Source of the DNA: a virus
Direction: 5' to 3' (one strand)
IMG/VR virus record: IMGVR_UViG_3300019776_000657
Span: 1 to 64,000 of that record
DNA: 64,000 nt
Part shown: one piece after another, positions 1 through 64,000 of the stretch
Position numbering within the stretch: position 1 is the first letter of the stretch
Layout of the letters: every line of letters starts with the position of its first letter
The notes under the pieces: generated by a model
Told to the model about the DNA's origin: nothing
Databases searched by the model: none
The model's input: the letters and a program-made list of their open reading frames with translations, nothing else
Position numbers and translations under genes: made by a program

Positions 1-2
1 AT

Positions 3-99
3 GGGTCTGTAGCTTAATGGTAAAGAAACGAGCTTATACCTCGTCAAGCAGCGGCCAGATAAGCCGCCGTTGGGGGTTCGAGTCCCTCCAGACCTACCA
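3..99 (+). tRNA. tRNA with anticodon TAT (Ile?) and a 27-base variable arm
   Basis: A full cloverleaf can be drawn: acceptor GGGTCTG pairs with CAGACCT (first pair G-T), then A and an encoded CCA. The anticodon stem is ACGAG/CTCGT around loop CTTATAC, so the anticodon is TAT, which reads the Ile codon AUA. The T arm is a 5-bp stem with loop TTCGAGT. The D arm is of the short class I kind and has one G-A mismatch. Between the anticodon and T stems are 27 bases holding a perfect 5-bp GCGGC/GCCGC hairpin. Long variable arms belong to Leu, Ser and Tyr tRNAs, not Ile, so the amino acid is uncertain. Confidence 0.75.
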
Positions 100-103
100 T
101 ATC

Positions 104-180
104 GGGCTGTTAACTCAGTTGGTCAGAGTAGCCGACTCATAATCGGTTAGTCGTTGGTTCGAGCCCAACACAGCCTACCA
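104..180 (+). tRNA. tRNA with anticodon CAT (Ile2 or elongator Met)
   Basis: Acceptor GGGCTGT pairs with ACAGCCT, followed by A and an encoded CCA. The anticodon stem GCCGA/TCGGT closes loop CTCATAA, so the anticodon is CAT. The stretch around the anticodon and T arm resembles bacterial tRNA-Ile2, whose CAT is modified to lysidine to read AUA, more than initiator tRNA. Elongator Met is the alternative, and sequence alone does not settle it. It lies 4 bases after the first tRNA. Confidence 0.88.
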
Positions 181-194
181 AACAAGGAAGTATT

Positions 195-572
195 GTGGAT
201 AAAGAAACAGCAGATAAGTTGAACGAAATCAGTGACTATTTTAACGAAGCCATGGAAGAGCTCAAGACTGAACAAGAGGCCTATTGGAATTCATTGAGTA
301 AAGAAGACCAGCTAAAAGTGTTTTGTGCGGTCGTGCGTCGCATTCACAAGGGCGATATTGTAGATAAGGGCAGCTACAGATACGTACTATACCAGGTATT
401 TGACTTTGGCCCTGAAAGCTATGCACAAGCACAAATGGCTGGCTATTTAGCACTCCACAATTCTATCTTTGATGGTGAACATGAGCGTGACACCTTGAAG
501 GCTTTTGCAACTCAAGTTGGAGTAGAAGACCCTGAACAGGCTGTTCACGATTTTTACCGTGGCAGACTATAA
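195..572 (+). CDS. hypothetical early protein, 125 aa
   Basis: I do not recognise this gene. A GTG start at 195 sits 5 bases after a good Shine-Dalgarno sequence (AAGGAAG, 184-190), which is why it was chosen. The product is acidic and soluble, with a helical N-terminus rich in Glu and Lys (residues 1-35) and no clear catalytic motif. It directly follows the first two tRNA genes and is followed by a closely packed run of small genes, so it is probably an early accessory gene transcribed with the tRNAs. Confidence 0.75.
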   Translation: MDKETADKLNEISDYFNEAMEELKTEQEAYWNSLSKEDQLKVFCAVVRRIHKGDIVDKGSYRYVLYQVFDFGPESYAQAQMAGYLALHNSIFDGEHERDTLKAFATQVGVEDPEQAVHDFYRGRL

Positions 573-582
573 GGAGAACAAA

Positions 583-783
583 ATGCCATGCTATAAGTGT
601 AGTAACGGAAAGTATAAATACGGAGAACGTGGGCGCTGTCAGTTTGACACGCTCTCCAGCTGTGAAGCAGCTGAACGAGCAATTCATGCTCGCGAAGGTG
701 ACAAGGCTAAAAAAGAACTGTCGCCTTGTGACGATTGTAAAAAGACTCTTGAAACCAAAGGCGTCAAGAGTTATAATATATAA
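583..783 (+). CDS. small cysteine-rich protein, 66 aa
   Basis: The start at 583 is preceded by AAGGAG (571-576); an upstream in-frame start would overlap the previous gene. The product begins MPCYKC and has further cysteines at CQF, SSC and CDDC, so two metal-binding CxxC pairs are likely. Short proteins or domains beginning PCYKC-NGKYKYG occur in other tailed phages, but I know no established function. It overlaps nothing and its stop abuts the next start (TAAATG), which suggests cotranslation. Confidence 0.75.
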   Translation: MPCYKCSNGKYKYGERGRCQFDTLSSCEAAERAIHAREGDKAKKELSPCDDCKKTLETKGVKSYNI

Positions 784-1092
784 ATGACGAAACGATACCA
801 GATCACAGCCATAATTTATGACAAGCGTGGTAGAGTGATGAGTGTGGGTAAGAACTCTTACGTTAAAACTCACCCACTTCAAGCAGCCCACGCTAAACGG
901 GCCGGGGAACCGAATAAAGTGTTTCTTCACGCGGAGATTCATGCTATATCATTATGCCGTGACTTGACAAAGGCACACAGCATGAAGATATTCCGATTCT
1001 TGGAAGACGGTTCCCCGGCCTTGGCTCGGCCTTGTGTAGTATGCAACAGTGCTATTAAAGCATCTGGTATCGAAATAGTCGACCATACATGA
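784..1092 (+). CDS. cytidine deaminase-fold protein, 102 aa
   Basis: The sequence carries the zinc deaminase signature: H49-A50-E51 followed by P83-C84-V-V-C87, the ligand and proton-shuttle residues of the cytidine and dCMP deaminase superfamily. At 102 residues it is shorter than phage dCMP deaminases (about 150-190), so it may hold only the catalytic core. It could feed dUMP to the ThyX encoded about 2.6 kb downstream, or act on nucleic acid; the substrate is not shown by the sequence. The start abuts the previous stop, and the end overlaps the next start by ATGA. Confidence 0.75.
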   Translation: MTKRYQITAIIYDKRGRVMSVGKNSYVKTHPLQAAHAKRAGEPNKVFLHAEIHAISLCRDLTKAHSMKIFRFLEDGSPALARPCVVCNSAIKASGIEIVDHT

Positions 1093-1283
1093 AATTTATA
1101 GAACACCTAAAGTATACCAGGATAGAGCTTGAAACAGAAGACGGTACAGTTTATGCCACTAATGAAAATGGCTCTAGCTGGGAATGTCTTTATGGTCAAA
1201 GCTGGGAGCCTGTATACTTGGACGAAGAAGAACGCTGCTCAAAGGCGTTCAAAGAATACTTTTCCTTGATAGCTCAGAGGTAG
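1089..1283 (+). CDS. hypothetical protein, 64 aa, 3' end inside tRNA-Asn
   Basis: I do not recognise it. The ATG at 1089 overlaps the stop of the deaminase-fold gene (ATGA), a typical translational-coupling arrangement. The product is acidic, with several aromatic residues. Its last codons and stop (TAG, 1281-1283) lie within the D arm of the tRNA-Asn gene that begins at 1263, so cutting out the tRNA would remove the end of this reading frame from the transcript. Confidence 0.65.
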   Translation: MKFIEHLKYTRIELETEDGTVYATNENGSSWECLYGQSWEPVYLDEEERCSKAFKEYFSLIAQR

Positions 1284-1337
1284 AGCAAACGGCTGTTAAC
1301 CGTTGGGTCCGTGGTTCGATCCCACGTCGAGGAGCCA
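1263..1337 (+). tRNA. tRNA-Asn (GTT)
   Basis: Acceptor TCCTTGA pairs with TCGAGGA, followed by discriminator G and encoded CCA. Anticodon stem AACGG/CCGTT closes loop CTGTTAA with anticodon GTT. D and T arms are standard (T loop TTCGATC). Its 5' 21 bases overlap the end of the preceding coding sequence, and tRNA-Ser starts 2 bases after it. Confidence 0.96.
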
Positions 1338-1338
1338 T

Positions 1339-1430
1339 AGTGAGTTGGATGAGAGGCTTATATCACTTTCCTGCTAAGAAAGAGATTCAGGAAACTGGAT
1401 CCGTGGGTTCGAATCCCACACTCACTGCCA
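1339..1430 (+). tRNA. tRNA-Ser (GCT)
   Basis: Acceptor AGTGAGT pairs with ACTCACT, followed by discriminator G and encoded CCA. Loop CTGCTAA gives anticodon GCT. A long variable arm (around AGGAAACTGGATCC) is as expected for a serine tRNA. The T arm is GTGGG, loop TTCGAAT, CCCAC. Confidence 0.96.
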
Positions 1431-1475
1431 GTTTTGTCACCGCGGGTATTCCGCATTTTTACCAAAGGTAATTTT

Positions 1476-1616
1476 ATGAAGAAGTTTATCCTATCCCTAG
1501 CCGGCTTAGCAGGAGCTGCAGCTCCTGCCCCTGCAAAGGCTGCTTCAGCCCCTAAGAAGGCAGCTTCAGCTCCTGCTAAGCCTGCTAGTGCTCCTGCTAA
1601 GCCTGCCAGCAAGTAA
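1476..1616 (+). CDS. small exported Lys/Ala/Pro-repeat peptide, 46 aa
   Basis: The start at 1476 follows AAAGG (1464-1468). The N-terminus MKKFILSLAGLAG with AAAPAPA after it has the form of a Sec signal peptide: two lysines, a hydrophobic stretch and small residues suiting signal peptidase. What remains is a low-complexity tail of PAKPASA-type repeats with no cysteine, so it is not a lipoprotein. Such basic, Ala/Pro-rich tails resemble small acid-shock or envelope peptides, but I do not know the function. It is encoded between tRNA-Ser and a rubredoxin-like gene. Confidence 0.6.
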   Translation: MKKFILSLAGLAGAAAPAPAKAASAPKKAASAPAKPASAPAKPASK

Positions 1617-1617
1617 T

Positions 1618-1764
1618 ATGAGTAACAAGGTCTATCAGTGTTCCATCTGTGAGCATCAACACGATGAGGAGATCGACGGTCCTTGGGAAAATCTTTCCAA
1701 GTACTGGAACTGCCCTGAGTGTGGCTGTGCAAAAGAAGAGTATGTCGAAGTAACATTTGATTGA
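1618..1764 (+). CDS. rubredoxin-like protein, 48 aa
   Basis: This short frame (ATG at 1618, one base after the previous stop) encodes a protein with C8-x2-C11 and C32-P-E-C35-G, with an aromatic-rich middle (W23, Y29, W30). That is the spacing and sequence style of rubredoxins, in which four cysteines hold a single iron for one-electron transfer. At 48 residues it is close to the usual 50-55. A zinc-ribbon with only structural zinc is the main alternative. An electron-transfer partner is not evident in the window. Confidence 0.7.
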   Translation: MSNKVYQCSICEHQHDEEIDGPWENLSKYWNCPECGCAKEEYVEVTFD

Positions 1765-1765
1765 C

Positions 1766-1858
1766 ATGGAATTTCTACAATTATTTGACGACATGCCCCT
1801 AGGCTACCTAGTCTGGGGATTTGATAGATATGGGTTTGTTGTAGTTGTAGAGGTTTAA
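1766..1858 (+). CDS. possible 30-aa peptide before tRNA-Gly
   Basis: A 31-codon frame starts one base after the rubredoxin-like stop and ends one base before tRNA-Gly. The predicted product is hydrophobic toward its C-terminus (a VVVVEV end). There is no distinct Shine-Dalgarno sequence, so translation would rely on coupling. The tight packing favours a real gene, but the length makes this weak. Confidence 0.35.
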   Translation: MEFLQLFDDMPLGYLVWGFDRYGFVVVVEV

Positions 1859-1859
1859 T

Positions 1860-1937
1860 GCGGGCAGACAGGTGAAGGGGCCACCAGCAGCCTTCCAAGC
1901 TGAAGATCGCGGAGTTCGACTCTCCCTGCCCGCTCCA
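1860..1937 (+). tRNA. tRNA-Gly (TCC)
   Basis: Acceptor GCGGGCA pairs with TGCCCGC, followed by discriminator T and encoded CCA. The anticodon loop CTTCCAA on a CAGC/GCTG stem gives anticodon TCC. The acceptor, anticodon arm and discriminator closely match bacterial tRNA-Gly(TCC). Confidence 0.95.
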
Positions 1938-1949
1938 ACAATTATTGAC

Positions 1950-1978
1950 TTGAACTACCCAACTGTTTGGATTATAAT
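1950..1978 (+). promoter_or_regulatory. sigma70-type promoter (TTGAAC-17-TATAAT)
   Basis: The -35 box TTGAAC (1950-1955) and a perfect -10 box TATAAT (1973-1978) are 17 bases apart, directly after tRNA-Gly. The expected transcription start (about 1985) lies just inside the next small reading frame, so this promoter fits the gene at 2141 better than the frame starting at 1981. Confidence 0.65.
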
Positions 1979-1980
1979 AT

Positions 1981-2139
1981 ATGGATAAAGAGTACTTTGT
2001 TTTCAAAACAATCTTGACTGCACTAGACCTAAACTTGGTAGGCGAAGGCCTACGAAACTTTGTTATGAGCAGTACTGGTTGTACTCTTGAACTTTTTGAA
2101 CAGGTCTATGAACAAATCCAAGCAGCTTGGATGAAATAA
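1981..2139 (+). CDS. hypothetical small protein, 52 aa
   Basis: An ATG at 1981 opens a 52-codon frame with protein-like composition (helical, Leu and Phe rich, two tryptophan-free hydrophobic faces and a Gln-rich end). I do not recognise it. There is no Shine-Dalgarno sequence, and the ATG lies only 3 bases after the -10 box, so if it is translated the message probably comes from an upstream start. It ends one base before the next gene. Confidence 0.45.
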   Translation: MDKEYFVFKTILTALDLNLVGEGLRNFVMSSTGCTLELFEQVYEQIQAAWMK

Positions 2140-2140
2140 T

Positions 2141-2545
2141 ATGAGAAAACCTCACTACACTAATACTACTAACCCAGTCAACTTTCCAAAAGATGCCTGG
2201 CCGTTCCCCACTAAAACACAACCTTATGCAATGAAAACCAACACTGTTCAAGACGACATGAGTGACTTTGATATCCGAATTTGTCATGGTTATAATCGTC
2301 ATGACAATCGTGGTGGTGTTACCATTGCCTACCGTAAATGTAGCAACTGGCGTAATACTAGAATGGTAGAGGTTGCCCTAGCCTATTGTTCACCAAAAGA
2401 CAGCTTCAACAAGAAGATTGGCGTTGAACTGGCCGTAGAACGTTTTGTCAATGGCAACACTGTAATGGTTCCTGTTCGTCAAGGACACGATGATACCATT
2501 GTAGGCAATCTATTAGCCATGTTTTACCACGATATCATTGCATGA
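2141..2545 (+). CDS. hypothetical protein, 134 aa
   Basis: I do not recognise this gene. The product is soluble and slightly basic, with a disordered, Pro/Thr-rich first 35 residues and then a compact-looking domain (residues 45-134) that ends in a hydrophobic helix. No metal-binding or nucleotide-binding motif is visible. A weak hairpin (ATGTAC/GTACAT, 2545-2565) follows its stop and may end transcription before the strong promoter at 2577. Confidence 0.7.
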   Translation: MRKPHYTNTTNPVNFPKDAWPFPTKTQPYAMKTNTVQDDMSDFDIRICHGYNRHDNRGGVTIAYRKCSNWRNTRMVEVALAYCSPKDSFNKKIGVELAVERFVNGNTVMVPVRQGHDDTIVGNLLAMFYHDIIA

Positions 2546-2576
2546 TGTACGCCCCTGTGGTACATAAAATTTTAGA

Positions 2577-2605
2577 TTGACATTTTATTTCCCATGTTAT
2601 ATAAT
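2577..2605 (+). promoter_or_regulatory. perfect-consensus sigma70 promoter (TTGACA-17-TATAAT)
   Basis: TTGACA at 2577-2582 and TATAAT at 2600-2605 are both perfect, with the ideal 17-base spacer. It stands 20 bases before the HNH endonuclease start and is the strongest-looking promoter in the window. Confidence 0.85.
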
Positions 2606-2624
2606 ATAATTTTGGGAGACACTA

Positions 2625-3230
2625 ATGACAATAGCAGAATTAATAATAGCAAAAAACAATTTACCGTTTATCTGGAAGAAAAAACACGGTAATTCTCCGG
2701 AAATAACCACTAAGTCTTTTATAAATGTCCTAATACATTCAGATTCTACTGTAGAGGTGTCTGAGCTGTTAGGTATAGGTGAACAAACAGTAAACAGAAG
2801 TATTGTTAAACAACTAAGACCAATATTTGGCAAATTGAACGGCGGAAATGAAACCTGGAAGTATATACTACTAAATTCAATAGAGTATAAACAGTGCCAT
2901 ACTTGTACAGAGATAAAGCCGTACTCAAAATTTGGTAATGATAAATCCACACCTGATGGTAAATACCATAAATGCAGGTACTGTAGATCTTTTGATAATG
3001 CTTCGCTATATCAAGCCAGAAAACTGAGAATACCTAGCTGGCACGCCCAAGAAAAAACTAAGATAGCTGAGTTTTACGATAACTGCCCAGAAGGGTATCA
3101 TGTAGACCACATAATACCGCTACAGGGCGCAAATGTTTCTGGATTACATACCCTGAATAATTTGCAGTATCTACCCGCTAAGGACAATGTCCTAAAAGGG
3201 AACTCATTTGATATTATGGGGGATTGGTGA
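2625..3230 (+). CDS. HNH homing-type endonuclease, 201 aa
   Basis: The start is preceded by GGGAG (2614-2618). Residues about 1-80 form a helical, HTH-like DNA-binding region. Residues about 85-125 hold a zinc ribbon (CHTC then CRYC), followed by a beta-beta-alpha-metal nuclease core reading HVDHIIPL with an asparagine about 20 residues later and a basic end, the HNH layout of phage mobile endonucleases. Its final codons and stop (TGA, 3228-3230) lie inside the tRNA-Leu gene. It has its own consensus promoter and AT-rich codon use unlike its neighbours, both signs of a free-standing mobile gene inserted beside a tRNA. Confidence 0.88.
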   Translation: MTIAELIIAKNNLPFIWKKKHGNSPEITTKSFINVLIHSDSTVEVSELLGIGEQTVNRSIVKQLRPIFGKLNGGNETWKYILLNSIEYKQCHTCTEIKPYSKFGNDKSTPDGKYHKCRYCRSFDNASLYQARKLRIPSWHAQEKTKIAEFYDNCPEGYHVDHIIPLQGANVSGLHTLNNLQYLPAKDNVLKGNSFDIMGDW

Positions 3231-3300
3231 AATTGGCAAACACACTTCTCTTAAACAGAAGCACTTCGGTTTGTGGGTTCGAGTCCCTCATCCCCCACCA
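3218..3300 (+). tRNA. tRNA-Leu (TAA)
   Basis: Acceptor GGGGGAT pairs with ATCCCCC, followed by A and encoded CCA. Anticodon stem CTTCT/AGAAG closes loop CTTAAAC, anticodon TAA. A class II variable arm with a CTTCGG turn and a standard T arm are present. Its first 13 bases overlap the end of the HNH gene. Confidence 0.95.
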
Positions 3301-3304
3301 ACAC

Positions 3305-3335
3305 AAGCCACAGCAGAACTTGCTGTGGCTTTTTT
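3305..3335 (+). terminator. rho-independent terminator after tRNA-Leu
   Basis: An 11-bp stem AAGCCACAGCA/TGCTGTGGCTT with a 5-base loop runs straight into six T residues (3330-3335). It closes the tRNA and HNH transcription unit. Confidence 0.9.
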
Positions 3336-3365
3336 CGCTTTTAATTTTAACCACGAGAGAAAATA

Positions 3366-3668
3366 ATGGAACTATATTTTGGTGTTGTAGATTTTGAAGA
3401 GTTTGACAACGTTGATCCCAGTGACACATTTCAACACAATGGTAAGCACTACTGGTATAGCGCTGTGATTGATGAGGATCAGATCTGTTTCTATGATACC
3501 TGCGGACGGCATTTTCCCATTGCACTAGAAAATGCCCATGAAGCAGATATGGCTTTGTTTGCAGCTAAAAAGATGCATGGCATGCTTAAAGAATGTGATC
3601 AGGTTCGTGAGCGTGTAATGAATGAAGTAGATCAAGTCATTGATTTCTTTGAAAAGGGCAGCCGTTGA
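3366..3668 (+). CDS. hypothetical protein, 100 aa
   Basis: I do not recognise it. The start follows GAGAGAAAATA. The product is acidic, with an aromatic-rich beta-like N-terminal half (FGVVDFEEF, HYWYSAV) and a long C-terminal helix (about residues 60-98). The stop overlaps the TTG start of thyX, so the two are translationally coupled and may serve the same nucleotide-metabolism stage, although nothing in the sequence proves that. Confidence 0.7.
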   Translation: MELYFGVVDFEEFDNVDPSDTFQHNGKHYWYSAVIDEDQICFYDTCGRHFPIALENAHEADMALFAAKKMHGMLKECDQVRERVMNEVDQVIDFFEKGSR

Positions 3669-4336
3669 ATAGTGTAAAATTGGTAGGGGTCACAGAGAGT
3701 AAGATCCCAGAAGTCCCAACTGTCAATGACATGTTGGCCTATATTGCCAGAGTAAGCAATCCCAACAACCAGCTTAACACAGAAACTGCTCCAAAGCTAT
3801 TGAAGTACTTGGTGAAACATCAACACTGGAGTCCATTTGAAATGGCTCACATGGTGGTGGAGATCAATACCACTCGTGACATTGCTCGCCAGATCCTACG
3901 TCATCGCAGCTTTAGCTTTCAAGAGTTTAGCCAGCGTTATGCTAGAGCAGATGACTTGGGCTTTGATATTCGTGAAGCACGAATGCAGGACGAAAAGAAT
4001 CGTCAAGCAAGTTTGGAGACTGATGATCGAGAACTACGAAAAGTATGGGAAGCACAACAGCAAGACGTACTTCGAACAGTAAAGCGAGCCTATACTTGGG
4101 CATTGACAAATGGCATTGCCAAAGAACAGGCTAGAGCAGTATTGCCAGAAGGCCTGACACAGAGTCGATTATACATGGCTGGAAGTGTTCGTAGTTGGAT
4201 TCACTACTGTTTGCTACGAACAGACATGGCTACACAAAAGGAACACCGCGATGTAGCCCAAAAGTGCTTGGATGTGTTACTAACACAGTTTCCAGCATTG
4301 AAAGATGTATTGAACAATGAAATTCAGCAACAGTGA
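3665..4336 (+). CDS. thyX: flavin-dependent thymidylate synthase ThyX
   Basis: ThyX makes dTMP from dUMP using methylene-tetrahydrofolate, FAD and NADPH. The signature RHRSFSFQEFSQRY matches the family motif RHRxxSxxxxSxRY, which binds dUMP and FAD. The length of 223 residues is usual for phage ThyX. The chosen TTG start at 3665 overlaps the previous stop (TTGA), and no better in-frame start with a ribosome site is visible. The 3' end overlaps the next gene by 20 bases. With the dUTPase (23653) and possibly the deaminase-fold protein (784) it would form a dUMP to dTMP supply line for phage DNA synthesis. Confidence 0.95.
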   Translation: MNSVKLVGVTESKIPEVPTVNDMLAYIARVSNPNNQLNTETAPKLLKYLVKHQHWSPFEMAHMVVEINTTRDIARQILRHRSFSFQEFSQRYARADDLGFDIREARMQDEKNRQASLETDDRELRKVWEAQQQDVLRTVKRAYTWALTNGIAKEQARAVLPEGLTQSRLYMAGSVRSWIHYCLLRTDMATQKEHRDVAQKCLDVLLTQFPALKDVLNNEIQQQ

Positions 4337-4571
4337 GTTCAATCCATTAATCAAGGTACTAGAACTATTTGAAGATGACAGCGACTACTTGACCCTAGAA
4401 GTATTGCAGACTTTTACCACCCTATTAACCTACGGTGGTGTGGTCTGTGAAACCACAGACGAAGCAATTGCTTGTATTGCAGAACTGGAAGATTTAGGAT
4501 TGGTAACAGTCACAGAAACAACAGAAGACAACAAAACTCTTTTTAAAGTAAAATCAAATTATGGCAAATAA
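4317..4571 (+). CDS. hypothetical acidic protein, 84 aa
   Basis: I do not recognise it. The product is strongly acidic and looks like a small alpha/beta domain of winged-helix type (helix 8-18, helix 25-36, helix 45-57, then a beta hairpin around VTVTETTEDNKTLFKV), but no residues prove DNA binding. Its ATG lies within the last codons of thyX and its end overlaps the next gene by 11 bases, so it is part of a coupled cluster. Confidence 0.65.
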   Translation: MKFSNSEFNPLIKVLELFEDDSDYLTLEVLQTFTTLLTYGGVVCETTDEAIACIAELEDLGLVTVTETTEDNKTLFKVKSNYGK

Positions 4572-4944
4572 AGGTGGTGGCGCTAGCAAAGTAGGCCAGG
4601 CTAATAGTTACAAGGCAAACAAAACTTGGGAACGCAATCGTACTCGTCGATTGAAGAAGCTGTTGACAACCCAACCCAATAACGAACAGATTTTGAAAGC
4701 CCTGGGTAATATTCACTATCGTCGCAAGACTCCTACAACACCTTTCTGGTCAAAGAGCATGATCAACCAGGCCAGGTTATTCATGATGTTTTGTGGAAAA
4801 GTAGACATGAATATGTTTTCTAAGAATGAAAAGTTGAGTGGTCCAGCACTGATGACCAAGGGTCCTAACGCCGAGTTCAAGGCACAACCCACAAATGAAA
4901 AGACAATGTTTAACTTGGGAACACGGGCACGGTGGTATCAATGA
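4561..4944 (+). CDS. hypothetical basic protein, 127 aa
   Basis: I do not recognise it. The start overlaps the previous gene. The first 35 residues are Gly-, Asn- and Arg/Lys-rich (ERNRTRRLKKLL), which suits nucleic-acid binding. The middle carries a WSKSMINQARLF helix and the end is unstructured. It stands between small coupled genes and ends in an ATGA overlap with the next one. Confidence 0.7.
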   Translation: MANKGGGASKVGQANSYKANKTWERNRTRRLKKLLTTQPNNEQILKALGNIHYRRKTPTTPFWSKSMINQARLFMMFCGKVDMNMFSKNEKLSGPALMTKGPNAEFKAQPTNEKTMFNLGTRARWYQ

Positions 4945-5201
4945 CAGGACTGTCTTTTTATGTGTTGTGTGCCATCACCACAGGTTTGGTGGCAGTGTAT
5001 GAACTGTTTTGGCCTGTTATTACACAACTAAAAATTACTCACCAGGAACTCAGTGTGGTACGTTATTCAAAGTTAACCTTGACCTCATTTTTTGTGTTGA
5101 GTGTGTTGGTGGCCCCACTAATACTGCCTGCTTGTATTATTCCCAGTAAAGGCGAGCGTTTCCGTCAAGCACTGGTTACGAACCTGGAAAAAAGCAATTA
5201 A
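4941..5201 (+). CDS. small inner-membrane protein, 86 aa
   Basis: Two hydrophobic segments (about residues 3-24 and 47-71) predict a two-pass membrane protein with a short polar tail. The ATG at 4941 overlaps the previous stop (ATGA) and was preferred over an in-frame GTG 9 bases upstream. I do not recognise a family. Early phage membrane peptides often act on host transport or superinfection, but no such role can be read from this sequence. Confidence 0.65.
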   Translation: MTGLSFYVLCAITTGLVAVYELFWPVITQLKITHQELSVVRYSKLTLTSFFVLSVLVAPLILPACIIPSKGERFRQALVTNLEKSN

Positions 5202-5210
5202 ATTTCTCAC

Positions 5211-5239
5211 TCGACAAGAGGTGCTATTTCTACTATAAT
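5211..5239 (+). promoter_or_regulatory. ssrA: sigma70-type promoter (TCGACA-17-TATAAT)
   Basis: TCGACA (5211-5216) and TATAAT (5234-5239) are 17 bases apart. The start region after the -10 box (GTTGTTCTTTAACGG) resembles that after the promoters at 9907 and 18199. It stands upstream of a 90-aa gene and the tmRNA acceptor piece, so it could drive tmRNA synthesis. Confidence 0.7.
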
Positions 5240-5264
5240 AGTTGTTCTTTAACGGTAGACAACC

Positions 5265-5537
5265 ATGAAACTGAAGACATTTGTATACGAAGATTTGAAG
5301 GGCAAGATTAGTAACCGCACAGTATTGGTGGTTCAAGAACCAACCAGTAAACTGAGTGGTATTGATGTAACAGAAGCTAACGATGAAGTCATTGTTAACT
5401 TTGCCTTGGCATACGAAACCGCACGTCAAGCATTCTTGGCAGAAGTGAGTGCACTGCAAGCTCAGTATGACCTGGTTCACCGGTTCCGTCAGTTCTTTGA
5501 GACTAAAATGGATGCGGTAACAGTAGAAGAACTTTGA
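5265..5537 (+). CDS. hypothetical protein, 90 aa, upstream of the tmRNA
   Basis: I do not recognise it. A start at 5265 follows the promoter at 5211 with a short leader. The product looks like a beta-rich N-terminal half and a long C-terminal helix (about residues 50-88). Its stop codon (5535-5537) lies at or within the first bases of the tmRNA acceptor piece, so the two probably share a transcript, and maturation of the tmRNA would remove the 3' end of this message. Confidence 0.7.
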   Translation: MKLKTFVYEDLKGKISNRTVLVVQEPTSKLSGIDVTEANDEVIVNFALAYETARQAFLAEVSALQAQYDLVHRFRQFFETKMDAVTVEEL

Positions 5538-5601
5538 TGGTTGTAATCCCTTCGGATCGAAGGCGTGTTGGACGAGGGTTCGATTCCCTCCAGGTCCACC
5601 A
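5538..5601 (+). ncRNA. ssrA: permuted tmRNA, acceptor (3') piece
   Basis: This is the tRNA-like half of a two-piece tmRNA, encoded before the coding half. It ends in a perfect T arm (GAGGG, loop TTCGATT, CCCTC, 5574-5590), acceptor strand CAGGTCC (5591-5597), A and encoded CCA. CAGGTCC pairs over all 7 bp with GGGCCTG at 5712-5718, giving a G-U pair at position 3, the identity mark for alanyl-tRNA synthetase. CGTGTTG (5564-5570) pairs with CAGCGCG (5731-5737), forming the long helix that replaces an anticodon stem. The bases GGACG before the T arm also match known tmRNAs. The 5' boundary is uncertain by some tens of bases. Confidence 0.9.
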
Positions 5602-5612
5602 AAAAGGATTGT

Positions 5613-5768
5613 ATGACAATATTTGACTTACCCTGGTGGCAACAAGCCGTGGGATATGCAGTCTGGATCAATTATTTTTATTGGTTTTACGTACATCCGA
5701 TTCTTTTTGATGGGCCTGACCAGGTTTCGACAGCGCGAGATAGTGAAGACGGCAACTCGGCAATGTGA
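5613..5768 (+). CDS. possible 51-aa peptide between the tmRNA pieces
   Basis: An ATG at 5613 follows AAAAGGA (5602-5608) and opens a frame that crosses the spacer between the two tmRNA pieces and ends inside the coding piece. Residues 8-34 are hydrophobic and aromatic (many W, Y and F), so a single membrane span is possible. The spacer of permuted tmRNA genes is normally removed and non-coding, so this may be chance. The good ribosome site is the only positive sign. Confidence 0.35.
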   Translation: MTIFDLPWWQQAVGYAVWINYFYWFYVHPILFDGPDQVSTARDSEDGNSAM

Positions 5769-5909
5769 AAGCCGTAGGGTTGGGATAACCCGGCCGAAGC
5801 AGCAAAAAACTTAAATGCCAATGATGCATTTTACGGAGAACTTAGCTTAGCAGCTTAAGTCTTCGGGCGGTTTGAAAAGGTTATCCGTCTTACCAAAAAC
5901 CTTTTCAAA
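5712..5909 (+). ncRNA. ssrA: permuted tmRNA, coding (5') piece with tag ANDAFYGELSLAA
   Basis: The piece starts with acceptor strand GGGCCTG and the conserved D-loop-like GGTTTCGAC. Next comes a classic H-type pseudoknot: ACGGC (5749-5753) with GCCGT (5771-5775), interlocked with TCGGC (5757-5761) and GCCGA (5793-5797). The resume codon GCC at 5817 opens the tag ANDAFYGELSLAA, ending at TAA 5856-5858; AND and LAA ends are typical of protease tags. After it is a second pseudoknot: GGCGG (5866-5870) with CCGTC (5885-5889) inside the loop of a 12-bp stem (5871-5882 with 5898-5909). The RNA would rescue stalled ribosomes together with host SmpB, which is not encoded in this window. Confidence 0.93.
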
Positions 5910-5947
5910 TAATATCTTAAAAATGACAATGATAAATAAATTTGTAT

Positions 5948-5976
5948 TTGCTATTTTTAAGCTATTATAGTATAAT
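5948..5976 (+). promoter_or_regulatory. promoter of the GIY-YIG gene (TTGCTA-17-TATAAT)
   Basis: TTGCTA (5948-5953) and TATAAT (5971-5976) are 17 bases apart. The -35 box ends a 17-base AT-rich element (AAATAAATTTGTATTTG) that recurs at three other promoters in the window. The start codon follows 24 bases after the -10 box. Confidence 0.75.
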
Positions 5977-5999
5977 ACTTCTATGTGCTGGAGGTATTT

Positions 6000-6689
6000 A
6001 TGACAATAGGTATTTATAAGTTAATTTTTTCCGGATTAGAAGATTGGCCTTATGTGGGGCAGTCTTCTAACATTGAACAAAGGTTTCATGGACATTGTTC
6101 AGATCTTAAACATGGCAAATCAAACTTTAAGATGCAAGAAGCATACGCTATGTCAGGATCACCAAGTCTCTACATTGTAGAAGAATGCAGTATTGAACAG
6201 CTTAACTCAAGAGAAATTTTTTGGATAAAAAGACTAAATTCTGTTGATAATGGCCTAAATTTAACTGATAAATGTGTTAATAATGGCATCGGAGAAGAGA
6301 ACTTTAGAAGTAAATATTCCAATTCTATTATAGAGAATGTATTTTTTACTATTGTTAATAATCCTGACAAAAATCTAAAAGAAATAGCAACTATTGTTGG
6401 GTTGGAGCATTCGATACTTGCCAGTATAGCCAACGGATTAAACCATACATGGTTGAAAGAAAAGTACCCTACAGAATATGAAGTAATGTTACGACAAAAT
6501 CGTAGGGGATTAAATACAGCCAAATATCAGGGCATAGAATATCCGGCCATAAAATCTCCTGATGGACATGTATATAACATTACTAATCTGCAAAAATTTT
6601 GTAGAGATCATGATCTACAACCTTCTTGTATACATGGCGTTTTGCATGGTAATAGAAAATCACACAAAAAATGGAAGTTAGCAGCCTGA
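6000..6689 (+). CDS. GIY-YIG homing endonuclease beside the tmRNA, 229 aa
   Basis: The start at 6000 has GGAGG 5 bases upstream; the longer frame opening with GTG at 5985 would place the ribosome site inside the gene. Residues 2-90 form a GIY-YIG nuclease domain (GIYKLIFSG, then YVGQSSNIEQRFHGH, then the basic helix and E/N residues). The middle has a helical segment. The C-terminus (SPDGHVYNITNLQKFCRDH to HKKWKL) is the DNA-binding NUMOD/IENR-type repeat seen in Seg-like phage endonucleases. It is closely similar in layout to the gene at 26032. Low-GC codon use and its own promoter mark it as a mobile gene set right after the tmRNA. Confidence 0.92.
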   Translation: MTIGIYKLIFSGLEDWPYVGQSSNIEQRFHGHCSDLKHGKSNFKMQEAYAMSGSPSLYIVEECSIEQLNSREIFWIKRLNSVDNGLNLTDKCVNNGIGEENFRSKYSNSIIENVFFTIVNNPDKNLKEIATIVGLEHSILASIANGLNHTWLKEKYPTEYEVMLRQNRRGLNTAKYQGIEYPAIKSPDGHVYNITNLQKFCRDHDLQPSCIHGVLHGNRKSHKKWKLAA

Positions 6690-6712
6690 AAAACTAGCTA
6701 AGCCAGGGTTTG

Positions 6713-6987
6713 GCCACATGTCCTTGTTATCAATCATGTGGCATTTTATAAGCACACTGCCACTTAATAAATAAATGCGGAGCAATCCGGTACGCCTTCC
6801 GCGGGTTAGGGTAACGCAGTGGTGGCCGCCACTGTTCCTGGTGTGCTTATAAAATACTAGCACTTCACTGATAAAGAAGACTGGTCAACTGTACTCAATT
6901 GGCTAGTGCTTGTATTGGCGGGCCTGTACAACCCCGAAAGGAACCCGCCTCCGCGCACGACGAAAACAGGATGGGCTGTCGTGCCAC
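6713..6987 (+). ncRNA. hairpin-rich non-coding segment, possible structured RNA
   Basis: This 300-base gap has no credible gene but contains a chain of strong helices. GCCACATG/CATGTGGC (6713-6720 with 6735-6742) is followed at once by a perfect 15-bp stem (6743-6757 with 6841-6855). Inside that stem are GCGGA/TCCGC (6777-6781, 6798-6802) and CAGTGG/CCACTG (6817-6822, 6829-6834). After it come AGCACT/AGTGCT around 6860-6910, GGCGGG/CCCGCC around 6917-6949 and GCACGAC/GTCGTGC (6955-6961, 6977-6984 region). It then meets tRNA-Thr. No RNase P, 6S or group I intron core was recognised. It could be an unknown phage RNA or a processing and packaging structure. Confidence 0.5.
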
Positions 6988-6988
6988 T

Positions 6989-7063
6989 GCCGTTTTAGCT
7001 CAGAGGTAGAGCAATCCCCTTGTAAGGGAAAGGTCGTCAGTTCGATTCCGACAAGCGGCACCA
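6989..7063 (+). tRNA. tRNA-Thr (TGT)
   Basis: Acceptor GCCGTTT pairs with AAGCGGC, followed by A and encoded CCA. The anticodon loop CTTGTAA gives TGT. Standard D (GCTC/GAGC) and T arms (loop TTCGATT) are present. It is the last tRNA in the cluster, directly after the hairpin-rich segment. Confidence 0.95.
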
Positions 7064-7082
7064 GACTTTCAAAATTTTTATA

Positions 7083-7111
7083 TTGAACCACACGCTCCAA
7101 TGTCTTATAAT
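7083..7111 (+). promoter_or_regulatory. sigma70-type promoter (TTGAAC-17-TATAAT)
   Basis: TTGAAC (7083-7088) and TATAAT (7106-7111) are 17 bases apart. The expected start point (about 7118) coincides with an ATG at 7119, so the message is likely leaderless or nearly so. Confidence 0.75.
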
Positions 7112-7118
7112 AATGTCA

Positions 7119-7382
7119 ATGAATTCAAAAAGCAGTCGCAAATTCAGGGTTTGGGATAACAAACTATTATTTCAAACCTATCAACAAGCAATCCAAATCA
7201 AGGAAAAGATCGAAGAACTATGCGGTGACAAACTGAATCCAGAAGACCTGCCACACAGTGCGGTGCCAACCGATACCCTATACACTGTAATGGCGTGTTA
7301 TGAAGCAATGTACGACAAGCTATTAGAAGAAGAACTTCTACAGGCTGGATACTCCCCTAAATCAACTAAATCTTATCACTAA
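7119..7382 (+). CDS. hypothetical protein, 87 aa, probable leaderless start
   Basis: I do not recognise it. Two in-frame ATGs exist at 7113 and 7119. The promoter just upstream should begin transcription at about 7118, so 7119 is the only ATG fully inside the message. The product is helical and charged (residues 20-40 and 60-78) with no known motif. The next gene starts 13 bases downstream with its own ribosome site (AAAGGAAAA). Confidence 0.65.
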   Translation: MNSKSSRKFRVWDNKLLFQTYQQAIQIKEKIEELCGDKLNPEDLPHSAVPTDTLYTVMACYEAMYDKLLEEELLQAGYSPKSTKSYH

Positions 7383-7395
7383 AAGGAAAACAATC

Positions 7396-7758
7396 ATGGC
7401 ATGGACTGACGAACTCAAGGCAAAGGTTATTGAAGCATACGAGGCTGCTGGCCCCACTCCAGAAACCTCAACAGAAATCATCAAAGATATTGCAGAAGAA
7501 TATGAGCAGAGCCCAAACGGCGTACGAATGGTGCTAGTACAGGCCGGCGTTTATGTAAAGAAGGAAGCGGCTCCCAGTGGCGAAGGTACCAAGAAGTCAA
7601 GCGGTGGCTCAGAGGGTGGTAAGCGTGTTTCGAAGGAAACCAGCATTGCTGCCTTGAAGGCTGCCATCAAGGCCAAGGGTGGTGCTGTAGACGACGAGAT
7701 CTTGGACAAGCTGACCGGCAAGGCTGCTGTCTATCTCACAGGCGTTATCTCTGGCTAA
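7396..7758 (+). CDS. putative DNA-binding protein with HTH and flexible Ser/Gly linker, 120 aa
   Basis: Residues 1-55 look like a helix-turn-helix (ELKAKVIEAYEAAG, EIIKDIAEEYEQSPNGVRMVLVQAG). A flexible Gly/Ser/Lys linker (57-80) joins it to a small helical domain (82-120, with KLTGKAAVYLTGVI). Proteins with this layout are common in T4-like and other large phages and are usually left unnamed. The HTH style also matches the protein at 10716, suggesting a shared family of phage DNA organisers or transcription regulators; that is inference. Confidence 0.65.
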   Translation: MAWTDELKAKVIEAYEAAGPTPETSTEIIKDIAEEYEQSPNGVRMVLVQAGVYVKKEAAPSGEGTKKSSGGSEGGKRVSKETSIAALKAAIKAKGGAVDDEILDKLTGKAAVYLTGVISG

Positions 7759-7764
7759 TCACGG

Positions 7765-7783
7765 GGCGGCAATTGCCGCCTTT
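7765..7783 (+). terminator. possible weak terminator
   Basis: The palindrome GGCGGCAATTGCCGCC (7765-7780) is followed by only three T residues. It may attenuate transcription after the 7396 gene rather than stop it fully. Confidence 0.45.
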
Positions 7784-7802
7784 AGTCGTTTATGGAGGAA
7801 CT

Positions 7803-8012
7803 ATGATTGAACTTCGCTGGTTGACCTTTGAAGGTGGTCATAAGGTATTGCAAAGTCGTGTAAAATATGATAAAACAATTTATGGACTACCAGCAGGTAT
7901 AGTTCCACCAGAACCACACACAGAGAGAGTGTGGAGTGAATGGTGTGACGTTCCGCAACTGATGTGTGCTGTTGTAAACGGTGAAAGAAAGGTAATAGAT
8001 CGTGTCCTCTAG
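7803..8012 (+). CDS. hypothetical protein, 69 aa
   Basis: I do not recognise it. The start at 7803 follows GGAGG (7795-7799); the longer open frame begins inside the preceding hairpin and was rejected. The product looks beta-rich with a VPPEPHTERVWSEW segment. Its end overlaps the GTG start of the next gene by 11 bases. Confidence 0.65.
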   Translation: MIELRWLTFEGGHKVLQSRVKYDKTIYGLPAGIVPPEPHTERVWSEWCDVPQLMCAVVNGERKVIDRVL

Positions 8013-8613
8013 AAAGACTAAAAACGGTGATGACGAAAAGCTGGATCCAACGAACCTAGACAAGATTATTGCACTATTAGAGGCCGAGAAACCCATCACT
8101 AAAAAAGATGCGTGTTCAATGCTAAACATTGCGTACAACACCACTAGGTTGGCTTCGCTGATTGAGAAGCACAAAGAAAAGAAGGCTCGTGACAAGCAGC
8201 GTCGTCAAGAAAAGCGCGGCAAGCCTGCTACACCAGATGAGATTAGCTATATTGTGAGTGGATACCTAGAAGGTGACACAATTGACAATCTCAGCAATTC
8301 AATTCACCGACCAGGCACTTTTGTAAAGCAGATTCTAGATCGTTATGATGTGCCCATCCGTAGCCGTTCACATGACTATTTCAAACCAGAACTCATCCCA
8401 GAAGGTGCTGTAAGAACCAAGTTCGATATGGGCGAAAAGGTCTACAGTGCGCGATATGACAGCATGGCTGTGATTGAAGGAGAGTTTCCTCACTCACAAG
8501 AGTATGTTTATCGTGTATGGTTGTCTGGCGATCGCTGGCAGCAATATGCCTATCAGCCTGCGTCCGAGTTGGCTTCACTAAAACACTTGGCTGAACTAGG
8601 AGTAAAGGTATGA
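8002..8613 (+). CDS. putative HTH DNA-binding protein, 203 aa
   Basis: A GTG start lies within the end of the previous gene. Residues 20-55 (LDKIIALLEAEKPITKKDACSMLNI and what follows) fit a helix-turn-helix, and residues 76-110 (TPDEISYIVSGYLEGDTIDNLSNSI) fit a second one, with a strongly basic stretch (KEKKARDKQRRQEKRGK) between them. The C-terminal part (125-200) looks like a beta domain rich in Tyr and Trp. It resembles regulators of tailed phages, but I cannot name a family. It lies immediately before the PC4-like and ligase genes, at the head of the replication module. Confidence 0.65.
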   Translation: MSSRKTKNGDDEKLDPTNLDKIIALLEAEKPITKKDACSMLNIAYNTTRLASLIEKHKEKKARDKQRRQEKRGKPATPDEISYIVSGYLEGDTIDNLSNSIHRPGTFVKQILDRYDVPIRSRSHDYFKPELIPEGAVRTKFDMGEKVYSARYDSMAVIEGEFPHSQEYVYRVWLSGDRWQQYAYQPASELASLKHLAELGVKV

Positions 8614-8614
8614 C

Positions 8615-9864
<1,250 letters not shown>

Positions 9865-9906
9865 TTTCAAGTGTAAATTTGGCTTTTGGGCAACATAAAT
9901 TTTGTC

Positions 9907-9935
9907 TTGCCATACCCTACCAAAACAGTTATAAT
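9907..9935 (+). promoter_or_regulatory. promoter between the ligase halves (TTGCCA-17-TATAAT)
   Basis: TTGCCA (9907-9912) and TATAAT (9930-9935) are 17 bases apart. The upstream bases ACATAAATTTTGTCTTG match the element at three other promoters, and the start region TGTTCTTAATCG matches that at 18199 and 5211. Confidence 0.75.
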
Positions 9936-9960
9936 TACTGTTCTTAATCGTTAAAACACC

Positions 9961-10713
9961 ATGAAGATTGAAATTCCAACTAACTGTCCTTGCTGTGATT
10001 ACACCCTAGATTGGGTAAACGATCAATTGTTCTGCCGCAATACGGCATGCAGTGCTCAGTTGAATAAAAAGTTGGAACATTTTTGCAAGACTCTTGGTAT
10101 CAAAGGATTTGGCCCTAAAACTGTAGAAAAGCTGCAAATTTCGGACATTACCGAAATTTACTATCTCGATGTACAGCAAGTTGCTGAAGGTCTGAATAGT
10201 GAGCGAACAGCCCTCAAGCTGTTGGATGAAATCGAGCGATCGAAAGTTGCAGATTTGGCTACAGTTTTAGCGGCGTTTTCCATTCCCCTGATTGGAGCCA
10301 CAGCCAGTAACAAAATTTGTAGTGTAGTAGGTCATATTGATGAGATCAATAGTGAAACGTGCAAACAAGCAGGTTTAGGTGACAAAGCCACACAAAACCT
10401 GTTGAACTGGATTGAAACAGAATATACAGAGCTAAAAGAGTTTTTGCCGTTCTCTTTTCGTTCAAATGCTCAAGTTACAAGTGAAGCGGATGGTCCCACT
10501 GTCTGCATTACTGGTAAATTGACTTCGTTTAAGACCAAGGGTGCAGCAACTGAAGCGTTGATTGCCGCTGGGTTCAAGGTAGTAGACAGTGTAACAAAGA
10601 CACTGTGTTATTTAATCGACGAAGCTAATGATAATAGTTCTAAGCGTAAAAAAGCAGAACAATACGGTATAACAATTGTTGATAACCTAACTCAATTTTT
10701 ACAGAAAGCATAA
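9961..10713 (+). CDS. ligB: NAD-dependent DNA ligase, zinc finger, HhH and BRCT subunit
   Basis: This is the second half of the split ligase. A four-cysteine zinc finger (C9, C12, C25, C30) is followed by helix-hairpin-helix repeats (about residues 40-165, including KGFGPKTVEKL and FSIPLIGATASNKI). A BRCT domain follows (about 172-250: TVCITGKLTSFKTKGAATEALIAAGFKVVDSVTKTLCYLI). It presumably binds nicked DNA and joins the adenylating subunit encoded upstream. It has its own promoter, so the two subunits can be made at different rates. The gene continues directly into the D5-like gene 2 bases later. Confidence 0.9.
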   Translation: MKIEIPTNCPCCDYTLDWVNDQLFCRNTACSAQLNKKLEHFCKTLGIKGFGPKTVEKLQISDITEIYYLDVQQVAEGLNSERTALKLLDEIERSKVADLATVLAAFSIPLIGATASNKICSVVGHIDEINSETCKQAGLGDKATQNLLNWIETEYTELKEFLPFSFRSNAQVTSEADGPTVCITGKLTSFKTKGAATEALIAAGFKVVDSVTKTLCYLIDEANDNSSKRKKAEQYGITIVDNLTQFLQKA

Positions 10714-10715
10714 AC

Positions 10716-11465
10716 ATGACAGAAAAAGCAAAGAAGTGGTCAGATGAGGCCGTTGCACGACTAATGAGTATTGTCGGTAGCAGCAGCCCAGTTAGCGCAG
10801 CCAAGGTAGAACAAGCTGCCTCTGAACTAGAGTTCTCTCCTCGTTCAGTAGCTAGCAAGCTCCGCCAACTTGACCGCGAAGTAGCTTCAATGGCAAAGGA
10901 AAAGACCAGCGCATTCTCAGATAGTCAGACTACTCGTCTAAAGAACTTTGTGACTCAAAATGCTGGCAAGCTGACCTACAAGGAAGTTGCCGAACAGTTT
11001 GACAATGGCGCATTTACCGCCAAGCAAATTCAGGGCAAGCTGCTTGCACTAGAACTCACTGGTTCAGTCAAGCCTGCCGAAAAGGTAGAAGTAGCTCGTA
11101 CCTATAGTGAAGCAGAAGAAGCCAAGTTTGTTTCAATGGTACAGAATGGCAAGTTCATTGAGGATATTGCTGCAAGCCTCAATAAGTCAATCGCCTCCGT
11201 TCGTGGCAAGGCTCTTAGCCTAACACGCAACGGTCAGATCGACAAGATCCCTGCACAACGTGAAAGCCATGCTCAGAGCACAGTTGATCCTGTGACTGCT
11301 ATCGGCGACAAGATCGTAACCATGACTGTTGCAGAAATTGCATCAGCAGCAGACAAGACAGAACGTGGAATTAAGACACTACTTACACGCCGCGGTATCA
11401 CAGTTGCTGACTATGATGGCGCTGCAAAGAAGGCCAAGGCTGAAGCCAAGGCTGCGACTGCCTAA
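10716..11465 (+). CDS. multi-HTH DNA-binding protein (position of T5 D5), 249 aa
   Basis: The product has at least four short helix-turn-helix or Myb-like units (about 8-55, 65-108, 127-165 and 195-235, e.g. WSDEAVARLMSIV, FSDSQTTRLKNFV, YSEAEEAKFVSMV, MTVAEIASAADKTERGI). It ends in a Lys/Ala-rich tail. The start follows the ligase stop by 2 bases. In T5 the gene between the ligase genes and the replicative helicase is D5, an abundant DNA-binding protein that controls late transcription; size and position agree, but I cannot align the sequences here. A strong terminator follows. Confidence 0.7.
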   Translation: MTEKAKKWSDEAVARLMSIVGSSSPVSAAKVEQAASELEFSPRSVASKLRQLDREVASMAKEKTSAFSDSQTTRLKNFVTQNAGKLTYKEVAEQFDNGAFTAKQIQGKLLALELTGSVKPAEKVEVARTYSEAEEAKFVSMVQNGKFIEDIAASLNKSIASVRGKALSLTRNGQIDKIPAQRESHAQSTVDPVTAIGDKIVTMTVAEIASAADKTERGIKTLLTRRGITVADYDGAAKKAKAEAKAATA

Positions 11466-11484
11466 TATAAGTCGTTTTTAATAC

Positions 11485-11517
11485 AAGGGATAGAGACTAA
11501 AAACTCTATCCCTTTTT
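11485..11517 (+). terminator. rho-independent terminator
   Basis: The 11-bp stem AAGGGATAGAG/CTCTATCCCTT (11485-11495, 11504-11514) has an 8-base loop and a T5 tract. It separates the ligase and D5-like unit from the helicase, primase and polymerase unit, which implies that the latter has a promoter or depends on read-through. Confidence 0.88.
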
Positions 11518-11530
11518 GCACTGGAGAATC

Positions 11531-11830
11531 ATGAAAGTAACAATAACATATCATGATAACGAAAGTCTAACCGTTGAAGAAGTTGTGCGTCAAGCAACCC
11601 ACAACTATGGTAAAACCTGCAAAGTAGAGGTAATGCCAGAGAGTACTATTGCGTATGACCTTATATATTTTGGACTACAGCAGTTACTAACACACGAACA
11701 ATTGAGTTTGTTCTACGACAGCGGCGGTAGTTATCAACAAGATATTAAAAAACTTCGCAGTGATGTAATCTACAAGATAGAAGAAATAATTGATCAAGTA
11801 ATCATCGATAATGAATCTAAGGTAGTCTGA
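11531..11830 (+). CDS. hypothetical protein, 99 aa
   Basis: I do not recognise it. The start at 11531 follows GGAG (11523-11526). The product starts with a beta strand (KVTITYHD), then helices, and is acidic. The stop shares a base with the helicase start (TGATGG), so the two are coupled. It could be a helicase accessory protein by position, but no motif supports this. Confidence 0.65.
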   Translation: MKVTITYHDNESLTVEEVVRQATHNYGKTCKVEVMPESTIAYDLIYFGLQQLLTHEQLSLFYDSGGSYQQDIKKLRSDVIYKIEEIIDQVIIDNESKVV

Positions 11831-13215
11831 TGGATTGTAGTGCTATTGTCTTAAACAAGTTGTTGACAGAAAGGAGTTTGGACATTTGGTCCAGGTTAAA
11901 GCTCGTCTTTCTAGATCCAGCTTTTTCAAGTCTATATAGCGCAGTTAAGAAGTACTACGATAACTATAGTGCAATTCCATCTTTTGACGAGCTAGAGCTC
12001 ACATTGAGAGAAGGTCCTGCTTTAAGGACGTTGGCGACACTGAAGTTAGCCGACAATCCAGACATTAGTTCTGAAGTAGCCTTAAATGCCTTAATAGACC
12101 AGTACACACAAAACGAAACAATCAAATTACTAGATAAATTTATTGACAAACTGCCGGTTTACGACAGCCAGGAAATCAAGGAAAACCTGGCTGCAATGGT
12201 GTTGACACTAGACGATAAGACCCTGACAACAGAGGGCGTCTACAACATGGCAGATATTATGTTGTTCAAGAATGCAGAGGAACTGGCTCGTGATCGTATC
12301 CATCTGGGATTTAATAATACTTTTGATGCTACCCTCGCTGGTGTTGCAAGGCAGGAGCTCATTCTCATTGGCGGCAAAAGAGGCAGCGGCAAGTCTATTT
12401 GCAGTAGCAATATTGCTATCAGCCAGTATGAGTCTGGAAATACAAGTGTTATATTCAGTATTGAAATGATTGCACACGAGGTACTTGAGCGTAACTTGAG
12501 TATCTTGGCTAACGTAAGCCACCAGAACCTAAAACAGAACAGATTAACAGAAGATGAACTGTTAAGGGTTGTCAAAGCCAGAGCAGGTATGTTTGATAAC
12601 AGCGATGACCTAGTAGAAGGTTTCAAAACACATCGTGACAAGATCAAATTTGAACAGAGCTTGGTTCGTGAAAAGCGGTTGAAGACCGACAATCAGATGA
12701 TTATCATTGATGATCGTGCACTGACGTTGACCAGCCTAGACCTACACCTGGGCAAAGTCAAAGCCAAGTTTGGTGACAAATTCACGGTGGCAGTAGTAGA
12801 CTATCTAAATCAGATTGTAGTCGAAGGTGCCAGTCAGTTTGACTGGCAGCCACAGATTGTTATTTCTAAGAAGCTGAAAGAGTTGGCCCGAAAATACGAT
12901 ATTGTGATGATTTCACCATATCAGATTGATGCCACTGGCGAAGCACGATTTGCCAAGGGTATCTTGGATGCTGCTGACATTGCCCTAGTAATGGAAGCAC
13001 ACGAAAAAGAGAAGGGCGCACTGACTTTTTCTACCACAAAGATTCGTGGCGGCCGTGAAATGACGTTTACATCACCCATCAATTGGGATAGCCTTCGTAT
13101 CAGTCCTCATGACATTGAGGCCCCTGAAAAGAAAGAAACTATCAAGAAGGCTTCAAAGAAGAAAGAAGCAGCTAAGCAAGACGATAGCGATAGTGATATT
13201 CCTTGGAACATATAA
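11830..13215 (+). CDS. DnaB-type replicative DNA helicase, 461 aa
   Basis: The RecA-like motor has Walker A G181-GKRGSGKS189, then FSIEM (motif 1a) and a Walker B-like stretch (FTVAVVDYLNQI, about residues 318-330), as in DnaB and T5 D6-type helicases. A short N-terminal helical domain (1-115) would contact the primase. The C-terminus (about 430-461) is a Lys-rich, then Asp/Ser-rich tail, perhaps a binding site for partner proteins. It would unwind the fork 5' to 3'. It overlaps the primase start by TAATG. Confidence 0.92.
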   Translation: MDCSAIVLNKLLTERSLDIWSRLKLVFLDPAFSSLYSAVKKYYDNYSAIPSFDELELTLREGPALRTLATLKLADNPDISSEVALNALIDQYTQNETIKLLDKFIDKLPVYDSQEIKENLAAMVLTLDDKTLTTEGVYNMADIMLFKNAEELARDRIHLGFNNTFDATLAGVARQELILIGGKRGSGKSICSSNIAISQYESGNTSVIFSIEMIAHEVLERNLSILANVSHQNLKQNRLTEDELLRVVKARAGMFDNSDDLVEGFKTHRDKIKFEQSLVREKRLKTDNQMIIIDDRALTLTSLDLHLGKVKAKFGDKFTVAVVDYLNQIVVEGASQFDWQPQIVISKKLKELARKYDIVMISPYQIDATGEARFAKGILDAADIALVMEAHEKEKGALTFSTTKIRGGREMTFTSPINWDSLRISPHDIEAPEKKETIKKASKKKEAAKQDDSDSDIPWNI

Positions 13216-14084
13216 TGTCAGACCACGTACTAGACCTATTAAATAAACAAAATATCGGTTTCACGGTTAGTGGCAGAGATTACCTTATTCGTTGTCTCAA
13301 TCCAGATCACGATGACGGCAACCCCAGTTTCAGAGTTGATCGTATCACTGGAGTTAGTCACTGCTTTAGCTGTGGATTTAAAACAAATATATTTAAACAC
13401 TTTGGCGTAGTAGGTAATTTTACCTCTATCAAAGTTGCCAAACTAAAAGAAAAGCTCAAAGACTTAACTATTAACTTTAATGGTGTAGAATTTCCAGAAC
13501 AGTTTGTGCCAATCACTAAACCATTTCGTGGAATCAGTGCTAAAACCCTAAAAGAGTTTGGTGCTTTCTATGTCAACAATGGCAGTGAGTTGAGTGATCG
13601 AATCTGGTTTCCAATCAGGGATATCAGAGGTAAAAACATGGTGTATGTTGGCAGACACATGATGAGTGATGGTAATCCAAGATACTTAAACTATCCTCGT
13701 GGTGTTACCATGCCAATCTATCCAGAAGTATTCAACGAACGCTTTACTAGTGCTGTGTTGGTAGAAGGCATATTTGATATGCTCAACCTATTCGATAAAG
13801 GATTAACAAATGTTTGTTGTACTTTTGGAACGAATACACTATTCAAAGAACCAGACCTAAAGCTGTTGAGTCTAAAAACTCAAGGCATAGTTAAATTATA
13901 TCTAATGTATGACGGAGACGACGCAGGACAGGACGCAATGAATAGGTTAGAGCCTGTGTTACAAGAAGCAGGATATCTAACAGAAAAAATTGTGTTAGAA
14001 GCTGATTCTGATCCTGGTGAACTGAGTCAAGAATACGTAGATAGCATAAAGGAATACATAAGTGAAAAAGATCGCAATAGTTGA
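13215..14084 (+). CDS. DNA primase (zinc finger plus Toprim), 289 aa
   Basis: The N-terminal zinc-binding domain has C27-LNPDH and C50-F-S-C53-G, the CHC2-type layout that reads the priming site. The catalytic Toprim domain is seen at VLVEGIFDML (glutamate of motif E, about residue 179) and YDGDDAGQDAM (DxD, about 234-240). At 289 residues it is a compact phage primase without a helicase domain, which agrees with the separate helicase gene upstream. The ATG at 13215 was chosen over a frame opening at 13203, inside the helicase. It overlaps the polymerase by 23 bases. Confidence 0.92.
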   Translation: MSDHVLDLLNKQNIGFTVSGRDYLIRCLNPDHDDGNPSFRVDRITGVSHCFSCGFKTNIFKHFGVVGNFTSIKVAKLKEKLKDLTINFNGVEFPEQFVPITKPFRGISAKTLKEFGAFYVNNGSELSDRIWFPIRDIRGKNMVYVGRHMMSDGNPRYLNYPRGVTMPIYPEVFNERFTSAVLVEGIFDMLNLFDKGLTNVCCTFGTNTLFKEPDLKLLSLKTQGIVKLYLMYDGDDAGQDAMNRLEPVLQEAGYLTEKIVLEADSDPGELSQEYVDSIKEYISEKDRNS

Positions 14085-16353
14085 TAAAGCTCCCAGTAGA
14101 AATGACTACTCAAAGTATTTTGACTTTGAGTTTGAGACATTTCACATGAGTTCAGTGCCAATTCAAAAGCTGCTCAAAAAGGACGTGGATCTAGATCGAA
14201 ACCTATTGGATCCCTTTGACTTGGTAATCCTGGTAGGTGCCGAGGCAGCCAAGGAATATGCTAAAGTTAGTAGTGTTACTAACTATGCTGGTTTATTGGT
14301 AGATGAGAAGTGGGTGTGTATCAGCAATCCTGCTATGTTGGTATTTAAGCCAGAAGGCAAACCAGACTTTGAACGTGCTGTAGATAAAATCAAACAGTAT
14401 GTAGCTGGTAATACCAAAAACAGTAGTCAAACAGGTGATTTCAAGGGCGTAAACGATTCAGAAGAGGCCTTGGCTTACCTGCAAGAAGTTTTAGACAATG
14501 CTGTAGACGTTGTAGCAATGGACACGGAAACAACAGCTCTATATCCTAGAGATGGCCATGTACTCGGTCTTAGCTTGAGCTACAAAAAGAAGCAAGGCCG
14601 GTACATTCTAACCGATGTGTTGGACGATCGCCACCTAGATATCATTAATCAAATCATTCAGAAATACGATATTGTATTTCACAACATGAAGTTTGACTAC
14701 AAAATGATTTACTATCATCTAGGAATCGATTTCAATAGGTCCAAAGTACATGACACTATGGTTATGCACTATGTATTAGATGAGACTGACAGCCATGGTT
14801 TGAAACCCTTGGCCCTAAAGTACACCGACTACGGCGATTATGACAGTGAACTAGACGACTTCAAGAAGAGCTACTGCAAGCAGCAAGGATTGCTAGAGGA
14901 GGACTTTACTTATGACCTCATTCCTTTTGATGTGATCTCTAAGTATGCTTCGATCGATACAGCCGTGACCCTAGAACTGTACGAAAAGTTTTATCCATTA
15001 ATTCAAAAGAACCCCAAGCTCTTATGGGTGTATCAAAACCTACTTATTCGTGGTACTCTATTCTTAATGGACATGGAAGAAGTAGGCATTCCCATTAGCC
15101 GCGAACGTATGGAAGCAGCTGGTGGTTACTTAGACAAGTGGATCCTAGAGGCCAAGGAAAAGGTTTATGCGTTTGAGGAAGTTAAAAGGTTTGAGAAGGA
15201 CTCGGGCAAGATATTCAATCCCAACTCGGTCCAACAGCTTAGAACGGTTCTATTCGACTATGTTGGACTTACTCCAACGGGCAAGCTCACCAAAACAGGT
15301 GCCCTATCAACCGATGCCGAAGTACTGGAAGAACTCAGTGAAGAGCATCCCTTGCCGGCCCAGATCCTTACAGTTCGTCAGTTGGCAAAAATTCAGTCAA
15401 GCTATGTTGCAAAAATTTTACCGGAGTTAGATCGTGATAGCAGAATTCGTACCAATTTTAATCTTATTTTTACCACTAGTGGCCGTTTATCTAGTAGCGG
15501 TAAGTTTAATGCTCAGCAAATTCCGCGAGATGATCCAATCATTAAAGGATGTATACGAGCCCCCGACGGTTACAAGATTGTAAGCCAGGACTTGACCACT
15601 GCAGAGATGTATTATGCTGCAGTATTGAGCAGCGATAAAAACTTGCAAAGTGTGTTCTCCAGTGGTGGAGACTTTCACAGTAGTATTGCTAAAATGGTAT
15701 TCAACTTACCATGTGGAGTAGAAGATGTTAAGAAACAGTATGGCTCTCTACGTCAGAGTGCGAAAGCAATCAGTTTTGGAATATTATACGGTTCGGGCCC
15801 AGCAAAGGTTAGCCAGTCGGTTACGAAAGCAACTGGAGAATCCTACCCTATCAGCCAAGCAAAAGACGACATTGAGCAGTATTTTACTCGCTTCAAGAAG
15901 CTCAAGAATTGGCTGGATCAGCGAAAGACATTCATTGAGACTAATGGGTATACATATTCATTCTTTGGCCGTAAAAGGCGTCTACCAAACGTATTCTCAG
16001 CGGACAAAGGAATTGCAGCGCATGAAGTACGTTCGGGAATTAACGCGGAAGTACAAAGCCTAGCCTCAGACGTAAATCTGTTGGGCGCTATGGACACACA
16101 TGATGAGTTGAAGAGGCTGAAGATGAAGAGTAAAATCTTTATGTTAGTACACGACTCGATTGTGGGATTGGTGCCGGACAGTGAGGTCGAACACTACTGC
16201 GAGATCCTAAAGACAATGACTCAAAAAGATCGTGGTTGCGGTATTTTGGGCAGTCCTATTGGTGTTGACCAAGATATCGGCCAAGACTACAGCTTTGACA
16301 AATTTGACCAATACTACACACTAGAAAACGGAATTCTTGTTAAAAATGCTTAA
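14062..16353 (+). CDS. family A DNA polymerase with 3'-5' exonuclease, 763 aa
   Basis: A GTG start lies within the primase gene. The proofreading domain has D154-TET (Exo I), N208-xxx-D212 (Exo II) and Y295-ASI-D299 (Exo III). The polymerase domain has motif A with D510 and LTTAE, motif B R564-xxx-K568 with FGILYG, and motif C H697-D698-S699. Motif C usually ends HDE; the serine here is a variant also known in phage enzymes. The first 130 residues are an extra N-terminal domain without motifs. No 5'-3' exonuclease is fused; that job falls to the gene at 22812. Size and place match T5 DNA polymerase. Confidence 0.95.
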   Translation: MKKIAIVDKAPSRNDYSKYFDFEFETFHMSSVPIQKLLKKDVDLDRNLLDPFDLVILVGAEAAKEYAKVSSVTNYAGLLVDEKWVCISNPAMLVFKPEGKPDFERAVDKIKQYVAGNTKNSSQTGDFKGVNDSEEALAYLQEVLDNAVDVVAMDTETTALYPRDGHVLGLSLSYKKKQGRYILTDVLDDRHLDIINQIIQKYDIVFHNMKFDYKMIYYHLGIDFNRSKVHDTMVMHYVLDETDSHGLKPLALKYTDYGDYDSELDDFKKSYCKQQGLLEEDFTYDLIPFDVISKYASIDTAVTLELYEKFYPLIQKNPKLLWVYQNLLIRGTLFLMDMEEVGIPISRERMEAAGGYLDKWILEAKEKVYAFEEVKRFEKDSGKIFNPNSVQQLRTVLFDYVGLTPTGKLTKTGALSTDAEVLEELSEEHPLPAQILTVRQLAKIQSSYVAKILPELDRDSRIRTNFNLIFTTSGRLSSSGKFNAQQIPRDDPIIKGCIRAPDGYKIVSQDLTTAEMYYAAVLSSDKNLQSVFSSGGDFHSSIAKMVFNLPCGVEDVKKQYGSLRQSAKAISFGILYGSGPAKVSQSVTKATGESYPISQAKDDIEQYFTRFKKLKNWLDQRKTFIETNGYTYSFFGRKRRLPNVFSADKGIAAHEVRSGINAEVQSLASDVNLLGAMDTHDELKRLKMKSKIFMLVHDSIVGLVPDSEVEHYCEILKTMTQKDRGCGILGSPIGVDQDIGQDYSFDKFDQYYTLENGILVKNA

Positions 16354-16873
16354 TCAAATTCAATTCCCAATCTATCACCTGGGTCAAGACAAGCCCCTCA
16401 AGGAGGGTACTCGCTGGTATTACTACTATGAAGTACACCACAAAGACGGCGAAGTAGACCCTAAAACTGCAATAATCGACGACACCAGTGTCGTGGGTAA
16501 TTCTCTTGCAATGAGGCGGCTACAATTGAAGAATGTTGGAACCCATCTACACAAGCTGAAGCATGCTGTGTTCTTTTTGGGTGACATGGTAAAGCTAAGC
16601 AAGGGTGGAACTTGGTTTATTGACAGTGAAGGGTATGTGTTTGAGTACCGTAAGACTAAAAAGGTTCCATTAGTATTCAAGCCCATCAGTCAGGTAATAC
16701 CCATGAAGACCGGTGGTGCAGTGATCGAGATTCAGGGCGTGGGTACCAGATTCAAAACTTTGTATGCGCCAAAACCCACTGAAAAATATGCTGGATTATT
16801 GTTGGTAGGCACAGGTTATTTACTATACGGAGTTTATGAAGAAGAACACCCGTCCACTGTAAGGATGATTTAG
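16346..16873 (+). CDS. hypothetical protein between polymerase and D10-like helicase, 175 aa
   Basis: I do not recognise it. The start at 16346 overlaps the polymerase stop; a TTG 9 bases upstream is less likely. The product is beta-rich, with repeated Tyr-, Gly- and Val-rich strands (about 85-160) and no catalytic motif. Its stop shares a base with the helicase start. The tight coupling on both sides suggests a replication accessory role. Confidence 0.7.
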   Translation: MLNQIQFPIYHLGQDKPLKEGTRWYYYYEVHHKDGEVDPKTAIIDDTSVVGNSLAMRRLQLKNVGTHLHKLKHAVFFLGDMVKLSKGGTWFIDSEGYVFEYRKTKKVPLVFKPISQVIPMKTGGAVIEIQGVGTRFKTLYAPKPTEKYAGLLLVGTGYLLYGVYEEEHPSTVRMI

Positions 16874-18180
16874 TGAGTGAAAAACCTAAAGCAATAATAA
16901 GCAACAGGATATATCTTAAACCACGTGACCAAGCCCACCTAAAACAAATCATGGAAGCTCTTACCTATCGTATTGAATTAAATACAGGTAAAAAGGGCAA
17001 AACCAAAAGAATCGAAATCATCAAAAACTATAAACTGTTGCCCAGAGATATTGTTAGCATACCTCAGGGTCGTAGGGACTTGATTCCAGAAGGTTGGGAA
17101 GTTGTAGACAAACGTGTTACACACGAAGTACCTTTTCCCAATCCTGTTTACCCACTACGTGACAGTCAACAGCCTGTATATGATCAGGTAGACGATACCT
17201 GCTTTATCAATGCACTTGTGGGCTGGGGCAAGACTTTTACTGCGTTACATTTAGCCCGTAAACTGGGTCAAAAAACACTGGTAATCACACACAATACTTT
17301 TTTGCGTGACCAGTGGATAGGCGAAGTAGAAAGTCTATACGGATTGACTCCTGGTGTAATCGGTGCTGGAGTGTTTGATATTGAAGATCACTTTATTGTG
17401 GTGGGAAATATTCAGAGTGTGATCAAACACATGACAACTCTAAGCAAAGAGTTTGGCACTGTGATCTTAGACGAGGCTCATCACGTACCAGCCGAAACTT
17501 TTGGTGAATTGATAGATGCCATGTACAGTCGATATCGTATTGCCCTGAGTGGTACTATGGAGAGAACTGACCGCAAGCACGTAGTATTTCGTGACTACTT
17601 TGGTGACAAGGTTTACAGACCACCACAAGCTCACACACTCAACCCAGTCATAAAAGTGGTCAACACAGGACTACACCTTAAAAATGACGGCACTTGGGTA
17701 GAAAAGATCAACCAACTGTTATACGATGAGGACTATCAAAACTTTATTGCAGCCATGGCTAAAATTCAGATGGGTCATGGTCACAGTGTTTTGATAGTAG
17801 CAGACAGAACCGAATTTTTGGAAAGAGTAAGGGATAAAATTGGAGAAAGTTGCGCGCTTGTTACAGGATCCACTACGTATGAACAACGTAAAATCATCAT
17901 CGAAGACCTTGAGTGTGAGAAAAAGTTGTGCGTTGCTGGTAGCCGTCAAATATTTTCAGAAGGAATCTCTGTCAACAGACTGTCATGTGTCATCTTGGCA
18001 GTACCAACCTCAAATCCAATCAGTCTAGAACAGATAATTGGACGAATCATGAGACTACACCCAAATAAACCAGATCCAGTAGTTTTAGACATATGTTTTG
18101 CTAGCGGCCCTGAGCGTCGGCAGGCTGCTTTAAGACTGGGTTTCTACATGGACAAGGGCTGGACAGTAGACAAACTGTAA
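16873..18180 (+). CDS. superfamily 2 DNA/RNA helicase, T5 D10-like, 435 aa
   Basis: A short N-terminal domain (1-95) is followed by RecA domain 1, with Walker A-like G-W-G-K-T (VGWGKTF, about residue 118), DEAH box (VILDEAHHVP, about 197) and SGT motif III. RecA domain 2 has the arginine-finger motif QIIGRIMRLHP (motif VI, about 388). This UvsW/RadD-like layout and the 435-residue length fit T5 D10, a helicase that unwinds branched DNA. It probably acts in recombination-dependent replication and repair with the SbcCD-like nuclease encoded next. The GTG start was chosen because it overlaps the previous stop. Confidence 0.9.
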   Translation: MSEKPKAIISNRIYLKPRDQAHLKQIMEALTYRIELNTGKKGKTKRIEIIKNYKLLPRDIVSIPQGRRDLIPEGWEVVDKRVTHEVPFPNPVYPLRDSQQPVYDQVDDTCFINALVGWGKTFTALHLARKLGQKTLVITHNTFLRDQWIGEVESLYGLTPGVIGAGVFDIEDHFIVVGNIQSVIKHMTTLSKEFGTVILDEAHHVPAETFGELIDAMYSRYRIALSGTMERTDRKHVVFRDYFGDKVYRPPQAHTLNPVIKVVNTGLHLKNDGTWVEKINQLLYDEDYQNFIAAMAKIQMGHGHSVLIVADRTEFLERVRDKIGESCALVTGSTTYEQRKIIIEDLECEKKLCVAGSRQIFSEGISVNRLSCVILAVPTSNPISLEQIIGRIMRLHPNKPDPVVLDICFASGPERRQAALRLGFYMDKGWTVDKL

Positions 18181-18198
18181 GGCAAAATAAATTTTGAC

Positions 18199-18227
18199 TT
18201 GCGCATACATAGTGTAAATGCTATAAT
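18199..18227 (+). promoter_or_regulatory. promoter for the SSB region (TATAAT with shared upstream element)
   Basis: TATAAT (18222-18227) has TTGCGC 17 bases upstream; a better -35 match, TTGACT (18194-18199), is 22 bases away. The element AAATAAATTTTGACTTG (18185-18201) matches the promoters at 5948, 9907 and 25974 in the same register, and the initial transcribed bases TGTTCTTAAG match those at 9907. Confidence 0.7.
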
Positions 18228-18247
18228 AATTGTTCTTAAGGCAAATA

Positions 18248-18664
18248 ATGGCTTTATTTTTTAATTTAGAAGTTCTGGAGCGGGAAGCTGCAGGTGACCC
18301 CGATAAATTCCTAGCATTGCTTAACTATCATCATCGTGGCAGCATCCCCTCTAACTCTAAAACTAAATATAAACCTAGTAAATCATCGCTAAAAGGCACC
18401 AGTTACATACTGAATCCTGATCCTGTATTGAATCTAGAAAACATAGACCCTGGTTACAGAACACAATACATAAGACTGGCAGGAAGACGTAACTGGTTCC
18501 TATATAAAACACACGGCGTAATAACACTAGACAGATCGTTTTTTCCTGATCTCTTGATCGAAAAAATAAAGCACAATCCATTATTAATTATTGAAACCAA
18601 TCTAATCAAATTTAAATACGAGGAAATATACAATGGCTCTAAAGTTTGGCGACACAAAGGGTAA
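18248..18664 (+). CDS. hypothetical protein, 138 aa
   Basis: I do not recognise it. The start at 18248 follows AAGG and a promoter. The product is basic and rather rich in Tyr, Asn and Lys, with a disordered middle (KTKYKPSKSSLKG, about 36-50). It overlaps the SSB-like gene by 32 bases, so it is coupled to it. The position agrees with an early replication accessory protein. Confidence 0.65.
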   Translation: MALFFNLEVLEREAAGDPDKFLALLNYHHRGSIPSNSKTKYKPSKSSLKGTSYILNPDPVLNLENIDPGYRTQYIRLAGRRNWFLYKTHGVITLDRSFFPDLLIEKIKHNPLLIIETNLIKFKYEEIYNGSKVWRHKG

Positions 18665-19268
18665 GGCAGCAAAGAAGTCAGTTGAGGCCTATGAGTACAA
18701 AGACGGCGAAAACACAGTTCGACTGATTGGTGGTGTACTACCCCGATATGTGTACTGGTTGAAGGGTACAAACAACAAGGATATTCCTATTGAGTGTTTG
18801 GCCTTTGACCGTGAAAAAGAGAAGTTTACCAATGTAGAAATGGACCATGTTCCAAACTACTTCTCTGACAAGCGTTGCAGTTGGGCATACTCCATCAACT
18901 GTATCGATCCTAAAGATGGCAAAGTCAAGGCGCTGAACTTGAAGAAGAAGCTGTTCGAACAGATTCTTAGCGCAGCAGAAGACTTGGGCGATCCTACGGA
19001 CTATGACAGTGGATGGGATGTTGTATTCAAGCGTCAAAAGACCGGTCCTCTACCTTTCAATGTAGAGTACAATCTTAGTGTATTGAAGTGCAAGCGTCGT
19101 TCTTTGACACCAGAAGAGCGTGGCCTAGCAGATGTTGCCGAAGACATTGACAGCAAGTTCCCTCGTCCATCTCCAGAAGAAGTCAAGGCTGCCCTAGAGA
19201 AGTTGGTGGCTGGCTCCGTTGCTGAAGACGAAGCTGTTGACGATGAATCTATCAAAGAACTAGGTTAA
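18633..19268 (+). CDS. probable single-stranded DNA-binding protein, 211 aa
   Basis: The layout is that of phage ssDNA-binding proteins. There is a basic N-terminal arm (KFGDTKGKAAKK) and a beta-rich core (about 20-150) with several aromatics (YVYWLKG, YFSDKRCSWAY, WDVVFKRQ). An acidic C-terminal tail rich in Asp and Glu (EDEAVDDES, about 196-206) is of the kind that recruits replication partners. It lies between the helicase and recombination nuclease genes and is followed by a strong terminator, which suits high-level synthesis. No classic gp32 zinc motif is visible, so the family is not fixed. Confidence 0.7.
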   Translation: MALKFGDTKGKAAKKSVEAYEYKDGENTVRLIGGVLPRYVYWLKGTNNKDIPIECLAFDREKEKFTNVEMDHVPNYFSDKRCSWAYSINCIDPKDGKVKALNLKKKLFEQILSAAEDLGDPTDYDSGWDVVFKRQKTGPLPFNVEYNLSVLKCKRRSLTPEERGLADVAEDIDSKFPRPSPEEVKAALEKLVAGSVAEDEAVDDESIKELG

Positions 19269-19271
19269 TCA

Positions 19272-19307
19272 AAAAGCCCCTAAGACGTTGAACTCTTAGG
19301 GGCTTTT
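19272..19307 (+). terminator. rho-independent terminator after the SSB-like gene
   Basis: A 14-bp stem (AAAAGCCCCTAAGA with TCTTAGGGGCTTTT, 19272-19285 and 19294-19307) has an 8-base loop. The A and T flanks allow termination on either strand. Confidence 0.9.
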
Positions 19308-19321
19308 CTCACTGAGGAATT

Positions 19322-20287
19322 ATGAAATTACTATTTACTGCCGATATCCACATAAAATTGGGTCAAAAGAGTGTTCCTATTGATTGGGCTAAAAATCGGT
19401 ATGAAATCATGATGGATCAATTGTGGGAGATTCAGGAAAGCTGTGATGCAATGATTGTTGGTGGAGACCTATTCGACAAGTTACCCAACATGGAGGAGCT
19501 TGAAGTTTACTTTGACTTTGTAGCCAGCTGTAAGATTCCTACTTATATCTACAGTGGCAATCATGAAGCAGTCAAAAAGAATACTACTTTTTTGACTAAT
19601 CTTAAGAGTGCCACCACCAGGATCAATACTCAAGTATCAATAGTAGATGACTACTGGCACAAACTGCCAGGTATTGATATTATTCCTTATAATAAATTGA
19701 AGGAATGGGAAAAAGATCCTGACAATACTTTTTATAGTACCCACAACCGAATACTTTGTACTCACGTCAGAGGAGAGATTCCACCACATGTTAAACCTGA
19801 AATACCTCTTGAAATGTTTGATCGCTGGAGTGTGGTTTTGGCCGGGGATCTTCACTCTTACGACAATTGCCAGCGTAATATTCTTTACCCTGGTAGTCCA
19901 GTTACCACTAGTTTTCATCGCAACCATGTTGATACCGGCGTTATTGTTATGGATACTGATACTCTGGAACATACTTGGGTAAAACTAAAAGTACCACAAC
20001 TTATTCGCAAGACTGTTAAAGCAGGTGAACCCATGGTTGCCACAGAGTATGATCACACCATCTATGAAGTAGAAGGTGACATGAGTGAACTGAGTGGCGT
20101 AGAAGACAGCCACTTAATCGACAAAAAGATTGTTAAACGAGAAACAGACACTGCACTGATCTTGGCTCCAGAACTTACACTAAACGAAGAAGTTGCAGAA
20201 TACCTACGATATGTCTTACAGTTAAATGAAGACTCCATATCAAAAGCACTACAGGAATTGACTAACAATGCAGAAAGACTTATTTAA
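19322..20287 (+). CDS. SbcD/Mre11-like nuclease subunit, 321 aa
   Basis: The calcineurin-type phosphoesterase motifs are in order: DIHIKLG (motif I, residues 8-14), GGDLFD (motif II, about 51), SGNHE (motif III, about 80), CTHVRGE and GDLHS (late His motifs, about 150-180). These bind two metal ions for endo- and exonuclease action on DNA ends. With the SbcC-like ATPase encoded 230 bases later it forms the complex that in T5 (D12/D13) and T4 (gp46/47) resects ends for recombination. The start follows GAGGAATT. Its last 20 bases overlap the glutaredoxin gene. Confidence 0.92.
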   Translation: MKLLFTADIHIKLGQKSVPIDWAKNRYEIMMDQLWEIQESCDAMIVGGDLFDKLPNMEELEVYFDFVASCKIPTYIYSGNHEAVKKNTTFLTNLKSATTRINTQVSIVDDYWHKLPGIDIIPYNKLKEWEKDPDNTFYSTHNRILCTHVRGEIPPHVKPEIPLEMFDRWSVVLAGDLHSYDNCQRNILYPGSPVTTSFHRNHVDTGVIVMDTDTLEHTWVKLKVPQLIRKTVKAGEPMVATEYDHTIYEVEGDMSELSGVEDSHLIDKKIVKRETDTALILAPELTLNEEVAEYLRYVLQLNEDSISKALQELTNNAERLI

Positions 20288-20522
20288 TACAGCCACAGTC
20301 TACAGCCAACACGGTTGTACTGCGTGTGACACAGCTGTGGCCTTGCTAAAAAGAAAAGATTATGTGGTAGAAGTTCGCAAGATTGGTGAGGGCGAAGCCT
20401 GGTCTAAAAAGGACTTGTTAGATGCTGTTCCCAATGCTAGAAGTGTACCACAGATTTTTATTAATAACAATCATATTGGAGGTCTTCCTCAACTACAAGA
20501 GTTTTTGAAGAACATTCAATGA
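20268..20522 (+). CDS. glutaredoxin, 84 aa
   Basis: The thioredoxin-fold active site is C17-T-A-C20 (HGCTACDTA), with cis-proline loop VPQIFINNNHIGG (about 65-77). The length is typical of NrdH or Grx-like phage proteins. It would pass electrons to disulfide-linked enzymes, most plausibly the ribonucleotide reductase encoded at 24099, although it lies away from it. It overlaps SbcD by 20 bases and SbcC by 4 bases (ATGA), so it sits inside the nuclease operon. Confidence 0.92.
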   Translation: MQKDLFNTATVYSQHGCTACDTAVALLKRKDYVVEVRKIGEGEAWSKKDLLDAVPNARSVPQIFINNNHIGGLPQLQEFLKNIQ

Positions 20523-22318
20523 TTACACTAAAAACAATGAGGTGGAGCAATCTATTTAGTTATGGTGAAAATAACCAGATTGACTTCAGCAACAGTCCAC
20601 TAACACAAATTGTGGGGAGTAATGGACATGGCAAGAGCAGTATTGCCTTAATACTAGAAGAGGTATTGTACAATAAAAACTCCAAAGGCATCAAAAAAGC
20701 AGACATTTTAAATAGAAATGTAAAGAGCAAGAATTACACCATCGAACTGGACTTTGATAAAGATGGTGAAAGTTACACCATTAAAACAGTTCGTGGTACA
20801 ACACAGAATGTTAAACTGACTTGTTCTGGTGAAGACATTAGCAGTCACACTTCTACTGCAACCTACAAAACCATTGAAGAATTGATAGGCTATGACCACA
20901 AGACTTTTTGTCAGATAGTTTATCAAAGCAGTGCAGCCAGCTTAGAGTTTTTAACTGCCACCGACGGCAATCGTAAAAAGTTCTTGATTGACCTACTCAA
21001 CCTGAGTAAGTATGTTGAATTGGGTGATGTATTCAAGGACTTGGCAAAAGGTGTAGATAGTGCAGTTACTACAGCCAATGCTAAAATTGCAACCTGTACA
21101 GACTGGTTAAAAAAGTACAAGAGTGTAGACTTAACAAAACAACAGGTATTAGAGGTTCCTGAGCAACCAAAAGAGTTGGAAGACAGTTGTCAGGAAACCA
21201 AAAATACTATCAGAGATATTGAAGCCAAAAATAAGACTATTGTACAAAACAACAAGTATAAAGAATTATTGGATGGATTGGTAGTAAAACCTGTAGGTGC
21301 AAAACCGGGCAGTGAACTGTCAAACTATACAACAGAAAAGATTGAACTAACAAAAACAGTCAAAGACTGTGACGTGTTTATTTCAAAAATGGCAAAATTA
21401 GGAAGTGTTTGTCCTACTTGTCTACAAGACATTGACAAACACAAAATTGATGACTTATTAAATGAACAAAAGTCATCAAAGAATTATGCCAATATTAGAA
21501 TTCAAGAACTAGAATCCATGATTAAACATCTAGAGCTTGAAGTCAAGGAATGGAACAAATTAAATGAGGTCAAGGAACTGTATGAAGAATATCATGCACT
21601 ATATGATCCCAATATCAGCAATGTTATCTTAGACAAGAAAACCCTAGAAGACACCATCAAGGTTACAGAGAGCACAATTCAGGAGATCAAAGATAACATC
21701 AAAAAGGTTGTAGACAGCAATAACAAGGTAGTTGCTCACAATGCAAAAGTAGATGTTATCTTAAGCCAGCTAGAAGAGATGGAATCTAGCTTAGTTAGTC
21801 ACCAAGAAGAACTAAGACAAGCCAATGATAAGTTGAGCACTCTTCAAGTATTAGTAAAAACTTTTAGTCCTACAGGCTTGGTGGCTTATAAGATTGAGTG
21901 TTTGGTCAAAGACTTGGAGTCTACTACAAATGAGTACTTAGGCGAATTGAGTGGTGGACGCTTTCAGTTGGGTTTCAGAATTGCAGGCAGTGATAAGTTG
22001 AACGTAGTTATCACAGATCAAGGCAAAGACATTGAGATCCTAGCACTGAGTGGTGGCGAAAGAGCCAGAGTAAATGCAGCAGCACTGTTAGGCATTCGCA
22101 AACTGATGCAGAGTTTGAGCAATACCAGAATCAATTTATTGATACTAGACGAGACTATTGAAAACTTGGACATTGAAGGCAAAGAAAAACTTGTTGAGGT
22201 ATTGCTACAAGAAGAATACTTAAATACGTTTGTTATCAGTCACGGATTCCAACATCCTCTCCTAGAAAAGATAACTGTAGTAAAACAAAATAACATTTCT
22301 AGGATTGAGAATGGTTGA
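20519..22318 (+). CDS. SbcC/Rad50-like ATPase subunit, 599 aa
   Basis: The ABC ATPase is split, as in all Rad50 proteins. Walker A is GSNGHGKSS (about residues 33-41). Two long coiled-coil arms (about 180-300 and 325-450) meet at a zinc hook C-P-T-C (about 302-305). Then come the signature ALSGGERAR (about 508) and Walker B LLILDETIENLD (about 540). ATP binding opens and closes the clamp on DNA ends for the SbcD nuclease. The length is about 600, typical of phage gp46 or T5 D13 types. It is coupled to glutaredoxin by ATGA overlap, and its end overlaps the resolvase start. Confidence 0.94.
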   Translation: MITLKTMRWSNLFSYGENNQIDFSNSPLTQIVGSNGHGKSSIALILEEVLYNKNSKGIKKADILNRNVKSKNYTIELDFDKDGESYTIKTVRGTTQNVKLTCSGEDISSHTSTATYKTIEELIGYDHKTFCQIVYQSSAASLEFLTATDGNRKKFLIDLLNLSKYVELGDVFKDLAKGVDSAVTTANAKIATCTDWLKKYKSVDLTKQQVLEVPEQPKELEDSCQETKNTIRDIEAKNKTIVQNNKYKELLDGLVVKPVGAKPGSELSNYTTEKIELTKTVKDCDVFISKMAKLGSVCPTCLQDIDKHKIDDLLNEQKSSKNYANIRIQELESMIKHLELEVKEWNKLNEVKELYEEYHALYDPNISNVILDKKTLEDTIKVTESTIQEIKDNIKKVVDSNNKVVAHNAKVDVILSQLEEMESSLVSHQEELRQANDKLSTLQVLVKTFSPTGLVAYKIECLVKDLESTTNEYLGELSGGRFQLGFRIAGSDKLNVVITDQGKDIEILALSGGERARVNAAALLGIRKLMQSLSNTRINLLILDETIENLDIEGKEKLVEVLLQEEYLNTFVISHGFQHPLLEKITVVKQNNISRIENG

Positions 22319-22763
22319 CAGCAGAGACAAAGGTAGCAGAGCGGAAACTGCTGTAAAAAAGACCCTAAAAGATCTCACAGGATTAGACTGGCAGCGTACT
22401 CCTGGTAGTGGTGCCCTAGATGCCAAACACTTGATGAAGGGCGACCTATATCTTCCAGGTGTTGGCAATGTGTTTTGTGTAGAAGTAAAGCATTATCAAG
22501 ACGATCATCTTACCAGCAAAATCTTAACAGATAAAACTCCACAACTGTTTCACTGGTGGGAACAGTGCAAACGCCAAGCAGATCAGGTAAACCGCGAGCC
22601 GTTGCTCGTATTTAAGTTTGATCGTAGCAAAATGTTTTGCGCTTTTGAACTGATGCCAAATAGTCACTTGCCGTTTATGTATGTAAGCCGCAATGGTTTT
22701 GAGTTTTATGTGGCAGTGTTAGAGGACTGGATCAAGATGGAACGTCCGCAATTTGTATGTTGA
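22311..22763 (+). CDS. PD-(D/E)XK resolvase-like nuclease (position of T5 D14), 150 aa
   Basis: The ATG at 22311 overlaps the SbcC stop; a TTG two codons upstream is less likely. The product starts with KGSRAETAVKK, then has a GSGALDAKHLMKGDLY ... FCVEVKHY core, the D and ExK layout of the restriction-like nuclease fold used by Hjc-type Holliday junction resolvases. The order SbcD, SbcC, this gene, flap endonuclease equals T5 D12 to D15, with D14 an assigned resolvase. It would process recombination intermediates; substrate choice is inferred from position. Confidence 0.75.
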   Translation: MVDSRDKGSRAETAVKKTLKDLTGLDWQRTPGSGALDAKHLMKGDLYLPGVGNVFCVEVKHYQDDHLTSKILTDKTPQLFHWWEQCKRQADQVNREPLLVFKFDRSKMFCAFELMPNSHLPFMYVSRNGFEFYVAVLEDWIKMERPQFVC

Positions 22764-22788
22764 ATGTCACTATTCAATATTATATAAT
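22760..22788 (+). promoter_or_regulatory. promoter of the flap endonuclease unit (TTGAAT-17-TATAAT)
   Basis: TTGAAT (22760-22765) and TATAAT (22783-22788) are 17 bases apart, 23 bases before the next start codon. It overlaps the stop of the resolvase-like gene. Confidence 0.75.
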
Positions 22789-22811
22789 AGTAGATTAACT
22801 AAACAATCAAC

Positions 22812-23663
22812 ATGAGTATTGAATTCAACAAAGTACAAGAGCTAGAATCAAACACTGCCCTAGTGGTGGACTGTCTCAATCTGGGTTTTCGATGGAAGCA
22901 CAGTGGCGATACCGACTTCCTAGACAACTATTTGAGAACAGTGGACAGCTTACGCAAGAGCTATAAAGCTGGTAAGGTTATCCTAACCTGTGACAGTGGT
23001 AGTAGTAGCTATCGTAAAGCTATTTATCCTGACTACAAACAAAACCGCAAAGACAAGTTTGATCAGCAAACTCCAGAAGAGCAATTGGCTTTTGAACGAT
23101 TCTTTACAGAGTTTAACCGTGTAATGGATCACTATAAGAGTTCCTCAAAGCACCCACTATTTCGTTTTGAAAAGTGTGAAGCAGACGATATTGCTGCTTA
23201 CATTGTGAAATACCGCAAAAAGCTGGGCATTGATAAAGTGGTCTTGATCTCTAGTGACAGAGACTGGGACTTGTTAATCAGTGAGGATGTAATGCGGTTT
23301 AGTTACGTTACACGCAAAGAAATTACATGGGAAAATTGGAACGAACATTATGAGTACAACCCTGCTGATCATATTAGTATCAAGTGCCTTACTGGCGATT
23401 CCGGTGATAACATTCCTGGTGTGGCCGGAATTGGTCCGAAAAAGGCGCAAACTCTGGTATCTACTTATGGCAGTACCTGGGATATCATTGCTAATTTGCC
23501 AATTGTTAGTCGTTATAAATATGTTCAAAGTCTTAACGAGTTCGGGGCTGATGCCTTGATGTTAAACTACAAACTAATGGACCTGCTAGAATTCTGTGAC
23601 GAAGCATTGGGTCCAACAAACTGCGAAACCATTAATACCACACTCTTAAATTATGCTAATTAA
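22812..23663 (+). CDS. 5'-3' exonuclease / flap endonuclease (T5 D15 type), 283 aa
   Basis: The FEN family acidic motifs are present: LVVDCLN (residues 16-22), CDSG with RKAIYPDYKQNRK (about 60-80), EADDIA (about 126), SSDRDWD (about 150) and TGDSGDNIPGVAGIGPKKA (about 195-213, the last a helix-hairpin-helix). These place two metals for cutting 5' flaps and RNA primers. The family A polymerase at 14062 lacks such a domain, so this enzyme completes Okazaki processing with the split ligase. The length matches T5 D15 (about 290). It overlaps dut by 11 bases. Confidence 0.95.
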   Translation: MSIEFNKVQELESNTALVVDCLNLGFRWKHSGDTDFLDNYLRTVDSLRKSYKAGKVILTCDSGSSSYRKAIYPDYKQNRKDKFDQQTPEEQLAFERFFTEFNRVMDHYKSSSKHPLFRFEKCEADDIAAYIVKYRKKLGIDKVVLISSDRDWDLLISEDVMRFSYVTRKEITWENWNEHYEYNPADHISIKCLTGDSGDNIPGVAGIGPKKAQTLVSTYGSTWDIIANLPIVSRYKYVQSLNEFGADALMLNYKLMDLLEFCDEALGPTNCETINTTLLNYAN

Positions 23664-24096
23664 ACTAGAACATCCAGCATGTATGCCTACTCGCAGCAAC
23701 CCCACAGATGCTGGATTGGACTTACGAGCTAAAACTACAACTACTCTGCAAATGGGTAAAAGAACACTGGTACCTACTGGTGTAAGCGTAAAAATTCCTG
23801 TAAATAATGTGGGATTGCTGTTTCCACGTAGCTCACTGAGCAAACAGGGTATTACAATGACCAATTCGGTTGGTGTAATTGACAGTGATTATCGTGGCGA
23901 AATCATGGCTTCACTCATGTTTAATGGGGTCCCAGGAAATTGTAACGAATTAGAATTGCCAGCTGGCGAACGAATTGTTCAGCTGGTTATAGTTCCAATT
24001 GTTATTCCAATGCTGGAAGTAATGGATTGGTCAGAAAACGAATGGAATGACACACAACGCGGTACTGGCGGATTTGGCAGTACTGGAAAGGCTTAA
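23653..24096 (+). CDS. dut: dUTPase (dUTP diphosphatase), 147 aa
   Basis: The trimeric dUTPase motifs are in order: DAGLDLR (motif 1), PRSSLSKQG (motif 2), GVIDSDYRGEI (motif 3, with the base-binding beta hairpin and catalytic Asp), ERIVQLVIVP (motif 4) and RGTGGFGSTG (motif 5, phosphate-binding end). It splits dUTP to dUMP, keeping uracil out of phage DNA and feeding ThyX. The length of about 147 is standard. The ATG overlaps the end of the flap endonuclease gene, and the nrdJ start follows 2 bases after its stop. Confidence 0.96.
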   Translation: MLIKLEHPACMPTRSNPTDAGLDLRAKTTTTLQMGKRTLVPTGVSVKIPVNNVGLLFPRSSLSKQGITMTNSVGVIDSDYRGEIMASLMFNGVPGNCNELELPAGERIVQLVIVPIVIPMLEVMDWSENEWNDTQRGTGGFGSTGKA

Positions 24097-24098
24097 AT

Positions 24099-25955
24099 AT
24101 GGACGACAAACAAGCATTGGCAGATATTACAGTATTTAACAAATACGCTCGATTTGATCACAGCTTAAATAGGCGCGAAAATTGGAGTGAAATTGTTACT
24201 CGCAATATGAATATGCACAAAACTAAGTATCCGCATATGAGTAGCAAAATCGATGAAGTCTATAAGGAATTTGTTTATACCAAGAAGGTATTACCATCCA
24301 TGAGGTCACTGCAATTTGGTGGCAAACCTATTTTGATGGCAGAAAACAGAATTTTCAACTGCGCATATATGCCTGCAGAATCTACAAAATTTTTTAGTGA
24401 ACTTATGTTTCTACTTTTAGGTGGAACAGGTGTTGGATACTCTGTACAAAGTCGACACATAAATAAGTTGCCAAAAATTAAAGCTCCTGAAAGCGATAAT
24501 GAATACAAGTATCAAATTCAAGATAGTATTGTAGGCTGGAGTGATGCAGTAAAAGTAGTATGTAAAGCGTTTTTTAATGCAGGTACTTTGCCTGTGTTTG
24601 ACTACAGAGACATTCGCGAAAAAGGTGCTGATTTAATTACAACCGGAGGTCAAGCTCCGGGACCAGATCCTCTCAGAACTTGTATCGAAAATATGATTCC
24701 TATTTTTAGGAATGCCGTTGGACGTAGGTTGAAACCTGTAGAAGTACACGATTTGGCATGTATTATTGCTGATGCTGTATTAGCAGGAGGTATTCGTAGA
24801 GCTGCAATGATTTGCCTATTTGACAGATTTGATGAAGAAATGTTAACTTGCAAATCCGGAGAATGGTGGAAAAATTATCCTGCCAGAGCACGCGCAAATA
24901 ATTCTGCTGTACTACCACGAGGGGAGGTATCAGAACAAGAATTTAAATTGTTAATGAAGAGGGTAGAACAAAGTGGGTGCGGCGAGCCAGGAGTTTATTG
25001 GACTAACAATAAAGACTGGGGAACAAATCCATGTTGTGAAATTGCTCTACGTCCCTACCAGATGTGTAATTTAACAGAAATTAATGCGGGCGCTATTAAT
25101 TCTCAAAAAGACTTTAATAAAGTAAGTCGTGCAGCTAGTTTTATTGGTACATTGCAAGCAGGATATACAGATTTTCACTATCTAAATCCAAAATGGAAAA
25201 TTGCTTGTGAAAAGGATGCTCTATTAGGTGTGTCCATGACTGGAATTGCCAGCGGAACTATTGAACAATTGGATAGTACTTGGGCTTCGGAAGAGGCTGT
25301 TGAGCAAAATAGAGAAACTGCGAGAGATATTGGTATTAATCCAGCTGCTCGTACAACTACTGTCAAACCAGCAGGTACTACTAGCTTAGTATTAGGAACT
25401 AGTAGTGGTATTCATGCTTGGCATGCCCCATACTACATACGTCGTATGAGAGCCGGCAAAGATGAGGCTTTAGCTAAGTATATGAGTATTGCTGCACCTG
25501 AGCTTGTAGAACAAGATGTAATGAATGACAAGCAGGTTGTATTAAGCTTTCCCCAAAAAGCTCCAGAGAATGCTAAAGTACGTACCGAATCAATGTTTAG
25601 CCTACTTGAACGAGTAAAACATGTAAGCCAAAGCTGGGTAGCTCCTGGACATACTGAGGGAGATAACAAACACAACGTATCTTGTACTATTTCTGTTAAA
25701 GACAACGAGTGGATACCTCTAACAGAATGGATGTGGAAAAATAGAGAGTACTACAACGGTATATCAGTACTTCCGTACTTTGGGGCAGAAGCGTATCCAC
25801 AACTGCCTTTTGAAGACATCACCAAAGAACAGTATGAAAAACTGCTGCCTTTCCTGAAAAATATTGATATTAGTCAGGTTTTTGAGAACAATGGGCGCTC
25901 AGTAGATCTTGCAAGTGAACTAGCCTGTAGTGGCGGAGCTTGCGAAATATTGTAA
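24099..25955 (+). CDS. nrdJ: class II (B12-dependent) ribonucleotide reductase, 618 aa
   Basis: The layout is that of single-chain adenosylcobalamin-dependent reductases of the Lactobacillus type. C88 (FNCAY) is the first redox cysteine. N310-P-C312-C-E314-I contains the radical cysteine with its Asn and Glu partners. The C-terminus holds the electron-passing pair C610 and C615 (ACSGGACEIL). GGTGVGYSVQ and the ATTVKPAGTTSLVLG stretch are also typical. At 618 residues it is shorter than the bacterial enzyme (about 740), as is common in phages. No NrdB is encoded, so activity would depend on host cobalamin. It directly follows dut. Confidence 0.93.
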   Translation: MDDKQALADITVFNKYARFDHSLNRRENWSEIVTRNMNMHKTKYPHMSSKIDEVYKEFVYTKKVLPSMRSLQFGGKPILMAENRIFNCAYMPAESTKFFSELMFLLLGGTGVGYSVQSRHINKLPKIKAPESDNEYKYQIQDSIVGWSDAVKVVCKAFFNAGTLPVFDYRDIREKGADLITTGGQAPGPDPLRTCIENMIPIFRNAVGRRLKPVEVHDLACIIADAVLAGGIRRAAMICLFDRFDEEMLTCKSGEWWKNYPARARANNSAVLPRGEVSEQEFKLLMKRVEQSGCGEPGVYWTNNKDWGTNPCCEIALRPYQMCNLTEINAGAINSQKDFNKVSRAASFIGTLQAGYTDFHYLNPKWKIACEKDALLGVSMTGIASGTIEQLDSTWASEEAVEQNRETARDIGINPAARTTTVKPAGTTSLVLGTSSGIHAWHAPYYIRRMRAGKDEALAKYMSIAAPELVEQDVMNDKQVVLSFPQKAPENAKVRTESMFSLLERVKHVSQSWVAPGHTEGDNKHNVSCTISVKDNEWIPLTEWMWKNREYYNGISVLPYFGAEAYPQLPFEDITKEQYEKLLPFLKNIDISQVFENNGRSVDLASELACSGGACEIL

Positions 25956-25973
25956 AGCAAAATAAATTTGTAC

Positions 25974-26002
25974 TTGTCTCTACAAAGCATCCATGCTATA
26001 AT
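25974..26002 (+). promoter_or_regulatory. promoter of the second GIY-YIG gene (TTGTCT-17-TATAAT)
   Basis: TTGTCT (25974-25979) and TATAAT (25997-26002) are 17 bases apart. The preceding AAATAAATTTGTACTTG is the same element seen at 5948, 9907 and 18199. Confidence 0.75.
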
Positions 26003-26031
26003 TGATGGATAATTTGAGGGGACAGGTATTT

Positions 26032-26736
26032 ATGACATGTGGCATATACTTATTAAAATTTAATGGTACCAATAAGGTATACGTGGGCCAATCTGAAAAT
26101 ATTGAGTATAGGTATAAAAAACATTTGCAAAGGCTAAAAAGAGGCGACCATAATTATAAAATGCAGCAAGCATATAAAGACTATGGATCGCCCATATTAG
26201 AAATAGTACTTGCAGATTTAACCAAAGAAGAGCTAAATTCAAACGAGTATGAAGCTTTTAAAATTTATGACTCAATATCTAATGGATTTAATATAGCTGA
26301 GCAGCCAAGTATTCATGGTAGTGGAGAGCTTAATCCAAGTTCAAAGTATCCAAATGAAAAACTAATAGAAGTATTATTTTTATTATTAAATATTAATAAT
26401 ACCTACAAACAAATAGAATCACTTACAAGTGTAAGTGAAAGTACTATACGGCATATTGCAAATCAAGAAGCCCATCATTGGTTAGAACAAAAATACCCTT
26501 TAGAATACTCACAACTGAGGAATTTAAAGGGTAAAAGATCTACTGGTAAAAATACAGCAATAGATCGAGGTATAGTATATCCTACAATACTTTCCCCGAC
26601 TGGAGAAGAGTATAATATTACTAATATTGCAGCTTTTGCTAAGGAACACGGATTAGATAGCAGTTCATTAGCTAAAGTGTTAAAGAAACGGCCAAAGTAT
26701 AACAGTCATAAAGGCTGGAAACTAAAACAAACTTAA
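26032..26736 (+). CDS. GIY-YIG homing endonuclease beside nrdJ, 234 aa
   Basis: The start at 26032 lies in the leader AGGTATTTATGACA, which is also found before the other GIY-YIG gene (6000); the longer frame opening at 26002 would begin in the promoter. Residues 2-95 form the GIY-YIG domain (GIYLLKFNG, then YVGQSENIEYRYKKH). The C-terminal repeat (SPTGEEYNITNIAAFAKEH to HKGWKL) should bind DNA. The two genes are clearly paralogous over their whole length. Its placement right after nrdJ fits the known habit of such genes to sit beside nucleotide-metabolism genes, and its low GC marks it as mobile. Confidence 0.92.
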   Translation: MTCGIYLLKFNGTNKVYVGQSENIEYRYKKHLQRLKRGDHNYKMQQAYKDYGSPILEIVLADLTKEELNSNEYEAFKIYDSISNGFNIAEQPSIHGSGELNPSSKYPNEKLIEVLFLLLNINNTYKQIESLTSVSESTIRHIANQEAHHWLEQKYPLEYSQLRNLKGKRSTGKNTAIDRGIVYPTILSPTGEEYNITNIAAFAKEHGLDSSSLAKVLKKRPKYNSHKGWKLKQT

Positions 26737-26748
26737 CAAGAGGAAAAT

Positions 26749-26895
26749 ATGGAATTTACATTTAAGGTATCAGAGCAAGAAGCAAACGTGATTCTTGCAG
26801 GACTTCAGGAATTACCAGCCAAGCTGGCTAATCCATTGACTCGTAAGTTGCAAGAACAGGCTCAAGAGCAGATGCTAAAAAAGGAAGAAGAATGA
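26749..26895 (+). CDS. small charged helical protein, 48 aa
   Basis: The frame begins at 26749 after AAGAGGAAAAT and ends in the left arm of the bidirectional terminator. The product is mostly two amphipathic helices, rich in Glu, Gln and Lys (EFTFKVSEQEANVIL, then KLQEQAQEQ). I have seen such short frames in other phages but know of no function. Confidence 0.7.
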   Translation: MEFTFKVSEQEANVILAGLQELPAKLANPLTRKLQEQAQEQMLKKEEE

Positions 26896-26932
26896 AAAAA
26901 GCCCCTCAACCTAAAAGTTGAGGGGCTTTTTT
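26895..26932 (+). terminator. bidirectional terminator at the meeting point of the two transcription units
   Basis: A 16-bp perfect stem (AAAAAAGCCCCTCAAC with GTTGAGGGGCTTTTTT, 26895-26910 and 26917-26932) has a 6-base loop, with A and T runs that make it work on both strands. It separates rightward early genes from leftward late genes. Confidence 0.95.
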
Positions 26933-27273
26933 CATTTGTGACGATTGTGCCGATTTTCCAAATCTGCTTTTATGGTTTTAAGCATTAAAATAATCAGTAC
27001 AACAGCTACTGAAATATTGAGGGCAGTTTCACCCAAGATACCCATTGACCAATAACTAAGCGGAAATTCAGGACCAATAGCCCACTGACATACAATAGTA
27101 ATACTAGTAAATAGACTTATTAGTCCAATATACCACATAGGGGTCACAACCCAGTTCGGCATGTCTCTATTATGTAGGGCCGTGTAAAGGGCACCTACAA
27201 ATATAGATAAGTGAGCTGCAAAATTAAGTGTTAAATGACTTGCAGACACAAAGTCAAGAGCAGAGGAAATCAT
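26932..27273 (-). CDS. membrane protein, 113 aa
   Basis: Three or four hydrophobic segments (about residues 13-33, 43-65, 70-88 and 83-102) predict an integral membrane protein with a basic end (ENRHNRHK). It is the last gene of the leftward unit. Together with the next gene upstream it could belong to a second set of lysis membrane proteins, as spanins or holins are often placed here, but no spanin signature (lipobox or coiled-coil periplasmic domain) is visible. I do not recognise a family. Confidence 0.7.
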   Translation of the reverse strand: MISSALDFVSASHLTLNFAAHLSIFVGALYTALHNRDMPNWVVTPMWYIGLISLFTSITIVCQWAIGPEFPLSYWSMGILGETALNISVAVVLIILMLKTIKADLENRHNRHK

Positions 27274-27277
27274 GATA

Positions 27278-27610
27278 TTAGCCCTTCTTTTTCTTTATAT
27301 CTTGTACGGCTTCTACTATGTCTTTATCTTGGTTTTTTACCAAAAAGTTAGCCACCATTCCGAGTACTGTATAGGCTAAAAATCCTACACAAAAACCACC
27401 CATCAGTTGAGTTTCCCAGTTGTTATCAAAACCAGCTATTTGTAAAAAAGGTTGTGCAAATACCATTGCACTACCAACACTCATTCCACCTCTCATAAAT
27501 GCTTCACCAATTGTTTTTGGTCTGATGAAGGTTAAGATTGCAAATCCACCAAAAAGTCCACCCACCATTGAGGCAACTTTTGCAGTTAAATAACCTGTTG
27601 GATCAGCCAT
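27278..27610 (-). CDS. putative membrane protein (holin candidate), 110 aa
   Basis: The protein has two to three hydrophobic, Gly-rich helices (about 10-30, 40-60 and 68-92) and a Lys-rich cytoplasmic tail (KNQDKDIVEAVQDIKKKKG), a layout seen in small phage holins. The start follows a GAGGTGG ribosome site and it ends 4 bases before the next gene. The 3TM holin at 29640 is the better holin candidate, so this may be a second holin, an antiholin or an unrelated membrane protein. Confidence 0.6.
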   Translation of the reverse strand: MADPTGYLTAKVASMVGGLFGGFAILTFIRPKTIGEAFMRGGMSVGSAMVFAQPFLQIAGFDNNWETQLMGGFCVGFLAYTVLGMVANFLVKNQDKDIVEAVQDIKKKKG

Positions 27611-27620
27611 AGGCCACCTC

Positions 27621-28418
27621 TTATTTGTTTTCGCGAGCCCTTACAATTTGATCTCGCTTAGCTTTGGCCCAAGTTTGGCCACCATCCCCACCCCATAAGT
27701 CCCAAGCTACTCTGCCAGCACTTGGAAAGCCTTCTTCTCCACTATTAAATCCTGTTGCTTTTTTATCTACTTCATGACGACTAAAAAATGAGTGCATTCT
27801 CATTACAGTTCTATCACTCAGCGTTTCGCGGTTTACAAGTTGATGCGCTCTGGACAACCCTACAGCAGTACCACCACTGTAACCTTCTTTTTTCCAGTTT
27901 AATGCTCGGCGAGCAGCGCTTGCCATTCCACTAGTAGGCTTGTGATTATTTAAAGCTTTACTGTCATAACCAAGTGATTTTTCTTCTTCTGGGTCGTCCT
28001 CTGGAGTAACAAACCAAACATTTTGATTGTCTTCGTCACTATTAGGATTTTCCCAATCATCACAGGTACGTAGGGCGCTACAAGTAATACTCCAGCGAGT
28101 ACATACAGCAGCGGGCATACCAGGAATATCTGCCCATTTAGGAGTAACAGGTAAGTCACTGGCTTTTAGTTGACCGCCAGGACCTTCAATGATACAGTCT
28201 TGTGTTTCTGGATCATTTTTGTAGTGAGCACAGTTCATACATAAACGAGTACGTGCTAAGCCTTCTGTTACACCCCATTTTTCTTGTTTCCTAGCCCAGT
28301 ACTCTGTGCTTGGCTCACGAGGATCAGCAGGACCCAAGTTAGCGTACTCAATGGTTTGTAAGTGATTTGCCAGATTTATATCTTTATACATCGTGGCTAC
28401 TGGACATAAATCTGCCAT
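27621..28418 (-). CDS. hypothetical protein with Cys-rich N-terminus and conserved phage C-terminal domain, 265 aa
   Basis: The N-terminal half (1-125) has nine or so cysteines (CPVAT, CMNCAHY, CIIEG, CTRWSITCSALRTC) that could bind iron-sulfur clusters or zinc. The C-terminal part (about 165-265: AARRALNWK, GLSRAHQL, MHSFFSRHEVDKK, GRVAWDLWGGDGG) is a domain I recognise from unnamed proteins of many phages, often fused to head proteins. Its function is unknown to me. It starts after AGGAG and lies between phoH and membrane protein genes. Confidence 0.7.
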   Translation of the reverse strand: MADLCPVATMYKDINLANHLQTIEYANLGPADPREPSTEYWARKQEKWGVTEGLARTRLCMNCAHYKNDPETQDCIIEGPGGQLKASDLPVTPKWADIPGMPAAVCTRWSITCSALRTCDDWENPNSDEDNQNVWFVTPEDDPEEEKSLGYDSKALNNHKPTSGMASAARRALNWKKEGYSGGTAVGLSRAHQLVNRETLSDRTVMRMHSFFSRHEVDKKATGFNSGEEGFPSAGRVAWDLWGGDGGQTWAKAKRDQIVRARENK

Positions 28419-28426
28419 GGTTACTC

Positions 28427-29122
28427 CTAGTTTTTATAAGCTAAAATTATAGATTTGCACATCTTTGAGCGAACAATGTCACTCTCCAAGAAGCGAACGA
28501 CCTCAATGCCACCAATACCTTCTAATCGGTTGACAGCATCCATTAAACCGCTATCTGGAATGTCGCTTTGATCATCATCGCCACTAATAATCATTTTAGT
28601 ATTACGACCGATTCTGCTCAACAGCATTTTCAATTCCATTTTAGTGGCGTTTTGTGCTTCGTCTACCAATACAATAGCATTGTCAAATGTAGCACCTCTC
28701 ATGAATCCCAATGGGCGTGGTTCAATGGCTTTCGACTTAAGCGCATATTCATAGAAACCTTTACCAAGTGACCGACTAAATACCTGATCAAAAGGATCCA
28801 AGTAAGGCTCGTACTTTTCTTCTAGAGTACCAGGAAGAAAACCCAGTCCTCTACCAGTTTCTACATTGGGTCTGGTCAAAATAATTTTGTCTACTCTGCG
28901 ATGAAACAGCTCGCTGGCAGCATAACTAGCAGCCACATAGGTTTTTCCTGTGCCTGCACTGCCAATACCAAAAACTATCTCGCTGGTTTTTATAGCATTA
29001 AGATACGTTTCCTGTATATAATTTAGTGGTTTTACTTCCTTGAATTCAGTTTTAGTTAAAAAACTGTTGTCAGAGCCTTGATGTACTGCTCGACGAGCTT
29101 TTTTGCCACTGTTATTTGCCAT
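28427..29122 (-). CDS. phoH: PhoH-like ATPase, 231 aa
   Basis: Walker A is GSAGTGKT (about residue 54), Walker B VLVDEAQN (about 151), and a sensor reads ISGDDDQSDI (about 178). The conserved LTRPNVETGRGLGFLPG stretch is diagnostic of PhoH. It is a cytosolic NTPase, probably linked to RNA handling. PhoH genes are frequent in marine and enteric phages, T5 included, but their benefit to the phage is not established. Here it stands in the lysis end of the late operon rather than with early genes. Confidence 0.95.
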   Translation of the reverse strand: MANNSGKKARRAVHQGSDNSFLTKTEFKEVKPLNYIQETYLNAIKTSEIVFGIGSAGTGKTYVAASYAASELFHRRVDKIILTRPNVETGRGLGFLPGTLEEKYEPYLDPFDQVFSRSLGKGFYEYALKSKAIEPRPLGFMRGATFDNAIVLVDEAQNATKMELKMLLSRIGRNTKMIISGDDDQSDIPDSGLMDAVNRLEGIGGIEVVRFLESDIVRSKMCKSIILAYKN

Positions 29123-29151
29123 AATATTTGAAGGTTGGTTAGTCGGCCTGT

Positions 29152-29643
29152 TTATCTTAACAGGTTCGCTTCTGCTTTTCTACGTGTTGTCAACCCTGGT
29201 AGTACCCTACCAGCAGCTTTATTCCACTTCTGTATTTCTTCATAAGCACCTGTCCAGTCGCAGCTATTGACTCTTTTACGAAGTGTACTTATTTTATAAT
29301 TGCCTAACCCGCAATTATAACAAAAACTAATGATTGCTGCAAAACGTCGCGTTGGTTGATTGACCAAGTCTGGACTAAGACCTAACACACCATAAGCAAA
29401 ATGCTTTAGGTGTGCTTGTAGGTCTGTTTCAGCTTGTTGTTTAGTCCACACTGTATCTGGATTGACATGCGGCCCAGTACTTCCCCAGCCAATAGTCCAA
29501 GGTTTGCCCCCTGTACCTGGATCTGGGTAAGCCCTGCAACCGCCGTCTGGTAACTTCTTGTGATAACCCTCAAAGGGTTTCACAAGAAGTTCACAGCTCA
29601 TGTCAATAGCCTCCTTGATTGGATCCCTGACTTCATCAGTCAT
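29152..29643 (-). CDS. endolysin, GH24 lysozyme, 163 aa
   Basis: The catalytic set E25 (FEGYHKKLPDGG), D41 (YPDPGTGG) and T50 (WTIGWGST) is the E-D-T triad of T4- and P21-type muramidases, which cut peptidoglycan glycan chains. FCYNCGLGNY and the GLTTRRKAEANL end are also family features. There is no signal peptide or signal-anchor, so release depends on the holin encoded just upstream, whose stop it overlaps by ATGA. The size is as usual for the family. Confidence 0.95.
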   Translation of the reverse strand: MTDEVRDPIKEAIDMSCELLVKPFEGYHKKLPDGGCRAYPDPGTGGKPWTIGWGSTGPHVNPDTVWTKQQAETDLQAHLKHFAYGVLGLSPDLVNQPTRRFAAIISFCYNCGLGNYKISTLRKRVNSCDWTGAYEEIQKWNKAAGRVLPGLTTRRKAEANLLR

Positions 29644-30122
29644 GACTTAGGCTTTTCTAGTGGGCGACCTAGGAACCAGAATGTGAGTATCATGTTTAAC
29701 ATTGCAAAGTCATCTGGAGTCCAGTGTTTGTCTGCAATCTGTACCCAACTGGCTCCTGTGTTAATGGCATGCATTATTACCACAATTTTAAATGCCACAT
29801 ACATACCAAATAGTACATAAGTAACCATTGGTCTGACTAAGGCACTTAATGCAGCTACCCACTTGTAGCTTTTACCAGCATCATCGCCTTGCTGCTTGAT
29901 AGCTGCTTCAATTGCCTGGGTTTGTGCAATATTGTAGTCAACATACTTTTCTTCAATCTTGACTTGACCACGAGTTTTTTCCAAGTCAATTTGAAGGCCA
30001 TACATCGCTAACTCATGCTTGCGATCATCTTTGCGATCCCAAAATTTTAGTACTTCTGGGGCTAAGCGGAATAATCCGCCAAATACTGATCCCAGTATAC
30101 CACTTGCTGCAAATTCTAACAT
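29640..30122 (-). CDS. 3TM holin (GTA-type), 160 aa
   Basis: The start was set at 30122 (MLEFAAS) because AAGGA lies 7 bases upstream; the longer open frame adds nine codons that cross that site. One hydrophobic segment is at the N-terminus (about 3-20), then comes a charged helix (30-75), then two membrane helices (about 90-128 and 140-155). That fits the 3TM holin family first described for gene transfer agents and common in alphaproteobacterial phages. It would open the inner membrane for the endolysin encoded immediately after. The family call is from pattern memory. Confidence 0.75.
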   Translation of the reverse strand: MLEFAASGILGSVFGGLFRLAPEVLKFWDRKDDRKHELAMYGLQIDLEKTRGQVKIEEKYVDYNIAQTQAIEAAIKQQGDDAGKSYKWVAALSALVRPMVTYVLFGMYVAFKIVVIMHAINTGASWVQIADKHWTPDDFAMLNMILTFWFLGRPLEKPKS

Positions 30123-30132
30123 AGCTATTTCC

Positions 30133-30291
30133 TTAGACGGATTCACCATCTACTATTGTGGGTTGATTACCACTGTTCACCCAGGCTATATACTCCATAA
30201 AGTCTGGATCAAACTCGGACTCACAAGGAGCGACGACCTTGTCGTCGCTATTCCTTGTCACTGTGCCTTGGTATAAGCTAAGAGTGTACAT
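30133..30291 (-). CDS. small tail-associated protein, 52 aa
   Basis: This 53-codon frame lies between the 1347-aa fibre gene and the holin, starting 2 bases after the fibre stop. Its end, FMEYIAWVNSGNQPTIV, resembles the short Y-x-x-W-x-x-x-G-N-x-P motif at the ends of many small phage tail proteins (XkdW-like). This suggests a fibre-associated or assembly factor; evidence beyond the motif and place is lacking. Confidence 0.6.
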   Translation of the reverse strand: MYTLSLYQGTVTRNSDDKVVAPCESEFDPDFMEYIAWVNSGNQPTIVDGESV

Positions 30292-30292
30292 G

Positions 30293-33200
30293 TTAAGTAT
30301 CCGTTTCTAGATAAATGCTGCCAATATCAATACCAACAGCTTGCGCAGTTGCATTATTACTGGTATATATTCTAGGCCCTAAAAGCGTAGTACTTAAAGG
30401 AAGTTGAGTACCTGCCACAGCTGCTGTAATTGTACCTTCTGCAATAATTCCAGTAGTAATATTTTGAACTCTATAGCTTACCACATTGTTTACATTGCTA
30501 GGAGAGAACAATATCAATTCATACCAGTCTGTAGTTAACGTTTTACCAGGAAAACTTGCACTCAAAGCTATTGGTGTTTGGGCAGCGCTGCCACCATAAA
30601 ACAATCTCAAGTTGGTATCGCCGCTACTAGTACCAATACCAATACTATTGGTAAAAGTTGCTGGATCTGTTGCTGGAACAGGAACCGCTACTGTACTTGT
30701 CATGCCAACAAAAGTAATCTGAGTTGCCAAAGTTGCTGCATTACTAATACCAAATCTAGCAATAAAGTAAAACCCGCCTATTCCAACAGTACCAGTACCA
30801 ACAGTAAATTGGCTATTTGCTGCAACGTTGTATAATCCGGTATAGCTACCTGCTGTTGCTGCACTTACATAACCCAGCCTTCTTGCACGAGTAAATACGT
30901 TTGTGGTTGCTACGTTACGAGCAGTCGCTGTACCATTGGCTGTAAGATTCATACCAAATATAACAGGAACAGTATTAACGTTACCAGTTGGGTTATAAAT
31001 AGCAATCTTATTTTGAGCAAAACTGGCTTGAAGTGCTGTGTCATACCCACTAGGCCCAATAAATTTGGGCATAATACGTCCACCAATATTTTTTGCATAT
31101 AATAATAGTCGTCCAGCAGCAGGTACTGCAGGTTCTGTAGCAATAGCCTGTAATTCAAACTCAGGATCAGTACCAATTAGCGATAGTCTATTGGCTGTTA
31201 CATCATAAGTAAAATTAGCATTGCCACCAAAACCACCACTGGCGTTATATTGAACATAAGTATTACTACCACCCGGACTACCAGTACCACCATTGATTAT
31301 TAGATCACCACTACCCAACAGTGAGTTACCATTAACAGTTTTGATATTGGTACCACTCACCAAAGTGGCTTGAACTGCTATATCGCCGCTACCTAGCAGA
31401 GAAGTACTATTAACAGTTTTGATGGATGTGCCACTTACCAAGGTGGCTTGAACCGCAATATCTCCACTACCCAGTATTGATGCACTGTTAACAGTTTTGA
31501 TGTTGGTGCCACTCACCAGTGTGGCTTGAACTGCTATATCACCACTACCAAGTATTGATGTACTGTTAACAGTTTTGATATTGGTACCACTCACCAAAGT
31601 GGCTTGAACTGCTATATCACCACTACCTAACAGAGAAGTACTATTAACAGTCTTGATAGATGTACCACTTACTAGAGTTGATTGCTTGTTATTAAAAGTA
31701 TTCCAGTCCGTGGCTGTTAAATATCCATTAGTATTAGTAGTAGCTTGACTAATACTAATTGTAGGGGTTGTTCCGCCACTACTACTAATTGGGGCGGTTC
31801 CTCCAACACTCTCTACTCTGTCTACCCAAGCAGTATCATAATTAGTACCGCTCAGTTTTACCAACGACTGACCAGTTGTTCCACCAACAGCTACGCCAGC
31901 ACCTGTACTACCAGTACTACCTGTAGCTCCACGAGGACCTTGAGCACCTTGTGTACTTTGTTCTAGTGCAAAATAGTCTAGTTTGGTTGTGTGAGTAGCG
32001 CTGCCACTATTACTGTGATATAACCTGGCTTGTACAGTACCACTAGAAATATAACTAGTAGAATTCAATACTTCAAGTGCATACTGAGAATATCCAGTTG
32101 AACCAGAGTAAGACCCAATATTGTCCCATGCCAAAGTACTATTATTGTACAATTGGAAATAGACAATGTGCCCAGAAGCAAGTGTATAATCAACGTTGGC
32201 TACTACACGGTTAAACGAAGCAACTCCATTGATAGTAAATGTTATTATCCAAGCAGGACCTGCGGCAGTACCGTCTGTTATTTCATAATAATTACCATCA
32301 TTAAGAACTTGTGTACTTGTTACAGAACCACCTACATAAACACCATTAGTTAAAGTTAATGAGCTGGCGGTATAAATAACAGGGGCAGTTAAAACACTCT
32401 TCCACGCCAGTCCACTTGCAGTAGTTGAATCCGCAGCTAAATATAAATTATCGCTACCAACTGGCAATCTGATATTTGCAGTGCTACTACGAGTATATAA
32501 GTCTCCCTTAGTTGTAAGTGGAGATATGCTGTTTAGTGTAGTCTGTAGGTCTGTTATAGAACTGATTGGGTGAGTATCAGCACTTGAACGACCACTGAGG
32601 TCATTGTGACTTGTTGCAGAAACAACAGATGCTGCAGAAGTAGCGGACCGGGCTAGAATCTTTCTGATTCCAGCGATTTGAACTTTTGCACTATTGGCTG
32701 TATATGCACTGCTTGTTTTAACAACAATTTGGTACATAAATACTTGTTCTGCAAAGCTCAATCCATACTCAACAAATTCTTCTGTGTATGCGGTTTCAAC
32801 ACTGTCGTAAGTAGCGCGGCCAAGAACTAACTTAATTGGTGAACGTGTGTCGTTTGTTGCTAACAACCAGTAAGAAATATACTTACCCTCTGCTGCATCT
32901 GCCAAAGACCAAGTACTGCCATTGTAATAGTTGTATCTGGCCAAAGAAATGCCGGCTATCCAAGGTGTAGTACTTGCAGCTGTGATTCTGTATGATGAAC
33001 CCACCAAGTACATTACTTCTAGATTTGCAGAACTTTCTAGAACCTGTTGATAAAATCCATTTGGTGTGGCTGAGTGCGTAATAGTGTGAGTTAAATCTTC
33101 GTCTTGAATAGCGATTGGAGCACCTATTCCAAGATTAACACTACTGGCATTGTTCAATGTATAAGTTAAAGCACCACCACTTCTCCACACTGTTCCAACA

Positions 33201-34336
33201 TTTAAGTGTGTTACTGAGTGCCAAGTTGTATCACGTTTACTACCATGACGCTCATCGCCAACTATGATGGCTTTTGCATCGTTGCTGTCCCAGTAGATAT
33301 ATGCTAGGTTTATGTTGAGCTCAAAGTTAGGAGCACCTGTAAACTGTACTAAGTCTAAAGTGTCGGGATCTATTTTAATCCAGCTTGCTCCATCCGTATT
33401 TGTGATAACAATGGATTTAGTAGTAGAAACAGTCTTGAGTACACCATTATAGTAAAATGTCCAACTACCACTCACTGGAGTTACTGTAAATGTTCTGGTA
33501 CTGTCATTAAAAGACAATGTAGCAGCAGTTCTGTCTACAACACCGATCATGTCACCAGTTACAGCCGCAACTGTAGGCAACACAGAATAATCACCAGTAC
33601 CTGTAATTGTAGTACCGTCGATTGTTTTGAAAGTAGGTTTATTGATTAAGTCTGTATAACTACCGCTGGTTGCTACAGTAGCTAAAGTAGGAGTACCGCT
33701 CAGATCACTATATAAACCACTAGTAGCTACAGTGGCCAATGTTGGTTTATTGATTAAGTCTGTGTAACTACCACTAGTAGCTACAGTGGCCAATGTTGGT
33801 TTATTGATTAAGTCTGTGTAACTACCACTAGTAGCTACAGATGCTAAACTTGGGGTACCACTGAGGTCACTATAAAGTCCACTGGTTGCTACTGCTGCAA
33901 GTGTAGGTGCTCCACTCAAATCACTATAACTACCGCTGGTTGCTACTGTAGCAAAAGTTGGTTTGCTTGTGATACCAGACCAAGGTACTGCATCTGCGCT
34001 TTCTGCAGAATCTACCTTACCATTATTATTAGTATCATAAATAGATTTTACCATATCTCCAGTAGCTAGAGTTGGTTTATTTATTAAGTCTGTATAACTA
34101 CCACTAGTAGCTACAGTGGCTAGAGTAGGTGTGCCACTGAGGTCACTATAAAGCCCACTGGTTGCTACAGCAGCAAATGTTGGTTTATCGCTTACTCCAG
34201 CCCAAGGAACAGCATCTGCATTGTCTGCATAGTCTACTTTGCCATTATCGTTGCTGTCATAGACAGCTTTGGTCATATCACCAGTACCGCTAGGATAGCT
34301 GCTCTGTATAAGGTCGGTTAAATTAATTGTTGCCAT
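30293..34336 (-). CDS. large tail fibre protein, 1347 aa
   Basis: The N-terminal quarter (about 1-240) is made of repeats of the type LATVATSGSYTDLINKPT and WxxVxxKPTF, a triple-stranded fibre shaft pattern in phages. The middle (about 240-720) is globular and beta-rich. A short collagen-like stretch (GAQGPRGATGSTGSTGAG) is near residue 805. Five near-identical 26-residue units (SGTSIKTVNSTSLLGSGDI and variants) follow at about 885-1014. The C-terminal 300 residues form a globular head that may carry the binding site. It is the last fibre gene before the lysis genes. Confidence 0.9.
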   Translation of the reverse strand: MATINLTDLIQSSYPSGTGDMTKAVYDSNDNGKVDYADNADAVPWAGVSDKPTFAAVATSGLYSDLSGTPTLATVATSGSYTDLINKPTLATGDMVKSIYDTNNNGKVDSAESADAVPWSGITSKPTFATVATSGSYSDLSGAPTLAAVATSGLYSDLSGTPSLASVATSGSYTDLINKPTLATVATSGSYTDLINKPTLATVATSGLYSDLSGTPTLATVATSGSYTDLINKPTFKTIDGTTITGTGDYSVLPTVAAVTGDMIGVVDRTAATLSFNDSTRTFTVTPVSGSWTFYYNGVLKTVSTTKSIVITNTDGASWIKIDPDTLDLVQFTGAPNFELNINLAYIYWDSNDAKAIIVGDERHGSKRDTTWHSVTHLNVGTVWRSGGALTYTLNNASSVNLGIGAPIAIQDEDLTHTITHSATPNGFYQQVLESSANLEVMYLVGSSYRITAASTTPWIAGISLARYNYYNGSTWSLADAAEGKYISYWLLATNDTRSPIKLVLGRATYDSVETAYTEEFVEYGLSFAEQVFMYQIVVKTSSAYTANSAKVQIAGIRKILARSATSAASVVSATSHNDLSGRSSADTHPISSITDLQTTLNSISPLTTKGDLYTRSSTANIRLPVGSDNLYLAADSTTASGLAWKSVLTAPVIYTASSLTLTNGVYVGGSVTSTQVLNDGNYYEITDGTAAGPAWIITFTINGVASFNRVVANVDYTLASGHIVYFQLYNNSTLAWDNIGSYSGSTGYSQYALEVLNSTSYISSGTVQARLYHSNSGSATHTTKLDYFALEQSTQGAQGPRGATGSTGSTGAGVAVGGTTGQSLVKLSGTNYDTAWVDRVESVGGTAPISSSGGTTPTISISQATTNTNGYLTATDWNTFNNKQSTLVSGTSIKTVNSTSLLGSGDIAVQATLVSGTNIKTVNSTSILGSGDIAVQATLVSGTNIKTVNSASILGSGDIAVQATLVSGTSIKTVNSTSLLGSGDIAVQATLVSGTNIKTVNGNSLLGSGDLIINGGTGSPGGSNTYVQYNASGGFGGNANFTYDVTANRLSLIGTDPEFELQAIATEPAVPAAGRLLLYAKNIGGRIMPKFIGPSGYDTALQASFAQNKIAIYNPTGNVNTVPVIFGMNLTANGTATARNVATTNVFTRARRLGYVSAATAGSYTGLYNVAANSQFTVGTGTVGIGGFYFIARFGISNAATLATQITFVGMTSTVAVPVPATDPATFTNSIGIGTSSGDTNLRLFYGGSAAQTPIALSASFPGKTLTTDWYELILFSPSNVNNVVSYRVQNITTGIIAEGTITAAVAGTQLPLSTTLLGPRIYTSNNATAQAVGIDIGSIYLETDT
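31298..31687 (-). repeat. five 78-bp tandem repeats in the fibre gene
   Basis: Five in-frame copies of a 78-base unit encode 26-residue repeats in the 1347-aa fibre. They differ at a few positions (Ser or Asn, Thr or Ala). Being in frame, they can lengthen or shorten the shaft by recombination without breaking the gene. Boundaries are approximate. Confidence 0.85.
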
Positions 34337-34358
34337 TTATATTCCTTATACAGGTTCC

Positions 34359-35837
34359 TTAACTATTGGGGAATGGTTGAGTTGGAGCAGTAAAATTAGC
34401 AGTATATCGTGCTACACCTTTGGTTACGCGAATTTCGTCTATATTTCCTTGATAATTACCATTTCCACCCTTACCAAAGTATAGGGTAGATGTAGTATTA
34501 CTCCAAGCAGGTTGAGCTAATACAGTAGTACTCTTTGTTCCATTTACATATAAACTCAAGTTTGTTCCATTTCCAACAAATGCTAGGTGAGTCCACGTAT
34601 TAAGTGGTACTGACACACCACCAAATGAGTCAATTGACTGCCAAGCAGTAATTGCAGCGTTTGATACTAGTATAGACACAGTTGCTGCATCTAAAATTAG
34701 TTCAAAAGGACTGTACTGTGCACCTGTTCTGGTTGATATTACGGCTTGATTGTTTGAAGTTCCGGTTCTGTAAATCCAGGCCTCAACAGTAAATGAACCA
34801 CTACCAAACGCAAACAATGCACTGTTAGTAGTATTTATAAATGCACCAACAGAGAAGATTCCGCTAGCAGTACCAAACTTATAAACACTAGTATCTAACT
34901 GAGCCCCATTGTTGCCAGTCATTGATACATTGTTTGAGCTGCTATCAGTAAATGTAGTACCACCACTGCTACCATCTAAATGTAACAATAGGCTAACACT
35001 ACTAAAAGATGGATCTGTTAAGGCCAATGAATTATAGGTTAATCCAAATCCACTAACATACCAAGTAGTGTTTTCTACCTTTAATGCAGAGGCTAATCCA
35101 TATTGTGGTAATACAACAGAGGCAACGGGACCTGTTCCTGCTAATACTAATGAATCAGTATTTATACCAACTGTAGCTGATGCCGTTGACTGATTAATAA
35201 ATGTTACTGACGTACCTGTTGAAAAAGGCACTGAAGCATTTGAAGGTATAGTAAATGTACGAGGAGTGGTATCAGTACTTGGATGTAGTATGTACTTTCC
35301 ACTGTCTGATGAAATCAATGTATAATTTGCGCTCTGACTGTTTTGTGTCAATACAGTAGTACCAGCTCCAGCATCACCCTTTTTACCTAAAGTGGCAGTT
35401 ACTTGCCAGGTTGTACCGTCGTATATAAAATATACAGAAATACCCTTGACATTTAGGAGGACGTCATTGGTAGTACCCTCTACAGTACTACCATTACGAG
35501 CAACAGTAAGACTATTCGTTCCCCAATCTGCACCGTCTGTAAATTCAACATAGTTGCCAACAGCAGGAGTGGATGGAAGTGTTACAGTAAACACTCCACC
35601 GCTTGTGTCAGCAATGATCTTGTCTCCGCTAACTGCTGTATAGTTAGCAGTTTTACGAATCCAAGTGGTTGCAGAACTGGTTCCAGAACCAGAAATAGAG
35701 GAAATTGTATTAGTGGCTGTTTTGTAATACAGTTTACCATCTGTGTAATTTAAAGCTAGTTCACCGTAGTCTAGGTCACCAACAAGGGGAACCTTGCTGG
35801 CGACACTGGACTTTTTAAGAATAATCTTTGAGGCCAT
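34359..35837 (-). CDS. tail fibre protein with LamG-like domain, 492 aa
   Basis: The first 40 residues (KIILKKSSVASKVPLVGDLDYGELALNY) are the adaptor pattern found at the start of many phage fibre proteins and shared in type with the gene at 35872. The C-terminal part (about 275-490: SVSLLLHLDGSSG, TDSSSNN, FTVEAWIYR, WTHLAFVGNGTNLSLYVNG) is a concanavalin/LamG-like jelly roll, a fold that binds sugars. The receptor is unknown. Confidence 0.85.
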   Translation of the reverse strand: MASKIILKKSSVASKVPLVGDLDYGELALNYTDGKLYYKTATNTISSISGSGTSSATTWIRKTANYTAVSGDKIIADTSGGVFTVTLPSTPAVGNYVEFTDGADWGTNSLTVARNGSTVEGTTNDVLLNVKGISVYFIYDGTTWQVTATLGKKGDAGAGTTVLTQNSQSANYTLISSDSGKYILHPSTDTTPRTFTIPSNASVPFSTGTSVTFINQSTASATVGINTDSLVLAGTGPVASVVLPQYGLASALKVENTTWYVSGFGLTYNSLALTDPSFSSVSLLLHLDGSSGGTTFTDSSSNNVSMTGNNGAQLDTSVYKFGTASGIFSVGAFINTTNSALFAFGSGSFTVEAWIYRTGTSNNQAVISTRTGAQYSPFELILDAATVSILVSNAAITAWQSIDSFGGVSVPLNTWTHLAFVGNGTNLSLYVNGTKSTTVLAQPAWSNTTSTLYFGKGGNGNYQGNIDEIRVTKGVARYTANFTAPTQPFPNS

Positions 35838-35871
35838 CTGTGTTCCTAAAAAGGGATGGAGTTATAAAAAA

Positions 35872-37653
35872 TTAGTAAGAACCACCATCCACTGTGGCAA
35901 TAGTTACTGCTCCACCTGTGACTAAGAAGTCTGTACTATTAAAACTGGCCAATCCCAATACACTTGATGTTGCTGTTGGAATTGCATTAGTTGTGACTGC
36001 GGTCACCAAGCCTTTAGCATTTACTGTAATTGCAGGAACTGAGGTAGAAGTACCAAAACTTCCCACGTTGCTATTTACAGTGGCCAGAGTAGCCGCAGCT
36101 GTTACGTTGGCACTACCATCAAAGCTGGGACTGGTATAAGTAATATCGCCGCTAATACTGATTGTGCGGCCAGTTGCTAACGCAGTGGCTGTTGAGGCGT
36201 TACCACTTAAGGCACCAAATACTGTGGTAACGTTTAAGTTCTTATTTAGGTTCCAGCGATCGTCAGCACTTGTATAAGTGAAAGTAGCAGGAGTGGTTGG
36301 ACCATTGACTGTTAAACCTGCGCCATTAGCTGCGGCAGCAGTTGCTGCATTTTTAGCAACTGTGATGTTCAAGTCTGCTACATCTAGTGTAGTGGTATTA
36401 ATAGTGGTAGTTGTACCACTAACTGTTAAGTTACCGCTGACAGTTAGATCATTGAATGTAACATTGCTGGTAGTGTCCACAGCCTGACCAATTGCGATGC
36501 TAACTTGATTGTTGGTTACAGTGGTTGTAACACCTGTGCCGCCTGCAAAGGTTAGGGTATCGGTGCCAACTGTTACTGTGTCTGTACCTGTACTACCAGC
36601 AATACTTAGTGAGCTACTAGTAGCTGCTGTTGTAATAGCTGTTACACGACCCTTAGCATCAACAGTAATAACAGGAACTGCTCCAGCACTACCAAATGTA
36701 CCTGCAACTTTATTTGTTGAACCATCCAATACTGTGGCCAATGTACCTGCTGCTGTTACATTGCCACTGCCATCAAATGCAGGGCTTGTGTAACTTAAAT
36801 CGCCTGAGATACTGATTGTACGACCAGTTGCTAACGCAGTGGCTGTTGAGGCATTACCTGTTAGGGCACCTGTAAATCCGGTAGAACTAACACTGGTCAA
36901 TCCAGCCAGAGTAGTACTTGAACCACCTAGAGAAATTGCAGTAGTACCAACTGTAACACTGCTGTTGGCCAACATAGTATTGGTGACTGTGGCAGTATCA
37001 CCTGTAGTAACGATTGTACCACTTACATTGGGAACTGTTAATGTTCTAGTAGTAGCAGTAGCAATTCCGCTCAACTGGAATTGTAATTTTTTGGTATTAT
37101 CTAAGTCGTCTTGGAAAAATGTGGTATTATCAGTAAATGTCTTATTTGTAAAGGTCTGAGTGCCGGTAAGAGTAGCAACTGTACTATCGATTGCAATTGT
37201 GACTGCACCGCTGCCATTAAAACTGGTACCACTAAGACCAGTACCAATTGTTAGGGCATTGGTAGTGTTGGCAGTAATTGTAATGTTAGCACTACCATTA
37301 AAACTAACACCGTTAATATTACGGGCTGTTTGAAGTGTAGTAGCGGTTGAGGCATTACCAGTCAGTGCTGCTGTAATAGTTCCAGCAGAAAAGTTGCCGC
37401 TGGCATCACGCTTTACAATTTTAGAAGCAGTATTAAGATCAGTAGCACCGTTGATTTGACCTACATAGTAGTTACCGCCAATTGCTATAACAGGTGCATC
37501 TCCATTACCATCTACTGTACCTGCACCGATGTATAGTATGTCACCACCGTTACTTCCGTTATTGGCTAAGTGGCTGTAGGCTAATTCGCCTAGTTTTAGA
37601 GTACTTGGAGCTCCAGCCGTAGCTGAACGCTTAATTCTGATTAATGAAGCCAT
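35872..37653 (-). CDS. tail fibre protein with repeated beta units, 593 aa
   Basis: An adaptor-type start (LIRIKRSATAGAPSTLKLGELAYS) is followed by many short beta units of the types ATTLQTARNINGV, GNASTATALATGRTISISG and GTQTFTNKTF. These are common to trimeric phage fibres. No catalytic motif is present. The antisense strand shows long open frames here only because of the repeated, Thr/Ala-rich codons. Confidence 0.85.
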   Translation of the reverse strand: MASLIRIKRSATAGAPSTLKLGELAYSHLANNGSNGGDILYIGAGTVDGNGDAPVIAIGGNYYVGQINGATDLNTASKIVKRDASGNFSAGTITAALTGNASTATTLQTARNINGVSFNGSANITITANTTNALTIGTGLSGTSFNGSGAVTIAIDSTVATLTGTQTFTNKTFTDNTTFFQDDLDNTKKLQFQLSGIATATTRTLTVPNVSGTIVTTGDTATVTNTMLANSSVTVGTTAISLGGSSTTLAGLTSVSSTGFTGALTGNASTATALATGRTISISGDLSYTSPAFDGSGNVTAAGTLATVLDGSTNKVAGTFGSAGAVPVITVDAKGRVTAITTAATSSSLSIAGSTGTDTVTVGTDTLTFAGGTGVTTTVTNNQVSIAIGQAVDTTSNVTFNDLTVSGNLTVSGTTTTINTTTLDVADLNITVAKNAATAAAANGAGLTVNGPTTPATFTYTSADDRWNLNKNLNVTTVFGALSGNASTATALATGRTISISGDITYTSPSFDGSANVTAAATLATVNSNVGSFGTSTSVPAITVNAKGLVTAVTTNAIPTATSSVLGLASFNSTDFLVTGGAVTIATVDGGSY

Positions 37654-37668
37654 AGTTTATTTCCATTA

Positions 37669-38055
37669 CTAATAATCTCCGGCATTCAAATACTGTGCCT
37701 GGAGGTTGACATTTGATACCCACTTACTAGACACTTGATCATAGATTAATAGTGAGCCGGTTGTTAGTGTAGAAACATCTACGTCTGAAGCAGTGCTAAT
37801 AGTAGCAACTGGACCTTGTGGTCCTTGAATACCTTGAGGACCCTGAGGTCCCTGAGGTCCTTGAATACCTTGTGGTCCAACTTCGCCTTGAGAACCTGCA
37901 GCCCCCTGCGCACCTTGAGGACCTACAGCTCCCTGTGGACCTTGAATACCTTGTGGACCTTGATATCCACTGCTTGTATAAACTAAACTTTCAGGTACTG
38001 TTACAATTACTGTTTGATTTTTTTCTACTTGTATAGCTACTAATGAATCACTCAT
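37669..38055 (-). CDS. collagen-like tail protein, 128 aa
   Basis: Residues about 31-88 consist of Gly-x-y triplets ([13 protein letters not shown] and so on, rich in Pro-Gln), flanked by short beta-rich ends. Such stretches form triple helices in phage fibres. The stop of the previous gene overlaps its start by 4 bases. It probably acts as a trimeric connector in the fibre complex. Confidence 0.85.
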
Positions 38056-38639
38056 CGTGTTACCTCCTTTACTAGAGATATATTACCAGTGATGAGTTGG
38101 GTGACATCATTTCCGCTACTAACTAATTCTAAGCTATACACACCACTCTGGAACGATAATACAGTAGTATCTGCTGCACTCATATACAATTCAATAGTTT
38201 TTGTACTATTGTTAATAATAACCCCACCATTGGAAGTAGTTAACTCTTTAATTATAGATGGATCATCTAACTTACTGCGTATTTGCATTCTGGCAGTATA
38301 ACCAGTTAAATTAACTGGTTGATTGTACTCCAATACCCCACCACCTGTATAGGCTGTATAGTTAAGGGCATTGACAGCATTAAACGTAACTGAGTTAGTA
38401 GTAACATCACTGGTAATTAAATAGTCAGTGGTATTAGCTTCTTTCATTCCTAAGGCACCACTAATTTTAGCTCTCCAACCCACTGGAATTCCGTGGGCCC
38501 CAGCAGTTACTACCATGGGAGCACTTTTTGAAATATTTGTAATGGGTGAGTATACTTTTAAGGCGCTTTCCCAACGTAGGGTTTCACGAAAGGTACTGCC
38601 CTGATAAACTTTTAGGTTCAATTTTGTTGGACTTGCCAT
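38052..38639 (-). CDS. BppU-like baseplate or fibre attachment protein, 195 aa
   Basis: The N-terminus ([19 protein letters not shown]) and C-terminus ([23 protein letters not shown], then [13 protein letters not shown] and [11 protein letters not shown]) fit the beta-sandwich pattern of BppU_N-type domains, which fix receptor-binding proteins to the tail tip. A central insert (about 45-105) is also beta-rich. The start follows AAGGAG, just downstream of a leftward promoter, so this is the first gene of its transcript. Confidence 0.75.
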
Positions 38640-38697
38640 AGGGCGCTCCTTGGTTCAAGAAGACATAAAAAAGTTGGTCTTCCGGTATTTTGGTACT

Positions 38698-38726
38698 ATT
38701 ATAGCATATAAGGAAAAAGTGTTCAA
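38698..38726 (-). promoter_or_regulatory. leftward promoter (TTGAAC-17-TATAAT)
   Basis: On the - strand TTGAAC (38726-38721) and TATAAT (38703-38698) are 17 bases apart. The bases after the -10 box, AGTACCAAAATA, are identical to those at the promoter near 47108. It would start the 38639-to-lysis transcript. Confidence 0.8.
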
Positions 38727-38727
38727 G

Positions 38728-38765
38728 CGAAAAAATACCCAGCTGGTAGGCTGGGTATTTATTTT
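38728..38765 (-). terminator. leftward terminator
   Basis: Stem AATACCCAGC/GCTGGGTATT (38734-38743, 38750-38759) has a 6-base loop, and read leftward a T6 run follows. It ends the transcript coming from the 39117 gene and touches the -35 box of the next promoter. Confidence 0.88.
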
Positions 38766-39117
38766 AACTTGGTTGAACTGGCCATTGAACCTGTGCAGGA
38801 AATTCCGATTGTTGGGTAATATCACGTAATGCTTGGCGATAATTTGCCCAAACAAGTTTGTCAACAGGTGCATCAACTATCTGTGTCCAATCCGATTCTT
38901 TCAATAATTCATTTCTACGTTGACGTATAAGTGATATCAAAATTTCTATATTATTATCTGGTGGCGCAGAAAAGGTTACACCATCAAATATCCAACCATT
39001 TGAACATTCGTCTGACACTTCAATAAATTGATTGGCATAACCCCAAGCAAATAGGAGCGAAGGATGTGTCATTACTACATCCTGCAATATTCCATTATTT
39101 ACAAATGCATATTTCAT
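38764..39117 (-). CDS. tail assembly chaperone-like small protein, 117 aa
   Basis: The C-terminal half (about 60-117: LIRQRRNELLKESDWTQIVDAPVD, WANYRQALRDI, FPAQVQWPVQPS) is the RRxxLLxxSDWTQ...YRQALRDI...WP pattern of the Phage_tail_APC and fibre-assembly group. The N-terminal half is a beta domain starting MKYAFVNNG. These proteins help fold or attach fibres and are usually encoded beside them, as here. The exact partner is unknown. Confidence 0.8.
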   Translation of the reverse strand: MKYAFVNNGILQDVVMTHPSLLFAWGYANQFIEVSDECSNGWIFDGVTFSAPPDNNIEILISLIRQRRNELLKESDWTQIVDAPVDKLVWANYRQALRDITQQSEFPAQVQWPVQPS

Positions 39118-39127
39118 GTATTGTACC

Positions 39128-40474
39128 TCAATAATAAATTACAACACAACCATCGCCACCAAGACCTTGTGTGGTAGTACCTCCAGAAGCTGCCGAGGCC
39201 AAGCAAGCACCGCCTCCACCACCACCAAATCCTCCACTGCCACCAACTGTTGTGCCAGCTGTCGTACTTCCATAACGATAAGCAGTGCCTCCACCACCCA
39301 GTATTCCACCATTCATACCACGAATAAGTGCATTTGTAACAGTTGTACTTGCTGCACCTCCACCACCAAAATCACCAGCATATGCTGGATTTGCTGCTTG
39401 ACCGGAATTTCCTCCAGTCATTGCCGCCCCTCCGCCACCAGGACCGGGTGATATATATGTTTGTGATCCAATATTATATCCGCCAGTTCCATCTACATGG
39501 CTGAGCAAAGGATCTGTAAATCTTTGATCAAATTGTCTAGACGCTCCATTTGATGATAGATTTCCACTATTACCTTGTTGTGGGCCTGAACTTCCACCAT
39601 TACTCAAACCGCTGCCGCCCTGACCTCCAGGAATACTTCCAGCACCTCCCCCACCGCCTGCCGCGCTGCCAGCACCGCCAATTCCAGCACCGCCTGGACC
39701 GATGGAGTATGAAGTAGTACTAGAGCCGCTTGTACCATTTACACCAGCACCAAGAGGTGATCCAGCACTAGCACCAGAACCACATTCATAATTATTAGCT
39801 GTTGCACCGCCAGTTCCACCGCTAAATGCACCACCACTAGTCACACTTGCATCTTTTGATGCAGTTCCGCCAGCACCTCCAGTTGTTGCTGCAGTAGGTG
39901 CTGATCCGGCATTAGCAGTTAAATAAGTTGTTGCTCCAATAGCTACAGTAGTAGACGAAGCACCAATAGTGACTGAAACAGTGGCTCCAGGAGTTACCGC
40001 AATATTACCAAAGGCAAAACCGCCTCCGCCCCCACCAGGTGCACGTTCTGTTGCAAATGTTGCAGCATTGCCACCTTTACCAACAGCATATACACGAATA
40101 GTTGTAACATTTGCAGGAACAGTAAAAGTAGCTGTGGTATTTGTAAAATATCGATTAGTATAATAGTTTACATATCCTCCGGTAGAAGGAGAAGAAACCC
40201 AAGTCGTACCATTAGAAGTAAGTACATTACCAGATGTGCTGGGAGCAACCACCTGCACTGCCGAAGTACCGTTACCAAGTAACACATTATTAGCAGTGAG
40301 AGTAGCTGTACCCGTACCACCATTTGCTACAGGTAATGTACCAGTTACCCCTGCAGTAAGTGACACATTTGTAATAGTATTGGTACTACCACTAATGGCT
40401 TTATTACTAAGTGTATTTGTACTGCTGGCTGTGAGTACATTGGTGGGTGTGATGATGTTTGATAAATTAGCCAT
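39128..40474 (-). CDS. glycine-rich tail adhesin, 448 aa
   Basis: Residues 1-115 are beta-rich fibre repeats (LSNKAISGSTNTI, LTANNVLLGNGTSAV). From about 120 the chain is packed with Gly runs (GGGGGGFAF, GGAGIGGAGSAAGGGGG, GGSGGFGGGGGG) separated by short loops. Such sequences match polyglycine-rich adhesin tips of phages (gp38-like), in which the loops between Gly strands touch the receptor. The last residues (GGDGCVVIYY) are the usual end of this domain. Confidence 0.85.
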   Translation of the reverse strand: MANLSNIITPTNVLTASSTNTLSNKAISGSTNTITNVSLTAGVTGTLPVANGGTGTATLTANNVLLGNGTSAVQVVAPSTSGNVLTSNGTTWVSSPSTGGYVNYYTNRYFTNTTATFTVPANVTTIRVYAVGKGGNAATFATERAPGGGGGGFAFGNIAVTPGATVSVTIGASSTTVAIGATTYLTANAGSAPTAATTGGAGGTASKDASVTSGGAFSGGTGGATANNYECGSGASAGSPLGAGVNGTSGSSTTSYSIGPGGAGIGGAGSAAGGGGGAGSIPGGQGGSGLSNGGSSGPQQGNSGNLSSNGASRQFDQRFTDPLLSHVDGTGGYNIGSQTYISPGPGGGGAAMTGGNSGQAANPAYAGDFGGGGAASTTVTNALIRGMNGGILGGGGTAYRYGSTTAGTTVGGSGGFGGGGGGACLASAASGGTTTQGLGGDGCVVIYY

Positions 40475-40533
40475 GGTTTACTCCAGTATACAAAGCTGGA
40501 AGCTTTTAATTATTTTTAACACTATAACTTCCT

Positions 40534-41130
40534 TTACACTAGAGGCCACTCTAATGGTGGCAATAATGGTTCTATGTCTGAAAAGTTGTTGGGCTTGGGT
40601 ATTGTGCCAGTTTTTACTTGGTCCAATATGTCGTATAATACACTCCAAGTTTGAGCTCTTATGTCTCGACAATAGGTACCCTCTATATCAAAATTTAACA
40701 CAGAACAACCTGCATAAGTAGATGCACTTTTGACATCATCGTATCCACGAGTTTGTGCAAAAACATCCAGGCGCTCTTGGGTTTTACGTTCTATATCTTT
40801 TTGTAGTAACAGATCTTTTTGGATTTGATCTGCCGCAAGGGCGGCAAGTTGTTGAGCTTCAATTGTGTGTGTTGTTCCGGTTTCATCTGTGTATTCCACA
40901 AACTTAGACACTATATTCCAACGTTGTTCCCAGTGACCTTTGACAGTCAATTCTGGTTGAGTTTCTATAGCCTGTTCAATTATAGGATTAAAAGTAGGTT
41001 GTGGGGTTGGAAATACCCAACTATATCCATCTGGTGGTTCGAAAGGTTGGGGAAAACTGGTATTGGGGTGCTGAGCCCTGATCTCGCTCTCGCTGACCGA
41101 ATACTGATTTGTAATAATATTGATGTACAT
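40534..41130 (-). CDS. putative fibre assembly or tail protein, 198 aa
   Basis: The start at 41130 (MYINIITNQY) follows AGGAAT; the longer frame opens with TTG inside the previous stop region. Residues 1-75 (VSESEIRAQHPNTSFPQPFEPPDGY) have the style of fibre-assembly N-termini. The C-terminal half is mainly helical (QQLAALAADQIQKDLLLQKD, then the ERLDVFAQTRGYD segment), typical of unnamed tail genes that accompany adhesins. Function beyond that is unknown. Confidence 0.7.
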   Translation of the reverse strand: MYINIITNQYSVSESEIRAQHPNTSFPQPFEPPDGYSWVFPTPQPTFNPIIEQAIETQPELTVKGHWEQRWNIVSKFVEYTDETGTTHTIEAQQLAALAADQIQKDLLLQKDIERKTQERLDVFAQTRGYDDVKSASTYAGCSVLNFDIEGTYCRDIRAQTWSVLYDILDQVKTGTIPKPNNFSDIEPLLPPLEWPLV

Positions 41131-41138
41131 GATATTCC

Positions 41139-43616
41139 TCAAGCGATGGCGAGGTAGATGTAGATGGCGCTAGTCACGTTGATGTTTGTCGCAGCAACCT
41201 GGTTGACAATGAAGCCGGTGTTGTCGGGGTCGATGCTGTCATCGGTGGTGACTTCGGCGGCCGCAAAGTTGAAACTTGAGTGTGGATCATTGGCGGAGAT
41301 GATGCCGCGTGCGGTGTCCCAGACGTACCAGTCGCCGACGTTGTCGATGCGCTTGACAAGGACAAACCTGGTGCCCGTGGTAAATCCGCAGTTAATTGTC
41401 TGGGTACCTCCATTGCCAGTGTAGCTACCGACTTTGCTGATGCCTGGGAGGGAAGCAAAAAGGTAGGCGACATGAGTGGCGGAAGTGAGCAAACTGCCAT
41501 CGCCGAAGTGAAATACCGAATTCTTTATTGAGTCTTGAATGTAAATCCAAGCGGTACTCGTAAACGCAGAAGTTAAGTTAAGTTGACCCAATCCGTAAGT
41601 CCCAGGGAACCAATAACCCCCGGACAGAGAGGCCTGACTTGTGGCGTACACATACCAATTCTTAATTGAGCTTCTTGGCTTAGAAATTATCAGCTCCGGC
41701 ATCACTCCCAGAGTGTGCGGCACATCAAGATCGTTACCTGTATAGCAAACCACATCAAAAAAGCCGGGGGCACGAGCAAGTGCATAACTTATATGATTAT
41801 TAATTCCAGAACTTGATGCCCACCAAGCATCAAATCCTGAAGAAGCGAACATAGTACGCTGATCTTTTCTAGACCAGTAAGTTGGATAGCCGGCTTCGGA
41901 AGTAGTTGAAACCGTCTGTAAAACTTTTCCATCTATGCCACGCAGCGAATCAACTATCAAAAATCCAGGACCCGCCACATCTCGATTAGCATTTATTTCT
42001 ACATCAAATGTAACATCGTGAGTAACACTGGCACTACTTGTAGTGGCACTATATGTCTTAACACTAAATACACTAGTTCCCGCTGTAGGCGGCTTGTTGG
42101 GCCGGCGGATGGCGATATAATTGTAATTATAGGTAACCGCAGGCACATTAACTACTGTAGTAGTGGTTCCGGTTCCGCCTATTATCATAGCATCACTACC
42201 ATTATTCCTAATACGAACATTATTAAAATGCCATTCGTAACCAGAAGAATTCTGCCTTGTTGCGGAATTTTGATATATTCTCCAATATCTAGCACTTATT
42301 GTACTAAATGAAATTGTTTGAACGCTAGTTGATGCATTATCTGAATACGTGGTTGCATCGATCCAATTTGTATTATCGGAGCTATATTGAATTTTTATAG
42401 AAGTGGGGGCCCAGTTTGATCCAGCTGTATTTCTATATAAAATCTGATTAATAGCAGTAGATCCGCCTAAATCAAAAGAGATCCATTCTCCTGCTGTAAC
42501 ATTAGCAAATATATAACAAGGACTGACATTTGGAGCAGCCGTAGTATCTGCAACACAATCCTGCACGGAGGGACCACGAGTTGAACTTGCAGAAATTGTA
42601 GTAGATGTTGAATAATTATATGAATATGTGTTATAACTATACCCAGCCGTATAATTATTCACATCAGTACTACTATTAGTAATTTTGAATCCTATTGGAG
42701 TCAATTCAACAAGATTTTGAGAATATTCTGCACTATTGACATTAGATGACAATATTGAGTCATTTCCATCAGTGACTATACCCCTCATATTGTCTGCTAA
42801 TATCCATCCTCCAGTTCCACTAGCATTTTTAATTAAAAGCCATTGTGGTTCCCATCCCAAATTAACTGTAGGTCCAGTTGAACTACCATTACCTATGTAT
42901 GATCCGCACTGAATAAGACCATCAGTTGCTGCATTATGAGCAAATAAATAGGCAACACCTTGGGCATTTGCATTCATCTGTCCAATACCTACAGAAGTTG
43001 CACTAATCGAAGTAACATAGCTTCCAGTAAATTCAGACCCTGTTCCATTGAGAATTAAGTACTTACCGGATGTTCCACTACGATGATATACATACCAGTT
43101 ATCTACAGTACTTGTTTGTTTAATTATAATGGCACCAGGTACTATACCAAGTGAATGTGAGATAGTGGCTACACCACTAGCATTCGCTGTAAAAGTTACA
43201 ACATCAAAAAATTTAGGAGCTCGCTTAAATGACCAAGAGACATAATTGACATTTACTTCACTAAATCCATAAGCCGCTGATGCAATAGAATATCCATTAT
43301 TATTAAATGATCCGATTGCTGAACCAGTAACAAAGTTTGCATCAGTAGTATTACTTTTTAAATGATAAAGATACGACCATGAAGAGGCAGGTGTTTCTGA
43401 ATTATTGCTAACTAACCAATGATCTTGCCCACTTCCAGTTGTAGCAGTTCTATTTTTAGTCCAGACTAATCCACCTTTATTTAATAAATCAAGTCCATTA
43501 GTAATAGTCTGAGCAGCCCCAGTACCTGTATAGAGGTACGTAGAAAACACATCATCAACATAGGTAGTAGTAGTACTACTACCTACAGTTAAAAGAGCTC
43601 TGCTAATTTGATCCAT
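41139..43616 (-). CDS. receptor-binding tail fibre with discoidin-like insert, 825 aa
   Basis: The flanks (about 1-330 and 560-825) are built of a phage module with the units FDVVTFTANAS, SLGIVPGAIIIKQ and NWYVYHRSG, repeated three times. Between them, about residues 340-490 (PCYIFANVTAGEWISFDLGGS, NQILYRN, KIQYSSDNTNWIDA, RYWRIYQ) show a discoidin or F5/8 type C domain that usually binds sugars. The last 120 codons are far more GC-rich than the rest, a sign that the tip was exchanged. Confidence 0.88.
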   Translation of the reverse strand: MDQISRALLTVGSSTTTTYVDDVFSTYLYTGTGAAQTITNGLDLLNKGGLVWTKNRTATTGSGQDHWLVSNNSETPASSWSYLYHLKSNTTDANFVTGSAIGSFNNNGYSIASAAYGFSEVNVNYVSWSFKRAPKFFDVVTFTANASGVATISHSLGIVPGAIIIKQTSTVDNWYVYHRSGTSGKYLILNGTGSEFTGSYVTSISATSVGIGQMNANAQGVAYLFAHNAATDGLIQCGSYIGNGSSTGPTVNLGWEPQWLLIKNASGTGGWILADNMRGIVTDGNDSILSSNVNSAEYSQNLVELTPIGFKITNSSTDVNNYTAGYSYNTYSYNYSTSTTISASSTRGPSVQDCVADTTAAPNVSPCYIFANVTAGEWISFDLGGSTAINQILYRNTAGSNWAPTSIKIQYSSDNTNWIDATTYSDNASTSVQTISFSTISARYWRIYQNSATRQNSSGYEWHFNNVRIRNNGSDAMIIGGTGTTTTVVNVPAVTYNYNYIAIRRPNKPPTAGTSVFSVKTYSATTSSASVTHDVTFDVEINANRDVAGPGFLIVDSLRGIDGKVLQTVSTTSEAGYPTYWSRKDQRTMFASSGFDAWWASSSGINNHISYALARAPGFFDVVCYTGNDLDVPHTLGVMPELIISKPRSSIKNWYVYATSQASLSGGYWFPGTYGLGQLNLTSAFTSTAWIYIQDSIKNSVFHFGDGSLLTSATHVAYLFASLPGISKVGSYTGNGGTQTINCGFTTGTRFVLVKRIDNVGDWYVWDTARGIISANDPHSSFNFAAAEVTTDDSIDPDNTGFIVNQVAATNINVTSAIYIYLAIA

Positions 43617-43622
43617 GTTACC

Positions 43623-44690
43623 TCAACTATTGTAATTCACTTGTGATGCACCCCGCCAAGTGGTACCGCTGTCATCTGTGACAAAGGTGAACAGATGGAC
43701 CTTGCCAGTGGTAAGAGTGGGTGCTGTACCACTTGGCCACTGCACTCCACTAAACCATGTGACAGTTCCACTGGTATGCGTTAATTCTAGGGTGAAAGCA
43801 TATGCTCGCGAAGTGGGTACATTGCTTACAGTAAAAGTGCTATTGGCAGCAATAATTTTGGTAAAATAGTTACCTACCGAACAATCTATGTCTAAGGCAG
43901 CAACTGCTGTGATACCTCCTCTAACAGAGCCTGTTTGATCCACTGTAGAAGTATAGATGCCACCCTGCACTGTCTTGTTTGTAAGTGTATCAGTAGTTGT
44001 ACGACCTACCAATGTATCTGTAGTAGTTGGTAGTGTTAATGTACCAGTATTACTTATTGAGCTTATTACAGGACTTGTTAAGGTCTTGTTTGTAAGTGTT
44101 TGAGCACCTGTTAAAGTTACAGCAGTCCCGCCTTGCCCGCCCACCTGTGAATATACGTTCCAAGTGGTGCCGTCATAAACTAGGTGAACACTTACCCCAC
44201 CTATGTCCAATGTTAAATCTTCGGCTAAACCTTCAATAGTACTACCATTACGTGCAACTGTTAGATTTGTAGTACTCCAGTTGGCTCCGTCAACTACAGA
44301 AACTTGTGTTCCTGTAGCCGGTGTAGCCGGTAGGGTAACAGTAAATATGCCACCTGTAGTATCTGCAATAACGCCCTGTTTATCTACTAATGTAGTGGCA
44401 CTAGTAACTCTGGTATAATTTATACCGCCACTAACGGTACTCCAGCTTGTGAGAGTACCATTAGTGGTTAAGTACTTTCCACTATTACCAGTTTGAGCTG
44501 GTAATACTTTTGTTTCACTTAGTGCAGTTATCCAACTGGGATTGCTGTAACTGCCAGTAGTATAGGCAGCATTATTAAGATCAGTATTAATATTAATAAA
44601 ATTGGTGTCTAACTGAGTGTTACTAAGAGGGCCATTATTGTTAGTAATCCCTGCACCACCTGCTGTTTGTCTTGTGGTAATTGCTGCCAT
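43623..44690 (-). CDS. tail fibre protein, 355 aa
   Basis: The N-terminus (AITTRQTAGGAGITNNNGPLSNTQLDTNF) is an adaptor style found in other phage fibre proteins. Middle units (GKYLTTNGT, LTGAQTLTNKTLTSPVI, TLTNKTVQG) are short beta repeats, and the end (about 265-355) is a small globular head (AYAFTLELTHTSGTVTWFSG). One stretch (about 100-190) closely resembles part of the 492-aa fibre at 34359, suggesting shared ancestry. Receptor unknown. Confidence 0.82.
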   Translation of the reverse strand: MAAITTRQTAGGAGITNNNGPLSNTQLDTNFININTDLNNAAYTTGSYSNPSWITALSETKVLPAQTGNSGKYLTTNGTLTSWSTVSGGINYTRVTSATTLVDKQGVIADTTGGIFTVTLPATPATGTQVSVVDGANWSTTNLTVARNGSTIEGLAEDLTLDIGGVSVHLVYDGTTWNVYSQVGGQGGTAVTLTGAQTLTNKTLTSPVISSISNTGTLTLPTTTDTLVGRTTTDTLTNKTVQGGIYTSTVDQTGSVRGGITAVAALDIDCSVGNYFTKIIAANSTFTVSNVPTSRAYAFTLELTHTSGTVTWFSGVQWPSGTAPTLTTGKVHLFTFVTDDSGTTWRGASQVNYNS

Positions 44691-44773
44691 CTTTGTTCCT
44701 CTAATTGATCATTATTTTTATGGAGTGACACACCCCATAAAAATAATGGCGAGAGTTCCCGCCATTATTACTA

Positions 44774-45223
44774 TTAAACTGCTGCTAGAGTAATTGTCCA
44801 GGTAACAGTCATGGTGTCGTTAGCACCCTTGTTGATAACTGAGAATACAGTACGGCAAAGCATTGTGCCAGCAGAGGCAGCATTGAAAATGCCGGCTTCT
44901 GTAAGAGCAGCAGTGCCTGTACCTGCAGGAAATGATGCTACATAAGCAATAGTTGTGGTGCTTGGAGTAGTACTGGTTAGAGTAACTCTGGCACTTTCAG
45001 TACCCAATGTAGTATTACCAGCAGCTGCAGCTACAGCACCCGTACCAACAGCCATGTGAGTCATTGCTGTTGCTGTGGCATCTTTCATGCGACTAGCAAT
45101 ATAGGTGAGACCGGCTGTAACTACTAAGTTATCTACTTCTCGTTGATCCTTAATGGTGCCGTCTTCCCCGGTAAGTACAATATTTAACTTACCTTTTAAT
45201 TTCAAATTTTCTTGGGAAATCAT
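44774..45223 (-). CDS. conserved tail structural protein, 149 aa
   Basis: The sequence (KLNIVLTGEDGTIKDQREVDNLVVTAG, MTHMAVGTG, TEAGIFNAASAGTMLCRTVF) belongs to a group I recognise from many phage tail regions but which carries no agreed function. It is wholly beta-rich with no membrane segment. Its place between fibre genes suggests a tail-tip or fibre decoration protein. Confidence 0.75.
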   Translation of the reverse strand: MISQENLKLKGKLNIVLTGEDGTIKDQREVDNLVVTAGLTYIASRMKDATATAMTHMAVGTGAVAAAAGNTTLGTESARVTLTSTTPSTTTIAYVASFPAGTGTAALTEAGIFNAASAGTMLCRTVFSVINKGANDTMTVTWTITLAAV

Positions 45224-45238
45224 AGAAAACCTTTCTGG

Positions 45239-46645
45239 TTATGTAATTGTCCTGGAAACCCCTACATAATCACTTGAGAAGTAGTCGGGCCCATTTATAT
45301 AGTCCTGATTGAGAATGGTGCCACTGTTAGATACATTTGTACTGTCAGAAGGCTGCTTATTTATTAAACTCTGTAATAACTCATTAACATTGAACTGATC
45401 ACTTGTATTTTTAAAGAATGTGACATTTTGATCATCATCTACAGCCGCTCCATTTACGTCATCTGTAAAATTGACCTGATCTGTAAAATCACGAATAAAA
45501 GATAACTGAGCTGTTAACAATTCACTAATATTGAATTGGTCACCTGGAGCTTTGTCAAATGTTACTATACTTTGTTCGCTAACATTGAATTGATCACTAG
45601 ACCCCTTGCCAAAGTCTATAACATCTTGTTCACTGATATTGAATTGATCACTAGATACCTTACCAAAGTCTACAACATCTTGTTCACTGATATTGAACTG
45701 GTCGCTCAGAGCTTTTTCGAACAGTGCTAAAAATTGTTCTGATACGTTGTATTGATCTTGTAGAGTTAATGATATTACTATTAGTATTGTTAATATTTCA
45801 GATATTTGAAACTGGTCGATTAGAGATTTATCAAATCCTGCCTGGTACTGCTCACTGATATTAGTAGTATCAGCTAATTCCGGATTAAAGTCAACATTAC
45901 TGGAAAATGTATCACTCAAACTCAAGCCATCGTCTTTTGAACTATTAAACTCTACAATTGTTTGTTCTGTAAAACTGAACTGATCTAGTAATGCTTTAGA
46001 TAGATCTGAATATATTAAGTCAGTTAAATTATAACTATCATTAAAATTTCTATCAAAAACATTAGTAAAATCTACAGTTTCTGATATATTGGCTACATCT
46101 GATAATGTTTTAAAGAATGCAACATTTTGATCATCATCTACGGCTGCTCCGTTTACGTCATCAGTTACATTTATTATATCTTGTAGACTTCTAACATAAT
46201 CAACTTGTCTATTTAATGAATCACTAATATTAAAACTATCTGTTGTACCTTTATTAAATATCACAGTATTCTGTTCTGTGATATTGAATTGATCAAAGTA
46301 AGATCGATTAAAACCTACCTGTTTATCAAAAGTTTCTTGTATAGTCAGACTATCTGTGGTATTTTTACCAACTTCAGAAGACTGACTGTCTTGTACTGCT
46401 GATTCGTCTACAACACCTTTTCCCACCTGTGATGACAGAGAATCTGTGATCTGGGCGTTATCATAAAATAACCTATCTAACAGTGTAAAAAATATTCCAG
46501 TTGTGTAGGCTGCAACAGTTCTGCCTACTTGTAGTATGTCAGATAATTTTGCTCTTGTATTTTCAACTACCAGTGCCGTAGTTTTTGATACAGTCTCTAT
46601 ACCGGCTTTAGCTTTAGAGACTGCTTCAGCTAAAAAGGTGGTCAT
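45239..46645 (-). CDS. repeat-built tail protein (DQFNISEQ repeats), 468 aa
   Basis: After a 60-residue helical N-terminus, nearly the whole protein consists of about 18 imperfect repeats of 17-24 residues built around D-x-F-N-I-S-E-Q followed by a hydrophobic stretch (VVDFGK, IVTFDK, TVIFNK). The unit DVNGAAVDDDQNV occurs twice as well. It has no cysteine or known motif and is strongly acidic, so calcium binding is conceivable. I know no named family. By place it is a tail fibre shaft or linker, and it is coupled to the previous gene by a 4-base overlap. Confidence 0.75.
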   Translation of the reverse strand: MTTFLAEAVSKAKAGIETVSKTTALVVENTRAKLSDILQVGRTVAAYTTGIFFTLLDRLFYDNAQITDSLSSQVGKGVVDESAVQDSQSSEVGKNTTDSLTIQETFDKQVGFNRSYFDQFNITEQNTVIFNKGTTDSFNISDSLNRQVDYVRSLQDIINVTDDVNGAAVDDDQNVAFFKTLSDVANISETVDFTNVFDRNFNDSYNLTDLIYSDLSKALLDQFSFTEQTIVEFNSSKDDGLSLSDTFSSNVDFNPELADTTNISEQYQAGFDKSLIDQFQISEILTILIVISLTLQDQYNVSEQFLALFEKALSDQFNISEQDVVDFGKVSSDQFNISEQDVIDFGKGSSDQFNVSEQSIVTFDKAPGDQFNISELLTAQLSFIRDFTDQVNFTDDVNGAAVDDDQNVTFFKNTSDQFNVNELLQSLINKQPSDSTNVSNSGTILNQDYINGPDYFSSDYVGVSRTIT

Positions 46646-47049
46646 GTTGGATCAGGAGCACTAGGACTAGGTGTAGTAGGTGCAGGTGCAGGTAGTGGTG
46701 TAATATCTGCAATATCTTCACGTATTACCAGTTTGATAAGATCATAAACAGTTTCACGACTGCTGGTGGCTGTATCATAGATCTCTATTTCAGCATTGTA
46801 GTCGCCCGCAGGACGGTTGAGGTCACCATCTACCCATTGAATATAGCAGATTCCTGCAGTTCTGTCAGCATTTCCATTAGGAAAAATTGCTTGTCTACTA
46901 AAACGTACACCAGTACCTGTAGCAGGTTTAGCGTGTAGGCTAACAGTTTTGTTTGTTAAATCTTTGGCTACACCAGTGTCTTCGTTTGTAAGAGTTAATT
47001 TAATCTGTGGTAAAGTATCTGATTGTACAAAATAAAGTGTTGTGGCCAT
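46642..47049 (-). CDS. BppU_N-like attachment protein, 135 aa
   Basis: The start at 47049 follows AAGGAG; the longer frame would begin before this site. The product (LYFVQSDTLPQIKLTLTNEDTG, VSLHAKPATGTG, GDYNAEIEIYDT, VYDLIKLVIRED) has the strand pattern of the BppU N-terminal domain that anchors adhesins at a baseplate, ending in a Pro/Ala/Ser tail. It is the first gene after the leftward promoter at 47108. Confidence 0.78.
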   Translation of the reverse strand: MATTLYFVQSDTLPQIKLTLTNEDTGVAKDLTNKTVSLHAKPATGTGVRFSRQAIFPNGNADRTAGICYIQWVDGDLNRPAGDYNAEIEIYDTATSSRETVYDLIKLVIREDIADITPLPAPAPTTPSPSAPDPT

Positions 47050-47107
47050 AGTGACTCCTTGTGTATACACACCAACATTTTATTTTGGTGCTTTCTATTT
47101 TGGTACT

Positions 47108-47136
47108 ATTATAACATATAGGCACAGTTAGATCAA
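47108..47136 (-). promoter_or_regulatory. leftward promoter (TTGATC-17-TATAAT)
   Basis: TTGATC (47136-47131) and TATAAT (47113-47108) are 17 bases apart on the - strand, followed by AGTACCAAAATA as at 38698. It would start the transcript carrying the 46642 to 38764 genes. Confidence 0.8.
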
Positions 47137-47137
47137 G

Positions 47138-47172
47138 TGAAAAAATACCCCACCTTGTGGGTGGGGTATTTA
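47138..47172 (-). terminator. leftward terminator
   Basis: The 11-bp stem AATACCCCACC/GGTGGGGTATT (47144-47154, 47160-47170) is followed leftward by a T6 run. It lies directly between the 47176 gene and the next promoter, the same arrangement as at 38728. Confidence 0.9.
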
Positions 47173-47175
47173 TAA

Positions 47176-47508
47176 TCAAGTTCTTGAACGTATCAAATCA
47201 ACAAAGTGCCACAGGTCTTCTTTGCGGAAAACTCCAGCTGGTTTTTGAGGAGACCAGACTGGGTATGCACTCAGTAACTCTTGATAGTCTAATTGAGCTT
47301 CTTTTGTGACTTCGTTTGTCATGGAGTTAATTTGTGCAGGACTATCGGAAATTGTAAAAGATTCGTAGGTTTGTGATGGAAATGGTTGAAACTTGTTATC
47401 AACCACTGTTCCCTTACCAACTAAAACTCTTACAAAACGATCCACTTGGTGTTCAAAAGAAATTATATCTTCTGTGACCGTTTGTTGTGGTACTATAACT
47501 TGTCTCAT
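47176..47508 (-). CDS. hypothetical tail-region protein, 110 aa
   Basis: I do not recognise it. The product starts with a beta-rich region (VIVPQQTVTEDIISFEHQVDRFVRVLVG), which may sit on the tip complex, and ends with a helical region (KEDLWHFVDLIRSRT). It starts 10 bases after the giant tip gene and is the last gene before a terminator, so it is made with the tail-tip proteins. Confidence 0.65.
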   Translation of the reverse strand: MRQVIVPQQTVTEDIISFEHQVDRFVRVLVGKGTVVDNKFQPFPSQTYESFTISDSPAQINSMTNEVTKEAQLDYQELLSAYPVWSPQKPAGVFRKEDLWHFVDLIRSRT

Positions 47509-47518
47509 TTATATTCCT

Positions 47519-50500
47519 TTAAACATATATCTTCATCCACACCATTTGACCATCATTTGTACTAAACTTTTTCCAGACACCATTGACAGCATCAGTTGGT
47601 GCTGTTGGATCTCCTGCTAGTATTGGTACAAATCTTAAGTATTGTGCGTTTGCTGCTCCGCTAGCCACTTGTACAAATGCACTAGCATCCAGTCCATCTA
47701 CTTTGTCAGCATTTAGGTTAGTTACCAGAGTTGTACTAGTTATTTGCATGGTTCCGTCTACATATAATGCTGTGGCCGGACTGACAGCGGCAGCCCTTAC
47801 AGCAATATAACCACTAGTAGCATCTACACCTATACCAGTAGTACCTCCTGTACCTCGTACACCTGCAGTAGTAGCGGCTCCTGTAGTGTTGCCATAAACC
47901 CCATACTCGCCTGTGGTAGTACCATATACTCCTGTTTTTGTGCCACCATTAGCAAATACTCCATAAAAACTACCAGTAGCTAATATACCTATATCTGCTG
48001 TAGGAGTAACAGGTGTTTTTAAATTAGCAGAAAGAAGTCCAGCAGCATTAGCGTTGACCCCTCTAATAACTGCAGTACCGGCAACGTCTAAGTTTCCACT
48101 AAATGTGCCACTAGATCCTGTAATGTCGCCTTTAAACACAGCTGCACCAGTAGTGGCATTAATACTAAATGTAGCCACATCCGCATTTAAGCCAACTATG
48201 CCCTTACTGCTAATTGCAACACCAGATCCAGTAGTAGTTCCATCAGCTGCAATTGCTACAGTTCCTGTTTTAAATCCACCGGCACTTGTAAAGTCTATTG
48301 TTCCACTAAGTGTATCTGCTGCATTTTTATTTAACTTATTAATTACGTCAGCTGCATTACTTACTACAGTAGATGCAGTAGTTGCACCAATTATAGAAGT
48401 AGCAGATAAAGTTCCAGTTATTGTTAAAACACCTGTAGCAGTATCCCAAGTCAATTTATTACCAGCAGAATTACCAATACTAAAATTAGGATTAGATCCT
48501 GAAAAACCTAAAAAGAATCCTGTGCCAGTATCATATGCTGTTTGTCCAGCCTTTATGCTACCTCCACCGTTAAGAGTAATACCTCCCCCGGTAATAGTTA
48601 CACCACTAATAAGACCTGACTGAGCTTGATTTTGAGGAGTTAAATTAGATACATTACCTAATCCTACTTGAGTAGCTGTAGTATTACTGTTTAGAAATTG
48701 ACTAGTATTATAATCGGTGCCACTAACTGTTATACTACCACCAAATACTGCTGTACCATCAGAAGCAATTCTAAAGTTCTTAGCGGATATAGCACCATTT
48801 ACTAAATCAATGGCCATTCCTGCTGTAGCAAAAGCACTGCCGTCAGCAGTACCAGTATGGTTATTAGACAGTATAGAGCCTGCTCTTATCTTACTACCAC
48901 TTATAGTAGTAGAGTTAGCATTGACATCACTGGCTGCACTTCCTGGTTGTAGAGATGAAGCACCAGATGCAGCTCCTGTTTTAACTGTAGATGCTGCAGT
49001 ACCGTCAATAGTTGCAACAGAACTTATACTACCACCAAATACTGCTGTACCATCAGAAGCAATTCTAAAATTCTTAGCGGATATAGCACCATTTACTAAA
49101 TCAATGGCCATTCCTGCTGTAGCAAAAGCACTACCATCAGCAGTACCAGTATGATTATTAGACAGTATAGAGCCTGCTCTTATCTTACTACCACTTATAG
49201 TAGTAGAATTAGCATTGACATCACTGGCTGCACTTCCTGGTTGTAGAGATGAAGCACCAGATGCAGCTCCTGTTTTAACTGTAGTTGCGGATGCCCCATC
49301 AATAGTACTACTACTATTTAGGGATATTGTTCCAGCAATAGTTAAAGCAGTACCACTCCACCTCAAGTAATTAGTGTCATCACCAATATCAAACTTGTAA
49401 ACACCACTACCGCCATCTCCCAAAAAGAATCCAGCAGTTGCAGAACCGTAACTCTTGCCATCACTGTACAAAGACCCACTAGCAGCTATTTTTACACTAC
49501 CCAAGTTTGCACTCAACGCACTCAGGCTACCCACCTTGAGATTACTCAAGTATGGAGCACCCCAGGTTACTGTATTTGTACTGGTAACATACGTACCATC
49601 TGATTGATACATATACTGACCAGCAGTTAAGTTGCTTGTAGCAGTATAGCTCCAAGTTGTACCATCTGTGCTACCAGGAGCAGTACTACCAGTACTAGAA
49701 TTTGGTGTGGCTGGTGCTGTAGCACTATTAGTAACGGCATACACTAAACGGGCTGAATCACCAGTAAGTCCTATACTACCATCTTGCCGGTATCCAACAC
49801 TATTTAAGGTAGCACTTGACCAATTTGTTGGAGTAGTTGTAGCACTACTTAAGTCAGTTATTACCAAGTTAAGTTGATAAAGAGTATAACCACTTCCAGG
49901 AGAACTACCGGCTGAAGCTGCCCAGTTAGTTGGAGATGCAGGAGGATAAGCACTTATTGCTCCACTACTCCAAGTATAGTCAAATGCTTGTGTGTACGTA
50001 CCAGCACCACTGTTGCTCCAACGATAACAACTTACAGTAGTACTCTTGTTACCTGCAGGACCTGTAGCACCTGTAGCACCTGTAGCACCTGTAGCACCTG
50101 TAGCACCTGTATCGCCTTTTACGGCTTCTATATAAGGTGCACCCCAAGTACCTCCAGTATTAGTAGTACTTCCTTGATTGACAACAAATACATAGTCACT
50201 TGCCCATGTGGGAGTTGTTGTTGTTGTTGGTTGTGTTACTAACCATCCACCAGCCGGGGCTGTTAATGCTCCTGTAGAAGCATTAAAGTTACCGCCTGTT
50301 GGTGTGTTTGGTGTAGGAGTATAAGCTGCTTGTAGATATACTGTAGCAGCATAAACAACTTTACCATCAGTACCTGTTTGTCCATTTTTAGCAACTATAA
50401 TTGGATCGCTCCAAGTATTCAGTGTTAACTGTGTAGCAGGAGTAGTTGTAGAAGCCAAAGCAGTAGTCATGTACACTGCTCCAGGATATGCAGGAGTTGT

Positions 50501-53500
50501 TGGCATTGTTAGTGACCAACCTGTGGTACCCCCAGTTTGTGCTCCTAACACAGTTCCTGTAATAGTATACAATACACTGGTTGGTTTAGTAGGTGGACTA
50601 GCAGTATCTGATGCAGAAATGTAGAGTTCAACTCGTTCTTGGGTTGTACCTGCAGTTCCTATATTACCAGTTTTGCTTTTGCTTAAACTAAAACGGCTGA
50701 CTTGACTGGCATAACCACTCTTTGTAGCAGTAATATCGATAAACGCGCTATCTGTGCCTGTTGCTATGTTAGTAACAGTAATAGTTTTATTGCTATCAGT
50801 ACTAGTATAGGTTAGTGAAGCACTACTAGCTGGTGAAGTAGTAAATGTCCAGTTAGCACTATCATCTGTACCACCCAACAATATTGTAGCAGTAGTTGTT
50901 GCACCTGTATAACTCAACACAGTGCCATCATTAGCAGCAGGAATAACATGACTGTCATTACTGAGGTTCATGGCCACACCACCAAGACCGGTTTTACTCT
51001 TACTCAAACTAAATCTACTGGTTTGAGTAGTATAACCTGTTCTTGTAGCAGTGATATCGATGTACGCACTGTCTACACCTGTCGCCATGTTGGTAACAGT
51101 TACAGTTCTATTGCTATTAGTACTAGTATAAGTTAATGAGGCGTTACTGGCTGGTAGAGTACTAAACGTCCAATTGGCACTGTCGTCTATGCCACCCAAC
51201 AATATTGTAGCAGTAGTTGTTGCACCTGTATAACTCAACACAGTGCCATCGTTCTGCGCAGGAACTACATGGCTGTCATTGTTGAGGCCAATAGATGTTG
51301 CTGAAGTACCTGGACTACCCTGTATTGATTTCGACAAGGACTGTACAGCTATAACAGACGAAGTGGTTCCATTTGATCTTGTAAAGCCTATTGTATAGGT
51401 TACAGTGGCATTATTTCCAGTTATACCAGTATGATCGCCTATAGTCACTGTTGTTGTACCAGTTCCACTGGTTATAGAACCTGGAGTAGACAATCCGTTT
51501 GCTGCAATTCCAACAGAGTTTATCTGAACATAATTATCACCTTCAAGTACTCTTATAGTAGTACCTGATCCGGTATATGTTACAACTCCCAAGTTGGTAG
51601 TTTGTAGTTGATGTGTGGGATTACCTAGGACTACAGTTATTCCACTATCGCCATCTTTTACAGCTGAAACAATTGTGGCATCGGTAAGGCTATCTTGGCC
51701 AATATAACAAGTTACAGTTACTTTGGTGTTTGTACCAAAATCTGCTATTCTCAAATATACCACATCTGCATTTGTACTATTTTGTGCAATTGCAGAACCG
51801 CCAGTTGCTGCTGTATACAGTGTTACTGTAGGAGACGTACTCCATTTTACACCATTAACAGTATTTTGTTTTAAAGCAGTTAATTGACATACTTGATCGG
51901 CTATGTTGACGTTATTTTTATCTCTATTAAAGACGTATCTATCTGCTGTTAAGAATAATCCCTTGGCTATTCCACTCAAGACTTGTGGAGTACTCCACTC
52001 AGCGTCTGGAATGCTATCTGTATCTCCAGTATTTGCAGCACTTGCTTGTGTTATCCATACCACTTTACCCTGTGTTTCACTGGGAATTGCATCACTCCAG
52101 TAGTTGGGTGATACGCCAACAGGGAATCCAGTAATATTTCCTGTACTAAAAATATAGGTACTGGTTGTACTGGTATCTCCAACTGCTCTGGTAAAGTCAG
52201 GAGCTACAGTAGTACTATTATTTCTGGCATACAAATATATTGTGGCTGAGTTTATACCATTGTCTGTAAGAATTACAGGTGTGCTCCACTCAGTAGCTGC
52301 AAGAGTATCTGTATCTGTAGCACTAGAAGCACTTATTACTGTTACATAGAGTGGGTTACTGCCTTCTGGTATTGACTTTTGCCAGCCATTTAACAAGGCT
52401 GTATTTGTTATTTCTTTTGTAACAAAGTTGTAGGTTATTTCACCAGGATTACTTGTTAATGCTGTTGCACTTCTTTGATAGGCATAAACAAGTGCAGTAT
52501 TTAAACCAACACCACCCTTAAAAACAACTTGAAGTTCTTCTTTGTCTAATACTTCTGAACTAGTTTCTTCTGCATATAATCGTACAACAAACTTAGTACT
52601 CAAGTCTGTAGAGCTAGGACTAAAGATTATATCATTGGTTTCTGAAGACTGTACTCTTTGTTCAGTTCCTGCTGTAGTGCCTACATAAGGAGTAACTCCC
52701 AGCCAACCATAGTTGGATTCTACACTACCCACATACTTTTTACCAGTTGCCCTGATTTCATTAAACGGTCCCTCAACAATGCTGTTGGGGCTGTTCTTGT
52801 AAACCACTTTTGTACTGGTTACTATTCTGTAGATTGTATTGCTTTCACCATTTTTTACTTTTACAAAACTTTGAGTTTTTGTAATTTCAAAAGGTATTCC
52901 TGTAAGGCTCTTTCCTACAATAGTGAATACAATGTTGCCCAAGTCCTCAGTAAACTCTGTTAGATCGCCCAACACAGCACTAGGATCACCACTTATACTA
53001 TCCTGTACACTCTGTAGTGTTCCAGGTGTAACATTGGTTTCTGTTATAGCAGTAATTTTCCAACGACCCAAAGTAGTACCAGCATCATCATAGGCCAACA
53101 GTGTGCCGCCTTGATACACTGATATTTCAGTACCACTAAACAGTAGGTTGGGACTGGTACCATCAAAGTTTGCAGGTACTTGGTGGCGATCGTTGCTGAG
53201 CTCTACTCTTATAGTAGCCAATTCAATTGCTGTATAGTCAATGTTGAGTACGGCGTCTTGTCTACTCAAGATATTGCTGTCATCAACATGTCGAGCTGCT
53301 ATAACATACTGGCCTGTAACAGCTTCGTCCCAAGTCCAATTTGTTAATGGACCTTGAAACAGTGTTATTCCAGTTTCCCAAGTGGATCCAGGAGCAGTTA
53401 TATCTTTGATAATTGTATAGGTATAATCAGGAGCAGGACAACGATCCCATTGAAACTTCATTTTTCCTGGCAACACCAAGAAGTCAAAGTTTTGTACATC

Positions 53501-56500
53501 ATCTGGAGGATTGCGCTTTCCTATGACTTCATGAGAAATCCAAGGAGTCCAATTACCAACTCGACCACTGTTGTCTATGTATCGTAATCTTACTCTATAA
53601 GTCTTACCTTGTTCTAGGTCTGTAAATGTAATGCTGCTTTTATCTATTTCTGTTGAAAAATATTTATAACTAGCACTTTCATTGGTTCCTATGTCAATTT
53701 GACCCTGTACTGTTGTAACTGTTTTTGGAAGGGTTAGGTCAGCAAAAAACGGCACTCTCATGGCAAAAATAAATCCACGAGTAGCAGTTTTAATCATAAC
53801 ACTTTCATCACTAACAATGCGCTCTGGCATTATTTCAGGTACTTTGTCACCAATGTCATCTATTTGTAACTGTGGAGTATCTGTTATGTTTGGAAAGTAT
53901 GCTAAATTTGTGTAATTGTAGTATTGTGTGAATATGTTATAGGGATTGGGATTATCTGGGCTAGTATCTACACCATAATCAACAAGAGTCAATCTGGCAT
54001 TCTTGGCCCCATTAGTGGGTTCAATTGAAAGCACTAAAAGGTCTTGAGTTTCTGTTTGTAGTTCGCCAAACATAAACAAATCGCCATCACCTGCTTCATA
54101 CTGAGTGGTTGTGGCTGTTGTTTGTATTTTGGAGTAGTAACCGTCTTTTAATTTTATAGTTGCTGTTATTGCGGTGCCAAGAGCAACATATGATACTGTT
54201 CCAACAGCTTTGTATGTTATACTGGTAGTGGTTACTGAAGTAATCACAGCAGTTGTGTTAGAGATTCCAGAGGCTGTTGTTGTAACATTTACTCTGTCAC
54301 CAACGCTAATTGGATGGTTTCCAATTACTAGTGTAACAAAGTTACCAGTAGCTGTAACACCATAAGTTGAAGCATTAAAAGTAGTTTTTACTTGACGTTC
54401 AGTGTTTAAAACTTGATTAGTACCAACTCCAGTATTACTAACACCTCTAAATCTAATAGTATAGTTTTTATTTTCTGCAATGGGTAGATCTTCGTCTAGT
54501 TTAAGAACATCATCACTTATTCTGTCTGTTATTCTGCCGCTCTGAATTCCCCACATGGGTACGTCATGCAACACCTTAACGCGATCACCACGATTACATA
54601 CTAAATACTCTATATCAGTATTAAGTGTATAAATTTCTGGACGAAGTTTGATTTGTGCATAATGCCAACGACCAAAATCTTCTGCAATCTCTGCATTTGT
54701 AATACCAGGCAGTGTTATGGTTTCAAACAGTTCTGCGCTATCTGCTGTTTTACCCGCAGATGGTAGTATTACTTCATTTTCTTGATAGTTTTTGCTCTCA
54801 TCAAAAAACTGTATCTTAAATGCATCAGGATACTTGGGCAGTGCTTTCACACTCTCAAAACCCCAACTGTTATGAGGAGTAAAGTGTTGAACTACTACAC
54901 TTTGTGCTTCATCAATAATTACAGTCCACTTGCCATCTTTTAATGCAGGACTACCACGACCGGCTGCACAAATATCACGTAGTACTTCCAATACACTGCG
55001 TTGGGCTGCTAACACACCATTATACTCTAATGCCTTGCTAACATTGCCAGAAATTTTCTTTATTTGATAGGTCTGACAGTAGTTGTACCAATACTGAAGT
55101 TTTTGTACGTCTACTTTTGATAAGATCTCTGATTCCAGTATTCTTTGTGGGTTAGCTGGATGTGTTAAAACGTGTAGGAATAGTGCTGCAGGATTACTGG
55201 TTGGTGCTAGGGTGGTCCAGTCTGTTAAAACTGTTTGTGAGTTTACTATAGATGTATTTACTGCATTAACATTGGTACCTGTCCATATCTTACAGATACT
55301 TTGTACTACTGCACTGATTCCATCAATAGTACCATTGAGTTGATCTGTTGCCTTTATCTTGATAGCAGTTTTAGCAACTTGACAGTTGTAAGGTGCCCAA
55401 TCTATTGGACTATAGTTAGGATCTGTATAGTAACCAGTAACAGAGTGCAACACAGAGGTGTGGCTTAATCTGTCTGTGTCGTTTGGCTCACTATCATCAA
55501 CTGTAGTACGTCTAATTTTGAATTCTACACCCTCATATTGAGGATATGTACCAGGTTCTGGACTATCTAATAAATATTCAATAGTCTTTGTAAATCCATC
55601 TTTTTCGCGCTTGGTAATAACAACATCGGGTTGGGGTATCCAAGATCCCCAAGCAGCTGTGCTTTGTGCTGTTGCTTTGATCTTGTACCTATACTCAACT
55701 GCAAAAGTCACTGAGGCTTCAAATGTTTTGCCAGAATCACCACCACTGATCTTGATCAACCTCAAGCCCTGTGGAAAAGATATAGCCACAACCGCTTTTT
55801 GTAACTTTTGAGTAAATGTGCTCTCTACCCAATTTGTAGTGCTCTGTTGAAATACAACAGCTGTTTGTTGAAGTTCTGTATCTGAAACATCTAGATCTGC
55901 TTGAACAGAATCTCTTTTTAAGATTGTATCTGAGTATGGTTGCCAAGTGTTAGAATATCCAGTACCTACAAATCCACCACTTGAGTTTGTTTTTCTCATG
56001 TAGTAATTGCCAGTATTATAGTTATCAGCCCACTCTTGACTGTCAACAACTACTGCTTTTTGCTTACCAGTAACAGGATCTAATGTTGTAACTGCTTTGA
56101 AGTTTGCACCTACTAGTTCCAACCCACTAAAGTTTTGTACTACATCACTGGCGACTATTCTTTCAAAAGCTGTTTTTTGTGCTTTTCTTTGTTCTTCAGT
56201 AAGAGCTGTTGCATAACTAACAGTTACTTGTTCAGTATTTTCATAGTTATCCCATTGTGAGGCACCTACTTGCAGTGTGGTTTCATCAATGGATAAAGGA
56301 CCATAACCCCAAGCCAGCATCATGTTTAAATAACTAATACTCTTGCTTTGATTTAGTTCACCTACTAAAGCTTGTTCTAGTTCTGCACCTGCAGCATCCT
56401 CAAAGGTAACAAACGAACCTGCTCCAAGTGGAGGAGTTATTCTTACTTTACCCAACACAACAGGTATTGCACCATATCGGTTGGCCTGATTCTGCCCACC

Positions 56501-57394
56501 ACCAGCAATCATTTGAGCTTCACTGCTGCCAGGATCTCTTTGTGTTGGTGGTCTAATAGGAAAAGCTGCGTTGATTAAGGCACCGCCTGCTAACATAGTT
56601 GCTGCAGATGCTGTGTACGCTACTGCATGCGCAGCTGTAAAACCGCCAGGTATTGCACCAGCAGCTGTTAATTCTCCTCCGGCCAGTTCAAAAGCAGCAG
56701 GACCAATAACTTGATATGCAACTACTACAAGAGCAATGGTTAATACCATTCTCATTGTACCCTTGTCTTGTGGAACAGCGCGGTATTCCACTACATCTGT
56801 ATGATTTAATATTGTACCTGCCCAAGCTGTACGAGGTACTAATACACCATTAACAAAAATGTGTACAGTGCTCTCTAAAACTTCTGCAGTATTATATTGA
56901 GATTTGACAAGGCTGTACAATTGTTCTAGATTAGTACCAGGAACTATAGCAAGAGTAACTCGCTCTGTTTTGAGGGGGTGTGGAACTGCATTTAATACCA
57001 CACCAGCAGCCTCACGATAGCGGTAAAAACCGTGTACACGGTTATTCCACTTTACACTATCAAAACTCTGGATACTACTACCACTGCCCTCTTGAGCATG
57101 TAAAAACTGTGTGTCACTAACGCATACACCAACGTGTGATAGGTGCCCCATTACTCGTAATAGTACAATACAGCCCTCCGCTGGAGTATTTACCTCTTCC
57201 CAGCCTTCACGGTATTGACTTATCAATTCCTCGCTGCGGGCTCTGTCATCTTCTAGGTAACTGTCAACAAAACTGGGTAGTTCTATGTTGTACTCATTTT
57301 TATAAACAAGACGCACTAAACCCCAGCAGTCAATGCCGGCTTCATCACGACCATGATGTTTGTAGGGAATACCAAGATATTTATTTGACCACAT
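47519..57394 (-). CDS. giant tail tip protein fusing lambda K, I and J functions, 3291 aa
   Basis: Residues 1-125 form an NlpC/P60 peptidase (C23 in GIDCWGL, H87 in HLSHVGV), as in lambda K. Residues about 133-212 match the ubiquitin-like domain of lambda I (ERVTLAIVPGTN, STVHIFVNG), followed by a hydrophobic stretch (about 215-280). From about 290 to 1330 the chain follows the gpJ pattern (RYGAIPVVLGKVRI, LAWGYGPLSID). Later come repeated beta domains, a GATG collagen-like run near 2430, a duplicated 98-residue unit (about 2700-2890) and a YGVYGNTTG-type tip. It would form the central receptor-binding tip and locally open the cell wall. It overlaps the preceding gene by one base. Confidence 0.92.
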   Translation of the reverse strand: MWSNKYLGIPYKHHGRDEAGIDCWGLVRLVYKNEYNIELPSFVDSYLEDDRARSEELISQYREGWEEVNTPAEGCIVLLRVMGHLSHVGVCVSDTQFLHAQEGSGSSIQSFDSVKWNNRVHGFYRYREAAGVVLNAVPHPLKTERVTLAIVPGTNLEQLYSLVKSQYNTAEVLESTVHIFVNGVLVPRTAWAGTILNHTDVVEYRAVPQDKGTMRMVLTIALVVVAYQVIGPAAFELAGGELTAAGAIPGGFTAAHAVAYTASAATMLAGGALINAAFPIRPPTQRDPGSSEAQMIAGGGQNQANRYGAIPVVLGKVRITPPLGAGSFVTFEDAAGAELEQALVGELNQSKSISYLNMMLAWGYGPLSIDETTLQVGASQWDNYENTEQVTVSYATALTEEQRKAQKTAFERIVASDVVQNFSGLELVGANFKAVTTLDPVTGKQKAVVVDSQEWADNYNTGNYYMRKTNSSGGFVGTGYSNTWQPYSDTILKRDSVQADLDVSDTELQQTAVVFQQSTTNWVESTFTQKLQKAVVAISFPQGLRLIKISGGDSGKTFEASVTFAVEYRYKIKATAQSTAAWGSWIPQPDVVITKREKDGFTKTIEYLLDSPEPGTYPQYEGVEFKIRRTTVDDSEPNDTDRLSHTSVLHSVTGYYTDPNYSPIDWAPYNCQVAKTAIKIKATDQLNGTIDGISAVVQSICKIWTGTNVNAVNTSIVNSQTVLTDWTTLAPTSNPAALFLHVLTHPANPQRILESEILSKVDVQKLQYWYNYCQTYQIKKISGNVSKALEYNGVLAAQRSVLEVLRDICAAGRGSPALKDGKWTVIIDEAQSVVVQHFTPHNSWGFESVKALPKYPDAFKIQFFDESKNYQENEVILPSAGKTADSAELFETITLPGITNAEIAEDFGRWHYAQIKLRPEIYTLNTDIEYLVCNRGDRVKVLHDVPMWGIQSGRITDRISDDVLKLDEDLPIAENKNYTIRFRGVSNTGVGTNQVLNTERQVKTTFNASTYGVTATGNFVTLVIGNHPISVGDRVNVTTTASGISNTTAVITSVTTTSITYKAVGTVSYVALGTAITATIKLKDGYYSKIQTTATTTQYEAGDGDLFMFGELQTETQDLLVLSIEPTNGAKNARLTLVDYGVDTSPDNPNPYNIFTQYYNYTNLAYFPNITDTPQLQIDDIGDKVPEIMPERIVSDESVMIKTATRGFIFAMRVPFFADLTLPKTVTTVQGQIDIGTNESASYKYFSTEIDKSSITFTDLEQGKTYRVRLRYIDNSGRVGNWTPWISHEVIGKRNPPDDVQNFDFLVLPGKMKFQWDRCPAPDYTYTIIKDITAPGSTWETGITLFQGPLTNWTWDEAVTGQYVIAARHVDDSNILSRQDAVLNIDYTAIELATIRVELSNDRHQVPANFDGTSPNLLFSGTEISVYQGGTLLAYDDAGTTLGRWKITAITETNVTPGTLQSVQDSISGDPSAVLGDLTEFTEDLGNIVFTIVGKSLTGIPFEITKTQSFVKVKNGESNTIYRIVTSTKVVYKNSPNSIVEGPFNEIRATGKKYVGSVESNYGWLGVTPYVGTTAGTEQRVQSSETNDIIFSPSSTDLSTKFVVRLYAEETSSEVLDKEELQVVFKGGVGLNTALVYAYQRSATALTSNPGEITYNFVTKEITNTALLNGWQKSIPEGSNPLYVTVISASSATDTDTLAATEWSTPVILTDNGINSATIYLYARNNSTTVAPDFTRAVGDTSTTSTYIFSTGNITGFPVGVSPNYWSDAIPSETQGKVVWITQASAANTGDTDSIPDAEWSTPQVLSGIAKGLFLTADRYVFNRDKNNVNIADQVCQLTALKQNTVNGVKWSTSPTVTLYTAATGGSAIAQNSTNADVVYLRIADFGTNTKVTVTCYIGQDSLTDATIVSAVKDGDSGITVVLGNPTHQLQTTNLGVVTYTGSGTTIRVLEGDNYVQINSVGIAANGLSTPGSITSGTGTTTVTIGDHTGITGNNATVTYTIGFTRSNGTTSSVIAVQSLSKSIQGSPGTSATSIGLNNDSHVVPAQNDGTVLSYTGATTTATILLGGIDDSANWTFSTLPASNASLTYTSTNSNRTVTVTNMATGVDSAYIDITATRTGYTTQTSRFSLSKSKTGLGGVAMNLSNDSHVIPAANDGTVLSYTGATTTATILLGGTDDSANWTFTTSPASSASLTYTSTDSNKTITVTNIATGTDSAFIDITATKSGYASQVSRFSLSKSKTGNIGTAGTTQERVELYISASDTASPPTKPTSVLYTITGTVLGAQTGGTTGWSLTMPTTPAYPGAVYMTTALASTTTPATQLTLNTWSDPIIVAKNGQTGTDGKVVYAATVYLQAAYTPTPNTPTGGNFNASTGALTAPAGGWLVTQPTTTTTPTWASDYVFVVNQGSTTNTGGTWGAPYIEAVKGDTGATGATGATGATGATGPAGNKSTTVSCYRWSNSGAGTYTQAFDYTWSSGAISAYPPASPTNWAASAGSSPGSGYTLYQLNLVITDLSSATTTPTNWSSATLNSVGYRQDGSIGLTGDSARLVYAVTNSATAPATPNSSTGSTAPGSTDGTTWSYTATSNLTAGQYMYQSDGTYVTSTNTVTWGAPYLSNLKVGSLSALSANLGSVKIAASGSLYSDGKSYGSATAGFFLGDGGSGVYKFDIGDDTNYLRWSGTALTIAGTISLNSSSTIDGASATTVKTGAASGASSLQPGSAASDVNANSTTISGSKIRAGSILSNNHTGTADGSAFATAGMAIDLVNGAISAKNFRIASDGTAVFGGSISSVATIDGTAASTVKTGAASGASSLQPGSAASDVNANSTTISGSKIRAGSILSNNHTGTADGSAFATAGMAIDLVNGAISAKNFRIASDGTAVFGGSITVSGTDYNTSQFLNSNTTATQVGLGNVSNLTPQNQAQSGLISGVTITGGGITLNGGGSIKAGQTAYDTGTGFFLGFSGSNPNFSIGNSAGNKLTWDTATGVLTITGTLSATSIIGATTASTVVSNAADVINKLNKNAADTLSGTIDFTSAGGFKTGTVAIAADGTTTGSGVAISSKGIVGLNADVATFSINATTGAAVFKGDITGSSGTFSGNLDVAGTAVIRGVNANAAGLLSANLKTPVTPTADIGILATGSFYGVFANGGTKTGVYGTTTGEYGVYGNTTGAATTAGVRGTGGTTGIGVDATSGYIAVRAAAVSPATALYVDGTMQITSTTLVTNLNADKVDGLDASAFVQVASGAANAQYLRFVPILAGDPTAPTDAVNGVWKKFSTNDGQMVWMKIYV
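48731..48990 (-). repeat. 260-bp direct repeat, copy near the C-terminus
   Basis: This stretch is nearly identical to 49025-49284 (offset 294 bases, or 98 codons). Both copies encode the unit with STTISGSKIRAGSILSNNH in the giant tip protein. Confidence 0.92.
49025..49284 (-). repeat. 260-bp direct repeat, upstream copy
   Basis: This is the second copy of the duplicated unit within the 3291-aa gene, differing from 48731-48990 at only a few bases. The near identity at DNA level suggests a recent duplication or ongoing gene conversion. Confidence 0.92.
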
Positions 57395-57924
57395 TAGAAT
57401 AACCCCGGAAAGTATTTTGGACTAAAGCTGTGCATTGGAAATGGCTCACGTTCATAGTTTACCATTTGTAGTTCACAGGTTACTTGGTCGCGATTGTAAG
57501 TAAAATTTGTAACATAAAATCCATCAAAGCTCACCTCTACTGTGTTTGGACTAGAACTCAATACCAGTTCTAGTTTGACTTTTGGTGGACTAGTGATGTT
57601 TCTAATAACAGGTGTTAAGTAACGAGTAACATCACGTATTACTATTGAACAACGAGGAGCCTGAGCTTCTTCTTCTTGTGGTAGTGTGATTTCCAGCGGC
57701 AAAAAGGTATAATCTTCTCCACGACTGGTTATACCATAAACAATGTCATTATCTGTTTCATTGATTCTGTGAGTATTGCCAAGGCTGTCAGTACAGTTAT
57801 CACACAAACGAATTTCGCTGTTGGTGCCATCAGAAAATGTTACCAATGTAATAAGATCATTGGCACTTTCGGTAGAAAACAGGGCCCTAAGGGCCTCTGG
57901 AGTCATAGAACTAATTCTGCTCAT
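57394..57924 (-). CDS. minor tail protein (DUF1833 type, lambda L position), 176 aa
   Basis: The sequence (MTPEALRALFSTESANDLITLVTF, LCDNCTD, YTFLPLEITLPQEEEAQAPRCSIVIRD) follows the DUF1833 pattern found at the tail tip of many siphoviruses, between the M-like and K-like genes. It is beta-rich and likely sits at the end of the tail tube. It overlaps the M-like gene by 4 bases (ATGA) and the giant tip gene by one base, so the set is translated in a coupled way. Confidence 0.85.
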   Translation of the reverse strand: MSRISSMTPEALRALFSTESANDLITLVTFSDGTNSEIRLCDNCTDSLGNTHRINETDNDIVYGITSRGEDYTFLPLEITLPQEEEAQAPRCSIVIRDVTRYLTPVIRNITSPPKVKLELVLSSSPNTVEVSFDGFYVTNFTYNRDQVTCELQMVNYEREPFPMHSFSPKYFPGLF

Positions 57925-58280
57925 GGTAAGATTTCTAACTGTAGTTGTACTGTGTAATAACCTGGTGCCGCATAGGAGAGGGTGTAGTAATCACCCTCTC
58001 CTTGCGGAACTATTCTAACATCTGATACAGTACCCAGTCGTGGATGTGGATACTGAAAACGAAGCGTGCCCTGTGTAGTGGTTTTAACAAACGTTTCTAA
58101 AGCGCTAACTTGTGCGTCTGTCATTAGGTATGACACACTCAAAGTTTTGGGTTTGTTGCCACGTTTTCTCATTTTTGCAGGTCCACTATCCATTGGAGTT
58201 CTAGTAACTAGTACTCCTCCGGTTTCAGTGAACCCTTTTTGTGGACTTTGTGGCAGTGTGGTTGGCCAAACTAAGGGCAT
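57921..58280 (-). CDS. minor tail protein (lambda M type), 119 aa
   Basis: A small beta-rich protein with a GxxR pattern in the middle (RTPMDSGPAKMRKRGNKP) and a TTQGTLRFQYPHPRLG segment, as in the gpM group that joins the tape measure end to the tip proteins. The start lies 2 bases from the tape measure stop, with AAGGAG upstream. The order tape measure, M, L, K-I-J is that of lambda-like tails. Confidence 0.85.
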   Translation of the reverse strand: MPLVWPTTLPQSPQKGFTETGGVLVTRTPMDSGPAKMRKRGNKPKTLSVSYLMTDAQVSALETFVKTTTQGTLRFQYPHPRLGTVSDVRIVPQGEGDYYTLSYAAPGYYTVQLQLEILP

Positions 58281-58281
58281 G

Positions 58282-61200
58282 TTATCTCCTTATTAATTGT
58301 GGTTGTAGTCCAAAAGTACCACGAATAGAACGATTGGCACTACTGCCACCACGAGTGATTTCTCCAGCAGTCATGTCGCCAACAACAACCTCTACACGTC
58401 GATTTCCGCGACTGTCTGTGGTTTCACGAGCTTCAGCACGTTCTGTTGAATAGTTGTTGACAACTACTTCTACTGACCCGCCACCTCCACGAACACCCAG
58501 GTTGCCCTGACCATCGCGTTTCAATGGCATGATCGCCTCAGGGCCGGCTTCACCCATCATACCGGTGCCCTTGGCAAACTTGAATAGGGTAGGGCTGTCG
58601 ACTATGGAGTTGGTAAAAGTACCACCCATAGCAAACTTGTGTACGCCATTATCAAAAGCATTTCCTTTAGCGCTCTTTAATAAAGCAAACTGTGAGCCTG
58701 ATAAACTTGCTGTACCACCTCCAGGGCCTCCTAAGCCTATACCACTGCCGCCAAACATACTACCAACCAAGTTCATTAAACCAGGACGGAATGCTTGATA
58801 CATCTCCTGCATTTGCATTCTAAGTTCTAATCTTAACAAGTCTGCCAGCATGGAGTTTATTAGACTCTTGAAGTTCAATTTACCAGTCTGAGCAAACTCA
58901 ACTATGGCATCAGCCATTTTGTCAAAACTACTTCTAAATACTTCTGCATAGCCTTTTTGGCGAATATCTAATTCATTTATTAGATCTATTTCTTTTAATC
59001 TTTGAGCATTTAAACTCTGAGTTAATCTAATTCTATCTTCATAGGCTGTATTTACTCTGCCTTCATCCTGTTTTTGTTGTTCTCTAACTGCGATTAAAGC
59101 TTCAACAGTGTCAGCAGCTTGAGCCTTTATTTGTGCTTCTCTTCTTATAGATGCTAATTTTGTTTCTTTATCAAGTTGTGCCTCTCTCAAATCTCTTTGA
59201 TAGGCCATACTTTGAGTTTCTAAATCAAGTGCTTTTTGTTTGTCTTGTGCTTGTTGAGCGGTTATTGCTCCAATAGATACTAAATAGTCTAACTCAGTCT
59301 TTTTACCAGAAACAATAGCACTACTAATATCTTCTTCTATCTTAGCTCTGGTATTAGCAAAATCTAATTCTCTTTGCGCAATAGCTGCAGTATTTCTTAT
59401 AGTTTCTGCCTGTCTTGCTAACTGACTCATTTCTTGTCTAGCAAGTAGTATTTCTGCAGTTTGGAAATACTCTTTTCTGGTATTTTGCAACCTTTCAAGA
59501 GCAGATTGTTTTAGTACTTTATCTGTTTCTTCATTATATTTTTTCTGATCTGTATTTACTCTAAATTGAGCATCATTCATTGTTTTTTCAATATTTTGTA
59601 TTTCCAATGCTGTTTCAGCTTGCTGTCTCAAATTCAGTAAGGTTTTATCTACTACTTCTACATTTGAAGTTAAGATCTTTAATCTATCTAATTCTATTGA
59701 TTTAAGTTCTATATTTTGCTGTAGTTCTTTCTGTAGTACTGCTTGTTGTTCAGCCTTCTTTTGATAACCTTCAGTGACAGTTACAGCTGCTTTTTCACCT
59801 TTAATCTGTGTTGTTTTTCTTCTTGATTCTACTCGGGCCTGTTCTGCAGCAGTAAAAGCTTTTGCTTGTTCGGGAGCTGTTTCCATTAATTTTTTGAATG
59901 TTAATGTTCCCTGTATGTAACTCTGAGCAGCTTTTAATCCAGCTGTAGCAGCTATGATACTTTCTCGTTCTACTTGAGCAGTATCTAATTCAGATTTTAC
60001 ATTTTCACCGGCCATTTGCCTTTCAGTATATCTTAATATATCTCTATTAGCTAGTTCTAATCTTCTTAAGTTATTTTGTTGATCATTTAAGTTATTTGCC
60101 AGTAACATAGCATCTACTAAGCTTTGTGTAACTTTTATGTTATCCAACTGTATGTCTAATTCTCTTCTCTTTAATTCTGCTTCTATTGTGGCGGTGCCAG
60201 GACCTGTTCCACCTGCAAGATTTGCTCTAGAAATAGATAAGGATGCCAATTGTGCAGCTTCAGATAGTGGACGATATAGTAGTGTTATAGCTTTTTTGGC
60301 AAGATCTGAAAGGGCTAAATCTGTTATGGGTTTTATTGTTTCTTTTAAAGCGGCATTAAATTTTTGGAGTGTTTCTGCTGCTTCTTTTTGTACAGCTTGA
60401 GCTTTTTCTAAAGCTTTAATTGCTGCTTCTGGATTCGTTGTTTTAACTGTAGTTAATCTTACATCATAACCAAATGCTTCTCCAACTGCTTGCGGTGCAG
60501 CCGCTCCTTGATTTTTTAATTCTTGTGTAGTTTGTTCAGCTTTTTTTAACTGATTTTCATAGTATCCAGCCGCTAATGTCAATCCAGTTAACTGTGCTCT
60601 ATAAGACTCCAATCCTTTTTGCACTTCAGGAGAGAAAAATCTCATTTTACCTACATCATCTATTATGTTTCCTAACTCTATTAACGCCAACTTTGGAGTT
60701 TTAAAAGCTTCGGCCATAGATATACTTGTAGTTATAAATCCTAGAGCTAACTTACTTAAAGGATCTGTAGGGGCCATACTTGTAATTAAATCATCATAGG
60801 CTTTTCCCAACTTTTCAAAACTATCCTTTAAAGAAGTAGAAGATGTTGATATCTTTTTAAACTTTTTTGTTGTTTCGGACTCTAATACTGTGATCTGTTT
60901 AGTAATATCTACTAATAAATTATCTGGTATATTTAAAAGTCCGCTGGCCAAAGATTTACTATCTATTTCTTTTATATTTAGTATTTGTTTTACTTTTTGT
61001 ACAAATTCGGATTTAACTGTGCCTTCTGGCATCAACTTAATAGCGTTGCCTAGACTATAAGCAAATTGCTTGGAAAATTGCTGTTCTGTGCTCTTTCCAA
61101 ATACACTCATTATGCTATTTACAAATCTATCCCAACCATTGGATGCAAATCTCACTTTATCTAAGTCAACTACTAGTTTAGTTAAACTATTAGATACTTC

Positions 61201-63156
61201 TTCTAAGGCATTTGCTACTGCTACAATATTCTGTGAACTCATCAATTTAAATGGGTCCATTTTTGACATCTCAAAAAAGACTTCATTTGCCAGTTTTCCA
61301 GCATCTTTTGTAGCATCCAAGGACTTTTCGAAGTTTTCAGACTCTTTTTGATTATCACTCATTGCACTGTTTAGTGCACTGAATGCTGCTGTAGCTATTC
61401 CTATTGCGAGTAACCAAGGCTGCATAGCATTGAATGCTAACATTAGGGTTGAGCTAAGTATTCTTATTCCGCCACTAGCAAGCGTAGTTATTCTGGTAAA
61501 TCCTGTTAATGTTTTTCCTGTTGTAGCAGTTCTTTCATTAAATTCATTAAACACTCCAGGACCATTTTTTACTTCATCAACTAATCTTTTCCAAGCTTCT
61601 TTAGCTCCCATTATTTGGGTATTTTCACCAACATTGGATAAAATCTTGGTACTAGCGGCTGCCATTTCTGCTCTACGAGCAACTATGTCTTTGGCACGAC
61701 CTTCCAATGTATTTTTTGCTCCAGCTGTTTCAGCTCCTGAAAGTGCAGCTATTCTTTTATTTTCTTCTTGAATATATACCTGATTTAATAGTGCTGCTTG
61801 TTTCATCTGACCTAGCCGTACTTCTTGTTTGGCTATGTCTTGATCCATTATCTTTAAGTGCTCTACTTCACTTACATTTATATTATCACGAAGTGTTTTT
61901 AATTTTATTAAGGCATTTTGTTCTTTTACTAGTTGAGTTTCAATAGCTTTTTGATTTGCTACTGCTGCTTGGGCATCGTACTCCTCACCCATTACTCTAC
62001 CAAGTATTTTTGATTTTGGAGAAAGTACTTGTCCTAGAGCTGTTTGAGTTCCTGCTAAAGCCTGATTAGCTGCGTCGGCTGCTTCTTTTGCATCCTGCAA
62101 ACCAGCTCTCATCTTCTTGCCAATATCAAATTCTTCATATGAATCGCGAAGTCTTTTTGCAGTAGCAGCAGCTATATCAGCATTTTTAACTAATTCTTGT
62201 CTCCAAGAAGTAAGGGCAGGAATTGCTTGTTTTACTAGACTAGCACCTATAGCCACCAATAGAGAGGAGAGCGCAGTTGGACTTTCTGACAATAGTTTTA
62301 TAAGTGGTGTAAGTACAGTATTTACTAAACTCAACCCACTTTGAGCCACATTACTTATAGTAGCAGACAGTTTACTGTATGGATTTACATCTACCTTGAT
62401 ATTTCCGAATTTTTGCTCTGCTTCTGCTAACACAGCGTTGGCAAAACCCTGACGTTTTTCAAAGTCAGTTAGTGATGATACTGTTTTACCTAGAGTTCTA
62501 GCATAATCCTGATTTGCTTTATCTATTTTTACATAGATTCCGAGTTCGTCTAATAGTTCTGGCTCTATTTTGCTAATACCGCGACTCAATCTGCTGATGG
62601 CATCAGGCATTGAAATTCCAAGAGCAGTAGATGCCTTCTTGGCTGCATCACCAATACGCAATATTTGCTGACTGCTCAATCCTGCTGCTGAACCTTTTGT
62701 AGTGGCCTCCAATGCATCGCGCATAGATATAGCACCGTCAGTAGCATCGTATAATCTTTTACTCAGGGTTCCTAATGCTTGTCCACTACTAACACTTAAC
62801 TTGTCTAGTCCGGTTATCATATTTGTAGTGTCAGCAGCCTTACTTAATGCGCTAAATGCAGCTGTAACTGCATATATATTTGCTGCAACAGTTGCGTATA
62901 GACGTACTACTCCGCCCAATCCCTCAGATTGTTTTGCAAAATCACGGGCTTCGGCACCCGTACCACCAGTAGCCCGACCACGATTATAGTCTATTACTTG
63001 TTGGCTACTAACAGCCCCACCTCCACCCATAGCTACGCTCCTAGCCAGCTTTTGGGTTTTGGTGAGTTCACCGTTGAGTTCTTTTGTTTCGCCAGTTCTT
63101 TTTTGGATTGAGTTGCCACTATCGGACAACATCATAGAAATATTTACATCTGCCAT
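58282..63156 (-). CDS. tail tape measure protein, 1624 aa
   Basis: The start at 63156 (MADVNIS) follows AAGGAG; the frame opens further upstream but without a ribosome site. The first 250 residues carry a typical tape-measure pattern (ALSKAADTTNMITGLDKLSVSSGQ, RLSRGISKIEPELLDELGI). A membrane-active helix (about 580-600, WLLAIGIATAAFSAL) is followed by long coiled coils (about 1000-1400). The end has the signature MGEAGPEAIMPLKR. The chain length scales with the tail; at about 0.15 nm per residue the tail would be roughly 240 nm. A leftward promoter lies 58 bases upstream. Confidence 0.95.
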   Translation of the reverse strand: MADVNISMMLSDSGNSIQKRTGETKELNGELTKTQKLARSVAMGGGGAVSSQQVIDYNRGRATGGTGAEARDFAKQSEGLGGVVRLYATVAANIYAVTAAFSALSKAADTTNMITGLDKLSVSSGQALGTLSKRLYDATDGAISMRDALEATTKGSAAGLSSQQILRIGDAAKKASTALGISMPDAISRLSRGISKIEPELLDELGIYVKIDKANQDYARTLGKTVSSLTDFEKRQGFANAVLAEAEQKFGNIKVDVNPYSKLSATISNVAQSGLSLVNTVLTPLIKLLSESPTALSSLLVAIGASLVKQAIPALTSWRQELVKNADIAAATAKRLRDSYEEFDIGKKMRAGLQDAKEAADAANQALAGTQTALGQVLSPKSKILGRVMGEEYDAQAAVANQKAIETQLVKEQNALIKLKTLRDNINVSEVEHLKIMDQDIAKQEVRLGQMKQAALLNQVYIQEENKRIAALSGAETAGAKNTLEGRAKDIVARRAEMAAASTKILSNVGENTQIMGAKEAWKRLVDEVKNGPGVFNEFNERTATTGKTLTGFTRITTLASGGIRILSSTLMLAFNAMQPWLLAIGIATAAFSALNSAMSDNQKESENFEKSLDATKDAGKLANEVFFEMSKMDPFKLMSSQNIVAVANALEEVSNSLTKLVVDLDKVRFASNGWDRFVNSIMSVFGKSTEQQFSKQFAYSLGNAIKLMPEGTVKSEFVQKVKQILNIKEIDSKSLASGLLNIPDNLLVDITKQITVLESETTKKFKKISTSSTSLKDSFEKLGKAYDDLITSMAPTDPLSKLALGFITTSISMAEAFKTPKLALIELGNIIDDVGKMRFFSPEVQKGLESYRAQLTGLTLAAGYYENQLKKAEQTTQELKNQGAAAPQAVGEAFGYDVRLTTVKTTNPEAAIKALEKAQAVQKEAAETLQKFNAALKETIKPITDLALSDLAKKAITLLYRPLSEAAQLASLSISRANLAGGTGPGTATIEAELKRRELDIQLDNIKVTQSLVDAMLLANNLNDQQNNLRRLELANRDILRYTERQMAGENVKSELDTAQVERESIIAATAGLKAAQSYIQGTLTFKKLMETAPEQAKAFTAAEQARVESRRKTTQIKGEKAAVTVTEGYQKKAEQQAVLQKELQQNIELKSIELDRLKILTSNVEVVDKTLLNLRQQAETALEIQNIEKTMNDAQFRVNTDQKKYNEETDKVLKQSALERLQNTRKEYFQTAEILLARQEMSQLARQAETIRNTAAIAQRELDFANTRAKIEEDISSAIVSGKKTELDYLVSIGAITAQQAQDKQKALDLETQSMAYQRDLREAQLDKETKLASIRREAQIKAQAADTVEALIAVREQQKQDEGRVNTAYEDRIRLTQSLNAQRLKEIDLINELDIRQKGYAEVFRSSFDKMADAIVEFAQTGKLNFKSLINSMLADLLRLELRMQMQEMYQAFRPGLMNLVGSMFGGSGIGLGGPGGGTASLSGSQFALLKSAKGNAFDNGVHKFAMGGTFTNSIVDSPTLFKFAKGTGMMGEAGPEAIMPLKRDGQGNLGVRGGGGSVEVVVNNYSTERAEARETTDSRGNRRVEVVVGDMTAGEITRGGSSANRSIRGTFGLQPQLIRR

Positions 63157-63213
63157 AGCCTCTCCTTGAGAGATGAGCACGCACAAAAATTAGTGCTTAT
63201 TCAAGTAGCTCTA

Positions 63214-63242
63214 ATTATATCATGTAAGCAAGGGTCAGTCAA
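63214..63242 (-). promoter_or_regulatory. leftward promoter for the tape measure unit (TTGACT-17-TATAAT)
   Basis: TTGACT (63242-63237) and TATAAT (63219-63214) are 17 bases apart on the - strand, between the terminator at 63250 and the tape measure start. It would drive the tape measure, minor tail and tip genes. Confidence 0.8.
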
Positions 63243-63249
63243 ACCAAAA

Positions 63250-63284
63250 ATAAAAAAGCCCACCATTAAGGCGGGCTTTTTACT
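63250..63284 (-). terminator. leftward terminator after the chaperone genes
   Basis: A stem AAAAAGCCC-CC against GG-GGGCTTTTT with one mismatch (63254-63280) ends, read leftward, in a T6 run. The stop codon of the second chaperone frame lies in its loop. Confidence 0.85.
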
Positions 63285-63670
63285 TCTTTGAGGCTTTCCT
63301 CTTGTTTTCGCTTAGCCGACAACTGCTTCATACGCTCACTGTCGATCAACGCTATCAATTCTAGTATGAATCGCTTCTCGTCTTGACTTACCTGGTAAAT
63401 TATGAACAGGTCATTGACACCACTCATATTTTTACCCATATAGGTCCCACTCATGCCTTCCCACACATCCTGCAATACTTGATACAATTCAAATGCTTGC
63501 TGTACCTCAGCCGGAAAATCTTCAAACTCCACTGGAATTTCATCTTCTACAGCCGGGGTTCCCATCATCTCACACATTTCAAGATACTGTTCTTTGGTCA
63601 TGCCAACAGCACTGTTTTGAAAGAAATTTGTTATGGCTTGACGAATGGTGTGGGTTTGCTCACTTAGAAG
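63266..63670 (-). CDS. tail assembly chaperone, GT frameshift extension
   Basis: This frame is read as the extension of the upstream chaperone after a -1 slip at 63670-63676. It continues without a stop from the slip site (LLSEQTHTIRQAITNFF) into the recognisable second-chaperone sequence (MTKEQYLEMCEMMG, VEFEDFPAEVQQAFELY), which matches the T part of lambda-like GT proteins. It has an internal ATG at 63601 but no good ribosome site, so separate translation is unlikely. GT-type proteins load tail tube subunits on the tape measure and leave before completion. Confidence 0.85.
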   Translation of the reverse strand, partial: LLSEQTHTIRQAITNFFQNSAVGMTKEQYLEMCEMMGTPAVEDEIPVEFEDFPAEVQQAFELYQVLQDVWEGMSGTYMGKNMSGVNDLFIIYQVSQDEKRFILELIALIDSERMKQLSAKRKQEESLKEVKSPP

Positions 63671-64000
63671 TTTCCCAGGTCTGTGACCTGTTCAGTGATA
63701 AAACTGTCAAAGTTTGTACTGTTCTTCATCAAGCTCAGTGCATTATCATCTGAGAAATCTACGAGTGTATTGGGATCTTGATCACCTAACTCAATTGGTA
63801 CCAATTTGGATAGGTGGTCTAAGGTTAAGCCACTCCAACCCTTGATTGTGTTTTGTACGTACAATTGTAGGAAAAGATCTTCGTCAAAATCTTCTGTCAT
63901 TTGACGGTTTTTAAACACAGTTTTAGTGCTCTTCTTACGAATTGTAGTCAAGGTCTCACGACTCAAAAAACAAAGTTTGAGTTTAAAACCTGGCAGACCA
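63664..64000 (-). CDS. tail assembly chaperone (G type), partial at window edge
   Basis: The frame is open to the end of the window, so the N-terminus is missing. An in-frame TTG at 63966 is unlikely to be the start because clear family sequence (PGFKLKLCFLSRETLTTIRKK) lies upstream of and across it. The rest (DEDLFLQLYVQNTIKGWSGL, then FSDDNALSLMKNSTNFDSFI and DLGNF) agrees with the first tail chaperone of many siphoviruses. A share of ribosomes should slip at GGGAAAC just before its stop to make the GT fusion. Confidence 0.85.
   Translation of the reverse strand, partial: GLPGFKLKLCFLSRETLTTIRKKSTKTVFKNRQMTEDFDEDLFLQLYVQNTIKGWSGLTLDHLSKLVPIELGDQDPNTLVDFSDDNALSLMKNSTNFDSFITEQVTDLGNF
63670..63676 (-). 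promoter_or_regulatory. -1 ribosomal slippery site GGGAAAC
   Basis: Read on the - strand the bases are G-GGA-AAC in the frame of the first chaperone, the X-XXY-YYZ pattern, 3 bases before its TAA stop. The -1 frame then runs uninterrupted into the second chaperone. Lambda uses GGGAAAG at the same place. Confidence 0.9.

Follow-up and report, generated by a model that had tools for sequence, protein, structure and literature searches.

A permuted phage tmRNA gene with a candidate protein-coding spacer and an endonuclease element read as replacing its 3' end

Two-piece tmRNAs account for 53 of the 133 unique phage tmRNA structures in one study (PMC9004378), and 79 unique bacteriophage tmRNA sequences of all forms are recorded in another (PMC11915505). 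Some tmRNA genes contain group I introns, a number of which encode homing endonucleases and all of which are located in the T-loop region (PMC11915505). The intervening sequence (IVS) of permuted tmRNA genes, that is, the spacer between the two pieces, has so far been treated as discarded RNA; a recent database paper lists a tRNA in one of them, a repeat in another and no protein gene. A small gene whose fate depends on tmRNA is known in Escherichia coli, where arfA gives a nonstop message and its product is held down by tmRNA (PMC10107115). We found no open-access paper linking tmRNA with GIY-YIG endonucleases or with protein-coding intervening sequences, in a search that left most subscription journals outside its reach. 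The spacer open reading frame (ORF) and the endonuclease-split gene described here are new to us and absent from the papers searched. By scanning viral contigs for T-arm patterns, we identified dozens of further permuted tmRNA genes. The named phages with permuted tmRNAs are Pseudomonas SM1 and UF_RH6, Xanthomonas XacN1 and X1, Stenotrophomonas QDWS359 and Alcaligenes QDWS595, and none of these six has a Shine-Dalgarno (SD)-led spacer ORF, nor was an endonuclease insert seen in them. The published structures and our scans do not bear out the original prediction for the present locus in one respect: it had called a permuted copy in a phage unusual.

The locus belongs to an IMG/VR virus record of 79,827 bases, the first 64,000 of which constitute the window analyzed here. 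It was confirmed that the stretch at 5538-5909 is a real permuted tmRNA, as had been proposed from its letters, and it is of the beta type. When the permuted tmRNA models were run, as suggested at the time, two covariance models matched above their cut-offs (cmscan, Rfam), tmRNA_permuted (RF04321) at 5539-5858 with 118.6 bits against 47, and beta_tmRNA (RF01850) at 5483-5892 with 98.7 bits against 84. ARAGORN agrees, with a permuted tmRNA at 5509-5949 and the tag ANDAFYGELSLAA followed by a stop. The acceptor half with its CCA comes first in the gene and the coding half second, the two being joined by a 7-bp acceptor stem with a G3-U pair (5712-5718 with 5591-5597), which can be read directly and is exactly as first described. 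The acceptor piece consists of the 5' strand of the tRNA-domain helices and a T-arm with the T-loop TTCGATT, and ends with the acceptor 3' strand (5591-5597), A5598 and the encoded CCA (5599-5601). The coding piece comprises the acceptor 5' strand, the D-loop and the tag frame (5817-5858), which is open and has a degron-like LAA at its end, another feature that had been recognized. The pairings are conserved in related phages. Neither of the two outcomes named beforehand as speaking against the tmRNA, missing covariance matches and missing conservation of the pairings, was observed. Across 54 distinct permuted phage-locus tmRNAs, 91.0% of the cells of the 7-bp helix 5564-5570/5731-5737 are paired, which goes down to 27-60% when the helix is slid by 1-3 nt, and C-G/T-A and A-T/G-C exchanges reveal covariation. 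The acceptor G3-U is found in 54 of these 54 tmRNAs, a set chosen by a requirement for 7/7 acceptor pairing. The terminal 3' pseudoknot that had been spotted is also visible, with S1 (GGCGG/CCGTC) across S2 (TTTGAAAAGG/CCTTTTCAAA), the latter folding with a z of -3.5. In itself, the tmRNA is another member of a published kind, two-piece phage tmRNAs being already known. The original prediction was thus right about the tmRNA, but it missed the ORF in the spacer, as well as the endonuclease insert and the native 3' end that starts at 6678. The coordinates of all these features are given in Table 1.

Table 1. Features of the permuted tmRNA locus in the window (positions in the 64,000-base window)
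Feature	Position	Strand	Basis
Conserved upstream ORF, 90 aa, syntenic anchor	5265..5537	+	78-80% identical in L016-L018
tmRNA acceptor piece	5539..5601	+	RF04321/RF01850, ARAGORN, direct reading
Intervening spacer (IVS), 110 nt, predicted to be cut out	5602..5711	+	leader-trailer duplex, precursor fold
Shine-Dalgarno AAGGA, 4 nt before ATG 5613, inside leader-trailer helix	5604..5608	+	sequence; pairing
Spacer ORF (candidate), 51 aa: MTIFDLPWWQQAVGYAVWINYFYWFYVHPILFDG/PDQVSTARDSEDGNSAM	5613..5768	+	sequence; L244 homologue; weak family-B similarity
tmRNA coding piece	5712..5858	+	RF04321/RF01850, ARAGORN
Insert of 853 nt that uninterrupted relatives lack (new tag end, 3' pseudoknot and homing endonuclease)	5826..6678	+	
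Replacement terminal 3' pseudoknot	5866..5911	+	sequence; fold z -3.5
GIY-YIG homing endonuclease	6000..6689	+	PF01541; PHROG homing endonucleases; PADLOC HEase
Displaced native tmRNA 3' end: TTAGCAGCCTGA (L-A-A-stop) and native pseudoknot	6678..6760	+	homology
tRNA-Thr(TGT), downstream syntenic anchor	6989..7063	+	ARAGORN; relatives

The gene shares with betaproteobacterial two-piece tmRNA (RF01850; general model RF04321) the order of the pieces, the tRNA domain, the G3-U, the CCA, an AND...LAA tag and the terminal pseudoknot. It differs in being phage-borne, in having an ORF in its IVS and in what we read as the replacement of its tag end and 3' domain by an endonuclease element. As in the two-piece tmRNAs of Methylophilales phage Melnitz (PMC9004378) and other phages, a complete permuted gene is present in a phage, but the Melnitz copy is alphaproteobacterial in kind and comes with a riboswitch (PMC9004378). 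The neighbors of the gene in the window are phage genes with T5-like replication functions, in line with what had been noted originally: a D5-like regulator, a DnaB-like helicase, a primase, Pol A, SbcCD and an NAD-dependent DNA ligase that is split between two separate ORFs (8920-9864 and 9961-10713). The beta-type tmRNA, together with a thyX match to Limnohabitans phage DC31 (67%), hints at a freshwater betaproteobacterium as the host, no more. An SmpB gene was sought in the 79.8-kb record, which is possibly incomplete, and none was found. We infer that the gene would be transcribed and processed, and that the phage probably makes a two-piece tmRNA that would be used with the SmpB of its host. 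Ribosome rescue and the redirection of tagged proteins, the roles suggested at the outset, are plausible candidates for its function.

Uninterrupted versions of the gene are found in five distinct syntenic relatives (L016, L018, L140, L142/L143 and L146/L147). The order of the locus is common to them, with the upstream 90-aa ORF, for which no match was found in PHROG or Pfam, followed by the tmRNA and by tRNA-Thr (L140 has a contig end instead of the latter). The reading that we favor, and hold with good confidence, is that the window has a working beta-type permuted phage tmRNA gene that has been modified twice, by a coding spacer and by an endonuclease element with a substitute 3' end. It is unlikely that the endonuclease has instead broken the gene, leaving a decaying or inert copy with no role in infection. 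One 3' domain is indeed orphaned, no close homologue of the new one was found among the sequences compared, which leaves its pseudoknot without covariation, and T-arm and spacer alleles are swapped among the relatives, all of which could be signs of decay. Nevertheless, the acceptor with its G3-U, the CCA, the T-arm, the D-loop and the tag frame are intact, as are the matches to both covariance models, and the relatives keep the gene with covarying helices.

The first modification concerns the spacer. Immediately after the CCA in the window come AAAAAGGA, four bases, an ATG and the 51-codon frame, while the first and last ~14 nt of the spacer form a leader-trailer helix extending the acceptor stem (duplex and precursor fold), with a duplex dG of -10.0 versus -5.0 for shuffled ends. 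The frame stays open to the end of the spacer, where its codon GAT (5709-5711) leads directly into GGG (5712-5714), the mature 5' end of the coding piece, with the expected RNase P site between these two in-frame codons. This ORF most likely corresponds to a real protein because it has a 32-residue homologue (MTIFDLPWWQLSWGSLVVLNYLFWFVRMVVNS, at 1501-1596 of contig L244), with an alignment score that none of 20000 shuffles attained, and codons 1 to 10 of the two are separated by seven synonymous changes and zero amino-acid changes. Beyond codon 10 they have diverged, with many replacements. The L244 copy sits outside any spacer, just upstream of a permuted-type acceptor piece (the L244 tmRNA is cut by the contig end), and the small gene thus seems to move around the tmRNA gene. 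Similarity of the window ORF to a family of aromatic spacer proteins (family B) is weak, 47 of 20000 shuffles scoring as high, and so is its membrane character, with a best 19-residue Kyte-Doolittle mean of 0.9. No family name was found for the protein in PHROGs, Pfam or PADLOC. Comparable spacer ORFs were found neither in the five uninterrupted relatives of the same locus nor in named phage isolates, the latter searched by tblastn with the window, family-B and family-C proteins and by blastn with a stretch of L001.

Spacer ORFs recur among phage tmRNAs and are under purifying selection at the protein level. From permuted phage tmRNAs, we collected 56 distinct spacers that were 60 nt or longer, whether or not they had an SD, and counted those with an SD and an ATG in the first 33 nt followed by a frame that runs to 15 nt or less from the spacer end, or beyond it. 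There are 13 such spacers, that of the window among them, where dinucleotide shuffles lead one to expect 0.7 (standard deviation 0.8); after clustering, the count is 11 of 50 against an expected 0.6. A pattern scan for a T-arm, CCA, AAGGA and ATG matched 65 viral contigs, ~42 of which are permuted tmRNAs whose ORF spans 20 codons or more. The same pattern matched 10 contigs in 84,980 bacterial and archaeal species, 0 of them permuted, a contrast defined purely by the pattern scan with one wording of T-arm plus CCA, which may miss alphaproteobacterial or cyanobacterial genes. A bacterial order reached through L202 yielded 3 strong permuted genes out of 150, too few for a control set of spacers. 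The encoded proteins form several families, including 23-24-residue membrane peptides (MNDDLTNLGIGVVVVLVVFALVLL), 41-residue proteins (MENLILLVLIVVLNVYWVYSLVTYDWSNFEKDQEQAKKDFF), aromatic membrane proteins (MFENWHWVYIWGIIVFVNYMFWIIKSLFD) and several soluble ones, and composition suggests a membrane location for most families. One of the soluble proteins matches PGDYG in Pfam (PF14083), just over the cut-off (27.8 against 27), and also PHROG 419. When homologues within the families were paired, dN was mostly well below dS, and pooled substitutions in seven pairs were distributed 45/28/84 over the three codon positions, with a p of 1.6e-7 that is approximate since the pairs represent one or two per family.

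These numbers bear on the possibility that the spacer ORFs arose by chance, the AAGGA strand being kept for pairing with the U-rich end of the spacer and the open frame being meaningless. The SD strand is helical in every case, and its part in the leader-trailer helix could by itself be enough to keep it. Spacers are also short, and such an ORF is missing from many permuted phage tmRNAs. We nevertheless regard chance as very unlikely in view of the excess of observed over shuffled frames, the bias to third codon positions, the low dN within families and the Pfam and PHROG family of one spacer protein, to which can be added the recurrence of the window protein outside a spacer with an N terminus changed only synonymously.

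If the spacer is indeed coding, its ORF would be intimately connected with tmRNA processing. In 27 of 27 distinct SD-led spacers, the SD strand is paired with the last bases of its own spacer, in a helix of about 8-12 bp that is stacked beyond the acceptor stem, with duplex energies of -6 to -12 kcal/mol, each below that of its shuffled ends. As the SD lies within the helix formed by the spacer ends, the ORF should be translated in competition with the folding and processing of the pre-tmRNA. The excised spacer would then also serve as a gene for a small protein, equipped with an SD and an ATG of its own right after the CCA, and phages would be using a discarded spacer as coding space. The protein would probably be made from the precursor or from the freed spacer, and more of it when the helix is open; expression and regulation of the ORF are candidate features read from the sequence. 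The frames end in three ways, with a stop one base before the mature 5' end (UGAU/GGG), with a stop 12 bases before it, or beyond the spacer, which then lacks a stop. The window ORF is of the third type, and a stop between start and processing site is also missing in L045, L149, L158, L159, L170, L182, L198 and L199. In the window, where the ORF is still open at the RNase P site, a cut at 5711/5712 should turn the message into a nonstop one. As with E. coli arfA (PMC10107115), RNA processing would deprive the message of a small ORF of its stop codon, but the resemblance is one of logic only, as the cut in the window would be the tmRNA's own maturation cut. It is tempting, although we would give it a rather small chance, to imagine that the spacer message and the tmRNA regulate each other, RNase P maturation removing the stop of the ORF or the helix hiding its SD, with the small protein accumulating only if maturation or rescue fails. 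If true, such mutual regulation would let the spacer monitor ribosome rescue in the infected cell, as a sensor built into the gene. More generally, if phages routinely place small genes in the spacer, one transcript would be both rescue RNA and message, and the start site of that message, in some families its stop codon too, would be tied to RNA processing. The reason why phages carry tmRNA could then be addressed directly, and a class of very small phage proteins, most of them unannotated, would come into view.

As for the second modification, the tmRNA gene of the window is interrupted relative to its syntenic relatives. Homology to L018 and others ends at ~5825, in the tag, and resumes at 6679, and the G+C content of the insert segment drops to 25-37%. 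The endonuclease has a GIY-YIG domain (PF01541) scoring 28.1 bits against a Pfam cut-off of 22.6. It likely starts at the ATG at 6000, behind GGAGG (the listed ORF starts with GTG at 5985), and its C terminus reads ...KKWK-LAA-stop, in which the LAA and stop codons (6678-6689) are those that end the old tag. A promoter-like site at 5948-5976 has 10/12 matches, no more than the shuffled count for the region. The displaced native end keeps its pseudoknot (S1, CAGGG/CCTTG; S2, GCCACATG/CATGTGGC) and matches L140 at 97% over 104 nt, L143 at 91% over 329 nt and L018 at 87% over >300 nt. At the other side of the insert, the tag is completed in frame by the replacement end GELSLAA-stop, and a pseudoknot follows; tags resembling this end are found in other phages (L121, L106 and L060; ANDAFYGEDRLAA, ANDAFFGENRLAA). 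The insertion is known from one instance, in metagenomic records only. No homing endonuclease was found near other tmRNAs, the homologues in L139 and L141-L143 lying elsewhere.

We read the insert as an endonuclease element that replaces the 3' end of the gene, with an outcome comparable to that of tmRNA-restoring islands, without an integrase. By the putative homing route that we infer, a GIY-YIG element would have entered the tag codons and brought a substitute tag end and 3' pseudoknot, leaving the upstream tmRNA complete and the original 3' end stranded behind an endonuclease whose reading frame closes on the LAA-stop of the old tag. As in integrase-type genomic islands in tmRNA genes, the element would bring a new 3' end, with the old one displaced downstream, but the 853-nt insert has one endonuclease ORF, no integrase is seen in it, and the gene is permuted. 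As in the group I intron cases (PMC11915505), a homing endonuclease resides in a tmRNA gene. However, those cases involve LAGLIDADG enzymes, a self-splicing intron and the T-loop region, whereas here we find a GIY-YIG enzyme, no intron, a site in the tag codons and a gene end apparently restored by a supplied copy. The insert would illustrate how a selfish element can enter a tmRNA gene intron-less and without evident loss of the gene.

That the insertion is a metagenome assembly artefact, joining two phages inside the tag, is highly improbable. The record is a single metagenomic one, and an 8-nt word (TTAGCAGC) present at both 5847-5854 and 6678-6685 could promote a false join, but a single false join would create one junction only, the flanks are phage-typical with order and spacing (90-aa ORF, tmRNA, insert, native 3' end, tRNA-Thr) as in the relatives without the insert, and the endonuclease has an intact ORF with an in-frame end. 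The notion that 5826-6678 is a group I intron with a GIY-YIG endonuclease, the splicing of which restores the native AND...LAA tag, is hardly credible and was rejected: group I introns are a frequent home of such endonucleases and are known in tmRNA genes, and the native exon end lies directly behind the insert, but no group I or II intron model matched across 5400-7100 with E up to 1, all but ~130 nt of the insert are taken up by the endonuclease ORF, the insert opens with a complete in-frame tag end and a pseudoknot, the tag end being of a kind present in other phage tmRNAs, and its site is in the tag, not in the T-loop region.

A number of additional observations were made in and around these genes. 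In L142 (6582-6670 as oriented), and also in L143, the spacer is 8 nt long and no CCA is encoded (CACTTCC-ATAATCTGG-GGGAGTG); the acceptor strands almost form a hairpin, the very short loop of which would have to be cut before CCA could be added. The acceptor pieces of L016, L018 and L140 have the T-loop ATCATTC instead of TTCGATT, with the T-stem intact, an odd variant that several phages thus retain. Between the tmRNA and tRNA-Thr of the window, at 6917-6985, there is an RNA-like element that is nearly invariant in the syntenic phages extending there and for which no Rfam family was found; it displays two hairpins (GGCGGG/CCCGCC and GCACGAC/GTCGTGC), the loops of which (CCTGT and ACAGG) could pair. 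A long inverted repeat at 6740-6855 (ATTTTATAAGCACAC/GTGTGCTTATAAAAT) is present in relatives with both arms changed (ATTTTATAAACACACC/GGTGTGTTTATAAAAT in L018, ATTTTATTAGGGTAGC/GCTACCCTAATAAAAT in L146) and is absent in L016. A further SD-led spacer ORF (MEKSELKLRQMYMQTAKSIVAFIRARSFGRC, then a stop) occurs at 1403-1490 of L246, which one T-loop base put outside the pattern. Permuted beta-like tmRNAs occur in phages of Pseudomonas aeruginosa, Stenotrophomonas and Xanthomonas (L013, L243, L241, L012 and L014), hosts that use a one-piece tmRNA. Very long tags, of 24-31 residues, are encoded by the viral permuted tmRNAs L001, L054, L069, L072 and L102 (for example ANADTFDFSAMSFTGNSVSGKSKVALAA). 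Finally, in Xanthomonas phage XacN1 (L012, 4342-4755), a GOLLD RNA scoring 227 bits lies ~1 kb downstream of the permuted tmRNA, in a tRNA-rich stretch.
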